From Streptococcus suis (GTDB taxonomy: Bacteria; Bacillota; Bacilli; Lactobacillales; Streptococcaceae), in contig CP102145.1 of NCBI GenBank assembly GCA_024583055.1, forward strand, positions 496,001 through 560,000: a stretch of DNA of 64,000 nt. Reading direction: 5' to 3'. A program made the position numbers and the translations under genes. Shown here piece after piece: positions 1 through 64,000 of the stretch. Numbering within the stretch: position 1 is the first letter of the stretch; the number at the start of each line of letters is the position of its first letter. Below the pieces are notes generated by a model, which had not been told where the DNA came from, made no database searches, and was given only the letters and a program-made list of their open reading frames with translations.

Positions 1-389
1 TAGCCGACAAACTCAATCAACCTTTTTTCCAACACCGACAAAAAACCAAACTACTTGTCTGCATAGCTCTTTTAACTTTTGAGGCTACAATCATCTATCT
101 CAATCAGGGCTACGACAAGAACTTTCTATTTAGCCTAATTCCATTCACAGCCTATCTAGTCGCTTGGACCCTAACCACAGACCTCTTCCGCCAGAAAAAA
201 TTCCAATTTCTAAAGGAATATGCCAGTTACTATTATTTTATCCATGTTATCCCAGTCGAAGTCAGCTTTTTCTTCCTAGAAACTAGTTCCCTGACCAAAA
301 TACAGCAAGGTTGGTTAGTCTTCCTTATCACCATCATCACTTGCCAACTGCTCAGCTGGTTAATCATTAAGCACAAAAGAACCTTGTAA
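1..389 (+). CDS. C-terminal part of a multi-pass membrane protein, possibly an acyltransferase (5' end outside window)
   Basis: Open from the window edge (codons begin at base 3) to a TAA. The visible 128 residues hold about four hydrophobic segments separated by short basic loops and end in a Lys/Arg-rich tail, so this is the C-terminal portion of an integral membrane protein. The last two helices, with an aromatic run followed by Phe-Ile-His, resemble the end of membrane acyltransferases (acyltransferase family 3), but the catalytic N-terminal half is not in the window. The family assignment is therefore weak. The stop codon lies inside a terminator hairpin, so this gene ends its transcript. 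Confidence 0.5.
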   Translation, partial: ADKLNQPFFQHRQKTKLLVCIALLTFEATIIYLNQGYDKNFLFSLIPFTAYLVAWTLTTDLFRQKKFQFLKEYASYYYFIHVIPVEVSFFFLETSSLTKIQQGWLVFLITIITCQLLSWLIIKHKRTL

Positions 390-412
390 GATCTAACTTA
401 CAAGGCTTTTTT
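382..412 (+). terminator. Rho-independent terminator overlapping the stop codon
   Basis: Nine-base perfect arms (CCTTGTAAG / CTTACAAGG) around a six-base loop are followed by CTTTTTT. The hairpin includes the stop codon of the partial plus-strand gene. It also lies just past the stop of the convergent regulator gene, but that side has no clean T-run. Confidence 0.85.
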
Positions 413-1457
413 ACAAATCAAAATCCTCTTTCAACTTATCAATCACCTCTTGGAGCAAATCTTGATTGACACTGTATTTGACATCACTATTTTTTGTATT
501 GAAGAGAAGTAAGTCACCGTTAATCAGCTTTTGGGTGTGGAAAGACACTGCCGCCCCTGTGATATTGAGTCGTTCTGCAATGTCCTTGCTCTTGGCATGG
601 GGCTTGGTCAGTTCCACCAAGACCTGATAACGCGTACTATCGCTGATAACCTTGAGGACATTAGTCAAGTCATCTATATCCAATTCCTCATTAGACAGCA
701 AAATCTGGTCGATCCGACAGGAAGCCAAAAGAGCGACTTTCATATTGTCAAACTGCTCATTGCCGTAATAGGCAAACCAGAAACACCATGGACTGAGGAC
801 AAAAAATGGGGCATTTTCTACACCCAAGCTATCCAAGCTAGTCATGGCTAACTGCTTGGATTCTCTGTAGAGTTGTTCAATGTCAAAGTTTCTAGCAAAG
901 GCTTCCCGCTCTGCTCTTGCCCCTTCAAAGTAAGGCTGATAGATTGGCAGCATCTTATCCAAGAGATGGACAGACCGCTCAACTGTTTCCAAGGGATTGC
1001 GGATAGCCAATGACCAGTACCACTTATCTGCCGGCTTTTTATCCGTTTTTTCCAAAAGTTCCATGAGGCTGAGGGTCTTCTCATGATGTCCGTCATTTTC
1101 AGATGCCAACATGGTTCGCATGGCATCTTCTACTTCTTCTTGAGACAGCTTTAAAATCAACTGACAGGTTTCCTCAACCGTCTTTGGATCCTGCCCATCA
1201 TTCAAGAGATAGAAATAAAGACTATGCAAAATGTTAAAAATATATCCCCAGACAAAGACTTGATTGACTTCCTGACGAAAATCTGCCAACTTTTCTTCCA
1301 TCTCATCACGAATGTCCAAGGCATCTTTGAGAATGTCTTTTTCTTTCTGTGAAAAATCCGCCTCAAACGGCTCTTCACGATCCTTGACAATCAAGGGAAT
1401 GAACAGTTTTTCTACAATTTCACTGCGGTAATCACGGTAATCTAATTTCATACGCAT
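411..1457 (-). CDS. ArsR-type winged-helix transcriptional regulator with a long N-terminal domain
   Basis: 348 residues. The C-terminal ~80 residues (about 265-340) form an ArsR/HTH_20-like winged helix: a helix around SDSTRYQVLVEL, a recognition region KDIAERLNITGAAVSFHTQKL, then a beta wing. The N-terminal 260 residues are mostly helical and of the long streptococcal type that precedes such HTH domains; I cannot name a ligand. The gene follows the MFS transporter by five bases on the same strand, so the pair is probably co-transcribed and the regulator likely controls the transporter promoter. Two ATGs are possible. The second, six bases inside, has better spacing to GAAAG. No metal-binding cysteine pair is evident, so it is unlikely to be a classical metal sensor. 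Confidence 0.8.
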   Translation of the reverse strand: MRMKLDYRDYRSEIVEKLFIPLIVKDREEPFEADFSQKEKDILKDALDIRDEMEEKLADFRQEVNQVFVWGYIFNILHSLYFYLLNDGQDPKTVEETCQLILKLSQEEVEDAMRTMLASENDGHHEKTLSLMELLEKTDKKPADKWYWSLAIRNPLETVERSVHLLDKMLPIYQPYFEGARAEREAFARNFDIEQLYRESKQLAMTSLDSLGVENAPFFVLSPWCFWFAYYGNEQFDNMKVALLASCRIDQILLSNEELDIDDLTNVLKVISDSTRYQVLVELTKPHAKSKDIAERLNITGAAVSFHTQKLINGDLLLFNTKNSDVKYSVNQDLLQEVIDKLKEDFDL

Positions 1458-1462
1458 ACTTT

Positions 1463-2734
1463 CTAAGCTTTAACAACTACTTCATTTTTAGGCCTACGCC
1501 CCACAAGAATAGTATAGCTTACTAGTCCTACAGAAAGCAAGAGGAAGATAAGGGAAATGCTTGTAACAGATAAGATTGTTACCATAAGGGCGACCAAGGC
1601 TTGACCTGCAAGCATCCCAATATTAAATATGGTCCCCATTCCTGCATTGATAGTCGCCAATTTATCCTCGGGTAGTTCATTCATTATCAGGGCATACAAT
1701 TTGGGATTGATAATACCAGTCGTCATGGTAGTGACTAAGATAGTCGCCATCACAATATAAATATTATGAAGGTAGAAGCCAACAAACAGGATGACCGACA
1801 AAACTGTACAACACTTGAGCAGATTTGACAAGCTGACATGTTTGAAGAAAGCCATACCTAGACTAGATCCAAGGATGTAGCCGACAGAAAATAGATTAAA
1901 GACCAAGGCAAGAGTTATGCCAGAATTGACAATCATGAAGTCTGAAAACTCCTTCATAGCCAGGATAACCAAGGGAGGTACGGCACTGCCAACCGTATTG
2001 ATACCCGCAATGGTCAGAATAGAAGTCTTTAGTACAGTGATGTTTTGAATGGCTTGATAAGATTCTTTGAGGCTCTGACCAATTCCCTTGATAAGTCCTG
2101 CTCCTGTTTCGGTTCGTTCAACCTCTTGGATAGGATTTTCTTTCAACATCTTGGCAAAAGCTGGACGCAGACCTGCCATAATCGCAAGGCTTACCAAAAA
2201 GGTCCCAGCGTTGAAAAAGGCAAGATTCTGGTAAGACATATAACCGATTAGAATGGCACCGCTGGATCGAAAGACAATCATCAAGATGCCACCCACGGTG
2301 TTCTTAAAGGCCATCGCAGTTTCACGGTCTTCCGCCTCCAAGACCCGCAGGCTAAGTGGCATATAAAGGCCGTTTTCATACTGACCAGCCAAGTCAGATA
2401 GGAAATTGACCAGACAAACAACTGCTACAATCCAGAGGGCTGGTGTAAATCCCATTAGTAAACCAACGAGGGCATAGAGAACGACACGAACCAGCAGGGT
2501 TGCAAGAATGGTATCCAGTTTATTTTTAGTCTTGTCCGCCCAAATCCCGATAAAGAGACCAGCCAAAATCGGCAAGGTTTCAGATGCGGTAATCATAGCC
2601 AAGGCAAACTTGGTATCTGGTAGAAGCAAGACATAGTTCATCAGGGCTAGGTAGTAGAGTGTGTCACCAAAGTTGGAAATCAAATCCGCTACAAAGCTGG
2701 ATAGAAATAATTTATTGTTGACCAGTTTTTTCAT
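1463..2734 (-). CDS. MFS transporter (putative efflux)
   Basis: 423 residues with about twelve hydrophobic helices and the MFS loop signature between helices 2 and 3 (GIWADKTKNK, like GxxaDrxgrr), followed by a long central cytoplasmic loop. It is a single-polypeptide secondary transporter of the plasma membrane; the substrate cannot be read from sequence. The start was moved six bases inside the longest frame: AGGAG lies six bases before the ATG that begins MKKLVNNK, whereas the upstream ATG touches the Shine-Dalgarno. It is the first gene of a two-gene unit with the ArsR-type regulator, a layout typical of drug or toxicant efflux under local repression. Confidence 0.82.
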   Translation of the reverse strand: MKKLVNNKLFLSSFVADLISNFGDTLYYLALMNYVLLLPDTKFALAMITASETLPILAGLFIGIWADKTKNKLDTILATLLVRVVLYALVGLLMGFTPALWIVAVVCLVNFLSDLAGQYENGLYMPLSLRVLEAEDRETAMAFKNTVGGILMIVFRSSGAILIGYMSYQNLAFFNAGTFLVSLAIMAGLRPAFAKMLKENPIQEVERTETGAGLIKGIGQSLKESYQAIQNITVLKTSILTIAGINTVGSAVPPLVILAMKEFSDFMIVNSGITLALVFNLFSVGYILGSSLGMAFFKHVSLSNLLKCCTVLSVILFVGFYLHNIYIVMATILVTTMTTGIINPKLYALIMNELPEDKLATINAGMGTIFNIGMLAGQALVALMVTILSVTSISLIFLLLSVGLVSYTILVGRRPKNEVVVKA

Positions 2735-2752
2735 AAACATCTCCTTAAACAG

Positions 2753-2850
2753 ATATTAAATATTTGTTTAATATTATTTTACACTTTATTTCAGTAAAGT
2801 CAATACTTAATTTCATAAAAATTAAATATTTTTTAAGCAATTATTTAATT
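2753..2850 (-). promoter_or_regulatory. Promoter and inverted-repeat operators for the MFS-regulator unit
   Basis: On the minus strand TTGACT (2798-2803) and TAAAAT (2776-2781) are 16 bases apart. A perfect eight-base inverted repeat, ATATTAAA with a six-base gap to TTTAATAT (2753-2774), sits directly downstream of the -10, where a bound repressor would block initiation. A second AT-rich repeat, AATTAAAT / ATTTAATT (2820-2850), lies upstream. The repeats are seen. Their use by the ArsR-type regulator is inference from position. Confidence 0.55.
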
Positions 2851-2871
2851 TTCCTTCTATCTGACTTTTTC

Positions 2872-2900
2872 TTGACAAGATTAGCACAGTTTGTTATAGT
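2872..2900 (+). promoter_or_regulatory. Promoter of the UPF0371 gene
   Basis: TTGACA (2872-2877) and TATAGT (2895-2900) are separated by exactly 17 bases, a near-consensus sigma-A promoter. Initiation about seven bases downstream would make a leader beginning near 2907 that contains two hairpins before the gene. Confidence 0.75.
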
Positions 2901-2906
2901 ATTGTT

Positions 2907-2970
2907 CGGGCACCTCATTTGAGAGGTCGGAGAAAAGGCTCCCTAGTTTTAGGGAGCTATTTTTTGTTTT
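2907..2970 (+). ncRNA. Terminator-bearing leader RNA (possible attenuator or small RNA)
   Basis: The predicted leader holds a first hairpin ACCTC / GAGGT (2912-2927) and a strong terminator GCTCCCTA / TAGGGAGC with a four-base loop (2938-2957), followed by TATTTTTTGTTTT. A competing pairing, GGAG (2929-2932) with CTCC (2939-2942), would disrupt the terminator's left arm. That mutually exclusive arrangement is what an attenuator looks like. A terminated short RNA of about 60 bases is the alternative. I do not recognise a known riboswitch class in it. Confidence 0.5.
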
Positions 2971-3007
2971 CCCAGAGATTAATACACATTTGGAGGACAT
3001 ATTTATA

Positions 3008-4495
3008 ATGAAAAAAATCGCATTTGATTCAACTAAATACTTGAATTTGCAACGTGATCACATTTTAGAGCGTATTGCCCAATTTGAAGGCAAGCTCTAT
3101 ATGGAATTTGGTGGAAAAATGTTGGAAGATTTCCACGCAGCCCGTGTTTTACCTGGCTATGAACCAGATAATAAAATCAAACTCCTCCAAGAGTTAAAAG
3201 ACCAAGTAGAAATTGTCATCGCCATCAATGCCAGCAATATCGAACATTCTAAAGCACGTGGTGACTTGGGTATTTCTTATGACCAAGAAGTCTTCCGCTT
3301 GATTGATACATTCAATGATATTGATATCTATGTTGGTTCTGTGGTCATTACCCAATACCGCAACCAACCAGCCGCAGATGCCTTCCGAAAACAGTTGGAA
3401 AAACATGGCATCAAATCCTATCTCCATTACCCAATCAAGGGTTACCCTTCTGATATTGACCACATCATTTCACTAGAAGGTATGGGTAAAAATGACTACA
3501 TTGAAACCAGTCGCAATCTCGTCGTTGTCACCGCACCTGGACCTGGTTCAGGTAAATTGGCGACTTGTATCTCCCAGCTCTACCACGACCAACTGCATGG
3601 CGTAACATCAGGCTATGCTAAGTTTGAAACCTTCCCAGTTTGGAACTTGCCACTCCACCATCCCGTTAACTTGGCCTATGAAGCAGCAACTGCCGACCTG
3701 GACGACCTCAACATGATCGACCCCTTCCACCTGCAAACCTACGGCAAAACTGCGGTCAACTACAACCGTGACATCGAGGTCTTCCCTGTCCTCAACCGTA
3801 CCTTTGAACGCATTTTGAACAAATCACCTTATGCCTCACCAACGGACATGGGCGTTAACATGGTGGGCTATTCCATCGTGGACGAAGAAGCTGCGATCGA
3901 AGCATCCAAGCAAGAAATCATCCGCCGCTACTACCAGACCTTGGTTGATTTCAAAGCTGAGCGGGTTGGTGAACAAGCAGTCAAAAAGATTGAGCTCCTC
4001 ATGAATGAAGTTGGCGTGACACCTGCTGACCGTAAGGTTGTTATCGCTGCGCGCGAAAAAGCAGAGCTAACAACCAGTCCTGCCCTAGCTATTCAGCTGC
4101 CAAATGGTGAGATTGTCACAGGTAAAACCTCTGACCTCCTCAAGCCAACTGCAACTGTCCTTCTAAATGCCATCAAGCAAATTGCTAAAATCGATGATGA
4201 AACACTTCTCATCGAACCAAACTACATCCGACCAATCCAAGAATTGAAGGCAGATTATCTGGATAAAACCAATACACGACTCGATGCAAGTGAGATTCTT
4301 AACGCCCTTGCCATCACTGCACAAGACAGCCCTGTCGCTACACAAGCAATGAAAGAATTGGGCCAATTAAATGGTAGCGAAGCCCACTCAACCGTTATCC
4401 TATCCGATGAAGACAAGAGTGTCCTTCGTAAATTAGGCATCAATCTAACCTTTGACCCTATCTACCAGCATAACAAGTTTTATCAGAAGAACTAA
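3008..4495 (+). CDS. UPF0371 / DUF1846 family protein
   Basis: 495 residues, soluble, matching my recollection of the UPF0371 (DUF1846) family, which is widespread in streptococci and structurally solved but functionally unassigned. A glycine-rich nucleotide-binding-type loop, APGPGSGK, lies near residue 180, followed by a long alpha/beta region and a C-terminal domain. The ATG at 3008 is preferred: GGAGG at 2992-2996 lies about 11 bases upstream, and the longer frame would start with a TTG that overlaps this Shine-Dalgarno. The gene is monocistronic, between a leader with an internal terminator and its own terminator. Its start is divergent from the MFS unit. No function beyond the family name is claimed. 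Confidence 0.85.
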
Positions 4496-4502
4496 AGACA
4501 AC

Positions 4503-4533
4503 AATAGACTTGCCAGAAGCAAGTCTATTTTTT
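4503..4533 (+). terminator. Terminator of the UPF0371 gene
   Basis: An eleven-base perfect stem (AATAGACTTGC / GCAAGTCTATT) with a five-base loop runs into a T-run just after the stop codon. Confidence 0.9.
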
Positions 4534-4538
4534 AGCAT

Positions 4539-4569
4539 AAAAAAGCAAGGATTCAGTCCCTGCTTTTTT
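4539..4569 (-). terminator. Terminator of ptsHI
   Basis: Read on the minus strand, GCAGGGA pairs with TCCTTGC (one wobble) around a short loop, flanked by A and T runs, directly after the ptsI stop. It is back to back with the terminator of the convergent gene. Confidence 0.8.
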
Positions 4570-4575
4570 CAATGA

Positions 4576-6309
4576 TTAGTTGAAATCAACATACTCTTTT
4601 TGAAGTTCAAGAACTTCTTCTGCCGTTGCACATTCTGTCAAGGCACGGTGAGCATATTCTTCCATCTTAGCTGTGTCAAGTGTCTTCATGAGGCTACGCG
4701 TACGAAGGACAGATGTTGCGCTCATAGAGAACTCATCCAAGCCCATTCCGACAAGAAGTGGAACAGCTTGTTGGTCACCAGCCATCTCACCACACATACC
4801 AGCCCATTTGCCTTCTGCGTGTGCAGCCTTGATAACGTTGTTGATCAAGCGAAGGATAGATGGGTTGTATGGTTGGTAGAGGTATGAAACTTGCTCGTTC
4901 ATACGGTCTGCTGCCATTGTGTATTGGATAAGGTCGTTAGTACCGATAGAGAAGAAATCAACTTCTTTCGCAAATTGGTCCGCAAGCATAGCCGCAGCTG
5001 GGATTTCAATCATGATACCCACTTGAATATCATCTGCAACTGCAATGCCTTCCGCAAGCAATTTCGCTTTTTCTTCTTCAAGAATAGCTTTTGCAGCACG
5101 GAATTCTGTTACCAAAGCAACCATTGGGAACATGATACGCAATTTACCGTGAACAGATGAGCGCAACAAGGCACGCAACTGGGTACGGAACATTTGGTTA
5201 CCAGTCTCAGAGATAGAGATACGAAGGGCACGGAAACCAAGGAATGGGTTCATTTCATGTGGAAGGTCGAAGTAAGGAAGCTCCTTATCACCACCGATAT
5301 CCATAGTACGAACTACGACTGGTTTGCCGTTCATGCCTTCAAGAACAGCCTTATAAGCCTCGTATTGCTCATCTTCAGTTGGGAAGTCTTGTGAGTCCAT
5401 GTACAAGAATTCTGTACGATAGAGACCAACTGCCTCAGCACCGTTATCATTTACACCTTCAACGTCTTTAGGTGTACCGATGTTAGCAGCCAATTCAAAG
5501 TGTTTGCCGTCAGCTGTCACTGTTTGAGCATCTTTCAAGAGTGCCCACTCAGCTTTTTGTTTAGCATAGGCTTCGCCAGCTGCCTTAAATTCTGCAATCA
5601 CTTCTTCAGATGGGTTGATAACAACTTCACCAGTGATACCGTTAACAGCGAGGACATCACCATCTTTCACGATTTCAGTAATATTATTTGTACCCAATAC
5701 AGCTGCAATTTCAAGTGTACGAGCCATGATAGCTGAGTGACTTGTACGTCCACCGATGTTTGTTACAAAAGCTTTAACAAATTGCTTATTCAATTGAGCC
5801 GTATCAGAAGGTGTCAAGTCATGAGCAATCACGATAGACTCTTCATCAATTGTTGCTGGGTTTGGCAAACGAACACCAAGCAAGTGAGCTAGGACACGTT
5901 TTGCAACGTCGCGAATATCTGCTGCACGCTCTTGCATGTATGGGTTATCTTCCATACCTTCAAAGATAGCGATGAACATATCCGTTACTTCTTTCAAACC
6001 TGTTTCAGCATTTGTTTTCTTAGCACGGATAGTTTCCTTAATCTGTCCAATCATTTCTGGGTCAGCAAGAACCATCAAGTGTGCATCAAATACGGCTGCG
6101 GCTTCTTCACCTAGGCTAGCTACTGCATTCTCACGAATAACAGAAAGCTCGTTTTGAGACGCTTCAAGAGCTGCATCCAAACGAGCTTCTTCTGCATTTG
6201 TATCTTCAACTGTAACAGTTTCAAAAGATAAATCGGGTTGAACCAGTAGATATGCCTTAGCAACGGCAACACCGTCAGATGCTGCAATTCCTTTAAGCAT
6301 TTCTGTCAT
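4576..6309 (-). CDS. ptsI: Phosphoenolpyruvate-protein phosphotransferase (PTS enzyme I)
   Basis: 577 residues, the usual length for streptococcal EI. It transfers phosphate from PEP to HPr, the first step of all PTS sugar uptake, in the cytoplasm. Visible features are the phosphohistidine segment [13 protein letters not shown] near residue 190, the PEP-binding TIM-barrel signature around [19 protein letters not shown], and the catalytic cysteine in [10 protein letters not shown]. The start [13 protein letters not shown] was chosen over the longer frame because it matches the family N-terminus and lies four bases after the ptsH stop, typical of translational coupling. The second gene of the ptsH operon, it should share the ptsH promoter. 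Confidence 0.97.
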
Positions 6310-6313
6310 GTTC

Positions 6314-6577
6314 TTATGCCAATCCTTCTTTTTCCATTGTTTCTGTGATTGCTGCGATTGCATCGTCAGCATCTGCACCTTCAGCAGAGATTGTTACGTC
6401 AGCACCTTGGCCAACACCAAGAGACATAACACCCATGATAGATTTAAGGTTAACTGATTTTTCTTTGTAGTTCAACGTGATGTCTGAAGCGAATTTGCTA
6501 GCAGTTTGAACAAGCAAAGTTGCTGGACGTGCGTGGATACCTGTTTCTGCCACGATGTGGAAGTCTTTTGAAGCCAT
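6314..6577 (-). CDS. ptsH: PTS phosphocarrier protein HPr
   Basis: 87 residues, full length. His15 in [11 protein letters not shown] is the residue phosphorylated by EI. Ser46 in [12 protein letters not shown] is the HPr kinase site that, in Firmicutes, makes HPr(Ser-P) the CcpA corepressor. AGGAG lies eight bases before the ATG. HPr relays phosphate to sugar-specific EIIA domains and links sugar uptake to catabolite control. It leads a two-gene operon with ptsI. No cre-like site was recognised in its promoter region. Confidence 0.98.
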
Positions 6578-6638
6578 ATTTGGATTCTCCTTTTTGTTTT
6601 ACAAAATTTGGGCTATTATGATAACCCTTACAAGGAGG

Positions 6639-6667
6639 ATTATACCACTTTTTGAAATCATTTTCAA
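6639..6667 (-). promoter_or_regulatory. ptsHI promoter
   Basis: On the minus strand TTGAAA (6662-6667) and a perfect TATAAT (6639-6644) are 17 bases apart, placing the start about 55 bases before the ptsH ATG. It fits a strong constitutive promoter. Confidence 0.85.
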
Positions 6668-6694
6668 GATTTTTTTGCATTTCTTTCATTTTTC

Positions 6695-6728
6695 TAAGAA
6701 AAAGACCTGCCTGGTCGCAAGGCCTTTC
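6695..6728 (-). terminator. Terminator after icd
   Basis: On the minus strand AAAGGCCT pairs with AGGTCTTT (one wobble) and is followed by TTTTTCTT. It separates the acnA-citZ-icd transcript from the ptsHI promoter. Confidence 0.75.
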
Positions 6729-6732
6729 TATC

Positions 6733-7914
6733 TTAAAAATATTGAATAAGAGCCGTAACAAATTGACTAGTAGATAGGGGTTCTACTCCCAAATCCTTTG
6801 CAAAGTCAACAGTTACCTGTTTATTTTCAAAAGCTTTTTCGAGTCCAGAAACAATAATCTCTGCTGCTTCTTTCCAATTCATATAATCCAACATCATACA
6901 AGCAGACAACAGAACTGAACTTGGATTAGCCTTGTTTTGGCCAGCAATATCTGGCGCTGTTCCATGTGTAGCTTCAAAAATGGCATGTCCTGTTTGGTAA
7001 TTGATATTTGCACCTGGTGAGATGCCGATTCCACCAACCTGGGCCGCTAGAGCATCTGAAGCGTAGTCTCCGTTGAGATTGGTGAGGGCCACCACATCGA
7101 ACTTTTCTGGAGCAAGTAAGATTTGCTGAAGGAAATTGTCCGCAATAATATCGTTGACTACCAAATCACCCGACTTAAGAAGATCCGCATATTCTTGTTG
7201 AGCCAGTTCATAACCCCATTTTCGAAATCCACCTTCAGTGAACTTTTGAATGTTGCCCTTGTGGACCAGGGTTACATTTTTTAGGCCATTTTCCAAGGCG
7301 TAATCAATAGCAGAGCGAACCAAGCGCTTGCTACCTTCCTCAGAAATCGGCTTGATACCGATACTGGATGTCTCAGGGAAACGAATTTTACTAACTCCCA
7401 TCTGGTCCTTCAAGAAAGCAAGCACCTGTGCTACTTCAGCAGTTCCAGCATCCCATTCGATACCTGCATAAATATCTTCTGTATTTTCACGGAAAATCGT
7501 AATATTGGTTTTTTCTGGTTCTTTTAGTGGACTAGGCACTCCCTTAAAATAGCGGACTGGCCGCACACAGGCAAAGAGGTCCAGTTCCTGGCGCAGGGCG
7601 ACATTGAGCGAGCGATGTCCCTTACCGACTGGCGTTCCCAAGGGCCCCTTGATAGCCAAGAGGTGGTCCTTAATGGTGGCTAAGGTCTCGTCTGGTAAGG
7701 AAGTTCCTGTTGTTTCATAGGCCTTTTCACCGGCCAATACTTCCTTCCAGACAATCTGACGCTGGCCATTATAAGCCTTTTCAACTGCCGCATCAATCGC
7801 AGACTGAGCCGCTGACCAAATATCCTTACCGACACCGTCCCCCTCGATATAGGGAATAATGGGTTGGTCAGGAACCAGCAACTTTCCATTTTCAAATCTA
7901 ATTTTTTCTGCCAT
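6733..7914 (-). CDS. icd: Isocitrate dehydrogenase (NADP-dependent type)
   Basis: 393 residues, the usual size of homodimeric bacterial NADP-IDH. It oxidatively decarboxylates isocitrate to 2-oxoglutarate. Visible signatures are the N-terminal PYIEGDGVG, the substrate-site segment [20 protein letters not shown], the [13 protein letters not shown] block, and the C-terminal [14 protein letters not shown] nucleotide-binding region. It is the third gene of acnA-citZ-icd, starting two bases after the citZ stop. Streptococci with only these three TCA enzymes use them to make 2-oxoglutarate for glutamate synthesis, so that role is inferred here. NADP preference is assigned from overall family similarity, not from a measured residue pattern. 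Confidence 0.96.
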
Positions 7915-7916
7915 AC

Positions 7917-9035
7917 TTATCTCTTTCCGATTGGGATATAGGTCAAATTCCGTCCACCTAGATAGGACGAACGAGGACGGATGAGCTTATTGTTCTTGCG
8001 TTGTTCCTGTACATGGGCAATCCAGCCGGCCATACGGCTCATGGCAAAAATCAAGGTAAAAATATCACTGTCAATTCCCAAAACATGATAAACAGTTGCC
8101 GAATAGAAATCCACGTTCGGAATCAATCCTTTTTTGTGCTTGATAAAGTCCTCTACTTCTTCGGACAAGCGATAGAAGGCCTCATCATCCGTTCCCATTG
8201 TCAAATCACGCGCCATTTCCTTCAAATATTCTTGACGAGGATCCACCGTTTGATAAACCCGGTGACCAAAGCCCATAATTTTTTCTTTTGAGTCCAATTT
8301 TTGCTGCAAGTAACCTTCTGTATCACCAGATTCACGGATAGCCAGCAACATATCGAAAACCCGCTCATTAGCTCCGCCATGTAGAGAACCCTTGAGCGTT
8401 CCAATAGCTGTCGTCACGCAAGAATAAATATCTGTCAGGGTGGAGGCGGTCACGCGCGCCGCAAAGGTCGAGGCGTTGAGTTCATGGTCAGCATGGAGGA
8501 CCAGTGCCTTGCTAAAGGCCTTGACTTGCAAATCTGTCGGCTCCTGCCCATTGAGCATATAAAGGAAATTAGCCGCAAAGCCCAGATCCTCACGAGGCTC
8601 AATCGGCACCAAGCCCTTCCGCAGACGAGCAAAGGTTGCAATGATTGTCGGAACCTTAGCCATAATCTGAATCGACTGGTCATAGAGGGCCTCCAGCGAA
8701 CTTTCCTCAGCCCGAACATTGTAAACACCTAAGAGTGACACCGTTGACCGCAAGACACTCATCGGGTGCAGGTGTCTGCGTGACTGGATGAGAATGCACT
8801 GCTCCACCGCATCAGAAATGGCATACTCAGCCCGCAAGGCTTTTTTAAAATAATTGAGCTCAATCTGCGTCGGGAGGTGCAGATTCCAAAGCAGGTAAAT
8901 GACCTCTTCAAAAGACGCATTATTGTCCATCAACTCTGAAATATCATAACCAGCATAGGAAAGGCGGTCATTTTCAATCGCACTAATGCGCGTATCGCAG
9001 GCAATGGCATCTTTCAATCCATTTGTTTCTGTCAT
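7917..9035 (-). CDS. citZ: Citrate synthase
   Basis: 372 residues, a Gram-positive type II-like citrate synthase. It condenses oxaloacetate with acetyl-CoA. The three catalytic motifs are visible: [12 protein letters not shown] with the first histidine, [13 protein letters not shown] with the second, and [14 protein letters not shown] with the catalytic aspartate. The ATG overlaps the acnA stop by four bases (ATGA), so translation is likely coupled. Flux through acnA-citZ-icd would supply glutamate when the amino acid is not available. gltA is an equivalent name. Confidence 0.96.
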
Positions 9036-11701
9036 AGTTGACCTCCTAGTTTCTTTCTCACCACCATTGGCAAAATGCCTCCGTGGCGGTAATAACGAAT
9101 ATCAGCCTCCGCATCAAAGCGAGCCAGAGCCTGAAATTCCTTGGTTTCATTTTCCGAAATAGCCCGAACGGTTACCATCTGACCGACCGTCACATCCTCC
9201 GGCAAATCGATAGAGTAGGTTTCCAAACCAGTCAATCCCAGACTGTCTGCTGTCTGCCCCTCAAGGAATTGCAAGGGTAGGACACCCATCATGACTAGAT
9301 TAGAGCGGTGAATGCGTTCAAAGGATTCTGCCAATACAGCCTTGACACCCAAAAGATTGGCCCCCTTGGCTGCCCAGTCACGACTAGAACCCATCCCATA
9401 GTCCTTACCAGCAATTACCAGGCTACCAATTCCAGCCTCCTGATACTTCATAGCAACATCATAAATCGGCAGAATTTCGCCATCATACTTGGTAAAACCA
9501 CCAATTTTTCCATCTGCCAACTCATTTTTAATCCGGATATTGGCAAATGTTCCTCGCATCATGACTTGGTGGTTCCCACGGCGACTACCATAGGAGTTGA
9601 AGTCAAAATATGAAATCCCATTATCCTCTAGGTAGCGAGCAGCGGGACTGAGTCGCGCAATGTTCCCCGCTGGTGAAATGTGGTCGGTAGTGACAGAGTC
9701 TCCAAATTTGGCCAGGACTGCTAGATTGTCCAAAGGCTTGATAGATAAATCTGCCTGCATATTATCAAAATATGGCGGGTTTTGAATGTAGGTTGACTTG
9801 TCATTCCAGGCATAATTTTTATCCGACGTCGTTTCAATGGCATTCCAAGCTTGACTATCTGTAAAGACCTGTTGGTATTCTTCCTTATAAAGGTCACGGG
9901 TCACATACTGCTCGATATAGGCATCTACCTCCTCACGACTTGGCATGATGTCTGAGAGATAGACATGTTGACCATTCTGGTCTTGACCAAGTGGCTCTGT
10001 CGTCAAGTCAACATTCATGTTTCCTGCAATGGCATAGGCCACTACAAGAGGCGGACTTGCAAGGAAATTAGCTTTGACAAGCGGATTGATACGGCCCTCA
10101 AAGTTACGGTTTCCAGATAAGACTGCCGAAACCAGCAAATCTTCTTCCTTAATGGCTTCTGCAACTTCTACTGGCAAATCACCGGAATTCCCGATACAAG
10201 TGGTACAACCATAGCCGACCAAGTTAAATCCAAGCGCATCCAGATAGGCTTGGAGGCCTGAATTTTTCAAGTAACCTGTAACAACTTTTGAACCAGGTGC
10301 CAGAGAAGTCTTGACCGTTTTATTGACTGTCAGGCCTTTTTCAACCGCATTCTTAGCCAGTAATCCTGCCGCTAAAAGTACGTAGGGGTTAGATGTATTT
10401 GTACAAGAGGTAATAGCTGCAATGGCTACATGACCTGTCTGAATCGTCTCATCTCCGTCCGCATAATGCACCGTCGCTGTCTTATCTAGCTCTGCCTTGT
10501 CCAAACCAAAACCACGAACACCAACTTCACGAGTGATGCTGGCAGCAAATTCCTCCTTGGCATCGGTCAATTCAATCAAATCTTGCGGCCGTTTTGGTCC
10601 AGAAATAGACGGCACCACCGTTGACAAATCCAACTCCAAAACCTTGGTGTAGGTTGGGAAATTGACCTCATCGTAGAACAGATGATTGACCTTGGCATAA
10701 GCCTCCGTCAAAGCGATATGGTCCTCTGAACGGTTGGTCAGGCGCATGTAGTTCAAGGTCTCAGCATCGATCGGGAAGTAACCACAAGTCGCGCCATACT
10801 CAGGTGCCATGTTGGAAACCGTCGCCCGGTCAGCCAGTGCCAATGAAGACAGACCCGGTCCAAAAAATTCAACAAACTTGCCGACAACATTTTCCTGGCG
10901 GAGCAATTGTGTCACCCGTAGAGCCAAATCTGTCGCTGTCGCAACCTTGGGCAGACTGCCTGTCAAATGAACACCAATCACTTCTGGAATTGGGAAATAA
11001 GACGCCTCTCCCAACATAGCTGCCTCGGCCTCAATACCTCCGACACCCCAGCCCAGAACACCGATACCGTTGATCATGGTCGTATGGCTGTCCGTACCGA
11101 ACATAGAATCTGGATAAAGTAGGCCATCCTGCTCGATGACAACATCACTGAGGAACTCAATATTGACCTGGTGGATAATCCCTGTTGCAGGTGGCACAGC
11201 CCGATAATTCTCAAAAGAGTTTTCCGCCCATTTTAAGAATTCATAACGCTCATTATTACGCTCAAATTCTAGCTCAATATTTTTTTCCAGAGCCTGGTCC
11301 GTACCGAAGTAATCGACCTGCACAGAGTGGTCAACCACCAAATCAACTGGAATTTCAGGGTTAATCAAATCAGGACTGCCACCCGCCTTAACCACCGCAT
11401 CACGCATGGATGCAAGGTCAACCACAACTGGAACCCCTGTAAAATCCTGCAAAATAACACGACTAGGCTTAAAAGGAACCTCACCCTGTGGAGCTGCAGC
11501 CTGGTAGGTCACCAAATCTTTAATGTGACTTTTGGTCACATCTACACTATCTTCCTTACGAAGTAAGCTTTCTAACAGAATACGAATCGTATAAGGGAGT
11601 GCTTGAATATTCACACCATGTTCTTGGGCAACCTCTCCCAAATCATAGTAAGAGAATAATTGTTGTTTGTGTTCAAAATTCGATTTGTTCTTTTGAGTCA
11701 T
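9032..11701 (-). CDS. acnA: Aconitate hydratase (aconitase A)
   Basis: 889 residues from the chosen start, normal for AcnA. It isomerises citrate to isocitrate with a [4Fe-4S] cluster. The cluster cysteines are visible in [15 protein letters not shown] and [14 protein letters not shown], and the swivel domain contains [13 protein letters not shown]. The start [12 protein letters not shown] is supported by GAGGT eight bases upstream; the longer frame would add 28 residues encoded across the promoter. First gene of acnA-citZ-icd, transcribed away from nrdHEF. In oxygen-exposed streptococci the cluster may be labile, which matters for a fermenter with no complete cycle. Confidence 0.97.
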
Positions 11702-11731
11702 GTCTGCTACCTCTATGTATTCATTATGTAT

Positions 11732-11797
11732 ATTATACTGGAAGTTGCTTTTTTTATTCAAACACAACTTAACCATGAATGTCATATTTTATGACAT
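11732..11797 (-). promoter_or_regulatory. acnA promoter with an upstream palindrome
   Basis: On the minus strand TTGAAT (11756-11761) and TATAAT (11732-11737) are 18 bases apart. Just upstream lies a perfect inverted repeat ATGTCAT / ATGACAT with a five-base centre (11779-11797), extended by CCAT / ATGG. It is well placed for an activator or repressor, but I do not recognise the protein that would bind it. Confidence 0.6.
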
Positions 11798-11854
11798 ATG
11801 GTGATTTCGCATAGAAAACAGCTCTACTACGGCTTAAACAAAGCTTGTAGACCT

Positions 11855-11869
11855 CATTTTCAGAAAACA
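11855..11869. promoter_or_regulatory. CodY-like box between acnA and nrdH
   Basis: CATTTTCAGAAAACA matches the CodY consensus AATTTTCWGAAAATT at 12 of 15 positions. CodY represses amino-acid supply genes in Gram-positives when branched-chain amino acids are plentiful, so control of acnA-citZ-icd is plausible. The site overlaps the first NrdR-like box, so it could also affect nrdHEF. The match is seen; binding is inference. Confidence 0.45.
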
Positions 11870-11914
11870 CTACATGTAGTATTTTCTTGTTCGTTATTCG
11901 TCTATATTTTGTGA
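11867..11914 (+). promoter_or_regulatory. Tandem NrdR-like boxes upstream of nrdHEF
   Basis: Box 1 (11867-11882, ACACTACATGTAGTAT) matches 14 of 16 positions of the NrdR consensus ACACWATATNTNGTGT, and box 2 (11899-11914) matches 12 of 16. Their starts are 32 bases apart, three helical turns, which is the classical arrangement of paired NrdR boxes. They lie directly upstream of the nrdH -35 element. Confidence 0.75.
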
Positions 11915-11932
11915 TTTATTTAAGCTAACCCC

Positions 11933-11961
11933 TTGACTTTAACCCCAAAATCTTGTATTCT
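11933..11961 (+). promoter_or_regulatory. nrdHEF promoter
   Basis: TTGACT (11933-11938) and TATTCT (11956-11961) with a 17-base spacer lie about 60 bases before the nrdH ATG and just downstream of the second NrdR-like box. Confidence 0.75.
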
Positions 11962-12018
11962 AGATTGGTAAATTTGAAGGGAATTATGCAATTTCCTTGT
12001 AAACAAAGGAGAAATCGA

Positions 12019-12237
12019 ATGGTTACTATCTATTCAAAAAATGATTGTGTACAGTGCAAGATGTCTAAGAAATTCCTAGACCAACACGGTGTGGAATACA
12101 AGGAAATTAACCTGGATGAGCAGCCAGAATTTATTGACCACGTCAAAGGACTTGGTTTCTCATCAGCGCCAGTGATTGAAACCGAAAACGACGTTTTCTC
12201 TGGTTTCCAACCTGCAAAATTAAAAGCCTTAGTATAA
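12019..12237 (+). CDS. nrdH: Glutaredoxin-like NrdH redoxin
   Basis: 72 residues from the ATG that begins MVTIYSKNDC, with AAGGAG eight to ten bases upstream. The longer frame adds an unlikely N-terminus encoded over the promoter. The redox motif Cys-Val-Gln-Cys lies at residues 10-13, and the C-terminal SGFQPAKL segment matches NrdH. It reduces the NrdEF ribonucleotide reductase using thioredoxin reductase. It leads nrdH-nrdE-nrdF. No nrdI is seen nearby, although class Ib NrdF normally needs that flavodoxin to assemble its manganese-tyrosyl cofactor, so nrdI must be elsewhere. Confidence 0.95.
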   Translation: MVTIYSKNDCVQCKMSKKFLDQHGVEYKEINLDEQPEFIDHVKGLGFSSAPVIETENDVFSGFQPAKLKALV

Positions 12238-12266
12238 GAACCCTATTATAGAAAGAGATTGCGACT

Positions 12267-14426
12267 ATGAGTTTGAAAGATTTGGGCGATGTGTCCTACT
12301 TCCGTTTAAATAACGAAATCAACCGTCCTGTCAATGGACAAATCCCCCTCCACAAGGATCAGGAGGCCCTTAAAGCCTTTTTCAAGGAAAATGTTATCCC
12401 TAACAGCAAGCAATTCGATAGCATTTTGGATAAAATCAACTATCTTGTCGAGGAAAATTATTTAGAAAAAGAATTTTTGGAGCAGTACAGCCCAGAATTT
12501 CTCATTAAAATTGACCAATTTTTGAAAGACCAGAACTTCCAATTTAAGTCTTTCATGGCAGCCTACAAGTTTTATAACCAGTACGCCCTCAAGACAAACG
12601 ACGGTGCTTACTATCTGGAAAGCATGGAGGACCGCGTCCTCTTCAACGCCCTCTATTTTGCGGAAGGTGACGAAGAATTGGCCTTGGATTTGGCAAACGA
12701 GATGATCCACCTGCGTTACCAGCCTGCAACTCCTTCCTTCCTCAATGCTGGTCGTGCTCGCCGTGGTGAATTGGTATCCTGTTTCTTGCTTCAAGTAACA
12801 GACGACATGAACTCTATCGGTCGTTCTATCAACTCTGCTCTGCAATTATCCCGTATCGGCGGCGGTGTCGGTATCTCCCTCAGCAACCTGCGTGAGGCTG
12901 GCGCTCCTATCAAGGGATATGAAGGAGCTGCATCTGGTGTCGTTCCAGTTATGAAACTTTTTGAAGATAGTTTCTCTTATTCCAACCAGCTTGGTCAGCG
13001 TCAAGGTGCCGGTGTGGTTTACTTGGATGTTTTCCACCCAGATATTATCGCTTTCCTTTCGACTAAGAAGGAAAATGCGGATGAGAAAGTTCGTGTAAAA
13101 ACCCTTTCTCTCGGTATCACTGTTCCTGATAAGTTCTACGAATTGGCTCGTAAAAATGAGGACATGTACCTCTTCAGCCCTTACTCTGTTGAGCTAGAAT
13201 ACGGCGTGCCATTCAGCTATTTGGACATTACAGCTAAATATGACGAGTTGGTGGCCAACCCTCGCATTCGTAAGACAAAAATCAAGGCCCGCGATTTGGA
13301 GACAGAAATTTCAAAACTCCAACAAGAATCAGGCTATCCGTATGTCATCAACATTGACACGGCCAACCGCAGCAATCCAGTTGACGGTAAAATCATCATG
13401 TCCAACCTTTGCTCAGAAATCCTGCAAATCCAGACACCAAGCGTCATCAACGATTCGCAAGAATATTTGACAATGGGTACTGACGTTTCATGTAACTTGG
13501 GTTCAACCAACATTGTTAACCTCATGAAATCACCTGACTTTGGTCGTTCTGTTCGTGCTATGACACGCGCCTTGACCTATGTTACTGACCATTCGCACAT
13601 TTCTGCTGTGCCTTCGATTGAGGCAGGTAATGAGCGTGCACATTCGATTGGTTTGGGTGCCATGGGACTTCATTCTTACTTGGCGCAAAACTTGGTGGAC
13701 TACGGTTCAAAAACAGCCGTTGAATTTACCAATATCTACTTCATGCTCCTCAACTACTGGACTTTGGTAGAATCAAACAACATTGCACGCGAACGCAAGG
13801 CGACTTTTGATAACTTTGAAAACTCAAAATACGCAGACGGCACTTATTTCGATAAGTATGTGACAGGCGACTACCAACCACAATCTGACCGTGTTAAAGA
13901 ATTGTTCCAAGGTATTTTCATTCCAAGCGGACAAGATTGGGCTGACCTGCGTGATAAGGTGATGGCAGACGGTCTCTACCACCAAAACCGCTTGGCAGTT
14001 GCACCAAACGGCTCTATTTCCTATATCAATGATGTCTCTGCTTCCATCCACCCAATTACTCAACGGATTGAAGAACGTCAAGAGAAGAAAATCGGTAAAA
14101 TCTATTATCCAGCAGCAGGCTTGGCAACGGAAACTATTCCGTTCTACAAATCAGCCTACGACATGGATATGCGCAAGGTGATTGATGTCTACGCTGCTGC
14201 TACTGAGCACGTCGACCAAGGTTTGTCACTGACCCTCTTCCTCCGCAGCGAATTGCCAAAAGAGCTTTACGAGTGGAAAAATGAGAACAAGCAGACAACC
14301 CGTGACCTCTCTATCCTGCGCAACTACGCCTTCAACAAAGGCATCAAGTCTATCTACTACATCCGCACCTTCACCGACGACGGAGAAGAAATCGGATCAA
14401 ACCAATGTGAAAGTTGTGTAATTTAA
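12267..14426 (+). CDS. nrdE: Class Ib ribonucleoside-diphosphate reductase, alpha subunit
   Basis: 719 residues, the expected NrdE length. The catalytic subunit reduces ribonucleoside diphosphates to deoxy forms in complex with NrdF. Visible features are the active-site cysteine in GELVSCFLLQVTDDMNS, the substrate loop GGGVGISLSNLREAGAP, the thiyl-radical region SNLCSEILQIQTPS, and the redox-active C-terminal pair in NQCESCVI that NrdH reduces. No ATP-cone regulatory domain is present at the N-terminus, as is typical for class Ib. It follows nrdH closely and is separated from nrdF by an unusually structured 175-base gap. Confidence 0.97.
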   Translation: MSLKDLGDVSYFRLNNEINRPVNGQIPLHKDQEALKAFFKENVIPNSKQFDSILDKINYLVEENYLEKEFLEQYSPEFLIKIDQFLKDQNFQFKSFMAAYKFYNQYALKTNDGAYYLESMEDRVLFNALYFAEGDEELALDLANEMIHLRYQPATPSFLNAGRARRGELVSCFLLQVTDDMNSIGRSINSALQLSRIGGGVGISLSNLREAGAPIKGYEGAASGVVPVMKLFEDSFSYSNQLGQRQGAGVVYLDVFHPDIIAFLSTKKENADEKVRVKTLSLGITVPDKFYELARKNEDMYLFSPYSVELEYGVPFSYLDITAKYDELVANPRIRKTKIKARDLETEISKLQQESGYPYVINIDTANRSNPVDGKIIMSNLCSEILQIQTPSVINDSQEYLTMGTDVSCNLGSTNIVNLMKSPDFGRSVRAMTRALTYVTDHSHISAVPSIEAGNERAHSIGLGAMGLHSYLAQNLVDYGSKTAVEFTNIYFMLLNYWTLVESNNIARERKATFDNFENSKYADGTYFDKYVTGDYQPQSDRVKELFQGIFIPSGQDWADLRDKVMADGLYHQNRLAVAPNGSISYINDVSASIHPITQRIEERQEKKIGKIYYPAAGLATETIPFYKSAYDMDMRKVIDVYAAATEHVDQGLSLTLFLRSELPKELYEWKNENKQTTRDLSILRNYAFNKGIKSIYYIRTFTDDGEEIGSNQCESCVI

Positions 14427-14427
14427 C

Positions 14428-14498
14428 GTGGCAAGTGTTGTTGAAACTAACGTTTCTAACAACACTACGGAAAGTTCTATGGAACATTTCCTAGCCAC
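14428..14498 (+). ncRNA. Structured RNA element in the nrdE-nrdF gap (three-way-junction-like)
   Basis: The closing stem GTGGC / GCCAC (14428-14432 with 14494-14498) encloses two hairpins. The first is AGTGTTGTT-GAAAC with GTTTC-T-AACAACACT, 14 pairs with one bulge (14434-14466). The second is GGAAA-GTTC with GAAC-A-TTTCC (14469-14491). Nested complementarity of this kind is unlikely by chance. It could be an mRNA-processing or stability element setting the NrdE:NrdF ratio, or a sensor. It matches no riboswitch class I know. Confidence 0.5.
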
Positions 14499-14526
14499 CT
14501 TACTAACTTCCACAAAATAGTTAACT

Positions 14527-14566
14527 AACGTCCTTTGGGCGTTTTTTAACAGAAATATGATACAAT
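14527..14566 (+). promoter_or_regulatory. Internal terminator and extended -10 promoter before nrdF
   Basis: AACG-T-CC pairs with GGCGTT around TTTG and is followed by six T (14527-14547), a compact terminator with one bulge. It is followed immediately by TGATACAAT (14558-14566), an extended -10 element about 35 bases before the nrdF ATG; no good -35 is seen. Together they suggest nrdF is partly uncoupled from nrdHE. Confidence 0.55.
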
Positions 14567-14601
14567 AGTTTCAACACTTTATGATAAGGAAAGAGATGAA
14601 C

Positions 14602-15564
14602 ATGTCACAAACCTACTACAAAGCCATAAACTGGAATGCCATTGAAGATGTCATTGACAAATCGACCTGGGAAAAATTGACCGAGCAATTTTGGCTCGAC
14701 ACGCGTATCCCTTTGTCCAATGACTTGGATGACTGGCGTAAATTGACTGCCGAAGAGAAAGACCTGGTTGGCAAGGTCTTTGGTGGTCTGACACTCTTGG
14801 ATACCCTTCAATCTGAAACAGGTGTTCAAGCCCTCCGCCAAGATGTGCGGACACCACACGAAGAGGCTGTTTACAACAACATCCAATTCATGGAGTCTGT
14901 TCACGCCAAGTCCTACTCTTCTATCTTCTCCACTCTTAACACCAAGTCAGAGATTGAAGAAATTTTTGAATGGACCAACAGCAATGAATACCTGCAACGC
15001 AAGGCTAAAATCATCAACGAAATTTATGAAAATGGCACAGCGCTCGAGAAGAAAGTAGCCAGCGTATTTTTAGAGACTTTCCTTTTCTATTCTGGTTTCT
15101 TCACTCCGCTCTACTATCTTGGAAATAACAAGCTGGCCAACGTTGCAGAAATCATCAAACTGATTATCCGTGACGAATCTGTCCACGGTACCTATATCGG
15201 CTACAAATTCCAGCTCGGTTTCAATGAATTGACCGAAGAGGAGCAAGACAAGCTCCGCGACTGGATGTACGACCTACTCTATCAGCTTTATGAAAATGAA
15301 GAAGGCTACACTCGTTCGCTCTATGATAGCGTTGGCTGGACTGAGGAAGTTTTGACCTTCCTACGCTACAATGCCAACAAAGCCCTCATGAACATGGGAC
15401 AGGACCCACTCTTCCCAGATTCAGCGGATGATGTCAATCCAATCATCATGAACGGTATTTCGACCGGTACATCCAACCACGACTTCTTCTCTCAAGTTGG
15501 TAACGGCTACCTGCTTGGTGAAGTAGAGGCCATGCAGGATGATGATTACCTTTATGGTTTGTAA
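14602..15564 (+). CDS. nrdF: Class Ib ribonucleotide reductase, beta subunit
   Basis: 320 residues from the ATG beginning MSQTYYKAINW, preferred because it matches the family N-terminus and keeps AAGGA at usable spacing; two in-frame ATGs lie just upstream. NrdF is a ferritin-like di-metal protein that holds the tyrosyl radical needed by NrdE. Metal-ligand segments are visible around MESVHAKSYSSIF and IRDESVHGTYIGYKFQ. In streptococci the active cofactor is dimanganese, assembled with NrdI. It ends in the terminator shared with the convergent membrane-protein run. Confidence 0.96.
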   Translation: MSQTYYKAINWNAIEDVIDKSTWEKLTEQFWLDTRIPLSNDLDDWRKLTAEEKDLVGKVFGGLTLLDTLQSETGVQALRQDVRTPHEEAVYNNIQFMESVHAKSYSSIFSTLNTKSEIEEIFEWTNSNEYLQRKAKIINEIYENGTALEKKVASVFLETFLFYSGFFTPLYYLGNNKLANVAEIIKLIIRDESVHGTYIGYKFQLGFNELTEEEQDKLRDWMYDLLYQLYENEEGYTRSLYDSVGWTEEVLTFLRYNANKALMNMGQDPLFPDSADDVNPIIMNGISTGTSNHDFFSQVGNGYLLGEVEAMQDDDYLYGL

Positions 15565-15574
15565 AATAGATAAA

Positions 15575-15603
15575 TAAAAAAGCAGTCGACCACTGCTTTT
15601 TTT
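15575..15603. terminator. Bidirectional terminator between nrdF and the membrane-protein operon
   Basis: GCAGT / ACTGC arms with a five-base loop are flanked by A6 on one side and T7 on the other, so the hairpin ends transcription arriving from either strand. Confidence 0.85.
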
Positions 15604-16281
15604 CTATACCCCAACCAATATCATGCCGTAGGCAATCAGGTTGTTGACAAAATGGAGCGCCATTGAATAGCGGATATCTCGTTTGAGCAAGAAAATCCAT
15701 CCCAGATTGACTCCCATTGTAAAGTAAATCAAGAACTGCGGAATGGTTGCTGGTCCGTGTGGTAGGCTGAACAAAAGCCCTGACACAACCAAGTAAATCC
15801 CCACTGTTTTCATGCTCTGCATTTTCGGGAAGAAATAGGTGGCCAGAAAACCACGGAAAATCAATTCTTCCAGGATAGGGGCAAATACCACTACGGAGAA
15901 AAAGGCAAGAATGGGGTAAGCAGAAACAAACTGCACCACTATCATCTGGTTTTGGCTTTCCTCTACAGGAATGAGAAACTGAATGACAAAATAGACCAGG
16001 TAGACCAGAATCGGCCAGTGTAGCTTGTGGAACCAGCTGCTTTCGACGGTGTAGGCAATGGTCTTGCGTGGATAGACGACCTTCCAGAGGACCACAGCGA
16101 GGATTGTGGTCAGCACGATGCCGATAATGCCGCTAATCCAGACTGCTTGTTCCACAATTGGAGCTGGTAGCTCTGCTGCTAGTTGGTCCTTGAAGATGCC
16201 CAGCGAGATAAAGCTGCTGGTGACCTGGCTTGCTAGGAAATAAAGCACTATCAAGCCTAAGTGTTTGATAAATTTTAACAT
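15604..16281 (-). CDS. CPBP family intramembrane protease
   Basis: 225 residues with about seven hydrophobic segments. The CPBP (Abi/CAAX protease) motif 1, EELIFRGFLATYFF, lies near residue 135, and a downstream LFSLPHGP carries the expected histidine. CPBP members are glutamate-type intramembrane proteases, and in lactic acid bacteria several act in bacteriocin self-immunity; which job applies here is unknown. It is the last gene of the eleven-gene membrane run and ends in a bidirectional terminator. The start follows a weak GGGG Shine-Dalgarno. A second CPBP gene lies two genes upstream, so the operon carries two non-identical paralogues. Confidence 0.85.
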   Translation of the reverse strand: MLKFIKHLGLIVLYFLASQVTSSFISLGIFKDQLAAELPAPIVEQAVWISGIIGIVLTTILAVVLWKVVYPRKTIAYTVESSWFHKLHWPILVYLVYFVIQFLIPVEESQNQMIVVQFVSAYPILAFFSVVVFAPILEELIFRGFLATYFFPKMQSMKTVGIYLVVSGLLFSLPHGPATIPQFLIYFTMGVNLGWIFLLKRDIRYSMALHFVNNLIAYGMILVGV

Positions 16282-16290
16282 AGATAACCC

Positions 16291-16608
16291 CTAATCTACT
16301 TTTCTAAATTCAGCAATAGCATCCAGTCTGACCAAGCGAGTCGTGGTCTTACCGGCCTTGCCTGTCTGACTGAGCTTGACCCAATCCTCATCGCAGGCCC
16401 CAATCGTAAAATCCTGTCCAATCCCATCTTCAAAGACTACATGTACTGTAGCACCAACCAATTCTTCCACCATTTTTGACATGACATTTCCTCCATTTAT
16501 CTGTTTTTTGAGTTTCTTGATCTGCTTGGCCATTTTCTTGACTTTTCCATCGTAGGAAAAATAGGATACAAACAGGAAACCAACCGCTGCAAGGGCTATA
16601 TACTCCAT
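16291..16608 (-). CDS. Small hypothetical protein: membrane helix plus soluble domain, with an internal start
   Basis: 105 residues. Residues 1-18 form one membrane helix, residues 20-40 are lysine-rich (KKMAKQIKKLKK), and residues 43-105 form a small soluble, probably beta-rich domain. GGAGG lies well placed before the first ATG. A second good GGAGG, seven bases before an in-frame ATG at codon 43 (position 16482), would yield the soluble domain alone (63 residues). Either one fused gene or two nested products are possible. I recognise no named family with confidence. It lies between the two CPBP genes, which suggests a role as their partner. Confidence 0.65.
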   Translation of the reverse strand: MEYIALAAVGFLFVSYFSYDGKVKKMAKQIKKLKKQINGGNVMSKMVEELVGATVHVVFEDGIGQDFTIGACDEDWVKLSQTGKAGKTTTRLVRLDAIAEFRKVD

Positions 16609-16623
16609 ACTTTCACCTCCGAC

Positions 16624-17307
16624 TTATCCTAATGAACCATTCATGAGCATTTGCATCAAAAGCATGAGCAAAAATCCGATGATATTGTTGATGAAATGCA
16701 CCAGCATGCTGTACTCCAAGCGTTTGCCTAGGCGGTAAATGAGACCTAGCACCAGCCCCATGCCCCCATACATAATCCAAGAACCAAGCCCTGTCGGAGC
16801 GTGCATGAGACCAAAGAGTAGGCTGGATAAGATGAGACCGAAGATAGATTCCTTGCCAAAGATTTTGCCCATGATAAAGCCTCGGAAGACGATTTCCTCG
16901 ACAATAGGAGCAAAAATAGATGTCAATAAAAACAAGATAATCGGAGGAAATCCCATATCTTCAATGGCTTGCTGATTGACTGTGTTGAGCCCTTCACCCG
17001 ACAATTGCATGACAATGCCTGCTATGATTTTAACAGCAAAAACTGCGATAAATCCAAGACCTACATAGGCCAACATCTTGAGAAAACCGTCCTGCCAAAA
17101 TTTTGAGAGTAACTTCGCTTTACCTGCTAAGAAGATTTCCAAACCTGTCACTACCAGCAAGGCAGCGCTTGCCCAAACTAGATTGAGCCCTTGGTAATTG
17201 TCCAACCGAACTAAAACAAAGGTCGCTCCTATATTTAATGCAAAAGCCAAGAGAAACCATAAAATATAGGGCCAATTTTTCACCATATTCCATTCTTTAA
17301 TTTTCAT
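16624..17307 (-). CDS. CPBP family intramembrane protease (second copy)
   Basis: 227 residues, about seven membrane segments, with the CPBP motif EEIVFRGFIMGKIFG near residue 140 and the following LLFGLMHAPTG containing the motif 2 histidine. AAGGAG lies eight bases before the ATG. It is homologous in layout, but not close in sequence, to the CPBP gene at the operon's end. CPBP proteins next to XRE regulators and small membrane peptides are reminiscent of bacteriocin immunity clusters, though no bacteriocin precursor with a double-glycine leader was found here. Confidence 0.85.
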   Translation of the reverse strand: MKIKEWNMVKNWPYILWFLLAFALNIGATFVLVRLDNYQGLNLVWASAALLVVTGLEIFLAGKAKLLSKFWQDGFLKMLAYVGLGFIAVFAVKIIAGIVMQLSGEGLNTVNQQAIEDMGFPPIILFLLTSIFAPIVEEIVFRGFIMGKIFGKESIFGLILSSLLFGLMHAPTGLGSWIMYGGMGLVLGLIYRLGKRLEYSMLVHFINNIIGFLLMLLMQMLMNGSLG

Positions 17308-17328
17308 CGCAATCTCCTTTTTTCTATA

Positions 17329-18087
17329 TTATTTATAATAATTTTTTGCCATTTTTAACTGCATGACCATAATATAGATATGAATACCTCCTGCAATCAA
17401 TAGGCCTGTCAATTCTACTTCTCCTTGAATAGCTGAAAGAGCAAAACAAAATAGATAAATCCCCGGTAAAATCATACTGCTCAAGTTCATCACGATTTCA
17501 AAAGACATTTTGTAGTTTGCCTGCAATTCTGCCTCATCCAACCCTAAAACGTTAGCCTTTACTTCTTTCAAGGTTGGCACAAGAGGCGCCTTAATACCTT
17601 TTATCTTATTGTGCCGTTTCATCAGCAACATTTGCATAACAGTGGTGTAAACCAAGACAACAAATGGCCAAATTGAAAAGAATATAAATAACCCATTAGA
17701 AGAAATATCCAATTTCAAATTGAGCATCAAACTGACCATTCCCAAAACTGACATAAGACCTGTAAATGTCACTGCGTACAAGTAGTCTAAACTCAGTACT
17801 CGATATAGTTCATCAATGCGCTCATCGTCATCAGCTAAATCCTTATATATTTTATAGTTCTTTTCTGCTTTTATAAAATAATAAAGCTGTACCAATAAGG
17901 AAACAAGTGTCATGAACAAGAGTACTCCGCTAGCTATATCAAGGATAGTTTGGAAGGGTAGTTGCAAAGGATGATCTAATAAGCCAAAAAATCCAATTAA
18001 AAAACCTATAGGCGCACCAATTAAAACACCAATACCCAGTTGTTTACCTAATCTGAGAAGACTATTTTTTGATTTTTCTTTCTTCAT
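17329..18087 (-). CDS. DUF3169-like integral membrane protein
   Basis: 252 residues with about six hydrophobic segments, a basic N-terminus (MKKEKSKNSLLR) and a cytoplasmic loop after the second helix. It resembles the DUF3169 family found in streptococci and staphylococci beside small YozG-like XRE regulators; the function is unknown. Its ATG overlaps the stop of the XRE gene by four bases (ATGA), so the two are translationally coupled. Such pairs are often a repressor and its membrane-linked partner. The family name is from memory and moderately sure. Confidence 0.7.
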   Translation of the reverse strand: MKKEKSKNSLLRLGKQLGIGVLIGAPIGFLIGFFGLLDHPLQLPFQTILDIASGVLLFMTLVSLLVQLYYFIKAEKNYKIYKDLADDDERIDELYRVLSLDYLYAVTFTGLMSVLGMVSLMLNLKLDISSNGLFIFFSIWPFVVLVYTTVMQMLLMKRHNKIKGIKAPLVPTLKEVKANVLGLDEAELQANYKMSFEIVMNLSSMILPGIYLFCFALSAIQGEVELTGLLIAGGIHIYIMVMQLKMAKNYYK

Positions 18088-18299
18088 CCCTCTACCTCCA
18101 CTAATTGAAAGACATTTTCCACATTTTCATTAAAAATCTGTGCAATTCGCATGGCAATGACCACCGAGGGCGTATATTCGCCACGCTCTATCAGACTAAT
18201 GGTCTGCCGCGAAACTTCTGCTAATTTTGCCAACTCTGTCTGGTTGAGGCTATCCCGTGCCCGCAACTCCTTAAGCCGATTTTTTAAGACATATTCCAT
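18084..18299 (-). CDS. Small XRE-family (YozG-like) transcriptional regulator
   Basis: 71 residues, essentially a single Cro/C1 helix-turn-helix: LNQTELAKLAEVSRQTISLI followed by ERGEYTPSV, with a short C-terminal helix. Small regulators of this type repress their own operons and are commonly paired with small membrane proteins. It is the only DNA-binding protein encoded in the run, so it is the obvious candidate for the inverted repeat and phased half-sites at the operon promoter. That link is inference. The gene is coupled to the DUF3169-like gene by a four-base overlap. Confidence 0.9.
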   Translation of the reverse strand: MEYVLKNRLKELRARDSLNQTELAKLAEVSRQTISLIERGEYTPSVVIAMRIAQIFNENVENVFQLVEVEG

Positions 18300-18311
18300 G
18301 TTGTTTCCTTT

Positions 18312-18878
18312 CTAGGCTTGGTAGATAATCAAGCCTGTTTCTGTGTCTTCGACAGCTATATTCCCCTTAGCAAACTTAACCAACAAGAGATAAGTATAGT
18401 AGAAATCACCAGCACAAGCAGCTGCATGCATGGTAGCTACCATCAGATAAAGAGATACGTCCATTCCCCCTAAGCACGCTAGTATTGTCAAGCCTAGACT
18501 AATCACGACAAAGGGAGCCAGGGAAATTACCAACATTTGCATCCGATTATAGAGGGAACCTGGACTGGTTGCATAGGCCATGCCGGACTTCCATTTAAAC
18601 CCGTATTTGACAGGATTTTCAGGACAAAAAATCTTGAAAAATAATCCATGAATAGCTTCATGTACAACTATCAAAAGAGGAAATAGAACCATTCCTATCC
18701 ATAACTCTGGTAAGGTAAGTGGCAAATTTTGTTCTACATTGGCCAACAAGGAAAAGGCTAACTTACCAAATAGCAGAGCAAATGGGAAGACTAGAACAAT
18801 CGCAAGAATATTCAATCCCCAGACAAATTTCTTATTTTCCATGATATTGACTTCATATAATTTCTTTTTCGCTTCCAT
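18312..18878 (-). CDS. DUF3267-like putative membrane zinc metalloprotease
   Basis: 188 residues with four or five hydrophobic segments. VVHEAIHGLFFKIF near residue 75 contains HExxH, the zinc-protease signature, at a membrane boundary, and the layout fits the DUF3267 family related to site-2-type proteases. A possible third ligand is not obvious. The ATG beginning MEAKKKLYEV has AGGAG upstream; the internal ATG twelve codons later has none. Neighbours are small membrane peptides and an XRE regulator, so it may cleave one of them. Function is not established. Confidence 0.72.
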   Translation of the reverse strand: MEAKKKLYEVNIMENKKFVWGLNILAIVLVFPFALLFGKLAFSLLANVEQNLPLTLPELWIGMVLFPLLIVVHEAIHGLFFKIFCPENPVKYGFKWKSGMAYATSPGSLYNRMQMLVISLAPFVVISLGLTILACLGGMDVSLYLMVATMHAAACAGDFYYTYLLLVKFAKGNIAVEDTETGLIIYQA

Positions 18879-18905
18879 CTTTCTTCTCCTTCATTTTCCT
18901 TCAAG

Positions 18906-19010
18906 CTAGACTAAACTATATAGTCCTAGAGCAACTCCAATCAGTAAGCCGAATATAGTTGCCCCTGTAATCATAATTGCTGCCATATCAGATGAAATGT
19001 GTCGTTTCAT
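18906..19010 (-). CDS. 34-residue single-span membrane peptide
   Basis: ATG with AGGAG eight bases upstream opens a 35-codon frame encoding MKRHISSDMA, then a hydrophobic helix rich in Gly, Ala, Ile and Leu, ending LYSLV. It is short, but the clear Shine-Dalgarno, its place inside a tightly packed operon and the coherent basic-then-hydrophobic pattern support a real gene. It could be a small regulatory membrane peptide or a toxin-like peptide. No leader or modification motif is seen. Confidence 0.6.
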   Translation of the reverse strand: MKRHISSDMAAIMITGATIFGLLIGVALGLYSLV

Positions 19011-19030
19011 AAGGTTTCTCCTGTCTTTCC

Positions 19031-19234
19031 TTAGCTTTTTTCACTATTTTTCTTTTTGTTAAATTGCAGAGCTAACACCAGTGTCGCCAATAAAGGAGGA
19101 AAGGGATAACTCATTTCCGTCAAACCAATGTCAAATCCTAGCAAGGCAAAAATTTTAAATATCAAAATAGTTATCAAGAAGAGTGCGAAAAACAGTAGGA
19201 CTACTTTCATTCCATTTTTAACTGTCTTGTTCAT
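19031..19234 (-). CDS. 67-residue hypothetical membrane protein
   Basis: The start at MNKTVKNGMK is chosen because AAGGAG lies nine to eleven bases before it; the longer frame reads through the preceding gene. Two hydrophobic helices (about residues 9-30 and 38-55) lie between a basic N-terminus and a lysine-rich tail (NKKKNSEKS). The start overlaps the end of the preceding gene by 17 bases. There is no recognised family. It belongs to the set of small two-helix proteins in this operon. Confidence 0.7.
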   Translation of the reverse strand: MNKTVKNGMKVVLLFFALFLITILIFKIFALLGFDIGLTEMSYPFPPLLATLVLALQFNKKKNSEKS

Positions 19235-19442
19235 TTTTCTTCTCCTTTTCTCTGCTGAGAGTGACATCTAAAAGAAGGAGAGAATTCATCATCATCAAGA
19301 GTATCATGGTATCTATCTCCCGACCAAATACGATGTTTTTAACTAAACTATAAATCAAATATAGTGCAACTAGAACCTGCACTCCTCGCACAACGCTTGT
19401 TCCTGTAATCAAAATTCCTTTTTTATTGTTATTGTTTTTCAT
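19218..19442 (-). CDS. 74-residue hypothetical membrane protein
   Basis: Begins MKNNNNKKGI with GGAGG five bases upstream. There are two predicted membrane helices (about residues 12-35 and 43-60) and a charged C-terminus (SREKEKKNEQDS). In topology it resembles the neighbouring 67- and 69-residue proteins: short basic N-terminus, two helices, charged tail. No family is recognised; the small proteins may be distant paralogues. Confidence 0.72.
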   Translation of the reverse strand: MKNNNNKKGILITGTSVVRGVQVLVALYLIYSLVKNIVFGREIDTMILLMMMNSLLLLDVTLSREKEKKNEQDS

Positions 19443-19492
19443 AACGACCTCCAAGATCAATCAATACGCTTTTCTGTTTTCAATTCCTTATC

Positions 19493-19666
19493 CTAGAACC
19501 AGGCCGTCAAAGCCTGTCCAAACTCCAATCCAATGTGATAGAGAGTAAATATGATCTCTTTAATATCAATCAACGTAATAATAAGTAGAGTTAGAAGAAC
19601 TTTCTCACGTTTGGTCCAATTATTGAAATTCACTTCAGATTTTGTAGGTGACATATTTTTACTCAT
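19493..19666 (-). CDS. 57-residue hypothetical membrane protein
   Basis: Begins MSKNMSPTKSEVNF, then a basic segment (NNWTKREKVL) and one or two hydrophobic helices ending in LTAWF. The Shine-Dalgarno is weak (GGGAAA). It fills a 228-base space in an otherwise packed operon, on the same strand, and the charged-then-hydrophobic pattern matches its neighbours. No family is recognised. Confidence 0.55.
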   Translation of the reverse strand: MSKNMSPTKSEVNFNNWTKREKVLLTLLIITLIDIKEIIFTLYHIGLEFGQALTAWF

Positions 19667-19694
19667 GATGATTTCCCGCTTTCTTTATTTTTAC

Positions 19695-19904
19695 TTACTT
19701 TATTCTTTTCCCGTTTTTCTCTTTTCTGCCAGCTAGTTTCCACAAGTTCTCATCTGTCACTACGATGGCACAAATGGCAAGAACGACATGAGTATTATCC
19801 AACTGCTGCCACTTCATGATGTCAGCCAGCAGGACAAAAACTAGATAGGCAATTGCCAGTACTTGTACGAAGCGCGCAATGTGAAGATTGTTTAACTTTT
19901 TCAT
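19695..19904 (-). CDS. 69-residue hypothetical membrane protein, first gene of the operon
   Basis: Begins MKKLNNLHIARFVQVL, with AGGA nine bases upstream. There are two hydrophobic helices (about residues 10-28 and 38-50) and a lysine/arginine-rich tail (AGRKEKNGKRIK). It is the first open frame after the operon promoter. It resembles the 74-residue protein in having a short cytoplasmic start, two helices and a basic end. Function is unknown. Confidence 0.72.
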   Translation of the reverse strand: MKKLNNLHIARFVQVLAIAYLVFVLLADIMKWQQLDNTHVVLAICAIVVTDENLWKLAGRKEKNGKRIK

Positions 19905-19963
19905 AATAGTTTCCTACTTTCTTTTTATATGATGATTTCGCTTTCATCTCTTATCTTGATATC

Positions 19964-20050
19964 ATTGTAACACTTCTTTTTCTTTTTGACAAGTATATTT
20001 GTCAAAAAAATAATAAAAATTGTCAAAAAGTTTATGAAGATAGTCAAAAT
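19964..20050 (-). promoter_or_regulatory. Promoter of the membrane-protein operon with a phased operator array
   Basis: On the minus strand TTGTCA (19987-19992) and TACAAT (19964-19969) are 17 bases apart. The -35 lies inside a perfect ten-base inverted repeat TTTTTGACAA / TTGTCAAAAA with a six-base centre (19983-20008). Further half-sites TTGTCAAAAA (20020) and TAGTCAAAAT (20041) follow with the GTC cores at 20001, 20022 and 20043, exactly 21 bases or two helical turns apart. This is a strong pattern for cooperative repressor binding, probably by the operon's XRE protein. Confidence 0.7.
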
Positions 20051-20076
20051 GTAGCTGATAATGGGCAATTAGACAA

Positions 20077-20098
20077 GCAAAAAAGCCCAAATGGGCTC
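20077..20098 (-). terminator. Terminator of the PfkB kinase gene
   Basis: On the minus strand AGCCC pairs with GGGCT around ATTT and is followed by a six-base T-run, a few bases after the stop codon. Confidence 0.88.
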
Positions 20099-20102
20099 GA
20101 AT

Positions 20103-21005
20103 TTATAATTCTGATAAATACTTTCTTAAATCCTCATAGGTTGATGAAGGCAGGTGTACGCCGGGGTTGGCCACAATATAACTGGCGACACGATTGGCAA
20201 AGTCGAGCAACTTGTCCAAGGATTTTCCACTAGCTAATCCTGCCAATAGAGCGCCAACATGACTATCCCCCGCTCCCACCGCGTCTACCACTTGCGCTGG
20301 ATAAGACCTTTGCTCATGCCATTGTCCATCGTAGGCCAAAGCTCCAGCCTCTCCTCTGGTTACCACCAGCGCTTGCCCGGTGCGTTCATTTAAGATCTGC
20401 ACAGCCTGCCTGATGTCAGTTTGACCTGATAATGTCAAAGCCTCTTGCTCATTGACATGGAGGATAGGAGACAAATCCAAGACTTGCTCCATGCGCTGCT
20501 TATCTATCAGATGTCCTCGCGGTCCCGGCGCAAAAATGAGCTGGGCAGGAATAGTTTCCAAACTGTCCACTAATGCCTGACCTGTTTCTTCCTCCACTTC
20601 TAAACCACAAACGTAAGCATAATCGTACTCCGATAAATCCAACTGGTCCAGCCAAGTAGGGTCAAAATGGTATTCCACACCATGGTCGGACAGAAAGGTC
20701 CGTTCTCCGTCGCTTTCGATAAAGCAGTAACAACAGCCGTTGGCTCTTTCCACTAAAACCCGTGGTTCAATTCCAATTTTTTCCAGCTCATTCCTGACAA
20801 AATGACCGTAAATGCCCGTCCCTACAGGTGAAATGAAATCATAGTCCACACCCATGTGGTGCAGGATATTGACCACATTGAAAGCACAACCGCCCAGAGA
20901 CAGGACCTGTTTGTCAATATGCGCATCGCCTTGCCGCCCCGGTAACTGATCCAGATAAATCATCACATCACAAACGGTCGAACCGATTACCAAACATTTT
21001 CCCAT
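20103..21005 (-). CDS. PfkB family carbohydrate/nucleoside kinase
   Basis: 300 residues from the ATG beginning MGKCLVIGSTVCDV, with GGAGG seven bases upstream. It has the ribokinase fold: an N-terminal GGCAFNVV sugar-binding signature near residue 40 and the C-terminal VDAVGAGDSHVGALLAG signature, whose aspartate is the catalytic base and GAGD the anion hole. The family phosphorylates sugars, nucleosides or related compounds with ATP; the substrate cannot be told from sequence, and no sugar-pathway genes are adjacent. It is monocistronic. Its extended -10 promoter (TGCTATACT, 21029-21037) abuts the alaS terminator. Confidence 0.88.
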   Translation of the reverse strand: MGKCLVIGSTVCDVMIYLDQLPGRQGDAHIDKQVLSLGGCAFNVVNILHHMGVDYDFISPVGTGIYGHFVRNELEKIGIEPRVLVERANGCCYCFIESDGERTFLSDHGVEYHFDPTWLDQLDLSEYDYAYVCGLEVEEETGQALVDSLETIPAQLIFAPGPRGHLIDKQRMEQVLDLSPILHVNEQEALTLSGQTDIRQAVQILNERTGQALVVTRGEAGALAYDGQWHEQRSYPAQVVDAVGAGDSHVGALLAGLASGKSLDKLLDFANRVASYIVANPGVHLPSSTYEDLRKYLSEL

Positions 21006-21037
21006 AGCAAAACCTCCGCTATAGAGATAGTATAGCA

Positions 21038-21070
21038 CAAAAACTCCCCTATCCAGAGATAAGAGAGTTT
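21038..21070 (-). terminator. Terminator of alaS
   Basis: On the minus strand AAACTCTC pairs with GGGGAGTTT (with wobble) and the arm runs into TTTTTG, directly after the alaS stop codon. Confidence 0.7.
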
Positions 21071-21077
21071 GAGAATG

Positions 21078-23696
21078 TTACAAATTTTCAGCGACAGCCT
21101 TCAACAAATCTGCAATCTTAGACGCATCGCTACCACCTGCCATGGCCATATCTGGCTTACCACCACCACGACCTGCTACGATTGGCGCAAGGACTTTGAT
21201 GAGGTTTCCTGCATGGACATCGCTTGACTTGCTTGCCACAAGGACATTGACCTTGTCGCCGATTTCGGCAACCAGCACCAAGACATCAGAGTAGTCTTTC
21301 TGCTTCCAGTTGTCAGCGAAGGTACGGAGAGCACCTGCATCTGAAACTTGGACCTGGCTGGCAATGTAGCGAATGCCGTTAGCATCTTTGACATCTTTGA
21401 AGACATCTCCAGCAGCTGCTGCCGCTGCCTTTTCTTTCAGACTAGCATTTTCTTTTTGCAAATCGCGGAGCTCCGCAGCCAGTGCCTCCACTTTTGTCGG
21501 CACTTGGTCGATTTGTGGCACTTTAAGGGTCTGCGCAACAGCTTTGAGAGCATCCTCGCGGTCACGAAGAGCTAGGAAAGCTTCCTTACCTGTCACCGCT
21601 AAAATACGGCGAGTTCCTGAACCGATACCTTCTTCTTTGACAATCTTGAAAAGACCGATTTCAGCGGTATTGCTAACGTGGGTACCACCACAAAGCTCGA
21701 TAGAATAGTCACCGATTGTAACCACACGGACCACTTTGCCATACTTCTCACCAAAGAGAGCCATAGCCCCCATTTCTTTAGCCGTATCCACATCCGTTTC
21801 AACTGTGACAATATCCAAGGCTTCCCAGATTTTTTCATTGACTTCATTTTCAATACGACGAAGTTCATCAGCTGTCACCGCTTCAAAGTGTGTGAAGTCA
21901 AATCGAAGGAATCCTTGCTCGTTCAAAGAACCAGCCTGGGTTGCATGCTCACCGATGACATTGTGAAGAGCGGCATGAAGCAAGTGAGTTGCTGTGTGGT
22001 TCTTCTCAACACCACGACGACGGTTTGTGTCGATTTCAAGTGTGTAAGTTTGACCTAGTGAAATGCTAGCAGATAGTTCTACGGTGTGCAATGGCTGACC
22101 ATTCGGTGCTTTTTGCACATCCACAACTGTTGCAACGACATCACCTGAAGCATTTTTAATCACACCACGGTCGGCAACCTGACCACCCATTTCAGCGTAG
22201 AATGGTGTTTGGTCAAAGACAAGAAGGGCTTGACCTTCTGACACAGCTTCTGTCCGCTCATTGTCCGCGATAATCACTGCCAACTTGGCATCTAAGCTAG
22301 TTTGACCATAGACAAAAGTTGAGCTTTCGGTAATACCTGCTAGGGTTTCATTTTGCATACCCATTGAGCCACCTTTAACAACGGCCGCACGGGCACGGTC
22401 CTGCTGTTCTTTCATGGCAACCTTGAAGCCTTCATGGTCAATCTTATAACCCGCATCTTCAGCCAATTCCTCGGTCAATTCCACAGGGAAACCATAGGTA
22501 TCGTAGAGCTTGAAGATATCCTTACCTTCAAGAGTATCCTTACCAGCTGCTTTCAACTCAGCTAAAAGTTCCTCCAAGTGACCGCTACCAGCATCAATGG
22601 TGCGAGCAAAGGTTTCTTCCTCACGTTTAACGATTTTCTCGATAAAGTCACGTTTTTCAAGCACTTCTGGGTAGTAGCTTTCCATGATAGCACCAACCGT
22701 TTCCACCAATTTGTACAAGAATGGCTCGGTGATACCCAAACGACGACCATGCATAACAGCACGACGGAGCAAGCGACGAAGAACATAACCACGACCTTCA
22801 TTTCCTGGAAGGGCACCGTCACCGATAGCAAATGACAAGGCACGGATATGGTCTGCGATGACCTTGAAGCTCATGTTATCACCATCTTGATCATAGGTCT
22901 TACCAGAAATTTTCTCCACTTCACGAATGATTGGCAAGAAGAGGTCGGTTTCAAAGTTAGTCTTAGCTCCTTGGAAAATGGCAGCCAAACGCTCCAAACC
23001 TGCACCCGTATCGATGTTTTTGTTTGGCAATTCCTTGTACTCTGAACGCGGAACTGCTGGGTCAGCGTTGAATTGTGAAAGAACGATGTTCCAAATCTCG
23101 ATGTAACGGTCGTTTTCAATGTCTTCTTCCAGCAAACGAATGCCGATATTTTCAGGGTCAAAATCTGTTCCACGGTCGAAGAAAATTTCCGTATCGGGTC
23201 CAGAAGGTCCCGCACCGATTTCCCAGAAATTATCCTCGAGTGGAATGAGGTGACTTGGGTCTACACCAAGCGCAATCCAGCGGTTGTAGGAATCCTTATC
23301 ATCTGGATAGTAGGTCATGTAGAGCTTGTCTTTTGGAAAGGCAAACCATTCTGGACTTGTCAAGAGCTCATAGCCCCACTCAATGGCCTCATCACGGAAA
23401 TAATCACCGATAGAGAAGTTGCCCAGCATTTCAAACATGGTGTGGTGGCGAGCGGTCTTACCAACATTTTCAATGTCATTGGTACGGATTGATTTTTGCG
23501 CGTTGGTAATCCGTGGATTTTCAGGAATGACAGAGCCGTCGAAATATTTTTTCAGGGTCGCCACACCAGAGTTAATCCAAAGCAAAGTTGGGTCGTTAAC
23601 TGGAACAAGATTGGCAGAAGGCTCAACAGAGTGGCCTTTTGATTTCCAGAAATCCAACCACATTTGACGAATTTGAGCAGAAGATAATTGTTTCAT
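21078..23696 (-). CDS. alaS: Alanyl-tRNA synthetase
   Basis: 872 residues, the normal full length. It charges tRNA-Ala and edits mischarged Ser/Gly. Visible parts are the class II catalytic core beginning [17 protein letters not shown], the editing domain with [14 protein letters not shown] and its zinc-ligand partner [15 protein letters not shown], and the C-terminal oligomerisation domain with [14 protein letters not shown]. The Shine-Dalgarno is weak (TTGGT-type), but the start matches the family. Upstream lies a two-hairpin leader, then a LURP-one gene, then an alanine-type T-box, so alaS is probably expressed as the second gene of the T-box transcript. Confidence 0.98.
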
Positions 23697-23738
23697 ATTT
23701 AAGATACCAAGCCCGATTAGAAGGCGACTGAAAAATAG

Positions 23739-23825
23739 GAAACTGGCAGGAAATCCTTACTTCCTAGACAGTTTATTTTTTTCCGAACCTTCCGGGCGGG
23801 TTCAGTTAGACTGATTAACTGAACC
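23739..23825 (-). promoter_or_regulatory. Hairpin-rich spacer between the LURP-one gene and alaS
   Basis: On the minus strand a perfect ten-base hairpin GGTTCAGTTA / TAACTGAACC (23799-23825) comes first. An alternative pairing GAACC / GGTTC (23785-23803) would break it. A second hairpin AAACTG-AGGAA / TTCCT-CAGTTT (23740-23774) is followed by CCTATTTTT. Mutually exclusive stems followed by a weak T-run suggest partial termination or processing before alaS. No second T-box core is present. Confidence 0.45.
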
Positions 23826-23857
23826 ATTCCTTTCGTTTTTTGTTTGTTTAATGATGT

Positions 23858-24343
23858 TTAGCTTGATGCAGATTCCAGCATCTCCACATAGTCAATGGCG
23901 ATGACTAGGGAAATAACTAAATCAGCATAGTCGTCGTGATAAACTTTAACCGAATAATGAGAAGTTAGGTGAAAAAGTTCTTTGGAGATTTCAGCTACCA
24001 GCTGACCGTCGGCCGTCCGCAGTCGAAAATCCAAATCCCAGATATTGCCCTCAAGAGCTAGCCCCAGATTTTCCACCGAATATTTATCTCTAAAGAAAGT
24101 CAATTTCTGTTTCAGATAAAAGGAATGCCCGCTGGCCATGTCAATGGTAAATTGAGGTAGCCAGGTCAAGAATTTCTTGGTAATCTGACTGATTTCCTGG
24201 CCTTGGCTGTTTACAATAGTGAACCGCTTGGGAATTTCCAGGAAAGAACCCTGGACCTGATAGGCTAGATTGCCCTGACTATCCTGAATATCGAATTTTT
24301 CTCCACCAAAGGTGAACCGCTGTTTCACAAGAAATTCTTTCAT
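23858..24343 (-). CDS. LURP-one-related (YxjI-like) protein
   Basis: 161 residues from the ATG beginning MKEFLVKQRFTFGGEKF, with GGAGG five bases upstream. The repeating pattern of beta strands (YQVQGSFLEIPKRFTIVN, then LTFFRDKYSVENLG) fits the tubby-like LURP-one-related/DUF567 barrel, a family with no established bacterial function. It is the first gene behind an alanine T-box and precedes alaS on the same strand. It is therefore predicted to be induced when uncharged tRNA-Ala accumulates, which is notable for a protein with no known link to alanine. Confidence 0.8.
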   Translation of the reverse strand: MKEFLVKQRFTFGGEKFDIQDSQGNLAYQVQGSFLEIPKRFTIVNSQGQEISQITKKFLTWLPQFTIDMASGHSFYLKQKLTFFRDKYSVENLGLALEGNIWDLDFRLRTADGQLVAEISKELFHLTSHYSVKVYHDDYADLVISLVIAIDYVEMLESASS

Positions 24344-24355
24344 GATAACCTCCAA

Positions 24356-24604
24356 AAAAATGACAAGAAACCAAACGAAGGGCGAAAAACCGCGGTACCA
24401 CCTTCATTCAATGACTTGTCATTCTTCATTCAGAATCTGTATTCACAGGTAAGCCAACCTCGACTTAGGTACTAAGGTACTGAGCTCTGGATACAGGTTC
24501 TCACTATTCAATTGTGCTAACGAGTAGCAAGATGATTTACTCAGATGGCTCGCAGCGACCGCCAATTTTCTGAACTGAGTGGATAACCATCCATTCTCGA
24601 TAGA
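24356..24604 (-). promoter_or_regulatory. T-box riboswitch, alanine specifier
   Basis: On the minus strand the conserved T-box core AAGGTGGTACCGCG is present (24391-24404). It is followed by a terminator in which AATGACAAG pairs with CTTGTCATT and AATGAAGG with CCTTCGTT, ending in seven T. Upstream, CGAG (24596-24599) pairs with CTCG (24521-24524) at the base of Stem I, with GCT (24526-24528) at the specifier position, an alanine codon. The element begins immediately after the prsA stop, so its promoter must lie within the 3' end of prsA or it is read through from prsA. Confidence 0.9.
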
Positions 24605-25594
24605 TTATTTGTTTTCATCTTTCTTTTCTTCAGAGCTTGATGAAGCATCTGTCGAAGACGAAGCGTCTGTTGAAGATGAATTAACTTCAGATGGAATATA
24701 CTGAGAAAGAATGTTTTGGAAGGCTGGGTCTTTGACCTTAACGTTAGCTGCTTTCAACTCTTCTGAAACAACAGTCGAAATGAAGGCTGCATCGTTTTGC
24801 TTAGCTGTAAGAATGACTTCTTTCAACTTGTCTTTGTATTCTTTCCAATCTTTTGCTTTTTCAGTTTTGCTTTCCAATTTTACAACATAGTAACTTGTTG
24901 TATAAGTTGTCGGGTCAACCACAGGGACGATAGACGCGCCAACTTGGCCATTGTCAAGTGCAAAGACTGCTTGTTGAACTTCTTTTGGCACTTCTGTTGA
25001 AGTAGAGTCAAACTTGACTTCTCCACCCTTGTCCTTAGCCTTGCTGTCTGCTGAATTATCCTTAGCCAATTGGGCGAAATCAGCACCGTCTTCCTGAGCT
25101 TTTGCCAAGATTTCTTTCGCCTTAGCTTCGTCTGTCAATTGGATGACACGCGCAGTTACTTCTGGCGTATAGTTTTCATAGGCAGCCTTATAGTTGTCAT
25201 CTGTCAACTCTTTTTCTGCTGCTTGCTTAACAGCATACTCAACCAATTTATTGGTACGGATTTGTTGCTTATAGCTCTCTGTATTCAAGCCAGCTGATGC
25301 CAGGGCCTGCTGGAATGAATCACCATACTGCTCTGCCATTTTATCAAAAGCCTCAGTGACTTCCTTGTCTGATACCTTGTCTCCGTACTTTTCTTCAAAT
25401 ACTTCTGTAATCAGCATAGACAAGAGAACCTGCTGAGCATTTGGATTGTTTTTTACTTCGTCATAGAATTCCGAAACAGTAATGGTTTGCCCTTTTAAGC
25501 TGACAATATCCTTATCAGTTGATGAAGTACAAGCTGCTAGGGTAACTGCTGCTAACAATGTTACCGCACCAGCAATAATTTTTCTTGATTTCAT
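24605..25594 (-). CDS. prsA: PrsA foldase lipoprotein (parvulin-type PPIase)
   Basis: 329 residues. There is a lipoprotein signal peptide with lipobox VTLAAC, the acylated cysteine being residue 22. A SurA-like N-terminal helical region is followed by a parvulin domain from about residue 145 (RVIQLTDEAKAKEILA through GGEVKFD) and a low-complexity Ser/Asp/Lys tail. PrsA sits on the outer face of the membrane and folds secreted proteins after Sec export. AAGGAG precedes the ATG and TATAAT lies about 40 bases upstream. It follows an O-methyltransferase gene on the same strand, as I recall from other streptococci. Confidence 0.95.
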   Translation of the reverse strand: MKSRKIIAGAVTLLAAVTLAACTSSTDKDIVSLKGQTITVSEFYDEVKNNPNAQQVLLSMLITEVFEEKYGDKVSDKEVTEAFDKMAEQYGDSFQQALASAGLNTESYKQQIRTNKLVEYAVKQAAEKELTDDNYKAAYENYTPEVTARVIQLTDEAKAKEILAKAQEDGADFAQLAKDNSADSKAKDKGGEVKFDSTSTEVPKEVQQAVFALDNGQVGASIVPVVDPTTYTTSYYVVKLESKTEKAKDWKEYKDKLKEVILTAKQNDAAFISTVVSEELKAANVKVKDPAFQNILSQYIPSEVNSSSTDASSSTDASSSSEEKKDENK

Positions 25595-25657
25595 TCGAAA
25601 ATTAACACTCCTTCTTTCTTTAACCCATCCATTATACCATAAAATCTTATAAAATTC

Positions 25658-26377
25658 TTAAATATCATCTAGATTCAGCTCAACATTTTCCAAATTTTTA
25701 CGGAGCATCAGGAGCCCATCACTGAGTGAAACAAGACTGGCTGTCAAATCTGGATTATCCAAGGTCGCATTGAAGAGTTTCTGTAAACCCTTGTAAATAG
25801 TCCGCTGACCACGACGCACTTCCATAATGTCCTTAGCCACATCGCCTCCCTGGAAAATATCATCGATGACAATGATACCACCCACCTTAACCTTCTTCAG
25901 AACTTCAGGCAAGAAAACGATATATTTGGACTTGGCAGAATCCATGAAAATAAAGTCATACTGGTCATCGGCCAGAGTTGGAAGTAACTCCATGGCCTCC
26001 CCTTCCAGCAAGGAAATCTGCTTGCGACTATCATACTTGGCAAAATTTTCTTTGGCTAGACCAATCATTTCCTCGTTCCGATCAATAGTCGTAATCTGAG
26101 CATTTGGACTATTTTCAGCCATCAAAAGGGCCGAAAAGCCGATTGCTGTACCAATTTCAAGAATATTCTGCGGTTGCAGGGTCTGCAAGAGCAGGCGGAA
26201 AAAGGCTACCGTCTCATGTGGGATGACCGGAATATTTTCCTTCTGAGCAAAGACTTCGAGCTCTTTCAAAAATCCTCTATTCTGCGCCTGACGTGTCCGC
26301 ATAAAGTCCACAATTTCTTCCTTGACAACAGGCCGGCGCATATTGTGGTTTGCGTTTTCTGAGTATGATTGTACCAT
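25658..26377 (-). CDS. SAM-dependent O-methyltransferase (YrrM/TrmR-like)
   Basis: 239 residues from the ATG beginning MVQSYSENANHNM; the longer frame adds 12 residues without a Shine-Dalgarno. It has a Rossmann methyltransferase fold: ILEIGTAIGFSALLMA as the SAM-binding motif near residue 65, TTIDRNEEM as motif II, and FIFMDSAKSKY with the metal-linked aspartate. The family (COG4122) includes caffeoyl-CoA-type enzymes and B. subtilis TrmR, which methylates 5-hydroxyuridine in tRNA; that is the likeliest role but is not proven here. It lies upstream of prsA on the same strand. Confidence 0.85.
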   Translation of the reverse strand: MVQSYSENANHNMRRPVVKEEIVDFMRTRQAQNRGFLKELEVFAQKENIPVIPHETVAFFRLLLQTLQPQNILEIGTAIGFSALLMAENSPNAQITTIDRNEEMIGLAKENFAKYDSRKQISLLEGEAMELLPTLADDQYDFIFMDSAKSKYIVFLPEVLKKVKVGGIIVIDDIFQGGDVAKDIMEVRRGQRTIYKGLQKLFNATLDNPDLTASLVSLSDGLLMLRKNLENVELNLDDI

Positions 26378-26442
26378 GTTTCCAAGTATATCACACGCCC
26401 GAAATTCGGTCAAGAATAGCTATTTCACAAGAAAAAGACAGG

Positions 26443-27573
26443 CTAGAGCCCATCTTTCCATGCTTGTGATATTTTCAGAATGCGTGCTATTTGTTCAGCT
26501 GTTCTTTCCAGGTTCACTTCCGCTAAAGCCAGCGACTCCTCTAAGCTCGCTAATTTAGAGATAATGGGAAATGCGGCGCAGATATTTTCAAAAGGAAAAT
26601 CAGGCAAATCGTCCGCAAGACTACCACATATAGCAACAACAGGTACTCCCTGCTTGACCCGGCGGGCAACACCAATCGGAGTCTTACCAGAAAGACTCTG
26701 TCGATCCAGACGGCCTTCACCAACTATCACCAGATTAGCCTGGCTAGCACGTTGTTCAAAATCCAGCTGATCCAGCACAAAGTCAATACCCGAATGAATT
26801 GTAGCGCCGGCAAAGGCACAAAGCCCTGCAGCCATACCGCCGCCCGCACCAGCTCCTTCCTTTTCAATCAAATCAGGATTAACGAGCTGATAAAAATCGT
26901 GCATCTCCTGATCAACTTGGGCAAACCTTTCCGGTGCCAATCCTTTTTGAGCTGCAAATACATAGGTCGCCCCATTCTGCCCGCACAAGGGATTGGTCAC
27001 ATCAGTGATTAAATCAATCTGAATAGCAGCACTATCAAATCCTGTATCGGGTTTGGAATAGCTGACCACCTTGCCCAAATTGGCCCCTATCGGCTCCAAC
27101 TCCTGACCATCCTTATCGAAGAATTGAAATCCCAAGCCAGCCGCCATGCCCATTCCACCATCATGACTAGCGGAACCACCCACTCCAATCATAATTCGCT
27201 CCATACCGGCCTCAACCAGATGGACAATGAGCTCCCCCAGTCCTCTGGTCTGAATCTGTAATGGAGCTCGACTTTCTATTGGAATAGAAGCCAGACCCAC
27301 AAGCTCAGCCATTTCAAACATGGCCAAACTTCCTTTTACCGCATATTGAACCTGAATGTTCTCCCCAAAAGGACCGGTAACCTGGATTGATTGCCTGTTT
27401 AATCCCAAACTATGCACCAGGCTATCCAGTGTCCCCTCTCCTCCATCTCCAAGCGGCATCAAATCGTAGGAGGCCTCTGGAAATACCTTTGAAAATCCAT
27501 TTTTTATAACCCTAGCCACATCTGGAGCGGCCAAGGATTCCTTAAAAGAATCTGGCGCAATCAAAACATGCAT
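26443..27573 (-). CDS. glxK: Glycerate kinase
   Basis: 376 residues, the usual size of GarK/GlxK-type kinases. It phosphorylates D-glycerate with ATP, feeding glycolysis. Signatures are the N-terminal IAPDSFKESL, LGDGGEGTLD near residue 45, GVGGSASHDGGMGMAAG in the middle, and IVGEGRLDRQSLSGKTPIGV toward the C-terminus. GGAGG lies about nine bases before the ATG. It is followed at short distance by the O-methyltransferase gene and preceded by the unknown membrane protein, all on the minus strand. No glyoxylate or glycerate uptake genes are nearby. Confidence 0.93.
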   Translation of the reverse strand: MHVLIAPDSFKESLAAPDVARVIKNGFSKVFPEASYDLMPLGDGGEGTLDSLVHSLGLNRQSIQVTGPFGENIQVQYAVKGSLAMFEMAELVGLASIPIESRAPLQIQTRGLGELIVHLVEAGMERIMIGVGGSASHDGGMGMAAGLGFQFFDKDGQELEPIGANLGKVVSYSKPDTGFDSAAIQIDLITDVTNPLCGQNGATYVFAAQKGLAPERFAQVDQEMHDFYQLVNPDLIEKEGAGAGGGMAAGLCAFAGATIHSGIDFVLDQLDFEQRASQANLVIVGEGRLDRQSLSGKTPIGVARRVKQGVPVVAICGSLADDLPDFPFENICAAFPIISKLASLEESLALAEVNLERTAEQIARILKISQAWKDGL

Positions 27574-27592
27574 CTAGCTGTCCTCCGAGCAT

Positions 27593-29254
27593 CTACTCAT
27601 TTTCGACTTGGAATTGAATCAAGTAATTCTTCTTATCCAGCTGACCGGTAAAGTTATCGCCGACTTTGATAAATGGTAACCTGTCTGTACTGTCTTCCGT
27701 CGCCTTGACCTTATAAATCTTGCCTTCCGACTGGATATAGTAAACCGTTGAGCCAGCAATCATCTGACTACCCAAGGCCTCGATTTTACCAGAGACAGTC
27801 TCAAGCTCTTCTGCCTCTTGTCCATCTGCTGTGCTTGCCAGACCGGACAAGCTAGAGGCATCTGCCCCGGATACCTGAGAAATCAAGGTTGCCACGTCAT
27901 TGTTAACTGTCACCTGCTGATAATCTTCGGCATCGACCAGGGCATAGGATTTTACTAGACCGGCGTCGTCCTTGAGAGAAACCAGGTAGTAGGCGGTGTC
28001 GGCTAGCTTGACCAGACTTGGTGCCGTTGCTTGGTAGCCTTTTTCTTGGACTTCTCCTTCAGCCGATTCTTGGGCGGCTGTCTCGGTTGCTGATGCCAGC
28101 TTGTAGTTGGTTATATCACGGGTACGCATATTGACTAGAATAAAGCCCAGGTTAGATGAATCTGCTGTAGCTGAAGTAATCCCTGTGTAGAGATAAATAT
28201 CCGAACCGATTGAAATATAGTTGTAGCTGTCAGTCGTATTTTTAACGCCAGTTTGGCTAAAGACCGTATTCCAGAAACCATTTTGATAAGTATAATGGTC
28301 ATCAACACGGCTGATGACATTTTCGGCAGAATAGACACGGTCCACCCATTCTGGAATATCAGCTAAGCTATACCGTTTGCTTTCTCCTGTAACGGCATCT
28401 AGTACGATAGCACCTGTTGGGTCATTGGATGACAGACCGAATTTCGGTTGATAGATTGTAGCAATATAGTAGGGGTTACCCTGGTCGTCAACTTCAAAGG
28501 AGGGATTGCCAAAAATCGTGGTCGGATATTGAATTCGCAGATGACGCTTGGTATCATTGAACCAATATTCTGAATCGGAGAAATGCATGGCCTGTGCCAG
28601 CTTGGCAAGCTCTGCTTTTCCTGTCGTCTGGTTGACCTTGACATAGTAGCCAATCCCATCTTGGTGGTTGCTCAGCCATTTCCAAAAAGACTTATATTCC
28701 AAAGGCGACACGCGAAAAGGTTGCTGTCCAATAGTAATCTGGCGGTAATCATCCGAAATACCGAACTGGGAAACCTTGTCAATGGTGCCTAGATAGGTAT
28801 CTCCAATCTTCTCAGCTGATGCCCGATCCAGAAGAGCCAGTCTAGAAATATCTGTCTCTGGGAAATCCGCCTTGAAATCCGCATCCTGAACTGTGATGAC
28901 ACCAGCATAGTCCTTGGCACGGAAAATGCGAGTATTGAGAGCAGCGAGCAGGGTTAAGACAAGGACAATCCCCAGCAGCAGGCGACTAAACCAACGCAGA
29001 TAGCTAGGTAGCCCGTTGGGCTTGAGCTGATAGGTGTCGACAGAACGATTACGCCCAGAGATTTTTGTCACCTTCTGGACCATACCGCCTGCGGACGAGA
29101 AGACCAGTATCAGCCAGACCAGCCCCAGTGATTGGAGCAAGAAGAACCAAAAACCCAGGCTCCAAATGTTGAGGGCTGGTAGATTGTACCAGTAGTATAT
29201 AGCCATTTCTAGCACAAGAGCCAGCCAGGCTAATCCAATCAATTGTCTTTTCAT
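27593..29254 (-). CDS. Membrane-anchored protein of unknown function with a large extracellular domain
   Basis: 553 residues from the ATG beginning MKRQLIGLAW, with AGGAG nine bases upstream. Three membrane helices are likely (about residues 5-25, 33-55 and 85-110), followed by roughly 430 residues of mostly beta-structured sequence outside the membrane. It contains stretches such as GNPYYIATIYQPKFG and a Glu/Ala-rich linker near residues 390-405. I do not recognise the family. Its final segment (QLDKKNYLIQFQVENE) looks complete. Neighbours are glxK downstream and exoA divergent, which give no functional clue. Confidence 0.75.
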   Translation of the reverse strand: MKRQLIGLAWLALVLEMAIYYWYNLPALNIWSLGFWFFLLQSLGLVWLILVFSSAGGMVQKVTKISGRNRSVDTYQLKPNGLPSYLRWFSRLLLGIVLVLTLLAALNTRIFRAKDYAGVITVQDADFKADFPETDISRLALLDRASAEKIGDTYLGTIDKVSQFGISDDYRQITIGQQPFRVSPLEYKSFWKWLSNHQDGIGYYVKVNQTTGKAELAKLAQAMHFSDSEYWFNDTKRHLRIQYPTTIFGNPSFEVDDQGNPYYIATIYQPKFGLSSNDPTGAIVLDAVTGESKRYSLADIPEWVDRVYSAENVISRVDDHYTYQNGFWNTVFSQTGVKNTTDSYNYISIGSDIYLYTGITSATADSSNLGFILVNMRTRDITNYKLASATETAAQESAEGEVQEKGYQATAPSLVKLADTAYYLVSLKDDAGLVKSYALVDAEDYQQVTVNNDVATLISQVSGADASSLSGLASTADGQEAEELETVSGKIEALGSQMIAGSTVYYIQSEGKIYKVKATEDSTDRLPFIKVGDNFTGQLDKKNYLIQFQVENE

Positions 29255-29368
29255 AGAAATCTCCTCCATATCAATTCTAGTTATATTATAGCATATTTTC
29301 CCACTTGTGAAAGCGAAAACAATATTTTATTTCAGTTTTTCTCAGTCGCATCCATAGGGGAATTTTGA

Positions 29369-29374
29369 TATAAT
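29369..29374 (+). promoter_or_regulatory. exoA -10 element (extended)
   Basis: A perfect TATAAT preceded by TG at the extended -10 position, about 32 bases before the exoA ATG. No strong -35 is seen. A minus-strand TATAAT for the divergent membrane-protein gene lies about 80 bases away. Confidence 0.6.
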
Positions 29375-29405
29375 GGAGCGATAGAAAAAGTGAAAAGGAT
29401 AGAAT

Positions 29406-30233
29406 ATGAAACTCATCTCATGGAACATTGACTCCCTAAACGCGGCCCTGACTGCGGAATCGCCACGCGCCCTACTCTCGCGCGCTGTCATTGACACCTT
29501 AGTCGCTGAGGATGCAGACATCATCGCCATTCAGGAGACCAAGCTGTCTGACAAGGGACCGACCAAAAAGCATTTGGAAATTCTAGAAGCCTACTTCCCA
29601 GGCTATGCCAATACCTGGCGTTCTTCTGTAGAGCCTGCTCGTAAGGGCTACGCTGGCACCCTCTTCCTCTACAAAAACCACCTGACTCCTACCATTAGCT
29701 TCCCAGCAATCGGTGCTCCTACCACTATGGACTCTGAAGGGCGCATCATTACCCTGGAATTTGACGATTTCTACGTGACCCAGGTCTATACGCCAAATGC
29801 AGGCGATGGCTTGAAGAGATTGGCTGACCGCCAAATCTGGGACATCCAATATGCAGAATACCTAGCGCAGCTTGACAACCAAAAACCTGTCTTAGCAACA
29901 GGCGACTACAACGTTGCCCACAAAGAAATCGACCTGGCCAACCCAGCCAGCAACCGCCAGTCACCAGGATTTACCGATGAAGAGCGTGAAGGCTTTACAA
30001 ACCTGCTTGCCAAAGGCTTCACCGACACCTTCCGTCACCTGCACGGTGACGTCCTCAACGCCTATACCTGGTGGGCGCAACGCAGCCGTACCAGCAAAAT
30101 CAACAACACAGGCTGGAGAATCGACTACTGGTTGGTTAGTGACCGTATCGCTGACAAGGTGACCAAGTCGGCTATGATTGACTCAGGTGCTCGCCAAGAC
30201 CACACACCAATTGTGATGGAAATAAGCATTTAA
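29406..30233 (+). CDS. exoA: Exodeoxyribonuclease III / AP endonuclease
   Basis: 275 residues, full length for the ExoA/XthA family of the exonuclease-endonuclease-phosphatase fold. It incises DNA at abasic sites in base excision repair. Visible motifs are SWNIDSLNAAL at the start, IIAIQETKLSD with the metal-binding glutamate, VTQVYTPNAG, LATGDYNVAHKEIDLANP with the catalytic Asp/Asn pair, and ARQDHTPIVMEI with the catalytic His. AAGGA lies before the ATG. It is monocistronic, flanked by its own promoter and a terminator. Confidence 0.96.
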   Translation: MKLISWNIDSLNAALTAESPRALLSRAVIDTLVAEDADIIAIQETKLSDKGPTKKHLEILEAYFPGYANTWRSSVEPARKGYAGTLFLYKNHLTPTISFPAIGAPTTMDSEGRIITLEFDDFYVTQVYTPNAGDGLKRLADRQIWDIQYAEYLAQLDNQKPVLATGDYNVAHKEIDLANPASNRQSPGFTDEEREGFTNLLAKGFTDTFRHLHGDVLNAYTWWAQRSRTSKINNTGWRIDYWLVSDRIADKVTKSAMIDSGARQDHTPIVMEISI

Positions 30234-30256
30234 TTTTTAGTTTATTAGATAATTCA

Positions 30257-30280
30257 AACCCGGCAAATGCTGGGTTTTTA
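30257..30280 (+). terminator. Terminator of exoA
   Basis: AACCCGGC pairs with GCTGGGTT (one G-T wobble) around AAAT and runs into TTTTT. Confidence 0.85.
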
Positions 30281-30292
30281 AATGTATCTGAT

Positions 30293-30321
30293 TTGAAAAC
30301 GATTACTTTTTGTGGTATAAT
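30293..30321 (+). promoter_or_regulatory. Promoter of the CDF-like transporter gene
   Basis: TTGAAA (30293-30298) and TATAAT (30316-30321) with a 17-base spacer, about 25 bases before AAAGGAGG. Confidence 0.85.
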
Positions 30322-30351
30322 AAATATATAGATATCATTAAAGGAGGAAAC

Positions 30352-31251
30352 ATGAACAACAAGAAAATCGAACGAAAATCACTCACTGTATCAGCTATCG
30401 TCAACGGACTTAGCGGAACCGCTGGAGTGGCAGTCTATATCATCACTGGCATGAATGCCCTGCTCCTGGATGGCGTATTCTCACTGATTGCTTTCGTATC
30501 ATCTCTAGTCGCATTCTATATTTCAAAAAATAGCCACAAGAAAACAGCAACCTTTCCGCAGGGACTTTACTTTTTAGAACCTCTCTACGCCATTATGAAA
30601 TCACTGGCGACCCTGCTCTTACTATTGTTTGCTGTCCTCGAAACCAGTGCAACAGCCTTTGCCTATTTTGTCAATGGCATTGGAAATCAGATGACAACAG
30701 GACCTGTTATCCCTTATTCAGTTACGATGTTTTTCGTCTGTATTGCCCTTTATCTCTACAATCTCCACATGAGCGCCAAACTCAACCACATGTCAACGAT
30801 CATTTTGGCAGAGGCAAAAGGAAATTTGGTCGACGGGCTCATCTCAGGGGCCATTGGCTTGGCAATCCTACTGCTATTCTTTGTCCCAATCAATGGACCG
30901 CTTGGATTTCTCCACTACACCGGTGACTTTTTCCTGACTGTGGCCTTGGCCTTGATTTCCTTTAAGGAGCCTTGGAATGGTCTCCTAACTGCCTTCAAGG
31001 AACTGGCCAACGGAACAACCCATGTGCCTGAAATCCATGAATCCATCTATCAAATTCTTGGTTCTTATCTTGACGAAGATGCTCAAGATATAGATATTCA
31101 CATCTTCAAACAAGGTATGAACATCCGGGTAAAAATCAATCTGCACGATGTGGAACACCAGTTAGTGCAACAATTGCTGGCTGAAAAACCACAGATGCTC
31201 TATCTCCTGCAAAAACAGCATGAGTACATCTCAGTTGAATATGCTTTATAA
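30352..31251 (+). CDS. Divergent cation diffusion facilitator family transporter
   Basis: 299 residues from the ATG following AAAGGAGGAAAC. There are about six membrane helices then a ~90-residue cytoplasmic domain, the CDF layout. Helix 2 has LLLDGVFSLIAFVSS and helix 5 has EAKGNLVDGLISG. These align with the usual metal sites, but the canonical HxxxD pairs are reduced to Asp with neighbouring Asn/Gly. So it is a divergent member whose metal is uncertain, and it may not move zinc. The C-terminal domain (DEDAQDIDIHIFKQG) resembles the CDF dimerisation domain. Single gene with its own promoter. Confidence 0.78.
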   Translation: MNNKKIERKSLTVSAIVNGLSGTAGVAVYIITGMNALLLDGVFSLIAFVSSLVAFYISKNSHKKTATFPQGLYFLEPLYAIMKSLATLLLLLFAVLETSATAFAYFVNGIGNQMTTGPVIPYSVTMFFVCIALYLYNLHMSAKLNHMSTIILAEAKGNLVDGLISGAIGLAILLLFFVPINGPLGFLHYTGDFFLTVALALISFKEPWNGLLTAFKELANGTTHVPEIHESIYQILGSYLDEDAQDIDIHIFKQGMNIRVKINLHDVEHQLVQQLLAEKPQMLYLLQKQHEYISVEYAL

Positions 31252-31254
31252 AAA

Positions 31255-31281
31255 AAATCTCGGCCTAGAAACCGAGATTTT
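31255..31281. terminator. Bidirectional terminator between the transporter and the ArsC-like gene
   Basis: Ten-base arms AAAATCTCGG / CCGAGATTTT, A-rich on one side and T-rich on the other. It contains the last codons and stop of the minus-strand ArsC/Spx-like gene. Confidence 0.85.
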
Positions 31282-31618
31282 CGTATGGTGTCTTGTAACC
31301 AATCTGAAGAATTTTCCCATCCTGAATAAGCAAGGGGCGCTTAATCAACATACCATCATTGGCCAACAAATCCAAGGCCTCATCAACCGTCAAGTCTGCA
31401 AACTTGTCTTTCAAACCCAATTCGCGATAGCTGTTGCCCGATGTATTGAAATACTTTTTCAACTCCAATCCAGTCGCATCCATCCACTCTTTCAATTGAG
31501 CAGCCTTGGGCGGTGTTGTCTTGATGTCGATAGCTTCAAATTCTAGACCCAGTTTTTTGAGCTCAGCCTTAGCTGCCCGACAGGTTGAACATTTTGGATA
31601 TTCGTAAAATAAAATCAT
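31265..31618 (-). CDS. ArsC/Spx-family thioredoxin-fold protein
   Basis: 117 residues. The N-terminus FYEYPKCSTCRAAKAEL has a CxxC at the position used by ArsC/Spx/MgsR proteins, and RPLLIQDGKILQIGYK is the family's C-terminal RP motif. The size and sequence fit the YffB/YusI-like 'arsenate reductase family' group. Membership does not show arsenate reduction, since Spx-type members bind RNA polymerase. The ATG overlaps the ogt stop by four bases, and the last codons form part of a terminator. It is the last gene of the serC-led group. Confidence 0.85.
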   Translation of the reverse strand: MILFYEYPKCSTCRAAKAELKKLGLEFEAIDIKTTPPKAAQLKEWMDATGLELKKYFNTSGNSYRELGLKDKFADLTVDEALDLLANDGMLIKRPLLIQDGKILQIGYKTPYENLGF

Positions 31619-32109
31619 TTCCTCACCTCAAAATACGGATTTTCATGTTGCAAGAGCCAAATTTTTCTATCCAAGCCCCCAGCATAGCCAGTCAACTTCA
31701 TGTCACTTGACAGAACACGGTGACAGGGAATGATGATAGACAAGGGATTTCTTCCCACTGCTCCGCCGATTGCCTGACCTGATTGGATGTCCAAGGCCTT
31801 GGCAATCTGACCGTAGCTTGTCGTCTGACCTACAGGAATTTCTTGTAAAATTCTCCAGACCTTCATTTGAAAATCCGTCCCTCGTAAATCCAGTGGCAAT
31901 TGGCTAAAGTCAGGGAATTTTCCAGCAAAATACTCTACCAACAAGCGTGCTGACTGGTCCAAATGAGGGTGAGGAGTGAGAGAAACTTCCTCTGCTACTC
32001 CCCTCTCAAAATACTTCTGACCATGAAACCAAGCCCCTACCAAGCCCTGGTCACTCGCAATCAAAGAAATGGGGCCAAGGGGACTAGTGTAGATTTGTTT
32101 GTATAGCAT
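31615..32109 (-). CDS. ogt: Methylated-DNA-protein-cysteine methyltransferase
   Basis: 164 residues, Ogt/MGMT family. It removes O6-alkyl groups from guanine onto its own cysteine. The active-site motif IPCHRVLSSD lies near residue 133, preceded by GQAIGGAVGRNPLS, and the HTH-like MKVWRILQEIPVGQTTSYGQIA binds DNA. The start overlaps the serA stop by one base (TAATG), so the two are co-translated. Why a repair enzyme travels with serine biosynthesis genes is unclear; the adjacency may be historical. Confidence 0.93.
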   Translation of the reverse strand: MLYKQIYTSPLGPISLIASDQGLVGAWFHGQKYFERGVAEEVSLTPHPHLDQSARLLVEYFAGKFPDFSQLPLDLRGTDFQMKVWRILQEIPVGQTTSYGQIAKALDIQSGQAIGGAVGRNPLSIIIPCHRVLSSDMKLTGYAGGLDRKIWLLQHENPYFEVRK

Positions 32110-33287
32110 TATTTATGTTTAATGACACGAACCTTGATAATAGCATCCAGGTCTTCAAACTTAGCCACCAGGCTGTCAATTTTAGACTTATCTGACTCGT
32201 CTAAATCCAGCAAGGTATAGGCATAGTCACCCTTAGAACGGTTAATGATATTGTCGATGTTAATCCCTAGCTCAGACACAGCTGTCGTGATTGTCGCCAC
32301 GATATTTGGCACATTTTTGTTGATCAAGGTAATGCGATACGGTGCATCGAGGAATTGCTTAACATTCGGGAAGTTGACAGAGTTGATAATCTCACCCGTC
32401 TCCATAAATTGACGAATGGTCTGACCAGCCGCAATGGCACAGTTGAGCTCCGCCTCCTCGGTCGATCCACCAACGTGCGGAAAGACTGTAATGTGCGGTT
32501 TGTTGAGGACCTCTTCTGTACCAAAGTCCGTCACATAGTTTTTAACAACACCTGCATCAATCGCCTCAAACAAATCAGCGTTGTTGACCAATTCACCACG
32601 GGCAAAATTGACCAAGGTAACCCCTTTTTTCATGAGAGCAAAGCTGTCTGCATTGAAGAGCTCACGAGTCTTGTCAGTCAATGGCACATGAACGGTGATG
32701 TAGTCTGACTGGGTAAAGATTTCCTTCAAATCATCCACGCGCTTGACGTGGCTAGAAATGGTCCAGGCTGTCTCAACAGACACATACGGATCGTAACCAA
32801 GGACATTCATACCTAGACGACGGGCATCATTTGCAATACGAGCACCGATAGCACCCAGACCGATGACACCGAGTGTCTTGCCAGAAATCTCTGTCCCAGC
32901 AAACTGCTTTTTACCTGCCTCGACCTGCTTTGGCACATCGTCGCCAGACAGGGTATTGGTCCAGGTAGTCGCACCGATATAATCACGAGCAGACAGGAGA
33001 ATAGAGGCGATAACCGCTTCTTTTACCGCATTGGCATTGGCACCTGGGGTATTGAAAACCACAATCCCTTTTTCAGTTGCCACATCAATTGGAATATTGT
33101 TTGTACCAGCACCAGCACGGGCAATAGCCTTGAGATTTTCTGGAAAATCAAAGCCATGCAGGTTTTCAGAACGGATGATAAAGGCATCAGGATTGCCTGC
33201 CTGATCCCCATCTATCTGGAAACGATTGCCCAGTTCCTTGAGACCAACCTGGTTGATATTATTAAAAGTTCTAACGCTAAATACCAT
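32109..33287 (-). CDS. serA: D-3-phosphoglycerate dehydrogenase
   Basis: 392 residues from the ATG beginning MVFSVRTFNNINQVG. It catalyses the first step of serine biosynthesis. The NAD-binding motif GVIGLGAIGARIAND, the active-site region VNFARGELVN with catalytic Arg nearby, FPHVGGSTEEAE with the catalytic histidine, and a C-terminal ACT domain (from about residue 315) for serine feedback are visible. The longer frame would begin 14 codons upstream with no Shine-Dalgarno and read through a terminator hairpin, so it is rejected. The accepted start also has only a weak ribosome site, which is unusual. Confidence 0.93.
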   Translation of the reverse strand: MVFSVRTFNNINQVGLKELGNRFQIDGDQAGNPDAFIIRSENLHGFDFPENLKAIARAGAGTNNIPIDVATEKGIVVFNTPGANANAVKEAVIASILLSARDYIGATTWTNTLSGDDVPKQVEAGKKQFAGTEISGKTLGVIGLGAIGARIANDARRLGMNVLGYDPYVSVETAWTISSHVKRVDDLKEIFTQSDYITVHVPLTDKTRELFNADSFALMKKGVTLVNFARGELVNNADLFEAIDAGVVKNYVTDFGTEEVLNKPHITVFPHVGGSTEEAELNCAIAAGQTIRQFMETGEIINSVNFPNVKQFLDAPYRITLINKNVPNIVATITTAVSELGINIDNIINRSKGDYAYTLLDLDESDKSKIDSLVAKFEDLDAIIKVRVIKHK

Positions 33288-33296
33288 TTTTTTACC

Positions 33297-33319
33297 AAAA
33301 AGGCGGATTAGCTTCCGCC
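33297..33319 (-). terminator. Terminator-like hairpin just upstream of serA
   Basis: On the minus strand GGCGGA pairs with TCCGCC around a six-base loop and is followed by five T, ending only about ten bases before the serA ATG. It could terminate most serC-GNAT transcripts or act as an attenuator for serA. Confidence 0.65.
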
Positions 33320-33332
33320 CTACTTTCATTGT

Positions 33333-33890
33333 TTAATTTGAGTTTAGGAGCCAACGGTCATCTTCATTCACCTCTTGATATAGACTGCGTTCGCTCTTGT
33401 GTTTGATTTTTTGATAGGCCAGGCGTTCCCCGTCAATGGGAACCTTGCCACAATAGACATAGCCCAACTTCAGCAAGATATGTTGCATAGCCTTATTTTG
33501 CTCGTGGGTATCACAACGGAAGTCTGGTCCCTTCTGGCCTTCAATCAAGCCCTGCAAGAAAGTCTGACAAAACTTTTGACCACGAACACTGGCTGACACT
33601 GCCACACGATGAAAGGTCGTATAGACTGGATTATTGTGCTGCCATTTGCCGTCATAGATTGCCTCATAGGCCTCTTCCTGACCAGGATGCACCGCTGCAT
33701 AAGCCACAATCTTGCCATCTACCAAGCCCACATAACCCTTACCAGATAAGATATCCTCGATTGCCTCACTCGCGCTTGGATACTCTCCCTGCCATTGGTC
33801 AATGCCAGAGGCCGCTAAGTAAGCTCGTGCCTCTTGAAAAATTGCTTCGATGGCTCCGACTTCATTGGGATGTGCCAGACGGATTTCCAT
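33333..33890 (-). CDS. GNAT family N-acetyltransferase
   Basis: 185 residues. It has the GNAT fold: an N-terminal strand EIRLAHPNEVGAIEAIF, the central VAYAAVHPG strand, and the acetyl-CoA-binding FHRVAVSASVRGQKFCQTFL near residue 100. The substrate is unknown. The start shares one base with the serC stop (TAATG), so it is translated with serC, and it is followed by serA. A similar serC-GNAT-serA order occurs in other streptococci as far as I recall. The product may act on an amino-acid-related substrate, which is inference. Confidence 0.88.
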   Translation of the reverse strand: MEIRLAHPNEVGAIEAIFQEARAYLAASGIDQWQGEYPSASEAIEDILSGKGYVGLVDGKIVAYAAVHPGQEEAYEAIYDGKWQHNNPVYTTFHRVAVSASVRGQKFCQTFLQGLIEGQKGPDFRCDTHEQNKAMQHILLKLGYVYCGKVPIDGERLAYQKIKHKSERSLYQEVNEDDRWLLNSN

Positions 33891-34981
33891 TAGGCATTCT
33901 CCGCAGCAAATTTCTTCATGAAGTCAATCAAGTCTACAACGCCTTGACGTGGGAAGGCATTATACAAGGAAGCACGCATGCCACCAACGGAACGGTGACC
34001 CTTGATGTTCTTAAAGCCTGCTGCAGTCGCTTCTTTAACAAACTTAGCATCCAATTCTTCGCTTGGTGATACAAATGGAATGTTGGCCACTGAGCGCTGT
34101 TCCTTGATGCGAACAGGGTTGGTGTAGAAAGCAGACTGGTCAATGTAATCGTAGAGCAGACCAGCTTTTTCGCGGTTGATTTTTTCCATTTCATCAACGC
34201 CACCGATTTCTTTGACCCATTCAAAGACAAGTTTTGAAATGTAGATAGAGTAAGCTGGCGGTGTATTGTAAAGTGACTCATTGTCTGCTTGGATACGGTA
34301 GTCCAGCATGCTTGAAAGTACTGGCTCGTCGTTGAGGAAATCTTCACGGACGATAACCACTGTCACACCTGCAGGGCCTATATTTTTCTGAGCACCTGCA
34401 TAAATCATGGCAAAATCTTCCACATTATAGCGAGCTGCCAAGATGTTTGACGACATGTCTCCAATCACAGGAACACCATTGGTATCTGGAATATCATAAA
34501 CTGCTGTTCCTTCAATTGTATTGTTGGTAGTCAAATGCACATAGGCTGCATTTGGGTCGATGTCATTTTTGTCAAATATAGGCAATTCTGCATAGGTAAT
34601 TTCCTCAGAAGAACCCAGCAAAATTGGCTCAAAGTCAATAGTTTTAGACAGCTTGACAGCCTCAGTATAGGCTTTCTTCCCCCATGAACCACCAGCCAAA
34701 TAGTAGGCTTTCTTGCCCTTGGCAAAATTGAGCGGAATCATGGTAAATTCAAGGGATGCACCACCCTGCAAGAAAATAACCTTATAGTTATCTGGAATAG
34801 CCATCAGCTCGCGCAGGGTCGCCTCAGCACCTTTAATAATATCGTCGAAATCCTTGGAGCGATGGGACATCTCCAACACACTCATTCCCGAACCATTGTA
34901 ATCCAAAAATTCAGCTTGTGCCTTTTCCAGCACTGGTTTTGGCAAGACTGCAGGACCTGCAGAAAAGTTGTAGATTGTCAT
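33890..34981 (-). CDS. serC: Phosphoserine aminotransferase
   Basis: 363 residues from the ATG beginning [17 protein letters not shown], with GGAGG ten bases upstream. The PLP-dependent class V aminotransferase converts 3-phosphohydroxypyruvate and glutamate to phosphoserine. Visible: [14 protein letters not shown] near residue 75, and the PLP-lysine segment [16 protein letters not shown] near residue 195. It is the first gene of serC-GNAT-serA-ogt-arsC-like. TATAAT at 35009-35014 (minus strand) with a weak -35 forms the promoter. The phosphatase SerB is not in the window. Confidence 0.96.
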
Positions 34982-35008
34982 AAAAACCCTCCAAATTAAG
35001 ATGAGCCT

Positions 35009-35037
35009 ATTATACCACATGAAAATGAAATTTCACC
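35009..35037 (-). promoter_or_regulatory. serC promoter
   Basis: A perfect minus-strand TATAAT (35009-35014) lies about 28 bases before the serC ATG. The -35 region (GGTGAA, 17 bases upstream) is weak. Confidence 0.6.
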
Positions 35038-35152
35038 ATTATTTTCCATTTTTAGTGACTAAATATTCGGTTTATCAGCAAATTTGTCGAAGAATTTTAT
35101 ATATTATTCTGAAGTAAACTTGTTTTTATACATTTTTCTAAAATTATATTAT

Positions 35153-35175
35153 AAAAAGACCAGCCTAAGCCAGTC
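35153..35175 (-). terminator. Terminator overlapping the rsmI stop
   Basis: On the minus strand GACTGGC pairs with GCTGGTC (two wobbles) around TTAG, followed by TTTTT. The stop codon sits in the loop. Bases 35038-35152 between this and the serC promoter are AT-rich and show nothing else. Confidence 0.8.
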
Positions 35176-36028
35176 CATGATAGAGGTCATATACTTCTTG
35201 TTTTTTTAGTTGATAGCGTTTGGCAACTTCTTTAATAGCTTGATTTGGTTTGCGACCTACTGCGATTTCTGCCTCAACTTCCGCTACCAAATCGACCTGG
35301 TCTACGGAAGGAATTTCCTCATCGCTAGCTCCAGCTACAATAATCAAGCATTCGCCTTTGAGGGGATTATCCGCTAGAAAATCCAATAATTCTGAAATGG
35401 TCCCACGTTGGTATTCTTCGTAAAGCTTGGTCAATTCACGAACGACCGTCACCTGACGATCTCCGTAGACAGCGAGCATATTTTCCAAGGTATCAGCTAC
35501 ACGATAGGGAGATTCGTAGAAAATCTGTGTTTCTGGATACTGTAGCTTTTGCTGGAAAAATTCCTTTTGCTGACCTGATTTTCGCGGTAAGAAGCCATAA
35601 AAAATATGAGGCTGTGGAGCTATTCCTGATCCAATTAAAGCTGTGATCCCAGCCGAGGCACCAGGCAGGGCAATGACCGGAATATCCTCCGCAATAGCAG
35701 CCTTAACCAAATCATGACCCGGGTCTGAAATAGACGGTAGGCCTGCATCCGAAACCTGGGCCAAGGATTGACCTGATTTAAGCAAATTTATCAGCCCAGG
35801 AATTTTTTCATGGGCATTATACTCGTGAAAAGAGGTCTGCTTGGTTTCAATTTCGAACTGCTTTAGGAGAAGTCCTGTATTGCGCGTGTCCTCAGCTGCA
35901 ATCAGATCAACATTTTTCAGCGTGTCAATAGCCCGCAAGGTCATATCTTGCAGGTTACCAATCGGTGTCGGTACCAGGTAAAGACTGCCGTAAGCTGTTT
36001 GTCCCTTAAATGATTTTTGTAGTTTCAT
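35165..36028 (-). CDS. rsmI: 16S rRNA (cytidine-1402-2'-O)-methyltransferase
   Basis: 287 residues, the expected RsmI length. It has a tetrapyrrole-methylase-like fold: an N-terminal LYLVPTPIGNLQDMTLRA, IAAEDTRNTGLLLK, the SAM-binding QVSDAGLPSISDPG, and IALPGASAGITAL. It 2'-O-methylates C1402 in the ribosomal P site. It is the last gene of tmk-holB-yabA-rsmI, starting one base after the yabA stop, so the group is a single transcript linking DNA replication and ribosome modification. Confidence 0.96.
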   Translation of the reverse strand: MKLQKSFKGQTAYGSLYLVPTPIGNLQDMTLRAIDTLKNVDLIAAEDTRNTGLLLKQFEIETKQTSFHEYNAHEKIPGLINLLKSGQSLAQVSDAGLPSISDPGHDLVKAAIAEDIPVIALPGASAGITALIGSGIAPQPHIFYGFLPRKSGQQKEFFQQKLQYPETQIFYESPYRVADTLENMLAVYGDRQVTVVRELTKLYEEYQRGTISELLDFLADNPLKGECLIIVAGASDEEIPSVDQVDLVAEVEAEIAVGRKPNQAIKEVAKRYQLKKQEVYDLYHGLA

Positions 36029-36029
36029 C

Positions 36030-36347
36030 TTACTCTCGATTCAATATGACATCACAGAACATACATGGTTCATCATTGTCCCGACGTTGACCGTAGAAGT
36101 CATTGCAAATATGGAAACCATCCAAATATATAGCCTCCAGATTGCCTAGACTTGAATGCGTCGCCCTATTTTCAGTAGCAATCTCTTTCTTCAAACGTTC
36201 ACGAATCTTGGCATTTTCCAATCGCAAAGCTGTATTTTCATCAATCACAGCCTGGAGATTTTTCTTAATTGATTCTACCTCAGCAAGAGTCTCAAATAAA
36301 TTCTGCGAGAACCCATCCAAGGCATGAAAAATATCTTTTTTATCCAT
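36030..36347 (-). CDS. yabA: Replication initiation control protein YabA
   Basis: 105 residues. An N-terminal leucine-rich coiled coil (about residues 10-55, [20 protein letters not shown]) forms the tetramer, and a C-terminal zinc site uses HICNDFYGQ followed by CMFC. In B. subtilis YabA tethers DnaA to the DnaN clamp and limits over-initiation. Its place between holB (clamp loader) and rsmI is the usual Firmicute order. The 15-base gap to holB suggests co-transcription. Confidence 0.94.
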
Positions 36348-36362
36348 CTTATACTTTCTATT

Positions 36363-37247
36363 CTAACTAAGAGTGAGGTATTCTAGGCAATTTTGCAGAC
36401 TAACATTAGACTGCCACATTTTCTTCACCGTCAGCAATGTATCCAGCCTATCACGCGCATCCGCTTTGTCCAGATTCTCCGCCAAAAGGATAGTCAGTAA
36501 ATCCAGCAATTGACCCTGCTCCACTTTTTCAGGCACAAGCCCCACCAGGGTTCCCGCCTGTAAATAAGCCAGATTGGGCTGCTCCTGCAGGAGGTCAATG
36601 AACTTTCTCGCTTGGACCAAGGCCTCCAAAAAGGACTTGTTTTTAGCTAGCTTTTGAGCTTCATCTTGACTGGAAACCAGCTGAGCCAATAAACTAGCCT
36701 GGGTCTTTAGCAAACCAGATTCTTCTAAGCTGCGTTCCAAAAGCGCCAGATTCTTGGGAAATTGGACAATCTGTGTCCGACTTTTGATGGTTGGCAACAC
36801 TGCTTCCAATTGATTGGTCAACAGAAAAATGTAGATTTCTGACTGGGGTTCTTCTATAACCTTCAAGAGCGAATTGGCTGCATTGACGTGCATCTTCTCC
36901 GCATCCTTGATAATAAAGACCTGTTTCGATGATTCAAAACCAGATTGAGAAAAATTCTTCACGATTTCGCGGACCGCATCCGTCTTTATGGTATTGCCCT
37001 GGGGTGATAATATGGTCACGTCCGAAAATTCCTGTCTCTCAATCAAACGGCAGGTCCGACACATTTCGCAGGGAAGGGAGTCTGTCTTTTCCGTACAGAA
37101 AATAGCCTTGGCTAAATACAGGGCCATTTCAAAATTCCCAAAATCACCAGAAAACAGATAGGCGTGTGCCAGATGGCTCCCTTGTAAAATATGAACGAAA
37201 TCTTCAATCAGTTTCGGCTGCAAGTTGCTTAAATTCTTATAATTCAT
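36363..37247 (-). CDS. holB: DNA polymerase III delta' subunit
   Basis: 294 residues. It is a clamp-loader AAA+ protein without a functional P-loop at the N-terminus ([20 protein letters not shown]), as expected for delta'. The zinc-binding cysteines are in [20 protein letters not shown], and the sensor region includes [15 protein letters not shown]. It works with DnaX and HolA to load the DnaN sliding clamp. The start overlaps the end of tmk by 11 bases, so it is coupled to the upstream gene. It is shorter than some homologues, but the C-terminal collar helices are present. Confidence 0.93.
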
Positions 37248-37881
37248 TTGCTTTCAATAGTCGCTCTTGGATGATACCGAGCGCGTCCTGGACAACAGCC
37301 TCTAGGGGCTGGCTGGCATCAATTTTGACAAACCGATCTGGTTCATTTTCTAAAATGGCCAAATAGCCTTGTCGGACCCGTCTGTGCATGTCCGCTTTTT
37401 CCATATCCAACCGGTCCACATCGCGTTCAGCATTGCGGGCGATTCTTGCCAGCCCTTCTTCGGCATCTATGTCGAAATAGAGGGTTAAATCGGGCTTGAC
37501 TCCATCCGTCGCATAGTGATTGAGCCAGTCAATATCGGCAATATCTAGACCACGACCATGTCCCTGATAGGCCACTGAAGAGTCAATAAAGCGGTCAATA
37601 ATGACCATCTTCCCTTCTTGGAGTGGTGGCAAGACTTTCTCAACCAAATGCTGTCTCCTAGCAGCAATGAACAACAGGAGTTCCGTTTTATGATCCATGG
37701 CTGTATTGGCCGGATTAAGAATGATTTTCCGGATGTCTTCTGCGATGGCAACTCCACCCGGTTCTCTAGTAGTAATCACTTCCAGACCAAGTACCTGTAA
37801 TTTAGGCAAGAGCTCTTGCAAGACCGTTGTCTTTCCAGCCCCATCTGGTCCCTCAAATGTAATAAAATGACCTTTTTCCAT
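37237..37881 (-). CDS. tmk: Thymidylate kinase
   Basis: 214 residues from the ATG beginning [21 protein letters not shown] lies about six bases upstream and this is the family N-terminus, so the longer frame is rejected. The P-loop GPDGAGKTT, the catalytic [12 protein letters not shown] and the LID region [16 protein letters not shown] are visible. It phosphorylates dTMP to dTDP, the step after NrdEF and thymidylate synthase. First gene of tmk-holB-yabA-rsmI, divergent from the YitT-like gene. Confidence 0.96.
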
Positions 37882-37950
37882 GATTACCACCTTTTTCATT
37901 GTTCTCATTATTGTAACAAATTTCAGCAGAAAAAGCACTTACAAATTGAC

Positions 37951-37979
37951 TTGTATTTCAATAATAAATGACGTACAAT
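37951..37979 (+). promoter_or_regulatory. Promoter of the YitT-like gene
   Basis: TTGTAT (37951-37956) and TACAAT (37974-37979) with a 17-base spacer, about 55 bases before the ATG. Confidence 0.65.
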
Positions 37980-38034
37980 ATTAGTATATATAAACTCACA
38001 TAACTGAAAATCTTGTCGTACCTAAGGAGAGACT

Positions 38035-38901
38035 ATGCTACGTATTCGAAATATTTTGGCCATCATTATTGGCAGTGCCTTGTTTGCCTTTTCTTTGAAC
38101 TACCTGGTCATGCCCAATCACCTATTTGAAGGCGGAGTGACTGGACTGACGCTCATTCTCTACTACTTGTTCAACATCCAGCCCTGGTTGATGAACATTC
38201 TCGTTAATATTCCACTATTCGTCATCGGCTGGAAATTGCTAGGCAAAAAAGTTCTTTATTTAAGTATTCTGGGAACCTTTAGCGTTACGCTTTGGCTGGC
38301 AATTTTTGAAAAATTCCCCTTGGCTATCAATCTGGAACATGACTTATTTTTGGTCAGCACCTTTAGCGGAATTTTGATGGGAATTGGACTGGGTTTGATT
38401 TTTAAAGCTGGGGGAACTACTGGCGGTAGTGATATTATCGCCCGTATCGGTCATAAGTATCTGCCCTATTCAATCGGTCAAATCATTTTAGCTGTCGATA
38501 TCATCATCCTGACCTTTATCGTCCTTGTTTTTAAAGACTTGAGACTGGTCCTCTATACCCTGATGATGGTGGCCATTGCTACTCGTGTCATTGATTTCAT
38601 TTCAGATGGTGGCTATGGCAGCAAGGGCCTGATGATTATTTCCCAGAAATCGCAGGAAATTGCTACTGCTATTGATGCGGAGATAGAGCGCGGTGTTACC
38701 TTTATCAAGGCCGAAGGATTTTACAGTAAAACGCCAGTAAATATGGTTTATTCGGTCATTTATAAGAGCCAACTCCAGGAAACCAAGGAACTGATTCACC
38801 GCATCGACCCTCATGCCTTCATCACCATTACCGACGCCCACGAGGTCTTAGGGGAAGGTTTTACACTGGACAAAAATAAACAACCGCTTGAAAAACATTG
38901 A
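38035..38901 (+). CDS. YitT family membrane protein (DUF2179 C-terminus)
   Basis: 288 residues. Five or six membrane helices in the first 200 residues carry the YitT signature GLGLIFKAGGTTGGSDIIA near residue 125, followed by a cytoplasmic DUF2179 domain (from about residue 215) ending in FITITDAHEVLGEGF. The family is widespread in Firmicutes, often in several copies, and of uncertain function. AAGGAGAG precedes the ATG. Single gene with its own promoter and terminator, facing rnhB. Confidence 0.88.
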   Translation: MLRIRNILAIIIGSALFAFSLNYLVMPNHLFEGGVTGLTLILYYLFNIQPWLMNILVNIPLFVIGWKLLGKKVLYLSILGTFSVTLWLAIFEKFPLAINLEHDLFLVSTFSGILMGIGLGLIFKAGGTTGGSDIIARIGHKYLPYSIGQIILAVDIIILTFIVLVFKDLRLVLYTLMMVAIATRVIDFISDGGYGSKGLMIISQKSQEIATAIDAEIERGVTFIKAEGFYSKTPVNMVYSVIYKSQLQETKELIHRIDPHAFITITDAHEVLGEGFTLDKNKQPLEKH

Positions 38902-38930
38902 ACCCTGGCCTCCTATACTCGGTCCATATA

Positions 38931-38967
38931 AAAAGTCCTTGTTGAAACTTGTAAGGACTTTTTTATC
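38931..38967. terminator. Terminator between the YitT-like gene and rnhB
   Basis: AAGTCCTT pairs with AAGGACTT around an eleven-base loop, with A-rich and T-rich flanks. It probably serves both converging genes. Confidence 0.75.
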
Positions 38968-38992
38968 TTTTTATCTTGTTTTCCAAACTATT

Positions 38993-39760
38993 CTACTTCA
39001 ATATCATAGACTTGATAGGCTCAAATGTCCGACGGTGAATGGGTGTCACACCATGTTTTGCTAGGCCTTGTAAATGCTCTGCAGTACCATAACCAGCATT
39101 TTTGGCAAAGCCATAACCCGGAAATTGACGGTCGTAGTCTGCCATCATCTGGTCCCGCGTCACCTTGGCAACAATAGAAGCTGCTGCGATGGACAAACTG
39201 TTGGCATCACCCTTGATGATGGAAGTCTGCGGGATGGGAGTGTCTAATGTCATGGCGTCAATCAAAAGGTGCTGCGGTTGCTGGTCCAGCTCTCCCAAGG
39301 CCTCCAACATGGCTAATTTAGTCGCCTCGTAGATATTGACTCGGTCGATGATGTGATTATCCATCACACCAATTCTCACAGCTACTGCCCGCTCCATAAC
39401 CTCCTCATATATGGCCTGGTGCTTGGCTTTGGGGATTTTCTTGGAATCGTTGAGGTGACGAATTTTGCAGCCCTTGGGCAAGATAACAGCTGCTGCCACC
39501 ACGGGACCTGCTAGAGGGCCACGCCCGACCTCGTCGATACCAGCAATGAACTCCACCCCATTTTCATAAAGGGCTTTTTCGTAAGATAGCATAGCTTCTA
39601 AGCGAGCATCTTCTTGGATTTCTTTAAGAATGGCAGAGCGACGCTGCTTGATAGCAGTCTGGACACCCGCTCGCTCATCTGCCTCAAATTCTGCCCAGCG
39701 AGGATCCGTCAAATCGGTAAATTGGGCCAACTGCGCCTTGAGGTCTTTAATCGTTGCCAT
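38993..39760 (-). CDS. rnhB: Ribonuclease HII
   Basis: 255 residues from the ATG beginning [14 protein letters not shown], with AAGGTGAG upstream. The catalytic motif [20 protein letters not shown] lies near residue 75, with further acidic residues in [10 protein letters not shown]. It cleaves RNA in RNA-DNA hybrids, including single ribonucleotides in DNA. The start overlaps the end of rbgA by 14 bases, so the two are coupled, an order common in streptococci. An N-terminal ~65-residue extension before the catalytic core is typical of Gram-positive RNase HII. Confidence 0.96.
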
Positions 39761-40598
39761 CGAAATCACTCACCTTGTCCAATGTGTAGACGCCCAACTT
39801 GCCATCACGCACTTCCTTGACAAAGAGATTGTAGAAGCGGTCATAGTCGTCGCGGAAACCGAGTTTGCGGGTCCAGTCTATGATGAGGTCAGCCGTTTCC
39901 TGCTTCAAATCCATGCCCTTGAAACGCTCCTGCAGGCGGTCAGGATAATTGGCTTTGAAGTAATCTAATCCGAAAATCGTCACTTCGTCCATGGGCAAGA
40001 GCTGGTCTTTGATAGCCCCTGTCAATGCCAACTTGAGCCCGACTTCTTGGTCCTCAAATTTCGGCCAGAGAATACCTGGCGTATCGAGAATTTCCAAATC
40101 CTTATTAGACTTGAGCCACTGCTGTCCCTTGGTGACGCCGGGCTTGTTTCCTACGACAGCGATTTTCTTGCCTGCCAGACGGTTCATGAGCGTTGACTTG
40201 CCTGCATTTGGAATACCGATAATCATGGTCCGTAGGGTTTCGTTTTGAATACCACGTTCGCGGAGACGCTCTAGCTTATCCTTCATTAGGCTTTTGGCTG
40301 CGTCGGTCACTTTTTTGACTGTGGACTGCTCTTTTGAATTGATGGCCAAGGTTTTCACCCCTTGACTTTCATAGTAGCTCTGCCATTCTTTAGTACGGGC
40401 AGGATCCGCTAAATCAACCTTATTTAAAATCATGAGTTTGGGTTTGTCGCCGACAATTTTGGTCAGCATGGGGTTCTGACTGGATAGCGGCAAGCGCGCA
40501 TCGACCAAAATGGTCACGAAGTCCACGTGCTTAATATTTTCCTGAACCTGACGGCGCGCCTTGGACATGTGCCCCGGAAACCATTGAATAATTGCCAT
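39747..40598 (-). CDS. rbgA: Ribosome biogenesis GTPase RbgA (YlqF)
   Basis: 283 residues, a circularly permuted GTPase: the NKxD motif (LNKVDLAD, near residue 60) precedes the P-loop [12 protein letters not shown] (near residue 130) and DTPG. The N-terminal [13 protein letters not shown] is the RbgA signature, and a C-terminal ANTAR-like helical domain follows. It acts in late maturation of the 50S subunit. AGGAG lies before the ATG. It is the last recognisable core gene before the accessory region; a degraded integrase begins about 70 bases further on. Confidence 0.96.
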
Positions 40599-40666
40599 GG
40601 GATTAAAACTCCTTTACTTTGGGCTTTTGTGAGCCTAACTTGATATTATTTATAAGAAATGGGCAG

Positions 40667-41092
40667 TTATTGGGCAAAATCAAGCTTATTAAAATAAGTT
40701 GTGATTGCTTGAACTGATTTTTCCTGAGTCCCAACTTCAAGATGTGTATATCCATTTGTTGTCTCTACTTCAACGTGTCCAACTCTCACTTGAATTTCTT
40801 TTAATGGTACATCATTATTATTTCTCAAAGCTGAAATGTGAATATGACGGAAACTATGTGGCACAACGTTTTTATTCCATTTAAAACCATACCGAGCTTC
40901 ACAGTTTCTTCGTAAATCTTTATTGATTCGTGTCAATATCGCTCGAAAACTTTGTGAGGTAATTGGTGAACCGTACTCCGTCTTAAAAAGATAATCATTT
41001 TCCCAAAATGCCTCTGATGGATGGGTTGTCATATGTGTTTGAAAATCTTTATTACGAATGGAAACTCGTTCCCTAAATTCTAAGGGAGTCAT
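40667..41092 (-). pseudogene. Truncated tyrosine recombinase (integrase), N-terminus replaced by a transposase tail
   Basis: The 141-residue frame is the C-terminal part of a phage/ICE-type tyrosine recombinase. VVPHSFRHIHISAL carries the HxxR pair, QVRVGHVE the second histidine, and NGYTHLE the nucleophilic tyrosine. The N-terminal arm-binding and core-binding domains and the first catalytic arginine are missing, so it should be inactive. Its first ten residues (MTPLEFRERV) look like the end of an IS3-type transposase continuing from upstream, so the frame is a chance fusion. There is no proper Shine-Dalgarno. It marks a degraded element at the left edge of the accessory Sec region. Confidence 0.75.
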
Positions 41093-41440
41093 ACCTTTTC
41101 ATTTTTTGTAGTCTGTGATTATTCTTCCAGTCGATAAATTCTATGATTTGTTTGACGAGGATTTCCCTATTCTTAGTCTGAAATTACCTCAAGGACTCGC
41201 TTTTCAAGTGAGAAAGGAAATTCTCACATCCTGCATAATCACAGCAATTTCTCATGCTCGAATGAGAAAAGGTTAAACGATTGTGACCTTAAGTTCGAAG
41301 ATACTGTTAATTATAATTTTGAAAATCTTGGTCAGAATGAAAAACACAGACAGTGGTTGAATCCCAATAATCATGAATGACCAGGTTAATATTGTCAAAA
41401 ACGAACTTTTTATCATTACTAACTATTTGAAAGAATAATC
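41060..41440 (-). mobile_element. IS3-family transposase remnant (degenerate)
   Basis: Translation of the minus strand gives a transposase C-terminal half interrupted by several stops and a frameshift. Readable pieces are FHSDQDF, GHNRLTFSHSSMRN, ENFLSHLKSES and IEFIDWKNNHRLQK, then in another frame MTPLEFRERV. These correspond to the HSDQG, S-x-S-R-x-GN-C-x-DNA, E-SFFxxLKxE and YNxxRxQ blocks of IS3-type OrfB, including the DDE region. No intact ends were recognised. The remnant runs into the integrase fragment. Confidence 0.75.
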
Positions 41441-41754
41441 TTGCAACCGCTCCACTACTTGTTAGAGGCGTACTCTTCTCACAGTGTCCTTATTGTCTTT
41501 TATATCGATTTTTCCATTCATAGATAAGCATACTATTCCTCAAGCTACATCCCCTCTAGATTCCTAGCTTTGAGACGACCATTGGATCTCCTACCTTGTA
41601 AATCGTAGGGGAAGCTCAGCAGAGTTTTCTCGGTATTTTCTTGTCCAAGTGTCTAATACTTTCCCAAACTTCAATTGTAGAAATCCAGCTCAATCAATGG
41701 ACCATAAATCGTCTCGCATTTTCCCTCCTATAGTCTATCTCAATCTTTAACTGC
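41441..41754. other. Non-coding stretch with a decayed gene start behind asp4
   Basis: No intact gene. Directly after asp4 on the minus strand a strong AGGAGG (41724-41729) stands four bases before an ATG (41719) whose frame stops after nine codons (MRDDLWSID). This looks like the start of a former next gene of the accessory Sec operon that has decayed. The rest shows no family I can recognise and is full of stops. Confidence 0.4.
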
Positions 41755-41934
41755 TTATTGAAAAAGGAACTGTAACTGCCCCAACAAGGAGAACAAAACA
41801 GCAAGCGTCATGATAATAATCAAGATAATGTAGACCAATGGTTTCCGTTTTTTCTCTTTTTTAGGTTCAACATAGCGAGCATTTTGAATGCGTGACTCGA
41901 TGTCTTTTTTCAATAAAGGATTTTCTTTAGCCAT
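41755..41934 (-). CDS. asp4: Accessory Sec system protein Asp4
   Basis: 59 residues. The N-terminus MAKENPLLKKDIESRIQNAR is charged, a lysine-rich segment KKEKKRKP follows, then one membrane helix (about residues 33-55). Size, topology and position directly after gtfB match Asp4, a small membrane protein of the SecA2/SecY2 pathway proposed to resemble SecE. Its ATG overlaps the gtfB stop by eight bases. No asp5 was found after it; the next stretch is degenerate. Confidence 0.8.
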   Translation of the reverse strand: MAKENPLLKKDIESRIQNARYVEPKKEKKRKPLVYIILIIIMTLAVLFSLLGQLQFLFQ

Positions 41935-43258
41935 TGACCTCTACCTCTTCACCCAAGGCCTTTTGATAGGCTACCTGAGTCTCTTGTCCAAGTCCAGTAC
42001 GTTGTTTTACGATAAAGTCACTAGGAGAGTCTACAAAGCGCTTGATTCCCTCAATCATTTTATTGGCTTGACTAAATAGCACAATGTTTTCTGGCAAAGT
42101 TAAATGACGATTATGTGCCGTATTTTCAAATGCAAAAATTGCCTGATTGTATTCAAAGGCGCGGCGCACAACTCCTTCTACTTCACTTCCATGGTTAACA
42201 TCCAAATATATATCACAGGTTTCCAATAAATTGGTCAAGGCATCCTGGCGAACATTTGGATAGAGAGTCACTTGATTTCGAGTCCCATATTGCATCAGGC
42301 GACTTGACATCTCGGTCAAGGCAGCAACATGAAAATGATAATCTGGCAAGGAGTCTAGTAGGAAATCAAAATGCTGGATTTGGTCCGAATTGGTCACAAT
42401 CAGAACATTTTTACTTCCCCTATTTTCCCGTCTATCTGGGTAAATCATCCCCAAGTGTGAGATGCGACTTTTTTGTTCCTCAGGCAGCAAGTCTAGCATT
42501 TGCTGATAAGTTGCCTTATCTTGTACCAAAATGCGTTGATTTCGACTTGTCTTGGCTAGTTTCAATTGCATATTTCCTGGAATTGCTCCATTCAAACCTT
42601 CCTGCCAAAACAAGATATCTTCCCCAGGTCCTTGTAAAGCATAGGTGATGAAAAATGGATAAGAGAGCGAATTATACAATACACGATTTGTCTCTAGACC
42701 CAGTACTTCCAAAAAATAACGGAAGAATGAAGCCTTATCCGGAAACAGTCTGGTTTGCCCTTGCCAGTTCAAGATAATGTCTGCTGTCAAGTAGTTTTCC
42801 ACAATGACTTCCACTCCTTGGCTGTCATAATAGCTTTTGGTATTGGCTACTTGCTGCTCATTAAAACTGGTCCGAGCAAATAAATTTCCAAATCGATTGT
42901 AGTGATCCGTATACCGAACTTTGCCTGCTCGATCCATCCAATCAACCGCCTTAACCAATCGTCTATAACTTGGCTCAGCAAAGAAAATTTTACCCCGCAA
43001 AACATCATAGTCCCAAATCTCACCATCACGACTGGTTCCTGTAATTTCCCAAAAATTTTGAACAGGGACTTGGTTAAAGTACAAGGGCTTCCCAACGCCA
43101 TCTCCAAAGCCACAGAAATACGAATAGGCAGAAAGCACTCCATCAGGAAGAAAACCATCATCCTGTACAACAATGACTGGGCCGGTAAAACCAGAAACTT
43201 GCAATGAATGATGTAAATCTTTTGCTTCCCTATTGAATTGATCTAAGATAGTTATCAC
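41927..43258 (-). CDS. gtfB: Accessory Sec glycosyltransferase-stabilising protein GtfB (Gtf2)
   Basis: 443 residues from a GTG that overlaps the gtfA stop (GTGA) and has AGGAGG seven bases upstream; the longer frame would start inside gtfA. GtfB is the substrate-recognition partner of GtfA; together they add GlcNAc to Ser/Thr of the serine-rich repeat protein in the cytoplasm. The sequence is GT-B-like without a convincing catalytic EX7E, as expected for the non-catalytic subunit. It is followed by asp4 with an eight-base overlap. Confidence 0.9.
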   Translation of the reverse strand: MITILDQFNREAKDLHHSLQVSGFTGPVIVVQDDGFLPDGVLSAYSYFCGFGDGVGKPLYFNQVPVQNFWEITGTSRDGEIWDYDVLRGKIFFAEPSYRRLVKAVDWMDRAGKVRYTDHYNRFGNLFARTSFNEQQVANTKSYYDSQGVEVIVENYLTADIILNWQGQTRLFPDKASFFRYFLEVLGLETNRVLYNSLSYPFFITYALQGPGEDILFWQEGLNGAIPGNMQLKLAKTSRNQRILVQDKATYQQMLDLLPEEQKSRISHLGMIYPDRRENRGSKNVLIVTNSDQIQHFDFLLDSLPDYHFHVAALTEMSSRLMQYGTRNQVTLYPNVRQDALTNLLETCDIYLDVNHGSEVEGVVRRAFEYNQAIFAFENTAHNRHLTLPENIVLFSQANKMIEGIKRFVDSPSDFIVKQRTGLGQETQVAYQKALGEEVEVNG

Positions 43259-44763
43259 TTGGCAACCTCCTGGATGAATGCCATCCACTTCTCTTCTAAT
43301 TTTCTTGTCAAAAAGTCCTCTGCTCGTCGATAGGAAGCCTGGTGGAAGGATTCTGTTTGCTCAGCTTGCTGATAGAAGGCAATCAACTTCTCCGCAAAGG
43401 CTTTCGCATAGGCATCCGCAGCATCCGGACGTAAACGAGGTATCAAATACCCATTTTTCTCATTCTCAATGAAAGTCTGATTGCCATAGGGCACATCCAG
43501 TCCAATCATGGCTAGACCAGAGCCAATTGCCTCCATCAAGGTCAATCCAAAACCTTCACTCGTAGAGGCTGATAAATACACCTCATAATTCTGGTAAATA
43601 GACTTCAAATCTTGATGGCCTTTCAAGCGGATATAATCTTGAGCCTGGTGCTCTTCTATCAACTGTTGGAGATGACCGCGTTGGCCACCTTCTCCATAGA
43701 TATCAAAAACCAGATCTGGCAAACTTTCACGAGCCAACACCACTCCCTTCACCAACCAATCAATATGTTTCTCCGTCGCTAAACGAGAACAGGTTAGGGT
43801 TGAAAATGGTCTGCGACTTTGCTCAGGATAAGCTAATTGGTCCAAACTTCCTACGGGAATGGTAATCACCTTTGGCGCCTGTCCTTGATAATAGCGGAAT
43901 TGTTCAGCCAAAGTCTGCGTTTGGGCATCCGTCGATGTGATGAAGGCATCAATTGCCCCAGCATTGGTAAATTGATATTCATAGAAATTATTCCATAAAA
44001 TCGTATCTTCTGTCACATGCCCATCACTATAATGCTCCGCGTGTACGACAACCGCTACCTTGGCATCTCCTTTATTCCGTAAGACAGCTTGACCAATCTC
44101 GGTCGAACGATCCACCAAGAGGATATCCTGGCTCCCAAGATGCAACTGCTGCAACATGCGTTCGATCAACTCTTCTTTCGAATAGAGCAAGGCATCTGGA
44201 AAACGGTAGAGACTCTTTTTATCCGAGCAATTCTCCTCATAAGCAACACTACCATTTTCATTATAAAAGACTCTCCGATAGAGTTTTGGTGTGTTTTGAT
44301 CCGGTGCGTAATACTCCGAAAACATGCGCGTATAGCTATAATAGTCCTTGCGGATCAATTTCCCCCTGCTCAGGTACTCGACACGCTGGACAACAGTTGG
44401 ATCATCTTTTTTGAAAAAGGCGATGACATGGGCGTCCTGTCCTGTATAACGGTAACGAATCGCTGTTGCAGTATGAGTTTCCACTTCCACCGTTGTATGT
44501 AAACTAGCTTGAAAATCCTCTAATCGGTAGGTTGTTGGCGCCATTTTCAAATCCGTGAAAAAGCTGTACAACCAAATGATTTCCTCATCTTCAAAACCGA
44601 TATTCTTGGTAAAGTGAGCAATATTTTCATTTTGAAACATATCCGTAAAAATAAATTTCGTTTCAAGACCTAGTTTTCGAAAGATACTTGCTCGATAGGC
44701 TTGGGCATACTCCACGCCACTACTTGCCCAACCAATTCCTTTGTTTATATTATATATTGTCAT
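43255..44763 (-). CDS. gtfA: Accessory Sec O-GlcNAc transferase GtfA (Gtf1)
   Basis: 502 residues, GT4-type GT-B fold. It starts IYNINKGIGWASSGVEYAQA and carries the donor-binding block YLSASTSEGFGLTLMEAIGS near residue 395, with the EX7E glutamates. An inserted beta-meander region (about residues 75-180) is used by GtfA to contact GtfB and acceptor. It is the catalytic subunit that puts the first GlcNAc on the adhesin before export. Twelve bases separate it from secA2, consistent with one operon. Confidence 0.93.
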   Translation of the reverse strand: MTIYNINKGIGWASSGVEYAQAYRASIFRKLGLETKFIFTDMFQNENIAHFTKNIGFEDEEIIWLYSFFTDLKMAPTTYRLEDFQASLHTTVEVETHTATAIRYRYTGQDAHVIAFFKKDDPTVVQRVEYLSRGKLIRKDYYSYTRMFSEYYAPDQNTPKLYRRVFYNENGSVAYEENCSDKKSLYRFPDALLYSKEELIERMLQQLHLGSQDILLVDRSTEIGQAVLRNKGDAKVAVVVHAEHYSDGHVTEDTILWNNFYEYQFTNAGAIDAFITSTDAQTQTLAEQFRYYQGQAPKVITIPVGSLDQLAYPEQSRRPFSTLTCSRLATEKHIDWLVKGVVLARESLPDLVFDIYGEGGQRGHLQQLIEEHQAQDYIRLKGHQDLKSIYQNYEVYLSASTSEGFGLTLMEAIGSGLAMIGLDVPYGNQTFIENEKNGYLIPRLRPDAADAYAKAFAEKLIAFYQQAEQTESFHQASYRRAEDFLTRKLEEKWMAFIQEVAK

Positions 44764-44775
44764 TCTTCATCCTTT

Positions 44776-47163
44776 TTATACATAATAAACAGACTGCTTC
44801 CCATTTGGCAGGGTTTCAATCGTACTCAATAGGATATTCCTTGCAATCTTTTGATGTACTTCTTGAGTCATGTTTCCATAGGAATGCAAGGCTTCTTTAT
44901 AGTACTCATACATGTTATTCCGTTGAGCCAAAACACGCGTATTCACTACTCCTTTTAATTGTTGCAAGCTGTCCACTTCCTCAACCCAGCACTCATCTAT
45001 GGCTTTCAAGATGGATACCCTATAAAACTCTGACAATTCTTCTTCCGACTGAAAATGAGTCTTTTTAAAGTTCAGTTCTTTTTGGATTAACTTCTGCAAA
45101 TATGCTGCCACCTCTTGTTGATTGGCGGTCGAAAATCCTTTCGGAAATGCCTTAAAGGAGTAAGTGATATTGTCCAAAATATACCGTCTGACCTGATGGC
45201 GACTTGGCTGGGGGTTGGCATCCAGAAATTCCTGGATGGTTTTTTCAAAGATGAGTTGAATCTTCTCCTCATAACCGCCTCCATCCTGCATCAGCCGATT
45301 GCGTAAATCGTAAATCTTATTCCGTTGCACTCGCATACTTTCATCGAATTGAACAGTTGAATGCCGAGATTGGATAGCCATATCTTCTGAACGAATTTGG
45401 GCGGTCTTGATAATGGAACGAAATCGTCTCCCCTTCAGTGCTTGTCCAAACCGTTTTTGCTCAGTTTGATTGTATCTTCTTAGGTAGCGTTTGACCCACT
45501 CAGGTCCAAAATTTACCAATAGCTCATCCTCTAGGGAAACAAAGAATTGTGACATCCCTGGCTCTCCCTGACGACCAGCTCGCCCTCGCAATTGGCCATC
45601 CATACGGCTATTTGCCATCCTCTCAGTTCCAATAACGGCTAACCCACCTAGCTCTGCTACACCAGGACCAAGCTTAATGTCTGTCCCTCGGCCTGCCATC
45701 ACTGTTGCACAGGTTACCATACCATATTGTCCAGCCTCTTGAATGATCAAGGCTTCTTTTGCAACATTATTTGCAGTCAACGTGTTATGGGCAATCCCTT
45801 CTTGCAAGAGCAATTGTGAATAAATTTTGGTCACATCAACAGAACCAGAAATCAAGAGGATTGGCCGGCCTTGTTCATGCAATTCCTTGACCATTTCCAT
45901 TGTTGCCATGATTTTTTCGGGCAGGGTGGCATACACTTTATCAGGATAATCAATCCGTTGAATCGGAAGGTTGGTCGGAATAGCAATGACTGGAACTTTA
46001 TAAGTACGGATGAGTTCGTCTTCTGCTTCTCGACCCGTACCTGTCATACCAGACAAAGTTGGAAACATATTGAACAAACTTTGATAGGTAACCGAACCCA
46101 TGGCACGGTTTTCCTGAGTTTTGGTCACCCCTTCTTTGGATTCAATGGCCTGGTGGATACCCGATTGAAGCCGCGTTCCTTCTAGGATACGCCCAGAACG
46201 GTTGTCCAACAATTTTACCTCATCATCATGAACAATATAGTCATAATCACGACGGTATATATAATGAGCTCTCAAGGCCAAATTAATCTGCCGGTTCAAT
46301 TCCCAAGCCGTTTCATCGTAGAGATCTTCAATAGCAAAATATTTTTCAGCTGCTGCCATCCCTTGTTCTGTCAAGTAAACTTCTCGTTTATCAAAATTGA
46401 AATAGAAATCCACTTCCTCTTTCAAGGTCAATACGAACTGGTTACAGCTATCAAAGAGATTGGATTGCACCCGAGGACTTCCAGAGATAATCAAGGGCGT
46501 CTGCGCAATATCCAAAAGGACGGCATCCGCTTCGTCAACGATAACAAAATGAAATTCACGCATAAATTTATTATCGATAGAAGATGCCAAATTTTCCATG
46601 AGGTAGTCAAAGCCCAAGGCTGTACCTGTTGTATAGGTAATATCGGCAGCGTATACAGCTCGTTTTTCCTCAACATCTGGATCGTAACCCTCTTCAAAGA
46701 CTCCAACCCCAACAGTGAGTCCCAAGAAACGATAAACTTCTCCCATTTCCTCAGCATCCCGTTTGGCCAAGTAGTCATTGGTTGTAACCAGAATCGCACC
46801 TTTACCAGATAAGCCATTTAAATAGAGAGGCATGGTGGCAGTCAATGTCTTACCTTCACCGGTCTTCATCTCAGCGATATTGCCCTGATGCAAGGCGATT
46901 GCCCCCATCACCTGCACATCGTAGGGAAACTTCCCTAAAATGCGGTAACAGGCCTCCCTACACACAGCAAAGGCTTCCACCATCAAGTCGTCCAAACCTT
47001 CGCCTTCCAAAAGCCGTTTTTTAAATAAAATGGTTTGTTCTTGTAGTTCTTCATCTGTCATTTCAGAATAATAGGTCCGTAACTTGTTGACCTTTCGTGC
47101 ATAACGACGAATACCGGCCAGACGCATACTATTAAGAATTGCTGAACTTGATAATTTATTCAT
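44776..47163 (-). CDS. secA2: Accessory preprotein translocase ATPase SecA2
   Basis: 795 residues, shorter than canonical SecA, as is typical of SecA2. Walker A is in MKTGEGKTLTATMPLYL near residue 105, Walker B/DEAD in FVIVDEADAVLLD, and the helicase motif in GRGTDIKLGPGV and QLRGRAGRQGEPG. The zinc-binding C-terminal linker of housekeeping SecA is absent. It drives export of the glycosylated serine-rich protein through SecY2. The start shares one base with the asp3 stop (TAATG). Confidence 0.96.
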   Translation of the reverse strand: MNKLSSSAILNSMRLAGIRRYARKVNKLRTYYSEMTDEELQEQTILFKKRLLEGEGLDDLMVEAFAVCREACYRILGKFPYDVQVMGAIALHQGNIAEMKTGEGKTLTATMPLYLNGLSGKGAILVTTNDYLAKRDAEEMGEVYRFLGLTVGVGVFEEGYDPDVEEKRAVYAADITYTTGTALGFDYLMENLASSIDNKFMREFHFVIVDEADAVLLDIAQTPLIISGSPRVQSNLFDSCNQFVLTLKEEVDFYFNFDKREVYLTEQGMAAAEKYFAIEDLYDETAWELNRQINLALRAHYIYRRDYDYIVHDDEVKLLDNRSGRILEGTRLQSGIHQAIESKEGVTKTQENRAMGSVTYQSLFNMFPTLSGMTGTGREAEDELIRTYKVPVIAIPTNLPIQRIDYPDKVYATLPEKIMATMEMVKELHEQGRPILLISGSVDVTKIYSQLLLQEGIAHNTLTANNVAKEALIIQEAGQYGMVTCATVMAGRGTDIKLGPGVAELGGLAVIGTERMANSRMDGQLRGRAGRQGEPGMSQFFVSLEDELLVNFGPEWVKRYLRRYNQTEQKRFGQALKGRRFRSIIKTAQIRSEDMAIQSRHSTVQFDESMRVQRNKIYDLRNRLMQDGGGYEEKIQLIFEKTIQEFLDANPQPSRHQVRRYILDNITYSFKAFPKGFSTANQQEVAAYLQKLIQKELNFKKTHFQSEEELSEFYRVSILKAIDECWVEEVDSLQQLKGVVNTRVLAQRNNMYEYYKEALHSYGNMTQEVHQKIARNILLSTIETLPNGKQSVYYV

Positions 47164-47717
47164 TACACTCCTTCATCATTTACAACTTGAATGAGACTTT
47201 TTACAAGGTGTAGCGAATCGGGAAGAATCTTCTCCCAGTATTTTCGACTCGGAACATCCTCCAGTTGCAGTTCACCTGCACCTGTGTGACCGTACAAGGA
47301 CAGGGAATGAAACACCAAATGGTGACAACCTGCCCCCATCAAACTAATCGAGTAGGAATAGGCTTGTTCAGGAAAGACAAAACAATCATCTTCATCCCTC
47401 AATATTTCGGTTCCAATCTGTTCATCCTGCCGATTAAAATACCGCAATTGCAGATAACAAGTCCCCTCTGGTACAGAAGAAAACTCCTTCAATACTGTAT
47501 AACTTTCTCCTGGCACCAAAATGGGTAGGGAAGGCGACACACGATGGGCTTGGTAGTTGGTTTTGGATTGCCATGTCTTGATAGCCTTTCCCGCCGCAAA
47601 ATAAGGATTTTCAAAATATACGCTTCGATCGACAAAACGGATACTGGATCCGTAAAGATAATTTGAGTGACTGGCTACATCACCCCAGTAAATGCGATCA
47701 ATTAGCTTTTTTTCCAC
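47163..47717 (-). CDS. asp3: Accessory Sec system protein Asp3
   Basis: 184 residues. The N-terminal IYWGDVASHSNYLYGSSIRF and the central beta-rich segment, with a C-terminal KYWEKILPDSLHLVKSL, fit the Asp3 family. Asp3 binds Asp1, Asp2 and SecA2 and recognises the serine-rich substrate; its fold resembles carbohydrate-binding modules. It lies two bases after asp2 and overlaps secA2 by one base, so all three are translated together. Confidence 0.88.
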   Translation of the reverse strand: MEKKLIDRIYWGDVASHSNYLYGSSIRFVDRSVYFENPYFAAGKAIKTWQSKTNYQAHRVSPSLPILVPGESYTVLKEFSSVPEGTCYLQLRYFNRQDEQIGTEILRDEDDCFVFPEQAYSYSISLMGAGCHHLVFHSLSLYGHTGAGELQLEDVPSRKYWEKILPDSLHLVKSLIQVVNDEGV

Positions 47718-47719
47718 TA

Positions 47720-49291
47720 TTAACTCCTTCCAAAATCATGCGATAAAACCCGCTGATATTGGGTCATGAACCACTTGTTAATCGAAATGCTATTATCATT
47801 ATGTCGACCTTCATAGCCTTTTGCAAAAATATGCACATCCTCTTCCGCCAAAAAGTCAATGAGACGTATGGTCGCCAAAGGATCATAGTCATCCTGCTCC
47901 ATATAAGCAATCGCAAATTTAGTATTTTCCAAATTTGCTTGAGAAAATTTTTCCCAAAAACGCAAATTAAAGGCCTTAATCTGATCATCTTCAGATGAGT
48001 CTACGACATTTCGTAACATATCTGCACTGGTCTCAAACTCATCTGGTCGCTTTAATTTCAAGTTAGTAACCACATCACCTAAATTGGTAAAGGGTTTTCC
48101 TACAATAACCGCATGGGGTTCTAACATAGCGGAATAATAAAGACCACCAAAAGCTCCCATCGACAATCCTGAAAGGACCAACTCCTGTTTGGTAAAACCA
48201 AGGTAGTCAAGACTCTCCTGAATCACAGCGACAATCTGGCTCTCTAGCTCCTCCGTTCCCGAGTAGAAACATCCACCCTCCAGACGGGGGTCAGATAAGA
48301 GAAGGAAGGGAGCTCCTAAACTCTTCATCATAAAGAAACCTTCAAAACCTTCTGCAGGACGATAACCCGAAAAATACACATTAAGTGGTGGCTTGAGATC
48401 GCCTGGATGGAAGTAAGAGAAAATTTCTTGCCTTTTTGCATCCACCATACGCTGACCGCCTAAAATAAACCGTCCCAATCCATTTCGAGACCGACGCCAG
48501 TGACAAGGCCCCATTTTAAGACTTCCCTCACCCTTGGCAGAGACCGAGATAGAATAGTATCCAATCCCTTCCAATTCTGGCAACTGTACAGGTTCTGTAA
48601 AATCCTCTTCGTACAGGTAGTAACGATCCATCACATCTGAAACACTTCCCAATCGAATAGAAACAATCTCAAATCGTAAAGAGAGGGGACCCGTTTTGAT
48701 ATATTCTGGCCAAATTTCAAGCCGTGCCTCTTCCGCCACCAAATTATAACGGAAAGTAAACAAAGGAGAATAGTCCTCTCCAAAATGACCTGAAAACTCG
48801 ACCCCAACATGACCATCATATTGAACAGACCCAGAAAATTGAGGATGGATATCGATGTCTGACACTTTTAGCTTCGCCCCATACTGTCCTGAAAAAAGGT
48901 TTTTTGCTAAAAATTGAAGTTTTTCCATTCGTGAACTGAGTAATGGCAAGTTTTGTGGACGCATGGCACGAACAAATCCATCTTGTGTCTGCTCCAGGAC
49001 CCTACCCTCTTCATCCAAAAAAGTGGCATAGGGGTCCAAATAATCTTGAAAGACCTGTAAACTTTCTTCTTTGACTGGCGAGGTCACTAATAAACCGGCG
49101 AGCTGAAATGGTCGGCGCATAACCGGACCTGCTACGGATTCATCATCCCAAATCAAGCCTGCCTCACGCCAAATATCCAATAAATCTGAAATGGAAGATT
49201 CCCTTGCATAGAACCATTCGATCTCTTGAGGTAATTCAAGAGATTGGGACCAATCTGACTCTCCAATTTGTACAATTCTTAATTTTCCCAT
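47720..49291 (-). CDS. asp2: Accessory Sec system protein Asp2 (GlcNAc O-acetyltransferase)
   Basis: 523 residues. An N-terminal beta-rich half is followed by an alpha/beta-hydrolase half. The nucleophile motif GLSMGAFGG lies near residue 370 and a late histidine (GYEGRHNDNS) is well placed for a catalytic triad. In S. gordonii Asp2 O-acetylates GlcNAc on the adhesin and is also needed for export; the conserved serine suggests the same double role here. Its ATG directly follows the asp1 stop. Confidence 0.9.
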   Translation of the reverse strand: MGKLRIVQIGESDWSQSLELPQEIEWFYARESSISDLLDIWREAGLIWDDESVAGPVMRRPFQLAGLLVTSPVKEESLQVFQDYLDPYATFLDEEGRVLEQTQDGFVRAMRPQNLPLLSSRMEKLQFLAKNLFSGQYGAKLKVSDIDIHPQFSGSVQYDGHVGVEFSGHFGEDYSPLFTFRYNLVAEEARLEIWPEYIKTGPLSLRFEIVSIRLGSVSDVMDRYYLYEEDFTEPVQLPELEGIGYYSISVSAKGEGSLKMGPCHWRRSRNGLGRFILGGQRMVDAKRQEIFSYFHPGDLKPPLNVYFSGYRPAEGFEGFFMMKSLGAPFLLLSDPRLEGGCFYSGTEELESQIVAVIQESLDYLGFTKQELVLSGLSMGAFGGLYYSAMLEPHAVIVGKPFTNLGDVVTNLKLKRPDEFETSADMLRNVVDSSEDDQIKAFNLRFWEKFSQANLENTKFAIAYMEQDDYDPLATIRLIDFLAEEDVHIFAKGYEGRHNDNSISINKWFMTQYQRVLSHDFGRS

Positions 49292-50851
49292 TTAACTCTC
49301 GAAAAATCCCTTCCATTGTTCTACCATATTTCCGCTGGTATAATCGCTCATCATTTCGACCGATTTCACCAAAGAACGGTTCCAATTGGCCAATCCCTGA
49401 CAGAAATACTGAACTGCTTGTTCCAAATCTCGTGGATGGTTCAAAACCCAACCATTTTCCTTATGCTCAACATAGTCTGTTTTTACTGCTGTGATTTGCG
49501 GAATACCAGCACTCAAGGCTGCAATCTGCGTATACAAATCTGGCTGCGGTGACAAATCAATCACCAGACGAGCACTATCTAACTCCTGAATAATCTGGTT
49601 CTCATTTGAAAGTAATTCGAAACGAATTGACTTTAATTCAAAAGAATCTGATTCATCCACCTGATTCTCCCCTGGCCCCGCTGCAGCTTTGAAAAATTGA
49701 TTTGGTTCATATTTTTGGTGAATTTTTTCAATCACACGGTGCTCTAAATTCTGTAATGGATAAGAGCGATTATAGGTCACGAAGCAAACCTGAAAGAGCG
49801 GATTCCCAGCAAGCAGTTGCAAGAGCGAATCAACCACGCCGTCAACACCTTCTAGGTGATCCACCAAACAGTAGAAAATCATCTCGCGGATATTTTGACT
49901 TTGCCCCAGCCTCAAGCGGGTATCAAAAGGAGTCATCCGATGGATTTCTACTTCTTTTAGACCCTCGAACTGACAAAACTGCAGGAGTCTTTCTTCGTTT
50001 GAATCCGTATCTACCAAAACATGCTGCGATTGGCGCAAAATAGCTGACAAGAGGATCTTATCACTCCAATCAAAGCGTTGACCAAAAAATGAAAACATTT
50101 TATGGTGTTGCGGAAAAGTCTGTAAAAATAGATTTGTATGCTGTTTATTGGCAGTGATGACAAAAATATCATCCTCCTCAACCACTTGACCTTTGAAAAC
50201 CCGCAAGCGCTCCAAAATCAACTCCTCCCAGGAAGAGTAGAAGGATTTCTCCATGTTCTTATCAGCCAAGGGATTGATTTCCAATCGATGGTCCTCTGCT
50301 CCAAACCATTCCCTCACCTGCCAAACTCCATTTGAATTGAGAAAATCTTGGTAGGCAGGGTGACCATCTTCGTAAATAATTAAACTTGACAGAAAGCCCC
50401 GATCATCAAAAATATACCGTTGCTCTTCTTTTTCCGATGCTCCAAAATGAATATAGAGCAAGTTTCCATCTTCTGCAAAATGAATCTCAGCCAGTAGCTT
50501 CCCTTCTCGTTGCGCAATAACGGCAAAAGGTGAATAGATGAATTCTGTACCCCTAGGCCAGTCCAACTCCTTGAAGTGGACAGCAGATTGCTGGCTACGG
50601 TGCACATTTTGAATATCATCAAAAAAAGACCAATAGCTGACCTTGTGCAAGCCTTGTTTATGGAAAAAATAGCGCAATTGTGGTTGATAGCCCAATAAAA
50701 TCAGACTGGCTGGCTCATCAACCGTTTCAAACATTTTCACCTGATTAATGGTATCATCGAAACTCACTTGTTCAATCGTCCGGTACCAGACTAGTGAATC
50801 GGCAACCCATTTATTCTGTTCCCCATACCAAGACGGTACAAAATAATACAT
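49292..50851 (-). CDS. asp1: Accessory Sec system protein Asp1
   Basis: 519 residues, starting MYYFVPSWYGEQNKWV, the family's N-terminus, with AAAGGAGAAG before the ATG. Asp1 has a GT-B-like fold without catalytic activity and forms a complex with Asp2 and Asp3. The C-terminal part (LSAGIPQITAVKTDYVEHKENG) shows the degenerate glycosyltransferase region. It lies ten bases after secY2 and immediately before asp2. Confidence 0.9.
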   Translation of the reverse strand: MYYFVPSWYGEQNKWVADSLVWYRTIEQVSFDDTINQVKMFETVDEPASLILLGYQPQLRYFFHKQGLHKVSYWSFFDDIQNVHRSQQSAVHFKELDWPRGTEFIYSPFAVIAQREGKLLAEIHFAEDGNLLYIHFGASEKEEQRYIFDDRGFLSSLIIYEDGHPAYQDFLNSNGVWQVREWFGAEDHRLEINPLADKNMEKSFYSSWEELILERLRVFKGQVVEEDDIFVITANKQHTNLFLQTFPQHHKMFSFFGQRFDWSDKILLSAILRQSQHVLVDTDSNEERLLQFCQFEGLKEVEIHRMTPFDTRLRLGQSQNIREMIFYCLVDHLEGVDGVVDSLLQLLAGNPLFQVCFVTYNRSYPLQNLEHRVIEKIHQKYEPNQFFKAAAGPGENQVDESDSFELKSIRFELLSNENQIIQELDSARLVIDLSPQPDLYTQIAALSAGIPQITAVKTDYVEHKENGWVLNHPRDLEQAVQYFCQGLANWNRSLVKSVEMMSDYTSGNMVEQWKGFFES

Positions 50852-50861
50852 TTCTTCTCCT

Positions 50862-52067
50862 TTAAATTATGTCTTCGTACTGCTTCCACGATTGAATAAT
50901 ATCAACCTGCTCCACAATGGTGAGCATCAACGTCGTCACAATATAGATATTGTTAACCATCATACCAAGACCAGTTTCACCATTAAAATACCACACCAGA
51001 AAGAGTGGCAAACTTCCCATCATACAGGTATAAACAGCACCCACAAAGGCCATCCGGTTTAGATAACGAGTCAAATAGGCCTGTGTTGCCTTTCCTGGAC
51101 GGATATTTTCAATGTAATCCCCACTCTTTTGCATATTTTCTGCAACCTCTGACGGATCCATATTAAAGTATGCAAAGCCATATGAGAGGATAAAGAGGAC
51201 GCCAGTATACAGCAAGATACCTGGTAGTTCACTCACTGAGAGACTGCCTTCCATTCCTCGCAACCCTGCTAACTGCGGTACCACGGCTATCAAGCCTTGT
51301 AACAGCAATACTGGCAAGGTCATCAAGGTCATTGCATACATAAAGGGCATACCTCCTGCTGGAGTCACCCGAATCGGAATATAGGATGATTTTAACAGGT
51401 TAGTATTGAGCATGATCCGTCTGGTAGGAATCCGATACTCTGCCTTATAGACAAGCACTGCAATAAAGACCAGAAATAGTGCCGCCAATACAAAAAGAGC
51501 AATGACCATTGGGTTAGCCAGACGACCATCTGTCATGGCAGAAATGCTCATGATAAAACTTAGTATCATGCTGGCAGCAATGATGGCCGAGGAGCCTCCT
51601 AAACCTTTTTCCGTATTTAATTGCCCTAACCACATGAGCACAAAGGTTCCAGCTATTAAGATGACGATAGTTCCCAAACGTTCATAGTTAGAAACTGATG
51701 TTACCGGCATAACCGCTAAGTAGCCAAAGGCTTGAATAAGCCCTACAACCAACATGATAAATGCTTGACACAAATGGTTTTGCAACTGTGTAAATGCCGC
51801 GTTTAATTTCAAGAAACCAACAAACCGCCATAAAATCATACTGGTCATCCAAGGGCTCAAGCCAAGTGAGAAGAGATTCAGTTTGGAAAACTCACCACCA
51901 GTGACCATAGCAAAACTATTCAAGGTCATTTCCAAGGCAGTCTGATCTTGGCTCAATTGGTTTGGATAAGTTGAGATAGGCGTATACTTCCCCAACATAT
52001 AAATAAATAGAATTAATATAGTCCAAAGTATGCGTTGCATCAGACTAGAACGTAACATTTTTCTCAT
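50862..52067 (-). CDS. secY2: Accessory Sec translocon protein SecY2
   Basis: 401 residues with ten membrane helices, starting with a basic segment and GKYTPISTYPNQLS. It is the dedicated channel for the serine-rich adhesin. Compared with SecY it has shorter cytoplasmic loops, as is typical of SecY2. GAGG lies four bases before the ATG. Upstream an extended -10 (TGATAAAAT, minus strand) after the adhesin terminator suggests secY2 heads its own transcript for asp1-asp2-asp3-secA2-gtfA-gtfB-asp4. Confidence 0.94.
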   Translation of the reverse strand: MRKMLRSSLMQRILWTILILFIYMLGKYTPISTYPNQLSQDQTALEMTLNSFAMVTGGEFSKLNLFSLGLSPWMTSMILWRFVGFLKLNAAFTQLQNHLCQAFIMLVVGLIQAFGYLAVMPVTSVSNYERLGTIVILIAGTFVLMWLGQLNTEKGLGGSSAIIAASMILSFIMSISAMTDGRLANPMVIALFVLAALFLVFIAVLVYKAEYRIPTRRIMLNTNLLKSSYIPIRVTPAGGMPFMYAMTLMTLPVLLLQGLIAVVPQLAGLRGMEGSLSVSELPGILLYTGVLFILSYGFAYFNMDPSEVAENMQKSGDYIENIRPGKATQAYLTRYLNRMAFVGAVYTCMMGSLPLFLVWYFNGETGLGMMVNNIYIVTTLMLTIVEQVDIIQSWKQYEDII

Positions 52068-52135
52068 GAAACCTCAATAGTTTTTATTTCTATTTTATCA
52101 CAAACCGCAGTAATTCGCATCATTCATCCATTATG

Positions 52136-52168
52136 AAAACGAAGCCATCTTTCGATGACTTCGTTTTT
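52136..52168. terminator. Bidirectional terminator between the adhesin gene and secY2
   Basis: AAAACGAAG-CATC pairs with GATG-CTTCGTTTT around a four-base loop, with one mismatch. It ends the adhesin transcript on the minus strand before the secY2 promoter. Confidence 0.88.
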
Positions 52169-52184
52169 ATCTGAGGCGAGATGA

Positions 52185-55100
52185 TTACTTCTCACCCTTT
52201 CTTCTTCTAGCCGAAGCTGCTGCTCCAAGAAGCAATCCCATTCCTAATACACTTGAAAGTATCGAATTAGACTCACCTGTATTTGGCAGTTTATCTATAG
52301 CATCTGCTTTGTCTACTGGTTTATCTGGATTTGGAACAACTTCAGTTGAACCGTTTGGCTTAGGTGCCAATGGGGTAGGGGTAGGAATTGGAGTTGGGAT
52401 ATACGGAATAAGCGTATTTACTCCTGGTGTAGATGGTGTTGGTGGAATGTACCCTTTAGATGGATCTTCTGGGTCAACCGGTTGAAGTGGTTGGTTCGTA
52501 TTTGGATCCACTGGCACATATCCTGGTACATAAGGGATTACCGTATCAGGAGTTGGTGTCACTGGTACATCTGGATTGTTTGGATCGAATGGATATGGAA
52601 TCACTGGGTATTCGGTTGATGGAACACCTGGGATTTGTGGAATCCAGTTCGCAACTTTTTGGTAAACGTATGTGATTGAAGTTTCACCTTCAACTACAGA
52701 ACCATTTTCTGTACCGATTGTCTTAGATGGAACGAGTACATAACGCGTACCGTCAGCCGTTATAATCTCTTTCGGCTTGTTATCAGTTGTATCGTAATCT
52801 GTACCTACAGGAGATACTGGCGTATCTGTTACAGGTGCTTTAATTACGTTGCCTTCTGTATCTACATAGTTTACAACTACTGAACCTGTCTTAGCTGTTT
52901 CAACCGGTTCATAAGGAATGAGTGTATCAATACCTGGGTTACCTGGTGTTGGTGGGATGTAACCTTTCGTTGGATCCTCTGGATCAACTGGTTGAAGCGG
53001 CTGGTTCGTATTTGGATCCACTGGTGTGAAGCCTGGTACATGTGGTACAACTGGCTGCTCAGTTTCTGGGTTTGTAGGGATTGCTGGAATCTCTGCATCC
53101 GGATTAGTTGGATCAAATGGATAGTCAGTTGTTGGACGTTCGTCAGCTGGAACACCTGGAATCAATGGAATCCACTTCGCTACTTTTTGGTAAACGTAAG
53201 TGATTGATGTTTCGCCTTCAACTACAGAACCATTTTCTGTACCGATAGTCTTAGATGGAACAAGCACATATTTCGTACCGTCAGCTGTTACAATCTCATT
53301 TGGCTTGTTATCAGTTGTATCGTAGCTTGTACCTACTGGAGAAATTGGCGTATCTGTAATTGGATCTTTAAGAACGTTACCTTCTGTATCTACATAGTTT
53401 ACAACTACTGAACCTGTCTTAGCTGTTTCAACTGGTACATAAGGAATGAGTGTATCAATACCTGGGTTACCTGGTGTTGGTGGGATGTAACCTTTCGTTG
53501 GATCCTCTGGATCAACTGGTTGAAGCGGCTGGTTCGTATTTGGATCCACTGGTGTGAAGCCTGGTACATGTGGTACAACTGGCTGCTCAGTTTCTGGGTT
53601 TGTAGGGATTGCTGGAATCTCTGCATCCGGATTAGTTGGATCAAATGGATAGTCAGTTGTTGGACGTTCGTCAGCTGGAACACCTGGAATCAATGGAATC
53701 CACTTCGCTACTTTTTGGTAAACGTAAGTGATTGATGTTTCGCCTTCAACTACAGAACCATTTTCTGTACCGATAGTCTTAGATGGAACAAGCACATATT
53801 TCGTACCGTCAGCTGTTACAATCTCATTTGGCTTGTTATCAGTTGTATCGTAGCTTGTACCTACTGGAGAAATTGGCGTATCTGTAATTGGATCTTTAAG
53901 AACGTTACCTTCTGTATCTACATAGTTTACAACTACTGAACCTGTCTTAGCTGTTTCAACTGGTACATAAGGAATGAGTGTATCAATACCTGGGTTACCT
54001 GGTGTTGGTGGGATGTAACCTTTCGTTGGATCCTCTGGATCAACTGGTTGAAGCGGCTGGTTCGTATTTGGATCCACTGGTGTGAAGCCTGGTACATGTG
54101 GTACAACTGGCTGCTCAGTTTCTGGGTTTGTAGGGATTGCTGGAATCTCTGCATCCGGATTAGTTGGATCAAATGGATAGTCAGTTGTTGGACGTTCGTC
54201 AGCTGGAACACCTGGAATCAATGGAATCCACTTCGCTACTTTTTGGTAAACGTAAGTGATTGATGTTTCGCCTTCAACTACAGAACCATTTTCTGTACCG
54301 ATAGTCTTAGATGGAACAAGTACATATTTCGTACCGTCTGCTGTAACAATCTCATTTGGCTTGTTATCAGTTGTATCGTAGCTTGTACCTACTGGAGAAA
54401 TTGGCGTATCTGTAATTGGATCTTTAAGAACGTTACCTTCTGTATCTACATAGTTTACGATAACTGAACCTGTCTTAGCTTGTTCAGACGCTGATGTGCT
54501 TGCTGATTCAGACGCTGATTCTGAAAGTGACTCAGACTGGCTTGCTGAGACAGATGCTGACTCAGACGCTGATTCTGAAAGTGATTCAGACTGGCTTGCT
54601 GAGACAGATGCTGACTCAGACGCTGATTCTGAAAGTGATTCAGACTGGCTTGCTGAGACAGATGCTGACTCAGACGCTGATTCTGAAAGTGATTCAGACT
54701 GGCTTGCTGAGACAGATGCTGACTCAGACGCTGATTCTGAAAGTGATTCAGACTGGCTTGCTGAGACAGATGCTGACTCAGACGCTGATTCTGAAAGTGA
54801 CTCAGACTGGCTTGCTGAGACAGATGCTGACTCAGACGCTGATTCTGAAAGTGATTCAGACTGGCTTGCTGAGACAGATGCTGACTCAGACGCTGATTCT
54901 GAAAGTGACTCAGACTGGCTTGCTGAGACAGATGCTGACTCAGACGCTGATACTGATGCACTTGTTGACTCAGACGCTGATACTGATGCGCTTGTTGACT
55001 CAGATGCTGATACTGACGCTGATGTTGACTCAGACGCTGATACTGATGCGCTTGTTGACTCAGATGCTGATACTGATGCACTTGTTGACTCAGACGCTGA

Positions 55101-58100
55101 TACTGATGCACTTGTTGACTCAGACGCTGATACTGACGCTGATGTTGACTCAGACGCTGATACTGATGCACTTGTTGACTCAGACGCTGATACTGACGCT
55201 GATGTTGACTCAGACGCTGATACTGATGCACTTGTTGACTCAGACGCTGATACTGATGCACTTGTTGACTCAGACGCTGATACTGATGCACTTGTTGACT
55301 CAGATGCTGATACTGATGCACTTGTTGACTCAGACGCTGATACTGATGCACTTGTTGACTCAGACGCTGATACTGATGCACTTGTTGATTCAGACGCTGA
55401 TACTGATGCGCTTGTTGACTCGGATGCTGATACTGACGCTGATGTTGACTCAGACGCTGATACTGACGCTGATGTTGACTCAGACGCTGATACTGATGCA
55501 CTTGTTGACTCAGACGCTGATACTGATGCACTTGTTGACTCAGACGCTGATACTGATGCACTTGTTGACTCAGATGCTGATGCTGATTCAGATGCTGACT
55601 CAGATGCTGATGCTGACTCAGATGCTGATGCTGACTCAGATGCTGATGCTGATTCAGACGCTGATGCTGACTCAGATGCTGATGCTGACTCAGATGCTGA
55701 TGCTGATTCAGACGCTGATGCTGACTCAGATGCTGATGCTGACTCAGACGCTGATGCTGACTCAGACGCTGATGCTGACTCAGATGCTGATGCTGACTCA
55801 GACGCTGATGCTGACTCAGATGCTGATGCTGACTCAGATGCTGATGCTGACTCAGATGCTGATGCTGACTCAGATGCTGATGCTGACTCAGATGCTGATG
55901 CTGACTCAGACGCTGATGCTGACTCAGATGCTGATGCTGATTCAGACGCTGATGCTGACTCAGATGCTGATGCTGACTCAGATGCTGATGCTGACTCAGA
56001 CGCTGATGCTGACTCAGATGCTGATGCTGACTCAGATGCCGAAGCTACTTCTGACTCAGATGCTGATGCTGACTCAGATGCTGACGCTACTTCAGATTCC
56101 GATGCTGATGCTGACTCTGATTCTGATTCCACTACAGATTCAGATGCTGATGTTGATTCAGAACCTGACTCTGACAATGAAGTGTACTCGTCTTCATTTT
56201 TCTTATAGATGTGAGTGGTTTCAGTCATCTCAACGCCTGCATAAGAGAAACTATATGGTAGCCAGATACCGAGCATATCCAGACCTGAAACTTTCTCACC
56301 TGTAGCAGGGTCAATCGTTTCACCTGGATCTGTTACGTTATCCGGATTGAAGTCACGACCAAAGAAAAGTCGTAATTGTCTATATTGACCAGTAGTTGGG
56401 ACACCAATTTGGAAACGAGAAAGGAAAACAAAGTCTGGATTCTCTTTAAGTTTTAATTTAAACCATTCATTACCAACTTCTTTTCCATCAATCACTCGAA
56501 CACCTTGCAAAGTACTCAAATCAAGTTCTGCAGGATCTGTGATTGGAGCTGACTCGACTTGTTTTGTAGAATCATTTGGATCTGTTGTCAACTTAGTTAC
56601 TGTATAAGTATCCAAGAATGACGCTGGCAACATGTTGTTGGTATTGGTTTGACCTTTTGCAAGAACAGATGATTCAAATACCTTGATAAAACCTTCAGTT
56701 GTAGTCGAGCGGAAATCATGTGTACCCGTGTAGTTTGGATCCGCTACGTAGATTGCTTCCGTATAGCTGTGAGTACCTGGAATTGGTGTAGCAATAGTCT
56801 TGTAAGAAATGTACTTACCTACTTTACCTTCACTAGTAGTTGGATAACCTTGGCGTACACGGAGAACATACGGAATGCCAGACTGAGGTGTTACATCTAC
56901 TGATGTTTTTTCAGAACGAACATAGTCGAATCCTGGGAAGTCACGGACATCTGACGGAATGTTTGTTAATCCTGGAATAGTTGCGATAGTATAAGTTCCT
57001 AATACTTCTCCGGCTTCAGTTTTATAAGTAGTTGTATTAGCTACAACTCCTGGAACCTGTACGTTTGGTTGAAGGGTATTTTCATCATAGAGAACTTTCA
57101 AGGTACCTGTTGAATCAGCTGATGCCGTTGTTGCGTCATACTCAGCAACAACTGGACGACCACCTGCAGAATCTTGGAAGGTTGTAAACTCTACTACATC
57201 ACCAGGGGCAACTGTCTTGGTTTCTAGGATGTTATTTGACTTATCAACCAACTCAAGTAATACTGTTCCTGAAAGATCCTCTGCTACAGAAGCACGGATG
57301 TAGGCACCGTTAGATGATGACAAGCCGTAACCGTTACCTGAACCAACTGTACCGTCATACCAAGCTGAGAATGGGTAGTACTTGAAGGTCAAGTAGCCAG
57401 CAGTTGTTGACGCAACCATTGTTCCTTGAGTTGATGATTGAGCCTCTGCCTTGTGAGGATCAGTCATATCAGGGTTTGGCTCGATAAGCGCAACACCACC
57501 TGGGTTAAAGGTACCACTACCATCGTTTACTTTTGAAGCGTTGATATCCGCCAACATAGCTGTCAAGACGCCATCTTCATCACGTTTCAAGAGTTCTGCT
57601 GCCAAGGCTTCGTTGGCTGCTTTTACAGCTACGATTTGTGCTTCTACTTGCTCAACAGTTGCTGATGGATCTGCAAGGATTGCTTTTGCTGCTGTGATTT
57701 CAACCTGTGCTGCTGCAACTGCTGCTGCAAGGTTTGCATCTTCAACTTCTATCAACTCTTTTTGACCAAGGTCAACCAAGATTTCAGCTTCTGATGTTAC
57801 CTGTTCCAATACTTGAGTTGGAGTTTCAGTTGTTGCAGTTTCTGAACTTGTAGTTGTTTCAGTTGCTGACGCTGTTTCTGAACTTGCTACTGCTGCAGCT
57901 TCTGATACTACTTCACTCAACAATACTGACTCAGATGTTGATACTGATTCTGAAGTTGATGTTGATTCTGAAGTTGATACTGATTCAGAGGTTGAAACAG
58001 ACTCAGAAGTTGATAGAGATGCAGATGTTGTATCTGATTCTGTTGCTGAAGCTGATTCTGTTACAGATTCTGTTGTTGAAACAGACTCGCTTGCTGCTTC

Positions 58101-58463
58101 TGTTGTTGAAACAGACTCACTAGCTGACTCAGAACTTGTACCTGACAAGGTTACTGTATCAGCACTTGCCAATGTAGATGTTGTTGCAACTTCCGATGCG
58201 TACACTAGTTCTGGTTGAACTTGATCTAGAACGACTGAAGTTCCTAACAAAGCTCCTGCTGCAGCGAAACCGCGAGCCACACCTACTTTAGATGAAACCA
58301 TTGAGCCATCTACTTTTACAGTCTCAGCTGCAGAACCACCTGCTACTCGGAACAAACCGATGCTGGACATGACCGTGCGAACCCAATGCTTACCTGATTT
58401 GTGCATCTTGACACGGCTATTTCGTGAAACTTCTGTAAAGTTTTTATTTACTTTTTTATTCAC
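52185..58463 (-). CDS. Serine-rich repeat adhesin (LPxTG-anchored, MucBP repeats)
   Basis: 2092 residues from a GTG with GGGAG upstream. Domains: an unusually long signal peptide with KMHKSGKHW (the KxYKxGKxW type, Tyr replaced by His), probably cut near VYA/SEV (about 90); a short Ser/Thr-rich stretch (~95-190); an Ala/Glu-rich helical segment (~205-295); a ~450-residue putative binding region (~300-755); a long serine-rich region (~755-1325); four MucBP-type repeats with Pro-rich linkers (~1327-2020); and a sorting signal LPNTGES with hydrophobic helix and basic tail. The surface fibril should be O-glycosylated by GtfA/GtfB and Gtf3 and exported by SecA2/SecY2. It resembles S. suis SRRPs such as SssP1 in architecture; orthology is not established. 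Confidence 0.95.
52395..54479 (-). repeat. Four tandem MucBP/Pro-rich repeat units in the adhesin gene
   Basis: Units begin at 54479, 53951, 53423 and 52895 (minus strand), exactly 528 bases (176 codons) apart. The first three look almost identical at the DNA level; the fourth is diverged and shorter. Each encodes a MucBP-like domain ([10 protein letters not shown] at the start) and a linker rich in Pro, Thr and Asp. Near-identity implies recent duplication or ongoing homogenisation, and length variation between strains is likely. Confidence 0.93.
54485..56190 (-). repeat. Three-tier serine-rich repeat array
   Basis: Three blocks follow each other from the N-terminal side: SASESA-type six-residue (18-base) repeats (about 55570-56100), [10 protein letters not shown] ten-residue (30-base) repeats (about 54960-55570), and eight copies of an 18-residue (54-base) unit containing [10 protein letters not shown] (about 54490-54950). 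The dominant SNP between copies is a GCG/GCA or AGC/AGT-type silent change. This is the glycosylation stalk. Confidence 0.93.
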
Positions 58464-58736
58464 TTATGTTCTCCCTATTATTTTAATATAGACCCCCGGA
58501 CCCCAAGTCCTAAAAAATCTATAGTTATCTTACCGTCATTTCTTGAAAATGTCAAGTAATATGCACACTTTTTTTGAAATTTCCATAAATACTTTACAGT
58601 ATTAATATACTGTATTTTTACAATGTTTGTTTTGTAATTGTTTTCATGTATATTTTTCCATTTTCGCTGTATTTTTACTAACTTTTCATTTTTCTTCATT
58701 ATAATAATGTCTTTTAGATTTTAATTCCTTTACAAT
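58464..58736 (-). promoter_or_regulatory. Adhesin promoter and leader
   Basis: On the minus strand TTGACA (58550-58555) and TAAGAT (58527-58532) are 17 bases apart. The transcript would carry a ~60-base leader with a small hairpin GGAC / GTCC before the GTG start. Upstream sequence (58560-58736) is very AT-rich, without a recognised operator. The adhesin is thus transcribed from its own strong-looking promoter. Confidence 0.75.
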
Positions 58737-58768
58737 ACAAAAAATGCCCGAGTACTGTCTCGGACATC
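58737..58768 (-). terminator. Terminator of gtf3
   Basis: On the minus strand ATGTCCGAG pairs with CTCGGGCAT (one wobble) around a six-base loop and is followed by TTTTTT, about 30 bases after the gtf3 stop. Confidence 0.85.
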
Positions 58769-58799
58769 TTTTATTTTAGTCAATTTTTTCCGCTCAACT

Positions 58800-59798
58800 T
58801 CATTCACTTTGACAAAGCGCATTAAAGACAGCGTCTACCAACAGTTTTTTTGTAAAATAACCCTGACGTAACAGCGGATTAAAGGACCTCACTCTAGTAA
58901 CAAATTCCTGATAGTCAGCTGGTGTCATGGTTTGAATTTTTTCAACCGCTTCATCCAAGCTATCCACAACCAAACCAAGACCATTTGCCTCAATAATTTC
59001 CTGATTGGCGATTCCCCTTTGGACAATCACAGGGATTCCTGCAGCGAGAAAGGTTCCTAGTTTATATGGGCAATAGAGTTCTTGGTAACCCTTGTCATGA
59101 TCGTCCATCCAGACCAAACCAAATCCTCCTCTTGACATTTCCAGCAGTAGTTGTTCATCTGGTCGATATGGAACTCTAGTTACTTGTTCAGGGTATTCTC
59201 CTTCCTCATTGGAGTAGACAGTTAGTTTGATGGAATAGTTCCATTGTTTGATAAATCCAAATCGCGCTGGCGAACCTGGAAAATGAATCAAGGGTTGAAA
59301 TGTCGCTGGCAATTGAGGGGTTTTGGTCGGATGATCCCACATTCCTTGAACCAATGTTTTTTTCACGGTGAGACCTTCTTTACGGAGAAGGTCAATCATT
59401 CGTTGACTAGGGGCGATAAGGACATCCGCCATGTTGTAATAGGAAATAATTCGCTTCATCAGATAATAGTTACTTTCAAACATGAGAGGGACTACATCAT
59501 GAATAAAAATAACAAGCTTAATTTGATAAACCTTTAGTTTTGCCATCAATCGTTCATCAAATTCTGTCGAATTCCAGGTGGGTGTTTGAAAAATAACCAC
59601 ATCTCCATGACTCAAGCCTGCAACAATTCCATCTAGTCTTTTACTTAACTCTGATGGGCTATCAGTTGCCATATTGTAAGAGTAAATTCCCATTTCCCGA
59701 TATCCCAGCTCAATGGCAAGATCTGTCACCATATTTTGTCCGATTTGGGCAGTAGATGATGCCGCATGTCCATTTAAATTTGTTATATATACCCTCAC
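58800..59798 (-). CDS. gtf3: Glycosyltransferase Gtf3 of the serine-rich adhesin
   Basis: 332 residues from a GTG with GAGG upstream. It matches the Gtf3 family of the accessory Sec locus: an N-terminal [39 protein letters not shown] in the middle, and the donor-binding [18 protein letters not shown] toward the C-terminus. Gtf3 adds a second sugar, usually glucose, to protein-linked GlcNAc. It is separated from the adhesin gene by a terminator and so forms its own unit, yet is adjacent and co-oriented with the locus. Confidence 0.9.
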
Positions 59799-59905
59799 TC
59801 AGTACCTCTTTCTCTAGATCATTTGGAAGATTATTTACTTTTTCTTCCTATTTGTTATTTCTTTCCATTTCCTATAACTAGTATAGGCGTCCTGGAATGG
59901 AAGAC

Positions 59906-60355
59906 TTAGATTGTCCGCGCTAGACTGACTTCACTATTGATTTTAAAGACGTACTTATGCCCCTGCGTCAAACTATGATAGAAGCCATCTCCCTCATAGA
60001 TTTGGAAAATCTGCATGGTCTTGCGACTTTCCTCATCCTTGTAAACATGTTGGACATAAGGATTGTCCGCAAAAACCTTCTCCAAGAGTTCTTGACTAGC
60101 CGGACGAGCTTCCCCCTCGATTCGAATGACTTGAATCAAGTAGTCTTCTTCTGATAGGGCAGTTACTGCCACTCGCTCATCCCCCATCAATTGCTGATAG
60201 AAATGTGTTTCCGAACCAGTCATAAAGAAAATACCATCTTCATTGGCTGCTGTGATATGAATCGGACGTGCATGGGGCTTGCCAGCATTATCAACTGTCG
60301 CAAAAATTCCCAGCTTCATTCCTTCCAAAATCTCCATGACATCTTTGACTTCCAT
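59906..60355 (-). CDS. Pyridoxamine 5'-phosphate oxidase-family flavoprotein
   Basis: 149 residues with the split-barrel flavin-binding fold: GIFATVDNAGKPHARPIHIT near the N-terminus, IFFMTGSETHFYQQL as the phosphate-binding loop, and VAVTALSEEDYLIQVIRIEG as the central strands. Proteins of this class bind FMN or F420-like cofactors; true PdxH activity is unlikely at this length. Neighbouring sequences are IS remnants and gtf3, which give no functional hint. AGGAGG lies eight bases before the ATG. Confidence 0.83.
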   Translation of the reverse strand: MEVKDVMEILEGMKLGIFATVDNAGKPHARPIHITAANEDGIFFMTGSETHFYQQLMGDERVAVTALSEEDYLIQVIRIEGEARPASQELLEKVFADNPYVQHVYKDEESRKTMQIFQIYEGDGFYHSLTQGHKYVFKINSEVSLARTI

Positions 60356-60447
60356 AAGTAGCCTCCTAGACTTACATTCTAACTAAATTATAGCAAATTC
60401 CATTAGGAAAGTTAAGGTAAACCTACAAAAAACTGCTGAATATTTTC

Positions 60448-60681
60448 CTAGCTCTTGGGACCTACAAAATCACTCTTTAACTGTACTCTCGTACCAAGGT
60501 AGACAAAGGTTCGATTGAGTACCTTTGGATCGGCCATTTTTATCCGAGACAGAAAATAATGATTCCGACCATCCTTGGCCACCTCCTTATTGAGACGAAA
60601 ATAGGACTTACCAGAACTGGCCATTGTCAGCAGAATATCATCCGTCAAGAAGGTCAAAAGGAGTATCCAAGGCTGAATATT
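60448..60681 (-). pseudogene. C-terminal fragment of an unknown protein, cut at the IS30 remnant
   Basis: The open frame continues upstream of the first possible start (PWILLLTFLTDDI) until it meets the end of the IS30 remnant. It has no Shine-Dalgarno, so it appears to be the tail of a longer gene. Visible sequence includes NKEVAKDGRNHYFLSRIKMA and TFVYLGTRVQLKSDF. I do not recognise the family. Probably not expressed. Confidence 0.45.
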
Positions 60682-60690
60682 CCTAAATTG

Positions 60691-61105
60691 TCAAATTAAG
60701 CTAGACTTTTTCAAGTAACTCAGAAAAACTTGGTATGGTGTTTGATAATTCAAAGACTTCCGAAGAATTCTATTTCTCTTATCAGCTACAGTTGATAAAA
60801 ACTCCTGAGAAATATCGGTAAAGTTCATCTGTTTCGTCTTAGTAAACTATTCGAGTGTTCATTGAGACCTTGTTGGCCAGGACAATCTGGATCGGCAAAG
60901 AAAATATCGATGTCATGTGCATTCGAAATAGACTCCCAATTGGAAAATTCTTTCCCACAATCAAAAGTAATCAACTTAAAGAGATGACTGGGAACTTGAG
61001 ACAGCCATTGATTGATGGCTTCCTCAATATCACTTGCTTTTCGTCCCTTAGTTTTCAGTGTAATGATGGCTTTTGATAGGCGTTCTAAAAATTGATCTTA
61101 GTTTC
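60691..61105 (-). mobile_element. IS30-family transposase remnant (truncated, frameshifted)
   Basis: Minus-strand translation gives the C-terminal half of an IS30-type transposase: ITFDCGKEF and IFFADPDCPGQQG with DDE aspartates, GLNEHSNSLLRR with the glutamate, then after a frameshift DISQEFLSTVADKRNRIL and LNYQTPYQVFLSYL and a TGA. The N-terminal HTH half is missing. It ends close to the parC stop and marks the right boundary of the accessory region. Confidence 0.85.
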
Positions 61106-61113
61106 ATCCTATC

Positions 61114-63570
61114 CTACCCCTGCCGAGCACTCAGCACTTCTTCGTCCGAAATGGTATCCGAGACAAAGGAACCATTGCTAGTCCGTTCAGACAAGGACAA
61201 GTCGGCAAGATTTTTCTCGATGACTTGACCCGTTGTAGAGGTGATGATGAGAATCTGCTGATCTGTCGTCTCCACTTCTGAAGTGAACAAATCAAGTGCT
61301 GCTCCGCTATTTTCCGTCAAAACAGGCCCTGCCGCAAAGACACGATGGGGCTTACTCTTCAGCTCACGCAAGACCTGCAGACCACGCTTGGCACGGCTGG
61401 TCACAGGGATTTCCTCCGTCGCCATCCGCTTCAAACTACCACGCTGAGTCAGGAGATAGACGGAGCTGGTGTTGCTGATAAAGGCCGCAGCCACCACATC
61501 CCCATCCTTGAGGTTGACCGCCTTGACACCAGCCGCCTTGGCACCGATGATTGGCACTTCTTCGATGTTAAATCGCAGAGCGTAGCCCTTTTCTGTCATG
61601 AGCATGATGTTGTCCAAAACCACAGGTGATACAGTAATGACCACATCTACTGCATCTTTTAGTTTGGCATACTTGGTTGACTTAGACTTGTAAGTCCGCC
61701 ATGGAGCAAATTCCTTCCGCTCCACACGCTTGATTTGACCGTATTTGGTCACCGCGAAATAAGTTCCCTCCTCAAAATTCTCCACCAATTCAGCAAAAAT
61801 AATCTCTTCATTGGTGTCAAAGTTCATGAGAGTCTGGCTCAGATGTTCACCAATGTCCTTCCAACGAATATCTGTCAACTCATGGACAGGGCGGTAGATG
61901 ACATTTCCAAGATTGGTAAAGAGCAAGAGGTGCTGAGTTGTCTTGGCATTCTGCAAGAAAATCAACTGGTCGTCATCCCGCTTGCCCATTTCTTCCAGCG
62001 TTGAGGCATTGAAAGAACGTGGACTAGTTCGTTTGATATAGCCAGCCTTAGTCACGCTGACAAAGGTTTCTTCTTCGACAATCAAGCTAGCAGTGTCAAT
62101 TTCAATTGCTTCTGCCTGATCTTGTAACTCACTCAAACGAGGATTGCCAAACTGCTTCTTGACCTCACGCAGTTCCTTCTTCATGAGATTGAACATGGTC
62201 CGCTCATCGCCGATAATGGCTGCCAAGGTCTGAATCTGCTCGCGTAGGGCTGCTTCTTCATTTTCCAAGGTCACAATATCGGTGTTTGTCAAACGGTAAA
62301 GTTGCAAGGTCACGATAGCCTCAGCCTGTTCCTCGCTGAAATCATAGCTGATTTTCAAGTTTTCCTTGGCGTCAGCCTTGTTTTCAGAAGCACGGATAAG
62401 GGCAATAACCTCGTCCAAGATGGAAATGACACGGATCAAACCTTCTACAATGTGGAGGCGTTTTTCTGCCTTTTCCTTGTCAAACTTAGACCGGGCAATG
62501 ATAATCTCACGGCGGTGGGCAATATAGCTGGACAAAATCTTCTGCAAGCCGACCTGACGCGGTGTAAAGTTATCAATGGCCACCATGTTGAAGTTGTAAT
62601 TGATTTGCAGGTCGGTGTATTTGTAGAGATAGTTGAGAATGGTTTGCTCATCGCTGTCTTTTTTCAGCTCAATGGCAATCCGCAGACCTGTCCGGTCTGA
62701 CTCATCACGCACCTCGGCAATACCAGGCACCTTGTTGTTGATACGGACATCATCAATCTTCTTGACCAGAACAGCCTTGTTGACCTCATAGGGAATCTCG
62801 GTAATGATAATCTGTTTCTTTCCAGCCTTTAGTTGCTCGATGTCACAACGGCTACGGACTACGACACGGCCCTTACCTGTTTCATAGGCTTTCTTGATTT
62901 CATCAGCCCCTTGGATAATGGCACCTGTTGGGAAGTCTGGTCCAGGCAAGAACTCCATCAACTTTTCTAATTTAGCTGTCGGATGATCAATCATGTAGAC
63001 AACGGCATCAATGACCTCCGCTAGATTATGCGGCGGGATATCCGTCGCGTACCCTGCTGAAATTCCTGTCGCTCCATTGACCAAGAGATTAGGGAAGGCA
63101 GCTGGTAGCACAGTGGGTTCTTTTTCCGTATCGTCAAAGTTCCAGGCAAATGGCACGGTCTTTTTCTCGATGTCGGCCAGCAGATAACCTGCCATCTCCG
63201 AGAGGCGAGCCTCGGTGTAACGCATAGCCGCAGGCGGATCACCGTCCATGGAACCGTTGTTCCCGTGCATCTCCACCAAAATCTCACGGTTCTTCCAGTC
63301 CTGACTCATGCGGACCATGGCATCATAAATAGAGGAGTCACCGTGCGGGTGGAAATTTCCCATGATATTTCCGACTGACTTGGCGGACTTGCGGTAACCC
63401 TTGTCAAAGGTGTTGCCGTCCTTGTTCATAGAATAAAGAATCCGACGTTGCACGGGCTTGAGACCGTCACGAATGTCCGGCAAAGCCCGCTCCTGAATAA
63501 TGTATTTGGAGTAGCGACCAAAACGCTCTCCCATGATGTCCTCAAGGGACATGTTTTGAATATTACTCAT
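61114..63570 (-). CDS. parC: DNA topoisomerase IV subunit A
   Basis: 818 residues, full length. The catalytic Tyr118 lies in MRYTEARLSEMAGYLL. The quinolone-resistance region HPHGDSSIYDAMVRMSQ has Ser79 and Asp83, the residues of susceptible streptococci, so no target mutation is visible there. The C-terminal beta-pinwheel (from about residue 490) shows GKRDDDQLIFLQ and similar blades. It decatenates daughter chromosomes together with ParE, which is not in the window. The gene normally found downstream in streptococci (ilvE-type) is absent; an IS30 remnant follows instead. Confidence 0.97.
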   Translation of the reverse strand: MSNIQNMSLEDIMGERFGRYSKYIIQERALPDIRDGLKPVQRRILYSMNKDGNTFDKGYRKSAKSVGNIMGNFHPHGDSSIYDAMVRMSQDWKNREILVEMHGNNGSMDGDPPAAMRYTEARLSEMAGYLLADIEKKTVPFAWNFDDTEKEPTVLPAAFPNLLVNGATGISAGYATDIPPHNLAEVIDAVVYMIDHPTAKLEKLMEFLPGPDFPTGAIIQGADEIKKAYETGKGRVVVRSRCDIEQLKAGKKQIIITEIPYEVNKAVLVKKIDDVRINNKVPGIAEVRDESDRTGLRIAIELKKDSDEQTILNYLYKYTDLQINYNFNMVAIDNFTPRQVGLQKILSSYIAHRREIIIARSKFDKEKAEKRLHIVEGLIRVISILDEVIALIRASENKADAKENLKISYDFSEEQAEAIVTLQLYRLTNTDIVTLENEEAALREQIQTLAAIIGDERTMFNLMKKELREVKKQFGNPRLSELQDQAEAIEIDTASLIVEEETFVSVTKAGYIKRTSPRSFNASTLEEMGKRDDDQLIFLQNAKTTQHLLLFTNLGNVIYRPVHELTDIRWKDIGEHLSQTLMNFDTNEEIIFAELVENFEEGTYFAVTKYGQIKRVERKEFAPWRTYKSKSTKYAKLKDAVDVVITVSPVVLDNIMLMTEKGYALRFNIEEVPIIGAKAAGVKAVNLKDGDVVAAAFISNTSSVYLLTQRGSLKRMATEEIPVTSRAKRGLQVLRELKSKPHRVFAAGPVLTENSGAALDLFTSEVETTDQQILIITSTTGQVIEKNLADLSLSERTSNGSFVSDTISDEEVLSARQG

Positions 63571-63695
63571 AATATTCCTTTTTCTTATTTTCTTATTTTT
63601 TGTTAAAAAGTTTACTGCTAATTATACTTGTAACAGCATATTAATATCTATATCTTCTTTTTTCAAAGCGTTGCTCAATGGGAACATCATCTTGT

Positions 63696-64000
63696 TTAGG
63701 GTTTGTCTATATTTTCTGCCGAGCGCAGCTTCTTCCATGCCCGATAATCTTCAATGTCTTTATTAACCCAGTTCCAGCAAGTTGCTATAACCAGCGCATC
63801 ATCCATTTGACCAAAGAATGGAATCCAGTCTGGAACTACATCTACAGGCGAGAGAAAGTAGATTAAAGCCGAAATAATTGCGAGAATAGTCCTCTTAGGA
63901 ATCTTGGTATAATCTCGTTTCAAATAGCTTCGAACCATACTTATCATGATGGGAATATTTTTAAATTCCTGAGCTAAAAAGGGAATCCATTTAATTTTCT
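63696..64000 (-). CDS. YkvA-like DUF1232 membrane protein (5' end outside window)
   Basis: The DUF1232 core is clear: ALIYFLSPVDVVPDWIPFFG, then QMDDALVIATCWNWV, with two hydrophobic segments. The frame stays open through every base to the window's right edge, and the upstream residues (FLAQEFKNIPIMISMVRSYL) look like the family N-terminus. So the true start probably lies beyond 64000, not at the first internal ATG (63947). Function unknown; DUF1232 proteins are small membrane proteins. It lies about 125 bases upstream of parC with no clear signal between them. Confidence 0.7.
   Translation of the reverse strand, partial: KIKWIPFLAQEFKNIPIMISMVRSYLKRDYTKIPKRTILAIISALIYFLSPVDVVPDWIPFFGQMDDALVIATCWNWVNKDIEDYRAWKKLRSAENIDKP

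What the first reader, a model, noticed from the sequence alone, without database searches (positions are those of the whole stretch)
15604..19904. Eleven-gene run of almost only membrane proteins: a candidate undescribed system
Seen: eleven packed minus-strand genes, with a four-base overlap (XRE/DUF3169-like), a 17-base overlap, and five proteins of 34, 57, 67, 69 and 74 residues. The rest are two CPBP proteases, a putative HExxH membrane protease (DUF3267-like), a DUF3169-like protein, a small XRE regulator and a small helix-plus-domain protein. Known: CPBP proteins act in bacteriocin self-immunity in some lactic acid bacteria, and small XRE regulators often sit with small membrane proteins. 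Inference: the membrane proteases process or degrade the small peptides, giving an immunity, envelope-stress or peptide-signalling module. No leader peptide, ABC exporter or modification enzyme was seen, so bacteriocin production itself is not supported.
Basis: partly seen in the sequence, partly recalled or inferred. Interest (0 to 1): 0.8.

Follow-up and report, generated by a model that had tools for sequence, protein, structure and literature searches.

The report
Membrane-stress operon with swappable sensor
This eleven-gene run is very probably a streptococcal version of the staphylococcal AyrR/AyrA stress switch, in which a small repressor and a membrane sensor control a set of membrane proteases and tiny membrane proteins; it matters because the same DNA switch is found in related bacteria while the sensor and its protease cargo are exchanged between strains.

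Summary
In detail: eleven packed minus-strand genes, 15604-19904, with the stated overlaps and domains; one (57 aa) has no relative in any locus fetched. The system is not wholly undescribed. Its XRE regulator and DUF3169 protein match AyrR and AyrA, repressor and sensor of the Staphylococcus aureus signal-peptidase stress operon ayrRABC (PMC5727409). Evidence: 65-75% identity to the HTH proteins of AyrRABC-type operons; D-E-(A/G)-E in 53 of 53 DUF3169 rows; near-strict XRE-DUF3169 pairing in streptococci; and a shared operator, TTGACAA-N6-TTGTCAA, whose right arm is the -35 box at 17-bp spacing, in streptococci, a named S. epidermidis and other Bacilli. Its only exact match in this genome is this operon's promoter. 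New here: no AyrBC transporter; the cargo is a DUF3267 zincin, two CPBP proteases, an Sm-like protein and small membrane proteins; and in the S. suis complex the sensor-protease half is replaced as a cassette, DNA similarity stopping at the regulator/sensor overlap in 19 of 19 loci while the regulator stays ~97% identical. Most likely a membrane/secretion-stress module; sensing of foreign membrane peptides (immunity) is the main rival. All evidence is from sequence.

The parts
19986..20005 (-). Operator: 20-bp inverted repeat TTGACAA-N6-TTGTCAA, predicted AyrR-type binding site
   Evidence: Only exact match in the 2.19-Mb genome; 97 of 147 genus genomes against 2 of 147 for the backward control; 71 of 75 listed places lie upstream of the XRE gene
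19964..19992 (-). Promoter: TTGTCA (right arm of the operator) - 17 bp - TACAAT
   Evidence: same geometry in 49 of 49 loci examined, 35 streptococcal with the exact operator and 14 chosen of 20 others
19695..19904 (-). 69-aa two-helix membrane protein, probable paralogue of the 74-aa one
19493..19666 (-). 57-aa ORF, doubtful; no relative in any fetched locus
19218..19442 (-). 74-aa two-helix membrane protein
19031..19234 (-). 67-aa membrane protein
   Evidence: 13 of 19 S. suis-complex loci; median pairwise identity 71%
18906..19010 (-). 34-aa single-helix membrane protein
   Evidence: 12 of 19 S. suis-complex loci; median pairwise identity 82%
18312..18878 (-). DUF3267 putative membrane zincin protease (HExxH)
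   Evidence: PF11667 3.9e-24; HExxH in 22 of 22 called relatives, window included
18084..18299 (-). AyrR-type XRE repressor, 71 aa
17329..18087 (-). AyrA-type DUF3169 six-helix membrane sensor; start of the exchanged cassette
   Evidence: PF11368 5.2e-24; D-E-(A/G)-E in 53 of 53 rows; six long helices in the model, pLDDT 77.4
16624..17307 (-). CPBP intramembrane protease 1
   Evidence: PF02517 1.8e-22; three motifs in order in 55 of 55 called CPBP proteins, window included
16291..16608 (-). Membrane helix + coil + Sm-like barrel protein, possible second start at M43
   Evidence: Model pLDDT 62.8, barrel about 77; best PDB match Gemin6/7 E 5.2e-4, the only one under 0.001; internal ribosome site 12 of 13 scored
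15604..16281 (-). CPBP intramembrane protease 2; DNA similarity to relatives resumes inside or after it
   Evidence: PF02517 3.3e-19
15576..15602 (-). Terminator-like hairpin, 11 pairs plus T-run

Best explanation
The run is one AyrRA-type membrane-stress operon. In the resting state the 71-aa AyrR-type repressor sits on the operator at 19986-20005 and covers the -35 box, so the whole operon, its own gene included, is kept low. The DUF3169 protein (AyrA type) lies in the membrane, senses membrane-held peptides (uncleaved signal peptides, or other membrane-inserted peptides) through its variable outer and membrane parts, and releases AyrR through its conserved cytoplasmic loop with D-E-A-E. Derepression then makes a DUF3267 zincin, two CPBP proteases and small membrane proteins, which clear or tolerate the offending peptides, taking the place of the AyrBC transporter of staphylococci. 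Shown here by sequence: the AyrR/AyrA relationship, the operator and its promoter geometry, the cargo, the cassette exchange. Inferred: binding, the signal, the direction of signalling, and what the cargo does.
For: XRE 65% identical to the HTH protein of a named S. epidermidis operon HTH-DUF3169-ABC ATPase-ABC-2 permease; streptococcal orthologues 68-75% to two more. Of 147 genomes of the genus, 119 have a strong XRE match and all 119 also have DUF3169; 117 of 120 XRE genes lie within 1.5 kb of it (17 weaker XRE rows, E about 1e-14 to 1e-13, and 7 second DUF3169 rows were not entered). D-E-(A/G)-E in 53 of 53 rows (two rows are repeat contigs), the motif given for the family in PMC5727409. 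Operator: 97 of 147 genomes, control 2 of 147; 71 of 75 listed places (of about 100) upstream of XRE; 14 of 20 loci outside the genus have at least 12 of 14 operator bases within 120 bp of XRE, against 11 of 4000 shuffles; -35/17/-10 geometry in 49 of 49 examined; 11 of 15 streptococcal loci without the exact operator have a near one with that spacing, against 4 of 300 shuffles. 7 of 50 streptococcal loci carry an ABC ATPase/permease pair beside XRE-DUF3169. Four loci carry a PspC-type protein there (PspC domain checked in one).
Against: No expression, binding or inducer data. The operon lacks AyrBC, the part tied to bypass of signal peptidase. Sensor similarity is low: 19% in a profile comparison with the S. 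epidermidis protein, probability 89%, and 24-28% over full-length BLAST matches of other streptococcal DUF3169, so the signal may differ. The streptococcal ABC ATPase is only 22-29% identical to the AyrB position, a level that unrelated ABC ATPases also reach; its permease is not detectably similar to the AyrC position and falls in another Pfam family. Four of 15 streptococcal loci without an exact operator, and 6 of 20 loci outside the genus, have none at the thresholds used. With two mismatches allowed the genome has 48 operator-like places against 11 for the control, so weaker further targets are possible. Named rows for the 69/74-aa family are S. suis, S. parasuis or Streptococcus sp. (120 of 223 rows listed), so the small-gene block's link to stress is by position only.
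Confidence: 0.72

Rival explanations
1. A bacteriocin-immunity module: the DUF3169 sensor recognises foreign or sibling membrane-active peptides and switches on CPBP and zincin proteases that protect the membrane; the sensor and proteases are exchanged between strains because the peptides they meet differ.
Against: No bacteriocin gene, leader peptide or exporter was recognised among the ORFs of 11953-23696, though no dedicated precursor search was made. The locus is chromosomal, between genes I read as alaS and nrdF (names recalled from sequence). The described AyrA signal is the cell's own preproteins.
Confidence: 0.2
2. A peptide-signalling module: the small membrane proteins are precursors cut by the CPBP and DUF3267 proteases to give signals read by the DUF3169 protein.
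For: Small proteins and intramembrane proteases sit in one operon; the 69/74-aa family is very diverse, 223 clusters at 90% identity.
Against: The small-gene families are absent from most loci outside the S. suis complex that keep XRE-DUF3169; no exporter was recognised; the CPBP proteases are exchanged with the sensor while the small proteins, on the other side of the break, mostly are not.
Confidence: 0.05
3. A chance run of unrelated small genes between alaS and nrdF without common control.
For: That interval is a variable site in streptococci, where genes may simply collect; promoter- and terminator-like sites alone are near chance numbers.
Against: Spacing of 50 bases or less, conserved order, and a conserved operator at the front that is the only exact one in the genome.
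Confidence: 0.03

Closest known systems
AyrRABC of Staphylococcus aureus (signal-peptidase stress operon; Craney and Romesberg 2017, PMC5727409)
   Same: Small Cro-like repressor overlapping or abutting a six-helix DUF3169 sensor with D-E-(A/G)-E; repressor acts upstream of its own operon; same operator and -35/-10 geometry in AyrRABC-type loci and, by eye, in a named S. epidermidis operon.
   Different: No AyrBC transporter in the window; cargo is CPBP and DUF3267 proteases and small membrane proteins; regulator is the seventh gene, not the first; sensor alleles are exchanged.
CylR1/CylR2 of the Enterococcus faecalis cytolysin operon
   Same: Small XRE repressor (phmmer 2.3e-12 to CylR2, after a PbsX-family regulator at 2.7e-13) with a membrane partner needed for induction and no phosphorelay (PMC3709268, passages).
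   Different: CylR1 has three predicted membrane helices, DUF3169 six; no cytolysin genes here.
CPBP (Abi) bacteriocin self-immunity proteins of lactic acid bacteria (recalled)
   Same: CPBP motifs present in both proteases.
   Different: No linked bacteriocin genes recognised; CPBP genes are cargo of an operon with an AyrR-type operator.

Membership tests
AyrR/AyrA regulator-sensor pair | Small Cro-like XRE repressor of the AyrR type | tested here: met
   65% identity over 60 residues to the S. epidermidis operon's HTH protein; 68-75% between streptococcal orthologues and two AyrRABC-type loci. No S. aureus AyrR sequence itself was at hand.
AyrR/AyrA regulator-sensor pair | Adjacent DUF3169 protein with six membrane helices and D-E(a/g)E in loop 4-5 | tested here: met
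   PF11368, motif in 53 of 53 rows, six long helices in the model
AyrR/AyrA regulator-sensor pair | Repressor site at the operon promoter, shared with staphylococcal loci | tested here: met
   sequence evidence only
AyrR/AyrA regulator-sensor pair | Repressor actually binds; DUF3169 relays preprotein accumulation | not testable with these tools
   Needs binding and induction experiments
AyrRABC operon | AyrBC ABC transporter in the operon | tested here: not met
   No ABC domain among the eleven proteins. So this is an AyrRA operon, not an AyrRABC operon
CPBP bacteriocin immunity gene | CPBP protease motifs | tested here: met
CPBP bacteriocin immunity gene | Linked bacteriocin precursor and exporter | tested here: inconclusive
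   None recognised among the ORFs of 11953-23696; no dedicated precursor search made
CylR1/CylR2 | Three-helix CylR1-type partner and cytolysin genes | tested here: not met
   Partner is DUF3169 with six helices; none of the eleven proteins has a lantibiotic domain

The most novel reading that the evidence does not exclude
AyrR-AyrA is a general chassis in Bacilli: one nearly fixed repressor and operator, to which different sensors and different cargo (ABC extractor, CPBP/zincin proteases, PspC and small membrane proteins) are plugged in. In the S. suis complex the sensor and its proteases are exchanged as one cassette exactly at the repressor/sensor junction, each version tuned to a different set of membrane-inserted peptides, so the locus works as a polymorphic innate-type recognition system of the membrane.
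Probability: 0.3. Interest if true: 0.8.

Novelty: new variant of a known kind. Interest (0 to 1): 0.6.

Why it matters
The 2017 AyrA paper proposed that ayrRA might be a new kind of two-component signalling system in other species; in the passages I read it names no operator sequence and no cargo for them. The conserved operator makes that directly testable in harmless streptococci and bacilli, predicts which genes each AyrR controls, and gives a likely role to DUF3169. The cassette exchange offers natural chimaeras (one repressor, four sensor types) for finding out what the sensor recognises.

Tried and rejected
Rejected: a phage-defence reading (PADLOC, six of the eleven proteins given: only the XRE matched, 15 families, HTH-type by my reading). 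Rejected: a known RNA element (no Rfam match at gathering score, 15300-20400). Mobile-element reading weakened, not excluded: the window's DUF3169 finds no plasmid record at E <= 1e-5, but a distant DUF3169 pair is on NZ_CP121525.1, listed as a 386-kb S. epidermidis plasmid. Further exact operator targets in this genome: none; of three one-mismatch sites only one was looked at, L139, near an ORF that I read as a recombinase.

Led nowhere: fold search of the DUF3169 model against PDB, no match at E <= 0.001; homologue search with the Sm-like protein gave one close relative; Pfam and NCBIfam gave only sub-threshold noise for the five small proteins. Pneumococcal literature was inconclusive: PMC11559097 (one passage) lists SP2116-20/SPD1945-49 under a CAAX protease name, falling together in serum, while PMC5327383 (passages) gives SPD_1945 and SPD_1946 rod-shape names; that these tags are the locus of the mitis-type loci is recalled, not tested, so I do not rely on it. 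PMC6004102, PMC10269507 and PMC7939560 (passages) added nothing decisive. The other four papers were seen as listings only.

Dropped or assumed before counting: L059 and L066 (same contigs as L046 and L040) are left out but are among the 50 loci, the 35 and the 53 rows. L048 is not among the 19 loci (more distant; its similarity ends at 18091). In one search six of 20 loci outside the genus were left out; all 20 are, where the XRE start was assumed for L120, L124 and L125 (no XRE ORF was called in L124). In one search the operator list was the 75 places printed of about 100. In one search, 13 of 28 Sm-like genes could be scored for the internal start; the same call's strict pattern for the second CPBP motif fitted 18 of 55, the plain pattern fits 55 of 55. 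Flanking gene names (alaS, nrdE, nrdF, pfkB, hisS, aspS) are recalled from the sequences, not from a call.
Full report
OBSERVATION. Gaps are 9-50 bases, with a 4-base overlap of XRE and DUF3169 and a 17-base overlap of the 74- and 67-aa genes. Pfam assigns DUF3267, HTH_3, DUF3169 and two Rce1-like (CPBP) domains; the five small proteins have none over threshold. A promoter-like site precedes the run and a terminator-like hairpin ends it, but both kinds of site occur near chance numbers in the region; the promoter is made credible by its conservation, below. GC is 0.35-0.42 over most of 17200-20200, lower than the 0.44-0.51 of most flanking stretches.

NEIGHBOURHOOD. The fullest order is alaS - (pfkB) - 69 aa - 74 aa - 67 aa - 34 aa - DUF3267 - XRE - DUF3169 - (DUF3278 and a 60-aa protein in many) - CPBP - Sm-like - CPBP - nrdF (flank names recalled). 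Over 50 streptococcal loci (49 fetched, two of them repeat contigs, plus the window), my ORF caller finds DUF3169 in 50, CPBP in 37, DUF3267 in 22, the 69/74-aa family in 22, an ABC ATPase/permease pair in 7 and a PspC-type protein in 4; it misses some genes, for example it called XRE in 44.

THE CORE IS AyrR-AyrA. A search for DUF3169 in print led to PMC5727409 (abstract and passages read): in S. aureus AyrR represses ayrRABC, and AyrA, a DUF3169 protein with six membrane helices and a D-E(a/g)E motif, is needed to pass on the signal of stable uncleaved preproteins. That paper states that ayrRA homologues occur in other species without ayrBC and may be a new two-component system. The motif is D-E-A-E or D-E-G-E in 53 of 53 DUF3169 rows, two of them from AyrRABC-type loci. 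In 147 genomes of the genus 120 have DUF3169; the 119 genomes with a strong XRE match are among them, and 117 of 120 such XRE genes lie within 1.5 kb of DUF3169. Full-length similarity of the sensors is weak (19-28%).

THE OPERATOR. A 20-bp inverted repeat, TTGACAA-N6-TTGTCAA, covers the promoter. Its one exact match in the 2.19-Mb genome is at 19986-20005 of the window; with two mismatches there are 48 places against 11 for the control. In the genus 97 of 147 genomes have an exact match, against 2 of 147 for the backward control; of 75 listed places (of about 100) 71 lie 29-1508 bp upstream of the XRE gene. Its right arm is the -35 box, 17 bp from a TAnnnT box, in 35 of 35 streptococcal loci with the exact operator (window and two repeat contigs included) and 14 of 14 chosen loci outside the genus. 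All 20 loci outside the genus were scored: 14 have at least 12 of 14 operator bases within 120 bp upstream of XRE, against 11 of 4000 shuffles. Of 15 streptococcal loci without an exact match, 11 have a close one with the same spacing, against 4 of 300 shuffles. The named S. epidermidis operon has TTGACTAATATACTTGTCAT, 12 of 14, then TATAGT 17 bp on (read by eye). In the loci examined the operator stands ahead of the operon while genes are added between it and the regulator.

CASSETTE EXCHANGE. Among 20 S. suis-complex loci (window included), XRE has a median pairwise protein identity of 97% (19 loci called), DUF3169 45% (minimum 28%), in four groups of 12, 4, 3 and 1 loci. The window's type is the single one, though a 98% identical protein stands for 39 member sequences in the protein database. 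Against 19 other loci, blastn similarity with the window stops at 18068-18098 in 19 of 19, that is at the XRE/DUF3169 overlap (18084-18087); it resumes in the second CPBP gene or nrdF in 17 (one, L039, also matches a stretch of the first CPBP gene). L038 and the window are 96% identical over 19445-18083. Three loci (L044, L047, L077) have DUF3169 with no CPBP after it. Replacement of a sensor-led cassette explains this much better than point mutation. Within DUF3169, over 53 rows, the outward loops score 0.17, 0.17 and 0.30 in pairwise identity, helices 2 and 4 0.22-0.25, the cytoplasmic loop 4-5, helices 5-6 and the C-terminus 0.45-0.49 (region borders set by me from the model), as expected if the inside contacts a constant repressor.

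MECHANISM. Shown by sequence: the pair, the operator, the geometry, the cargo, the exchange. Inferred from S. aureus: repression by operator occupation, relief through DUF3169 when peptides stay in the membrane. Inferred here: that proteases do the clearing that AyrBC does in staphylococci. All 55 called CPBP proteins keep the three motifs in order, and all 22 called DUF3267 proteins keep HExxH, so they are likely active. What the small membrane proteins do is open. The immunity rival uses the same switch with a foreign peptide as signal; CylR2 with its membrane partner CylR1 is a precedent.

NOVELTY. Regulator and sensor belong to a known pair. The protease cargo, the shared operator and the cassette exchange did not appear in the listings of searches for DUF3169, AyrR with arylomycin, AyrA with SPase, DUF3267/CPBP/operon/repressor, S. 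suis/CPBP/bacteriocin immunity and secretion stress/Streptococcus/signal peptidase/CAAX. These cover open-licence papers only; the two earlier Ayr papers were not held, so an operator described there would not have been seen. I file it as a new variant of a known kind.

Noticed in passing
16291-16608 (minus): The Sm-like protein has a conserved internal Met (M43) with a ribosome-binding site just upstream in 12 of the 13 genes (of 28) that could be scored, against 18.7% of codon positions in these genes: possibly two products, membrane-anchored and soluble. Its barrel resembles Sm/Hfq folds in a low-confidence model.
   Followed up: partly
L063 (G127): DUF3169 is broken at this locus, with fragments matching two parts of the query about 1.6 kb apart, as if an allele were decaying after exchange.
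   Followed up: no
L083, L084: Two DUF3169 genes stand in tandem in mitis-type loci downstream of a hisS-like gene (name recalled).
   Followed up: no
L043, L064: The 34-aa gene is duplicated within the small-gene block.
   Followed up: no
CP079755.1 248738-248935: A plasmid record named Klebsiella grimontii carries an HTH protein 64% identical to the XRE; contamination or a distant relative, not examined.
   Followed up: no
   Followed up: no
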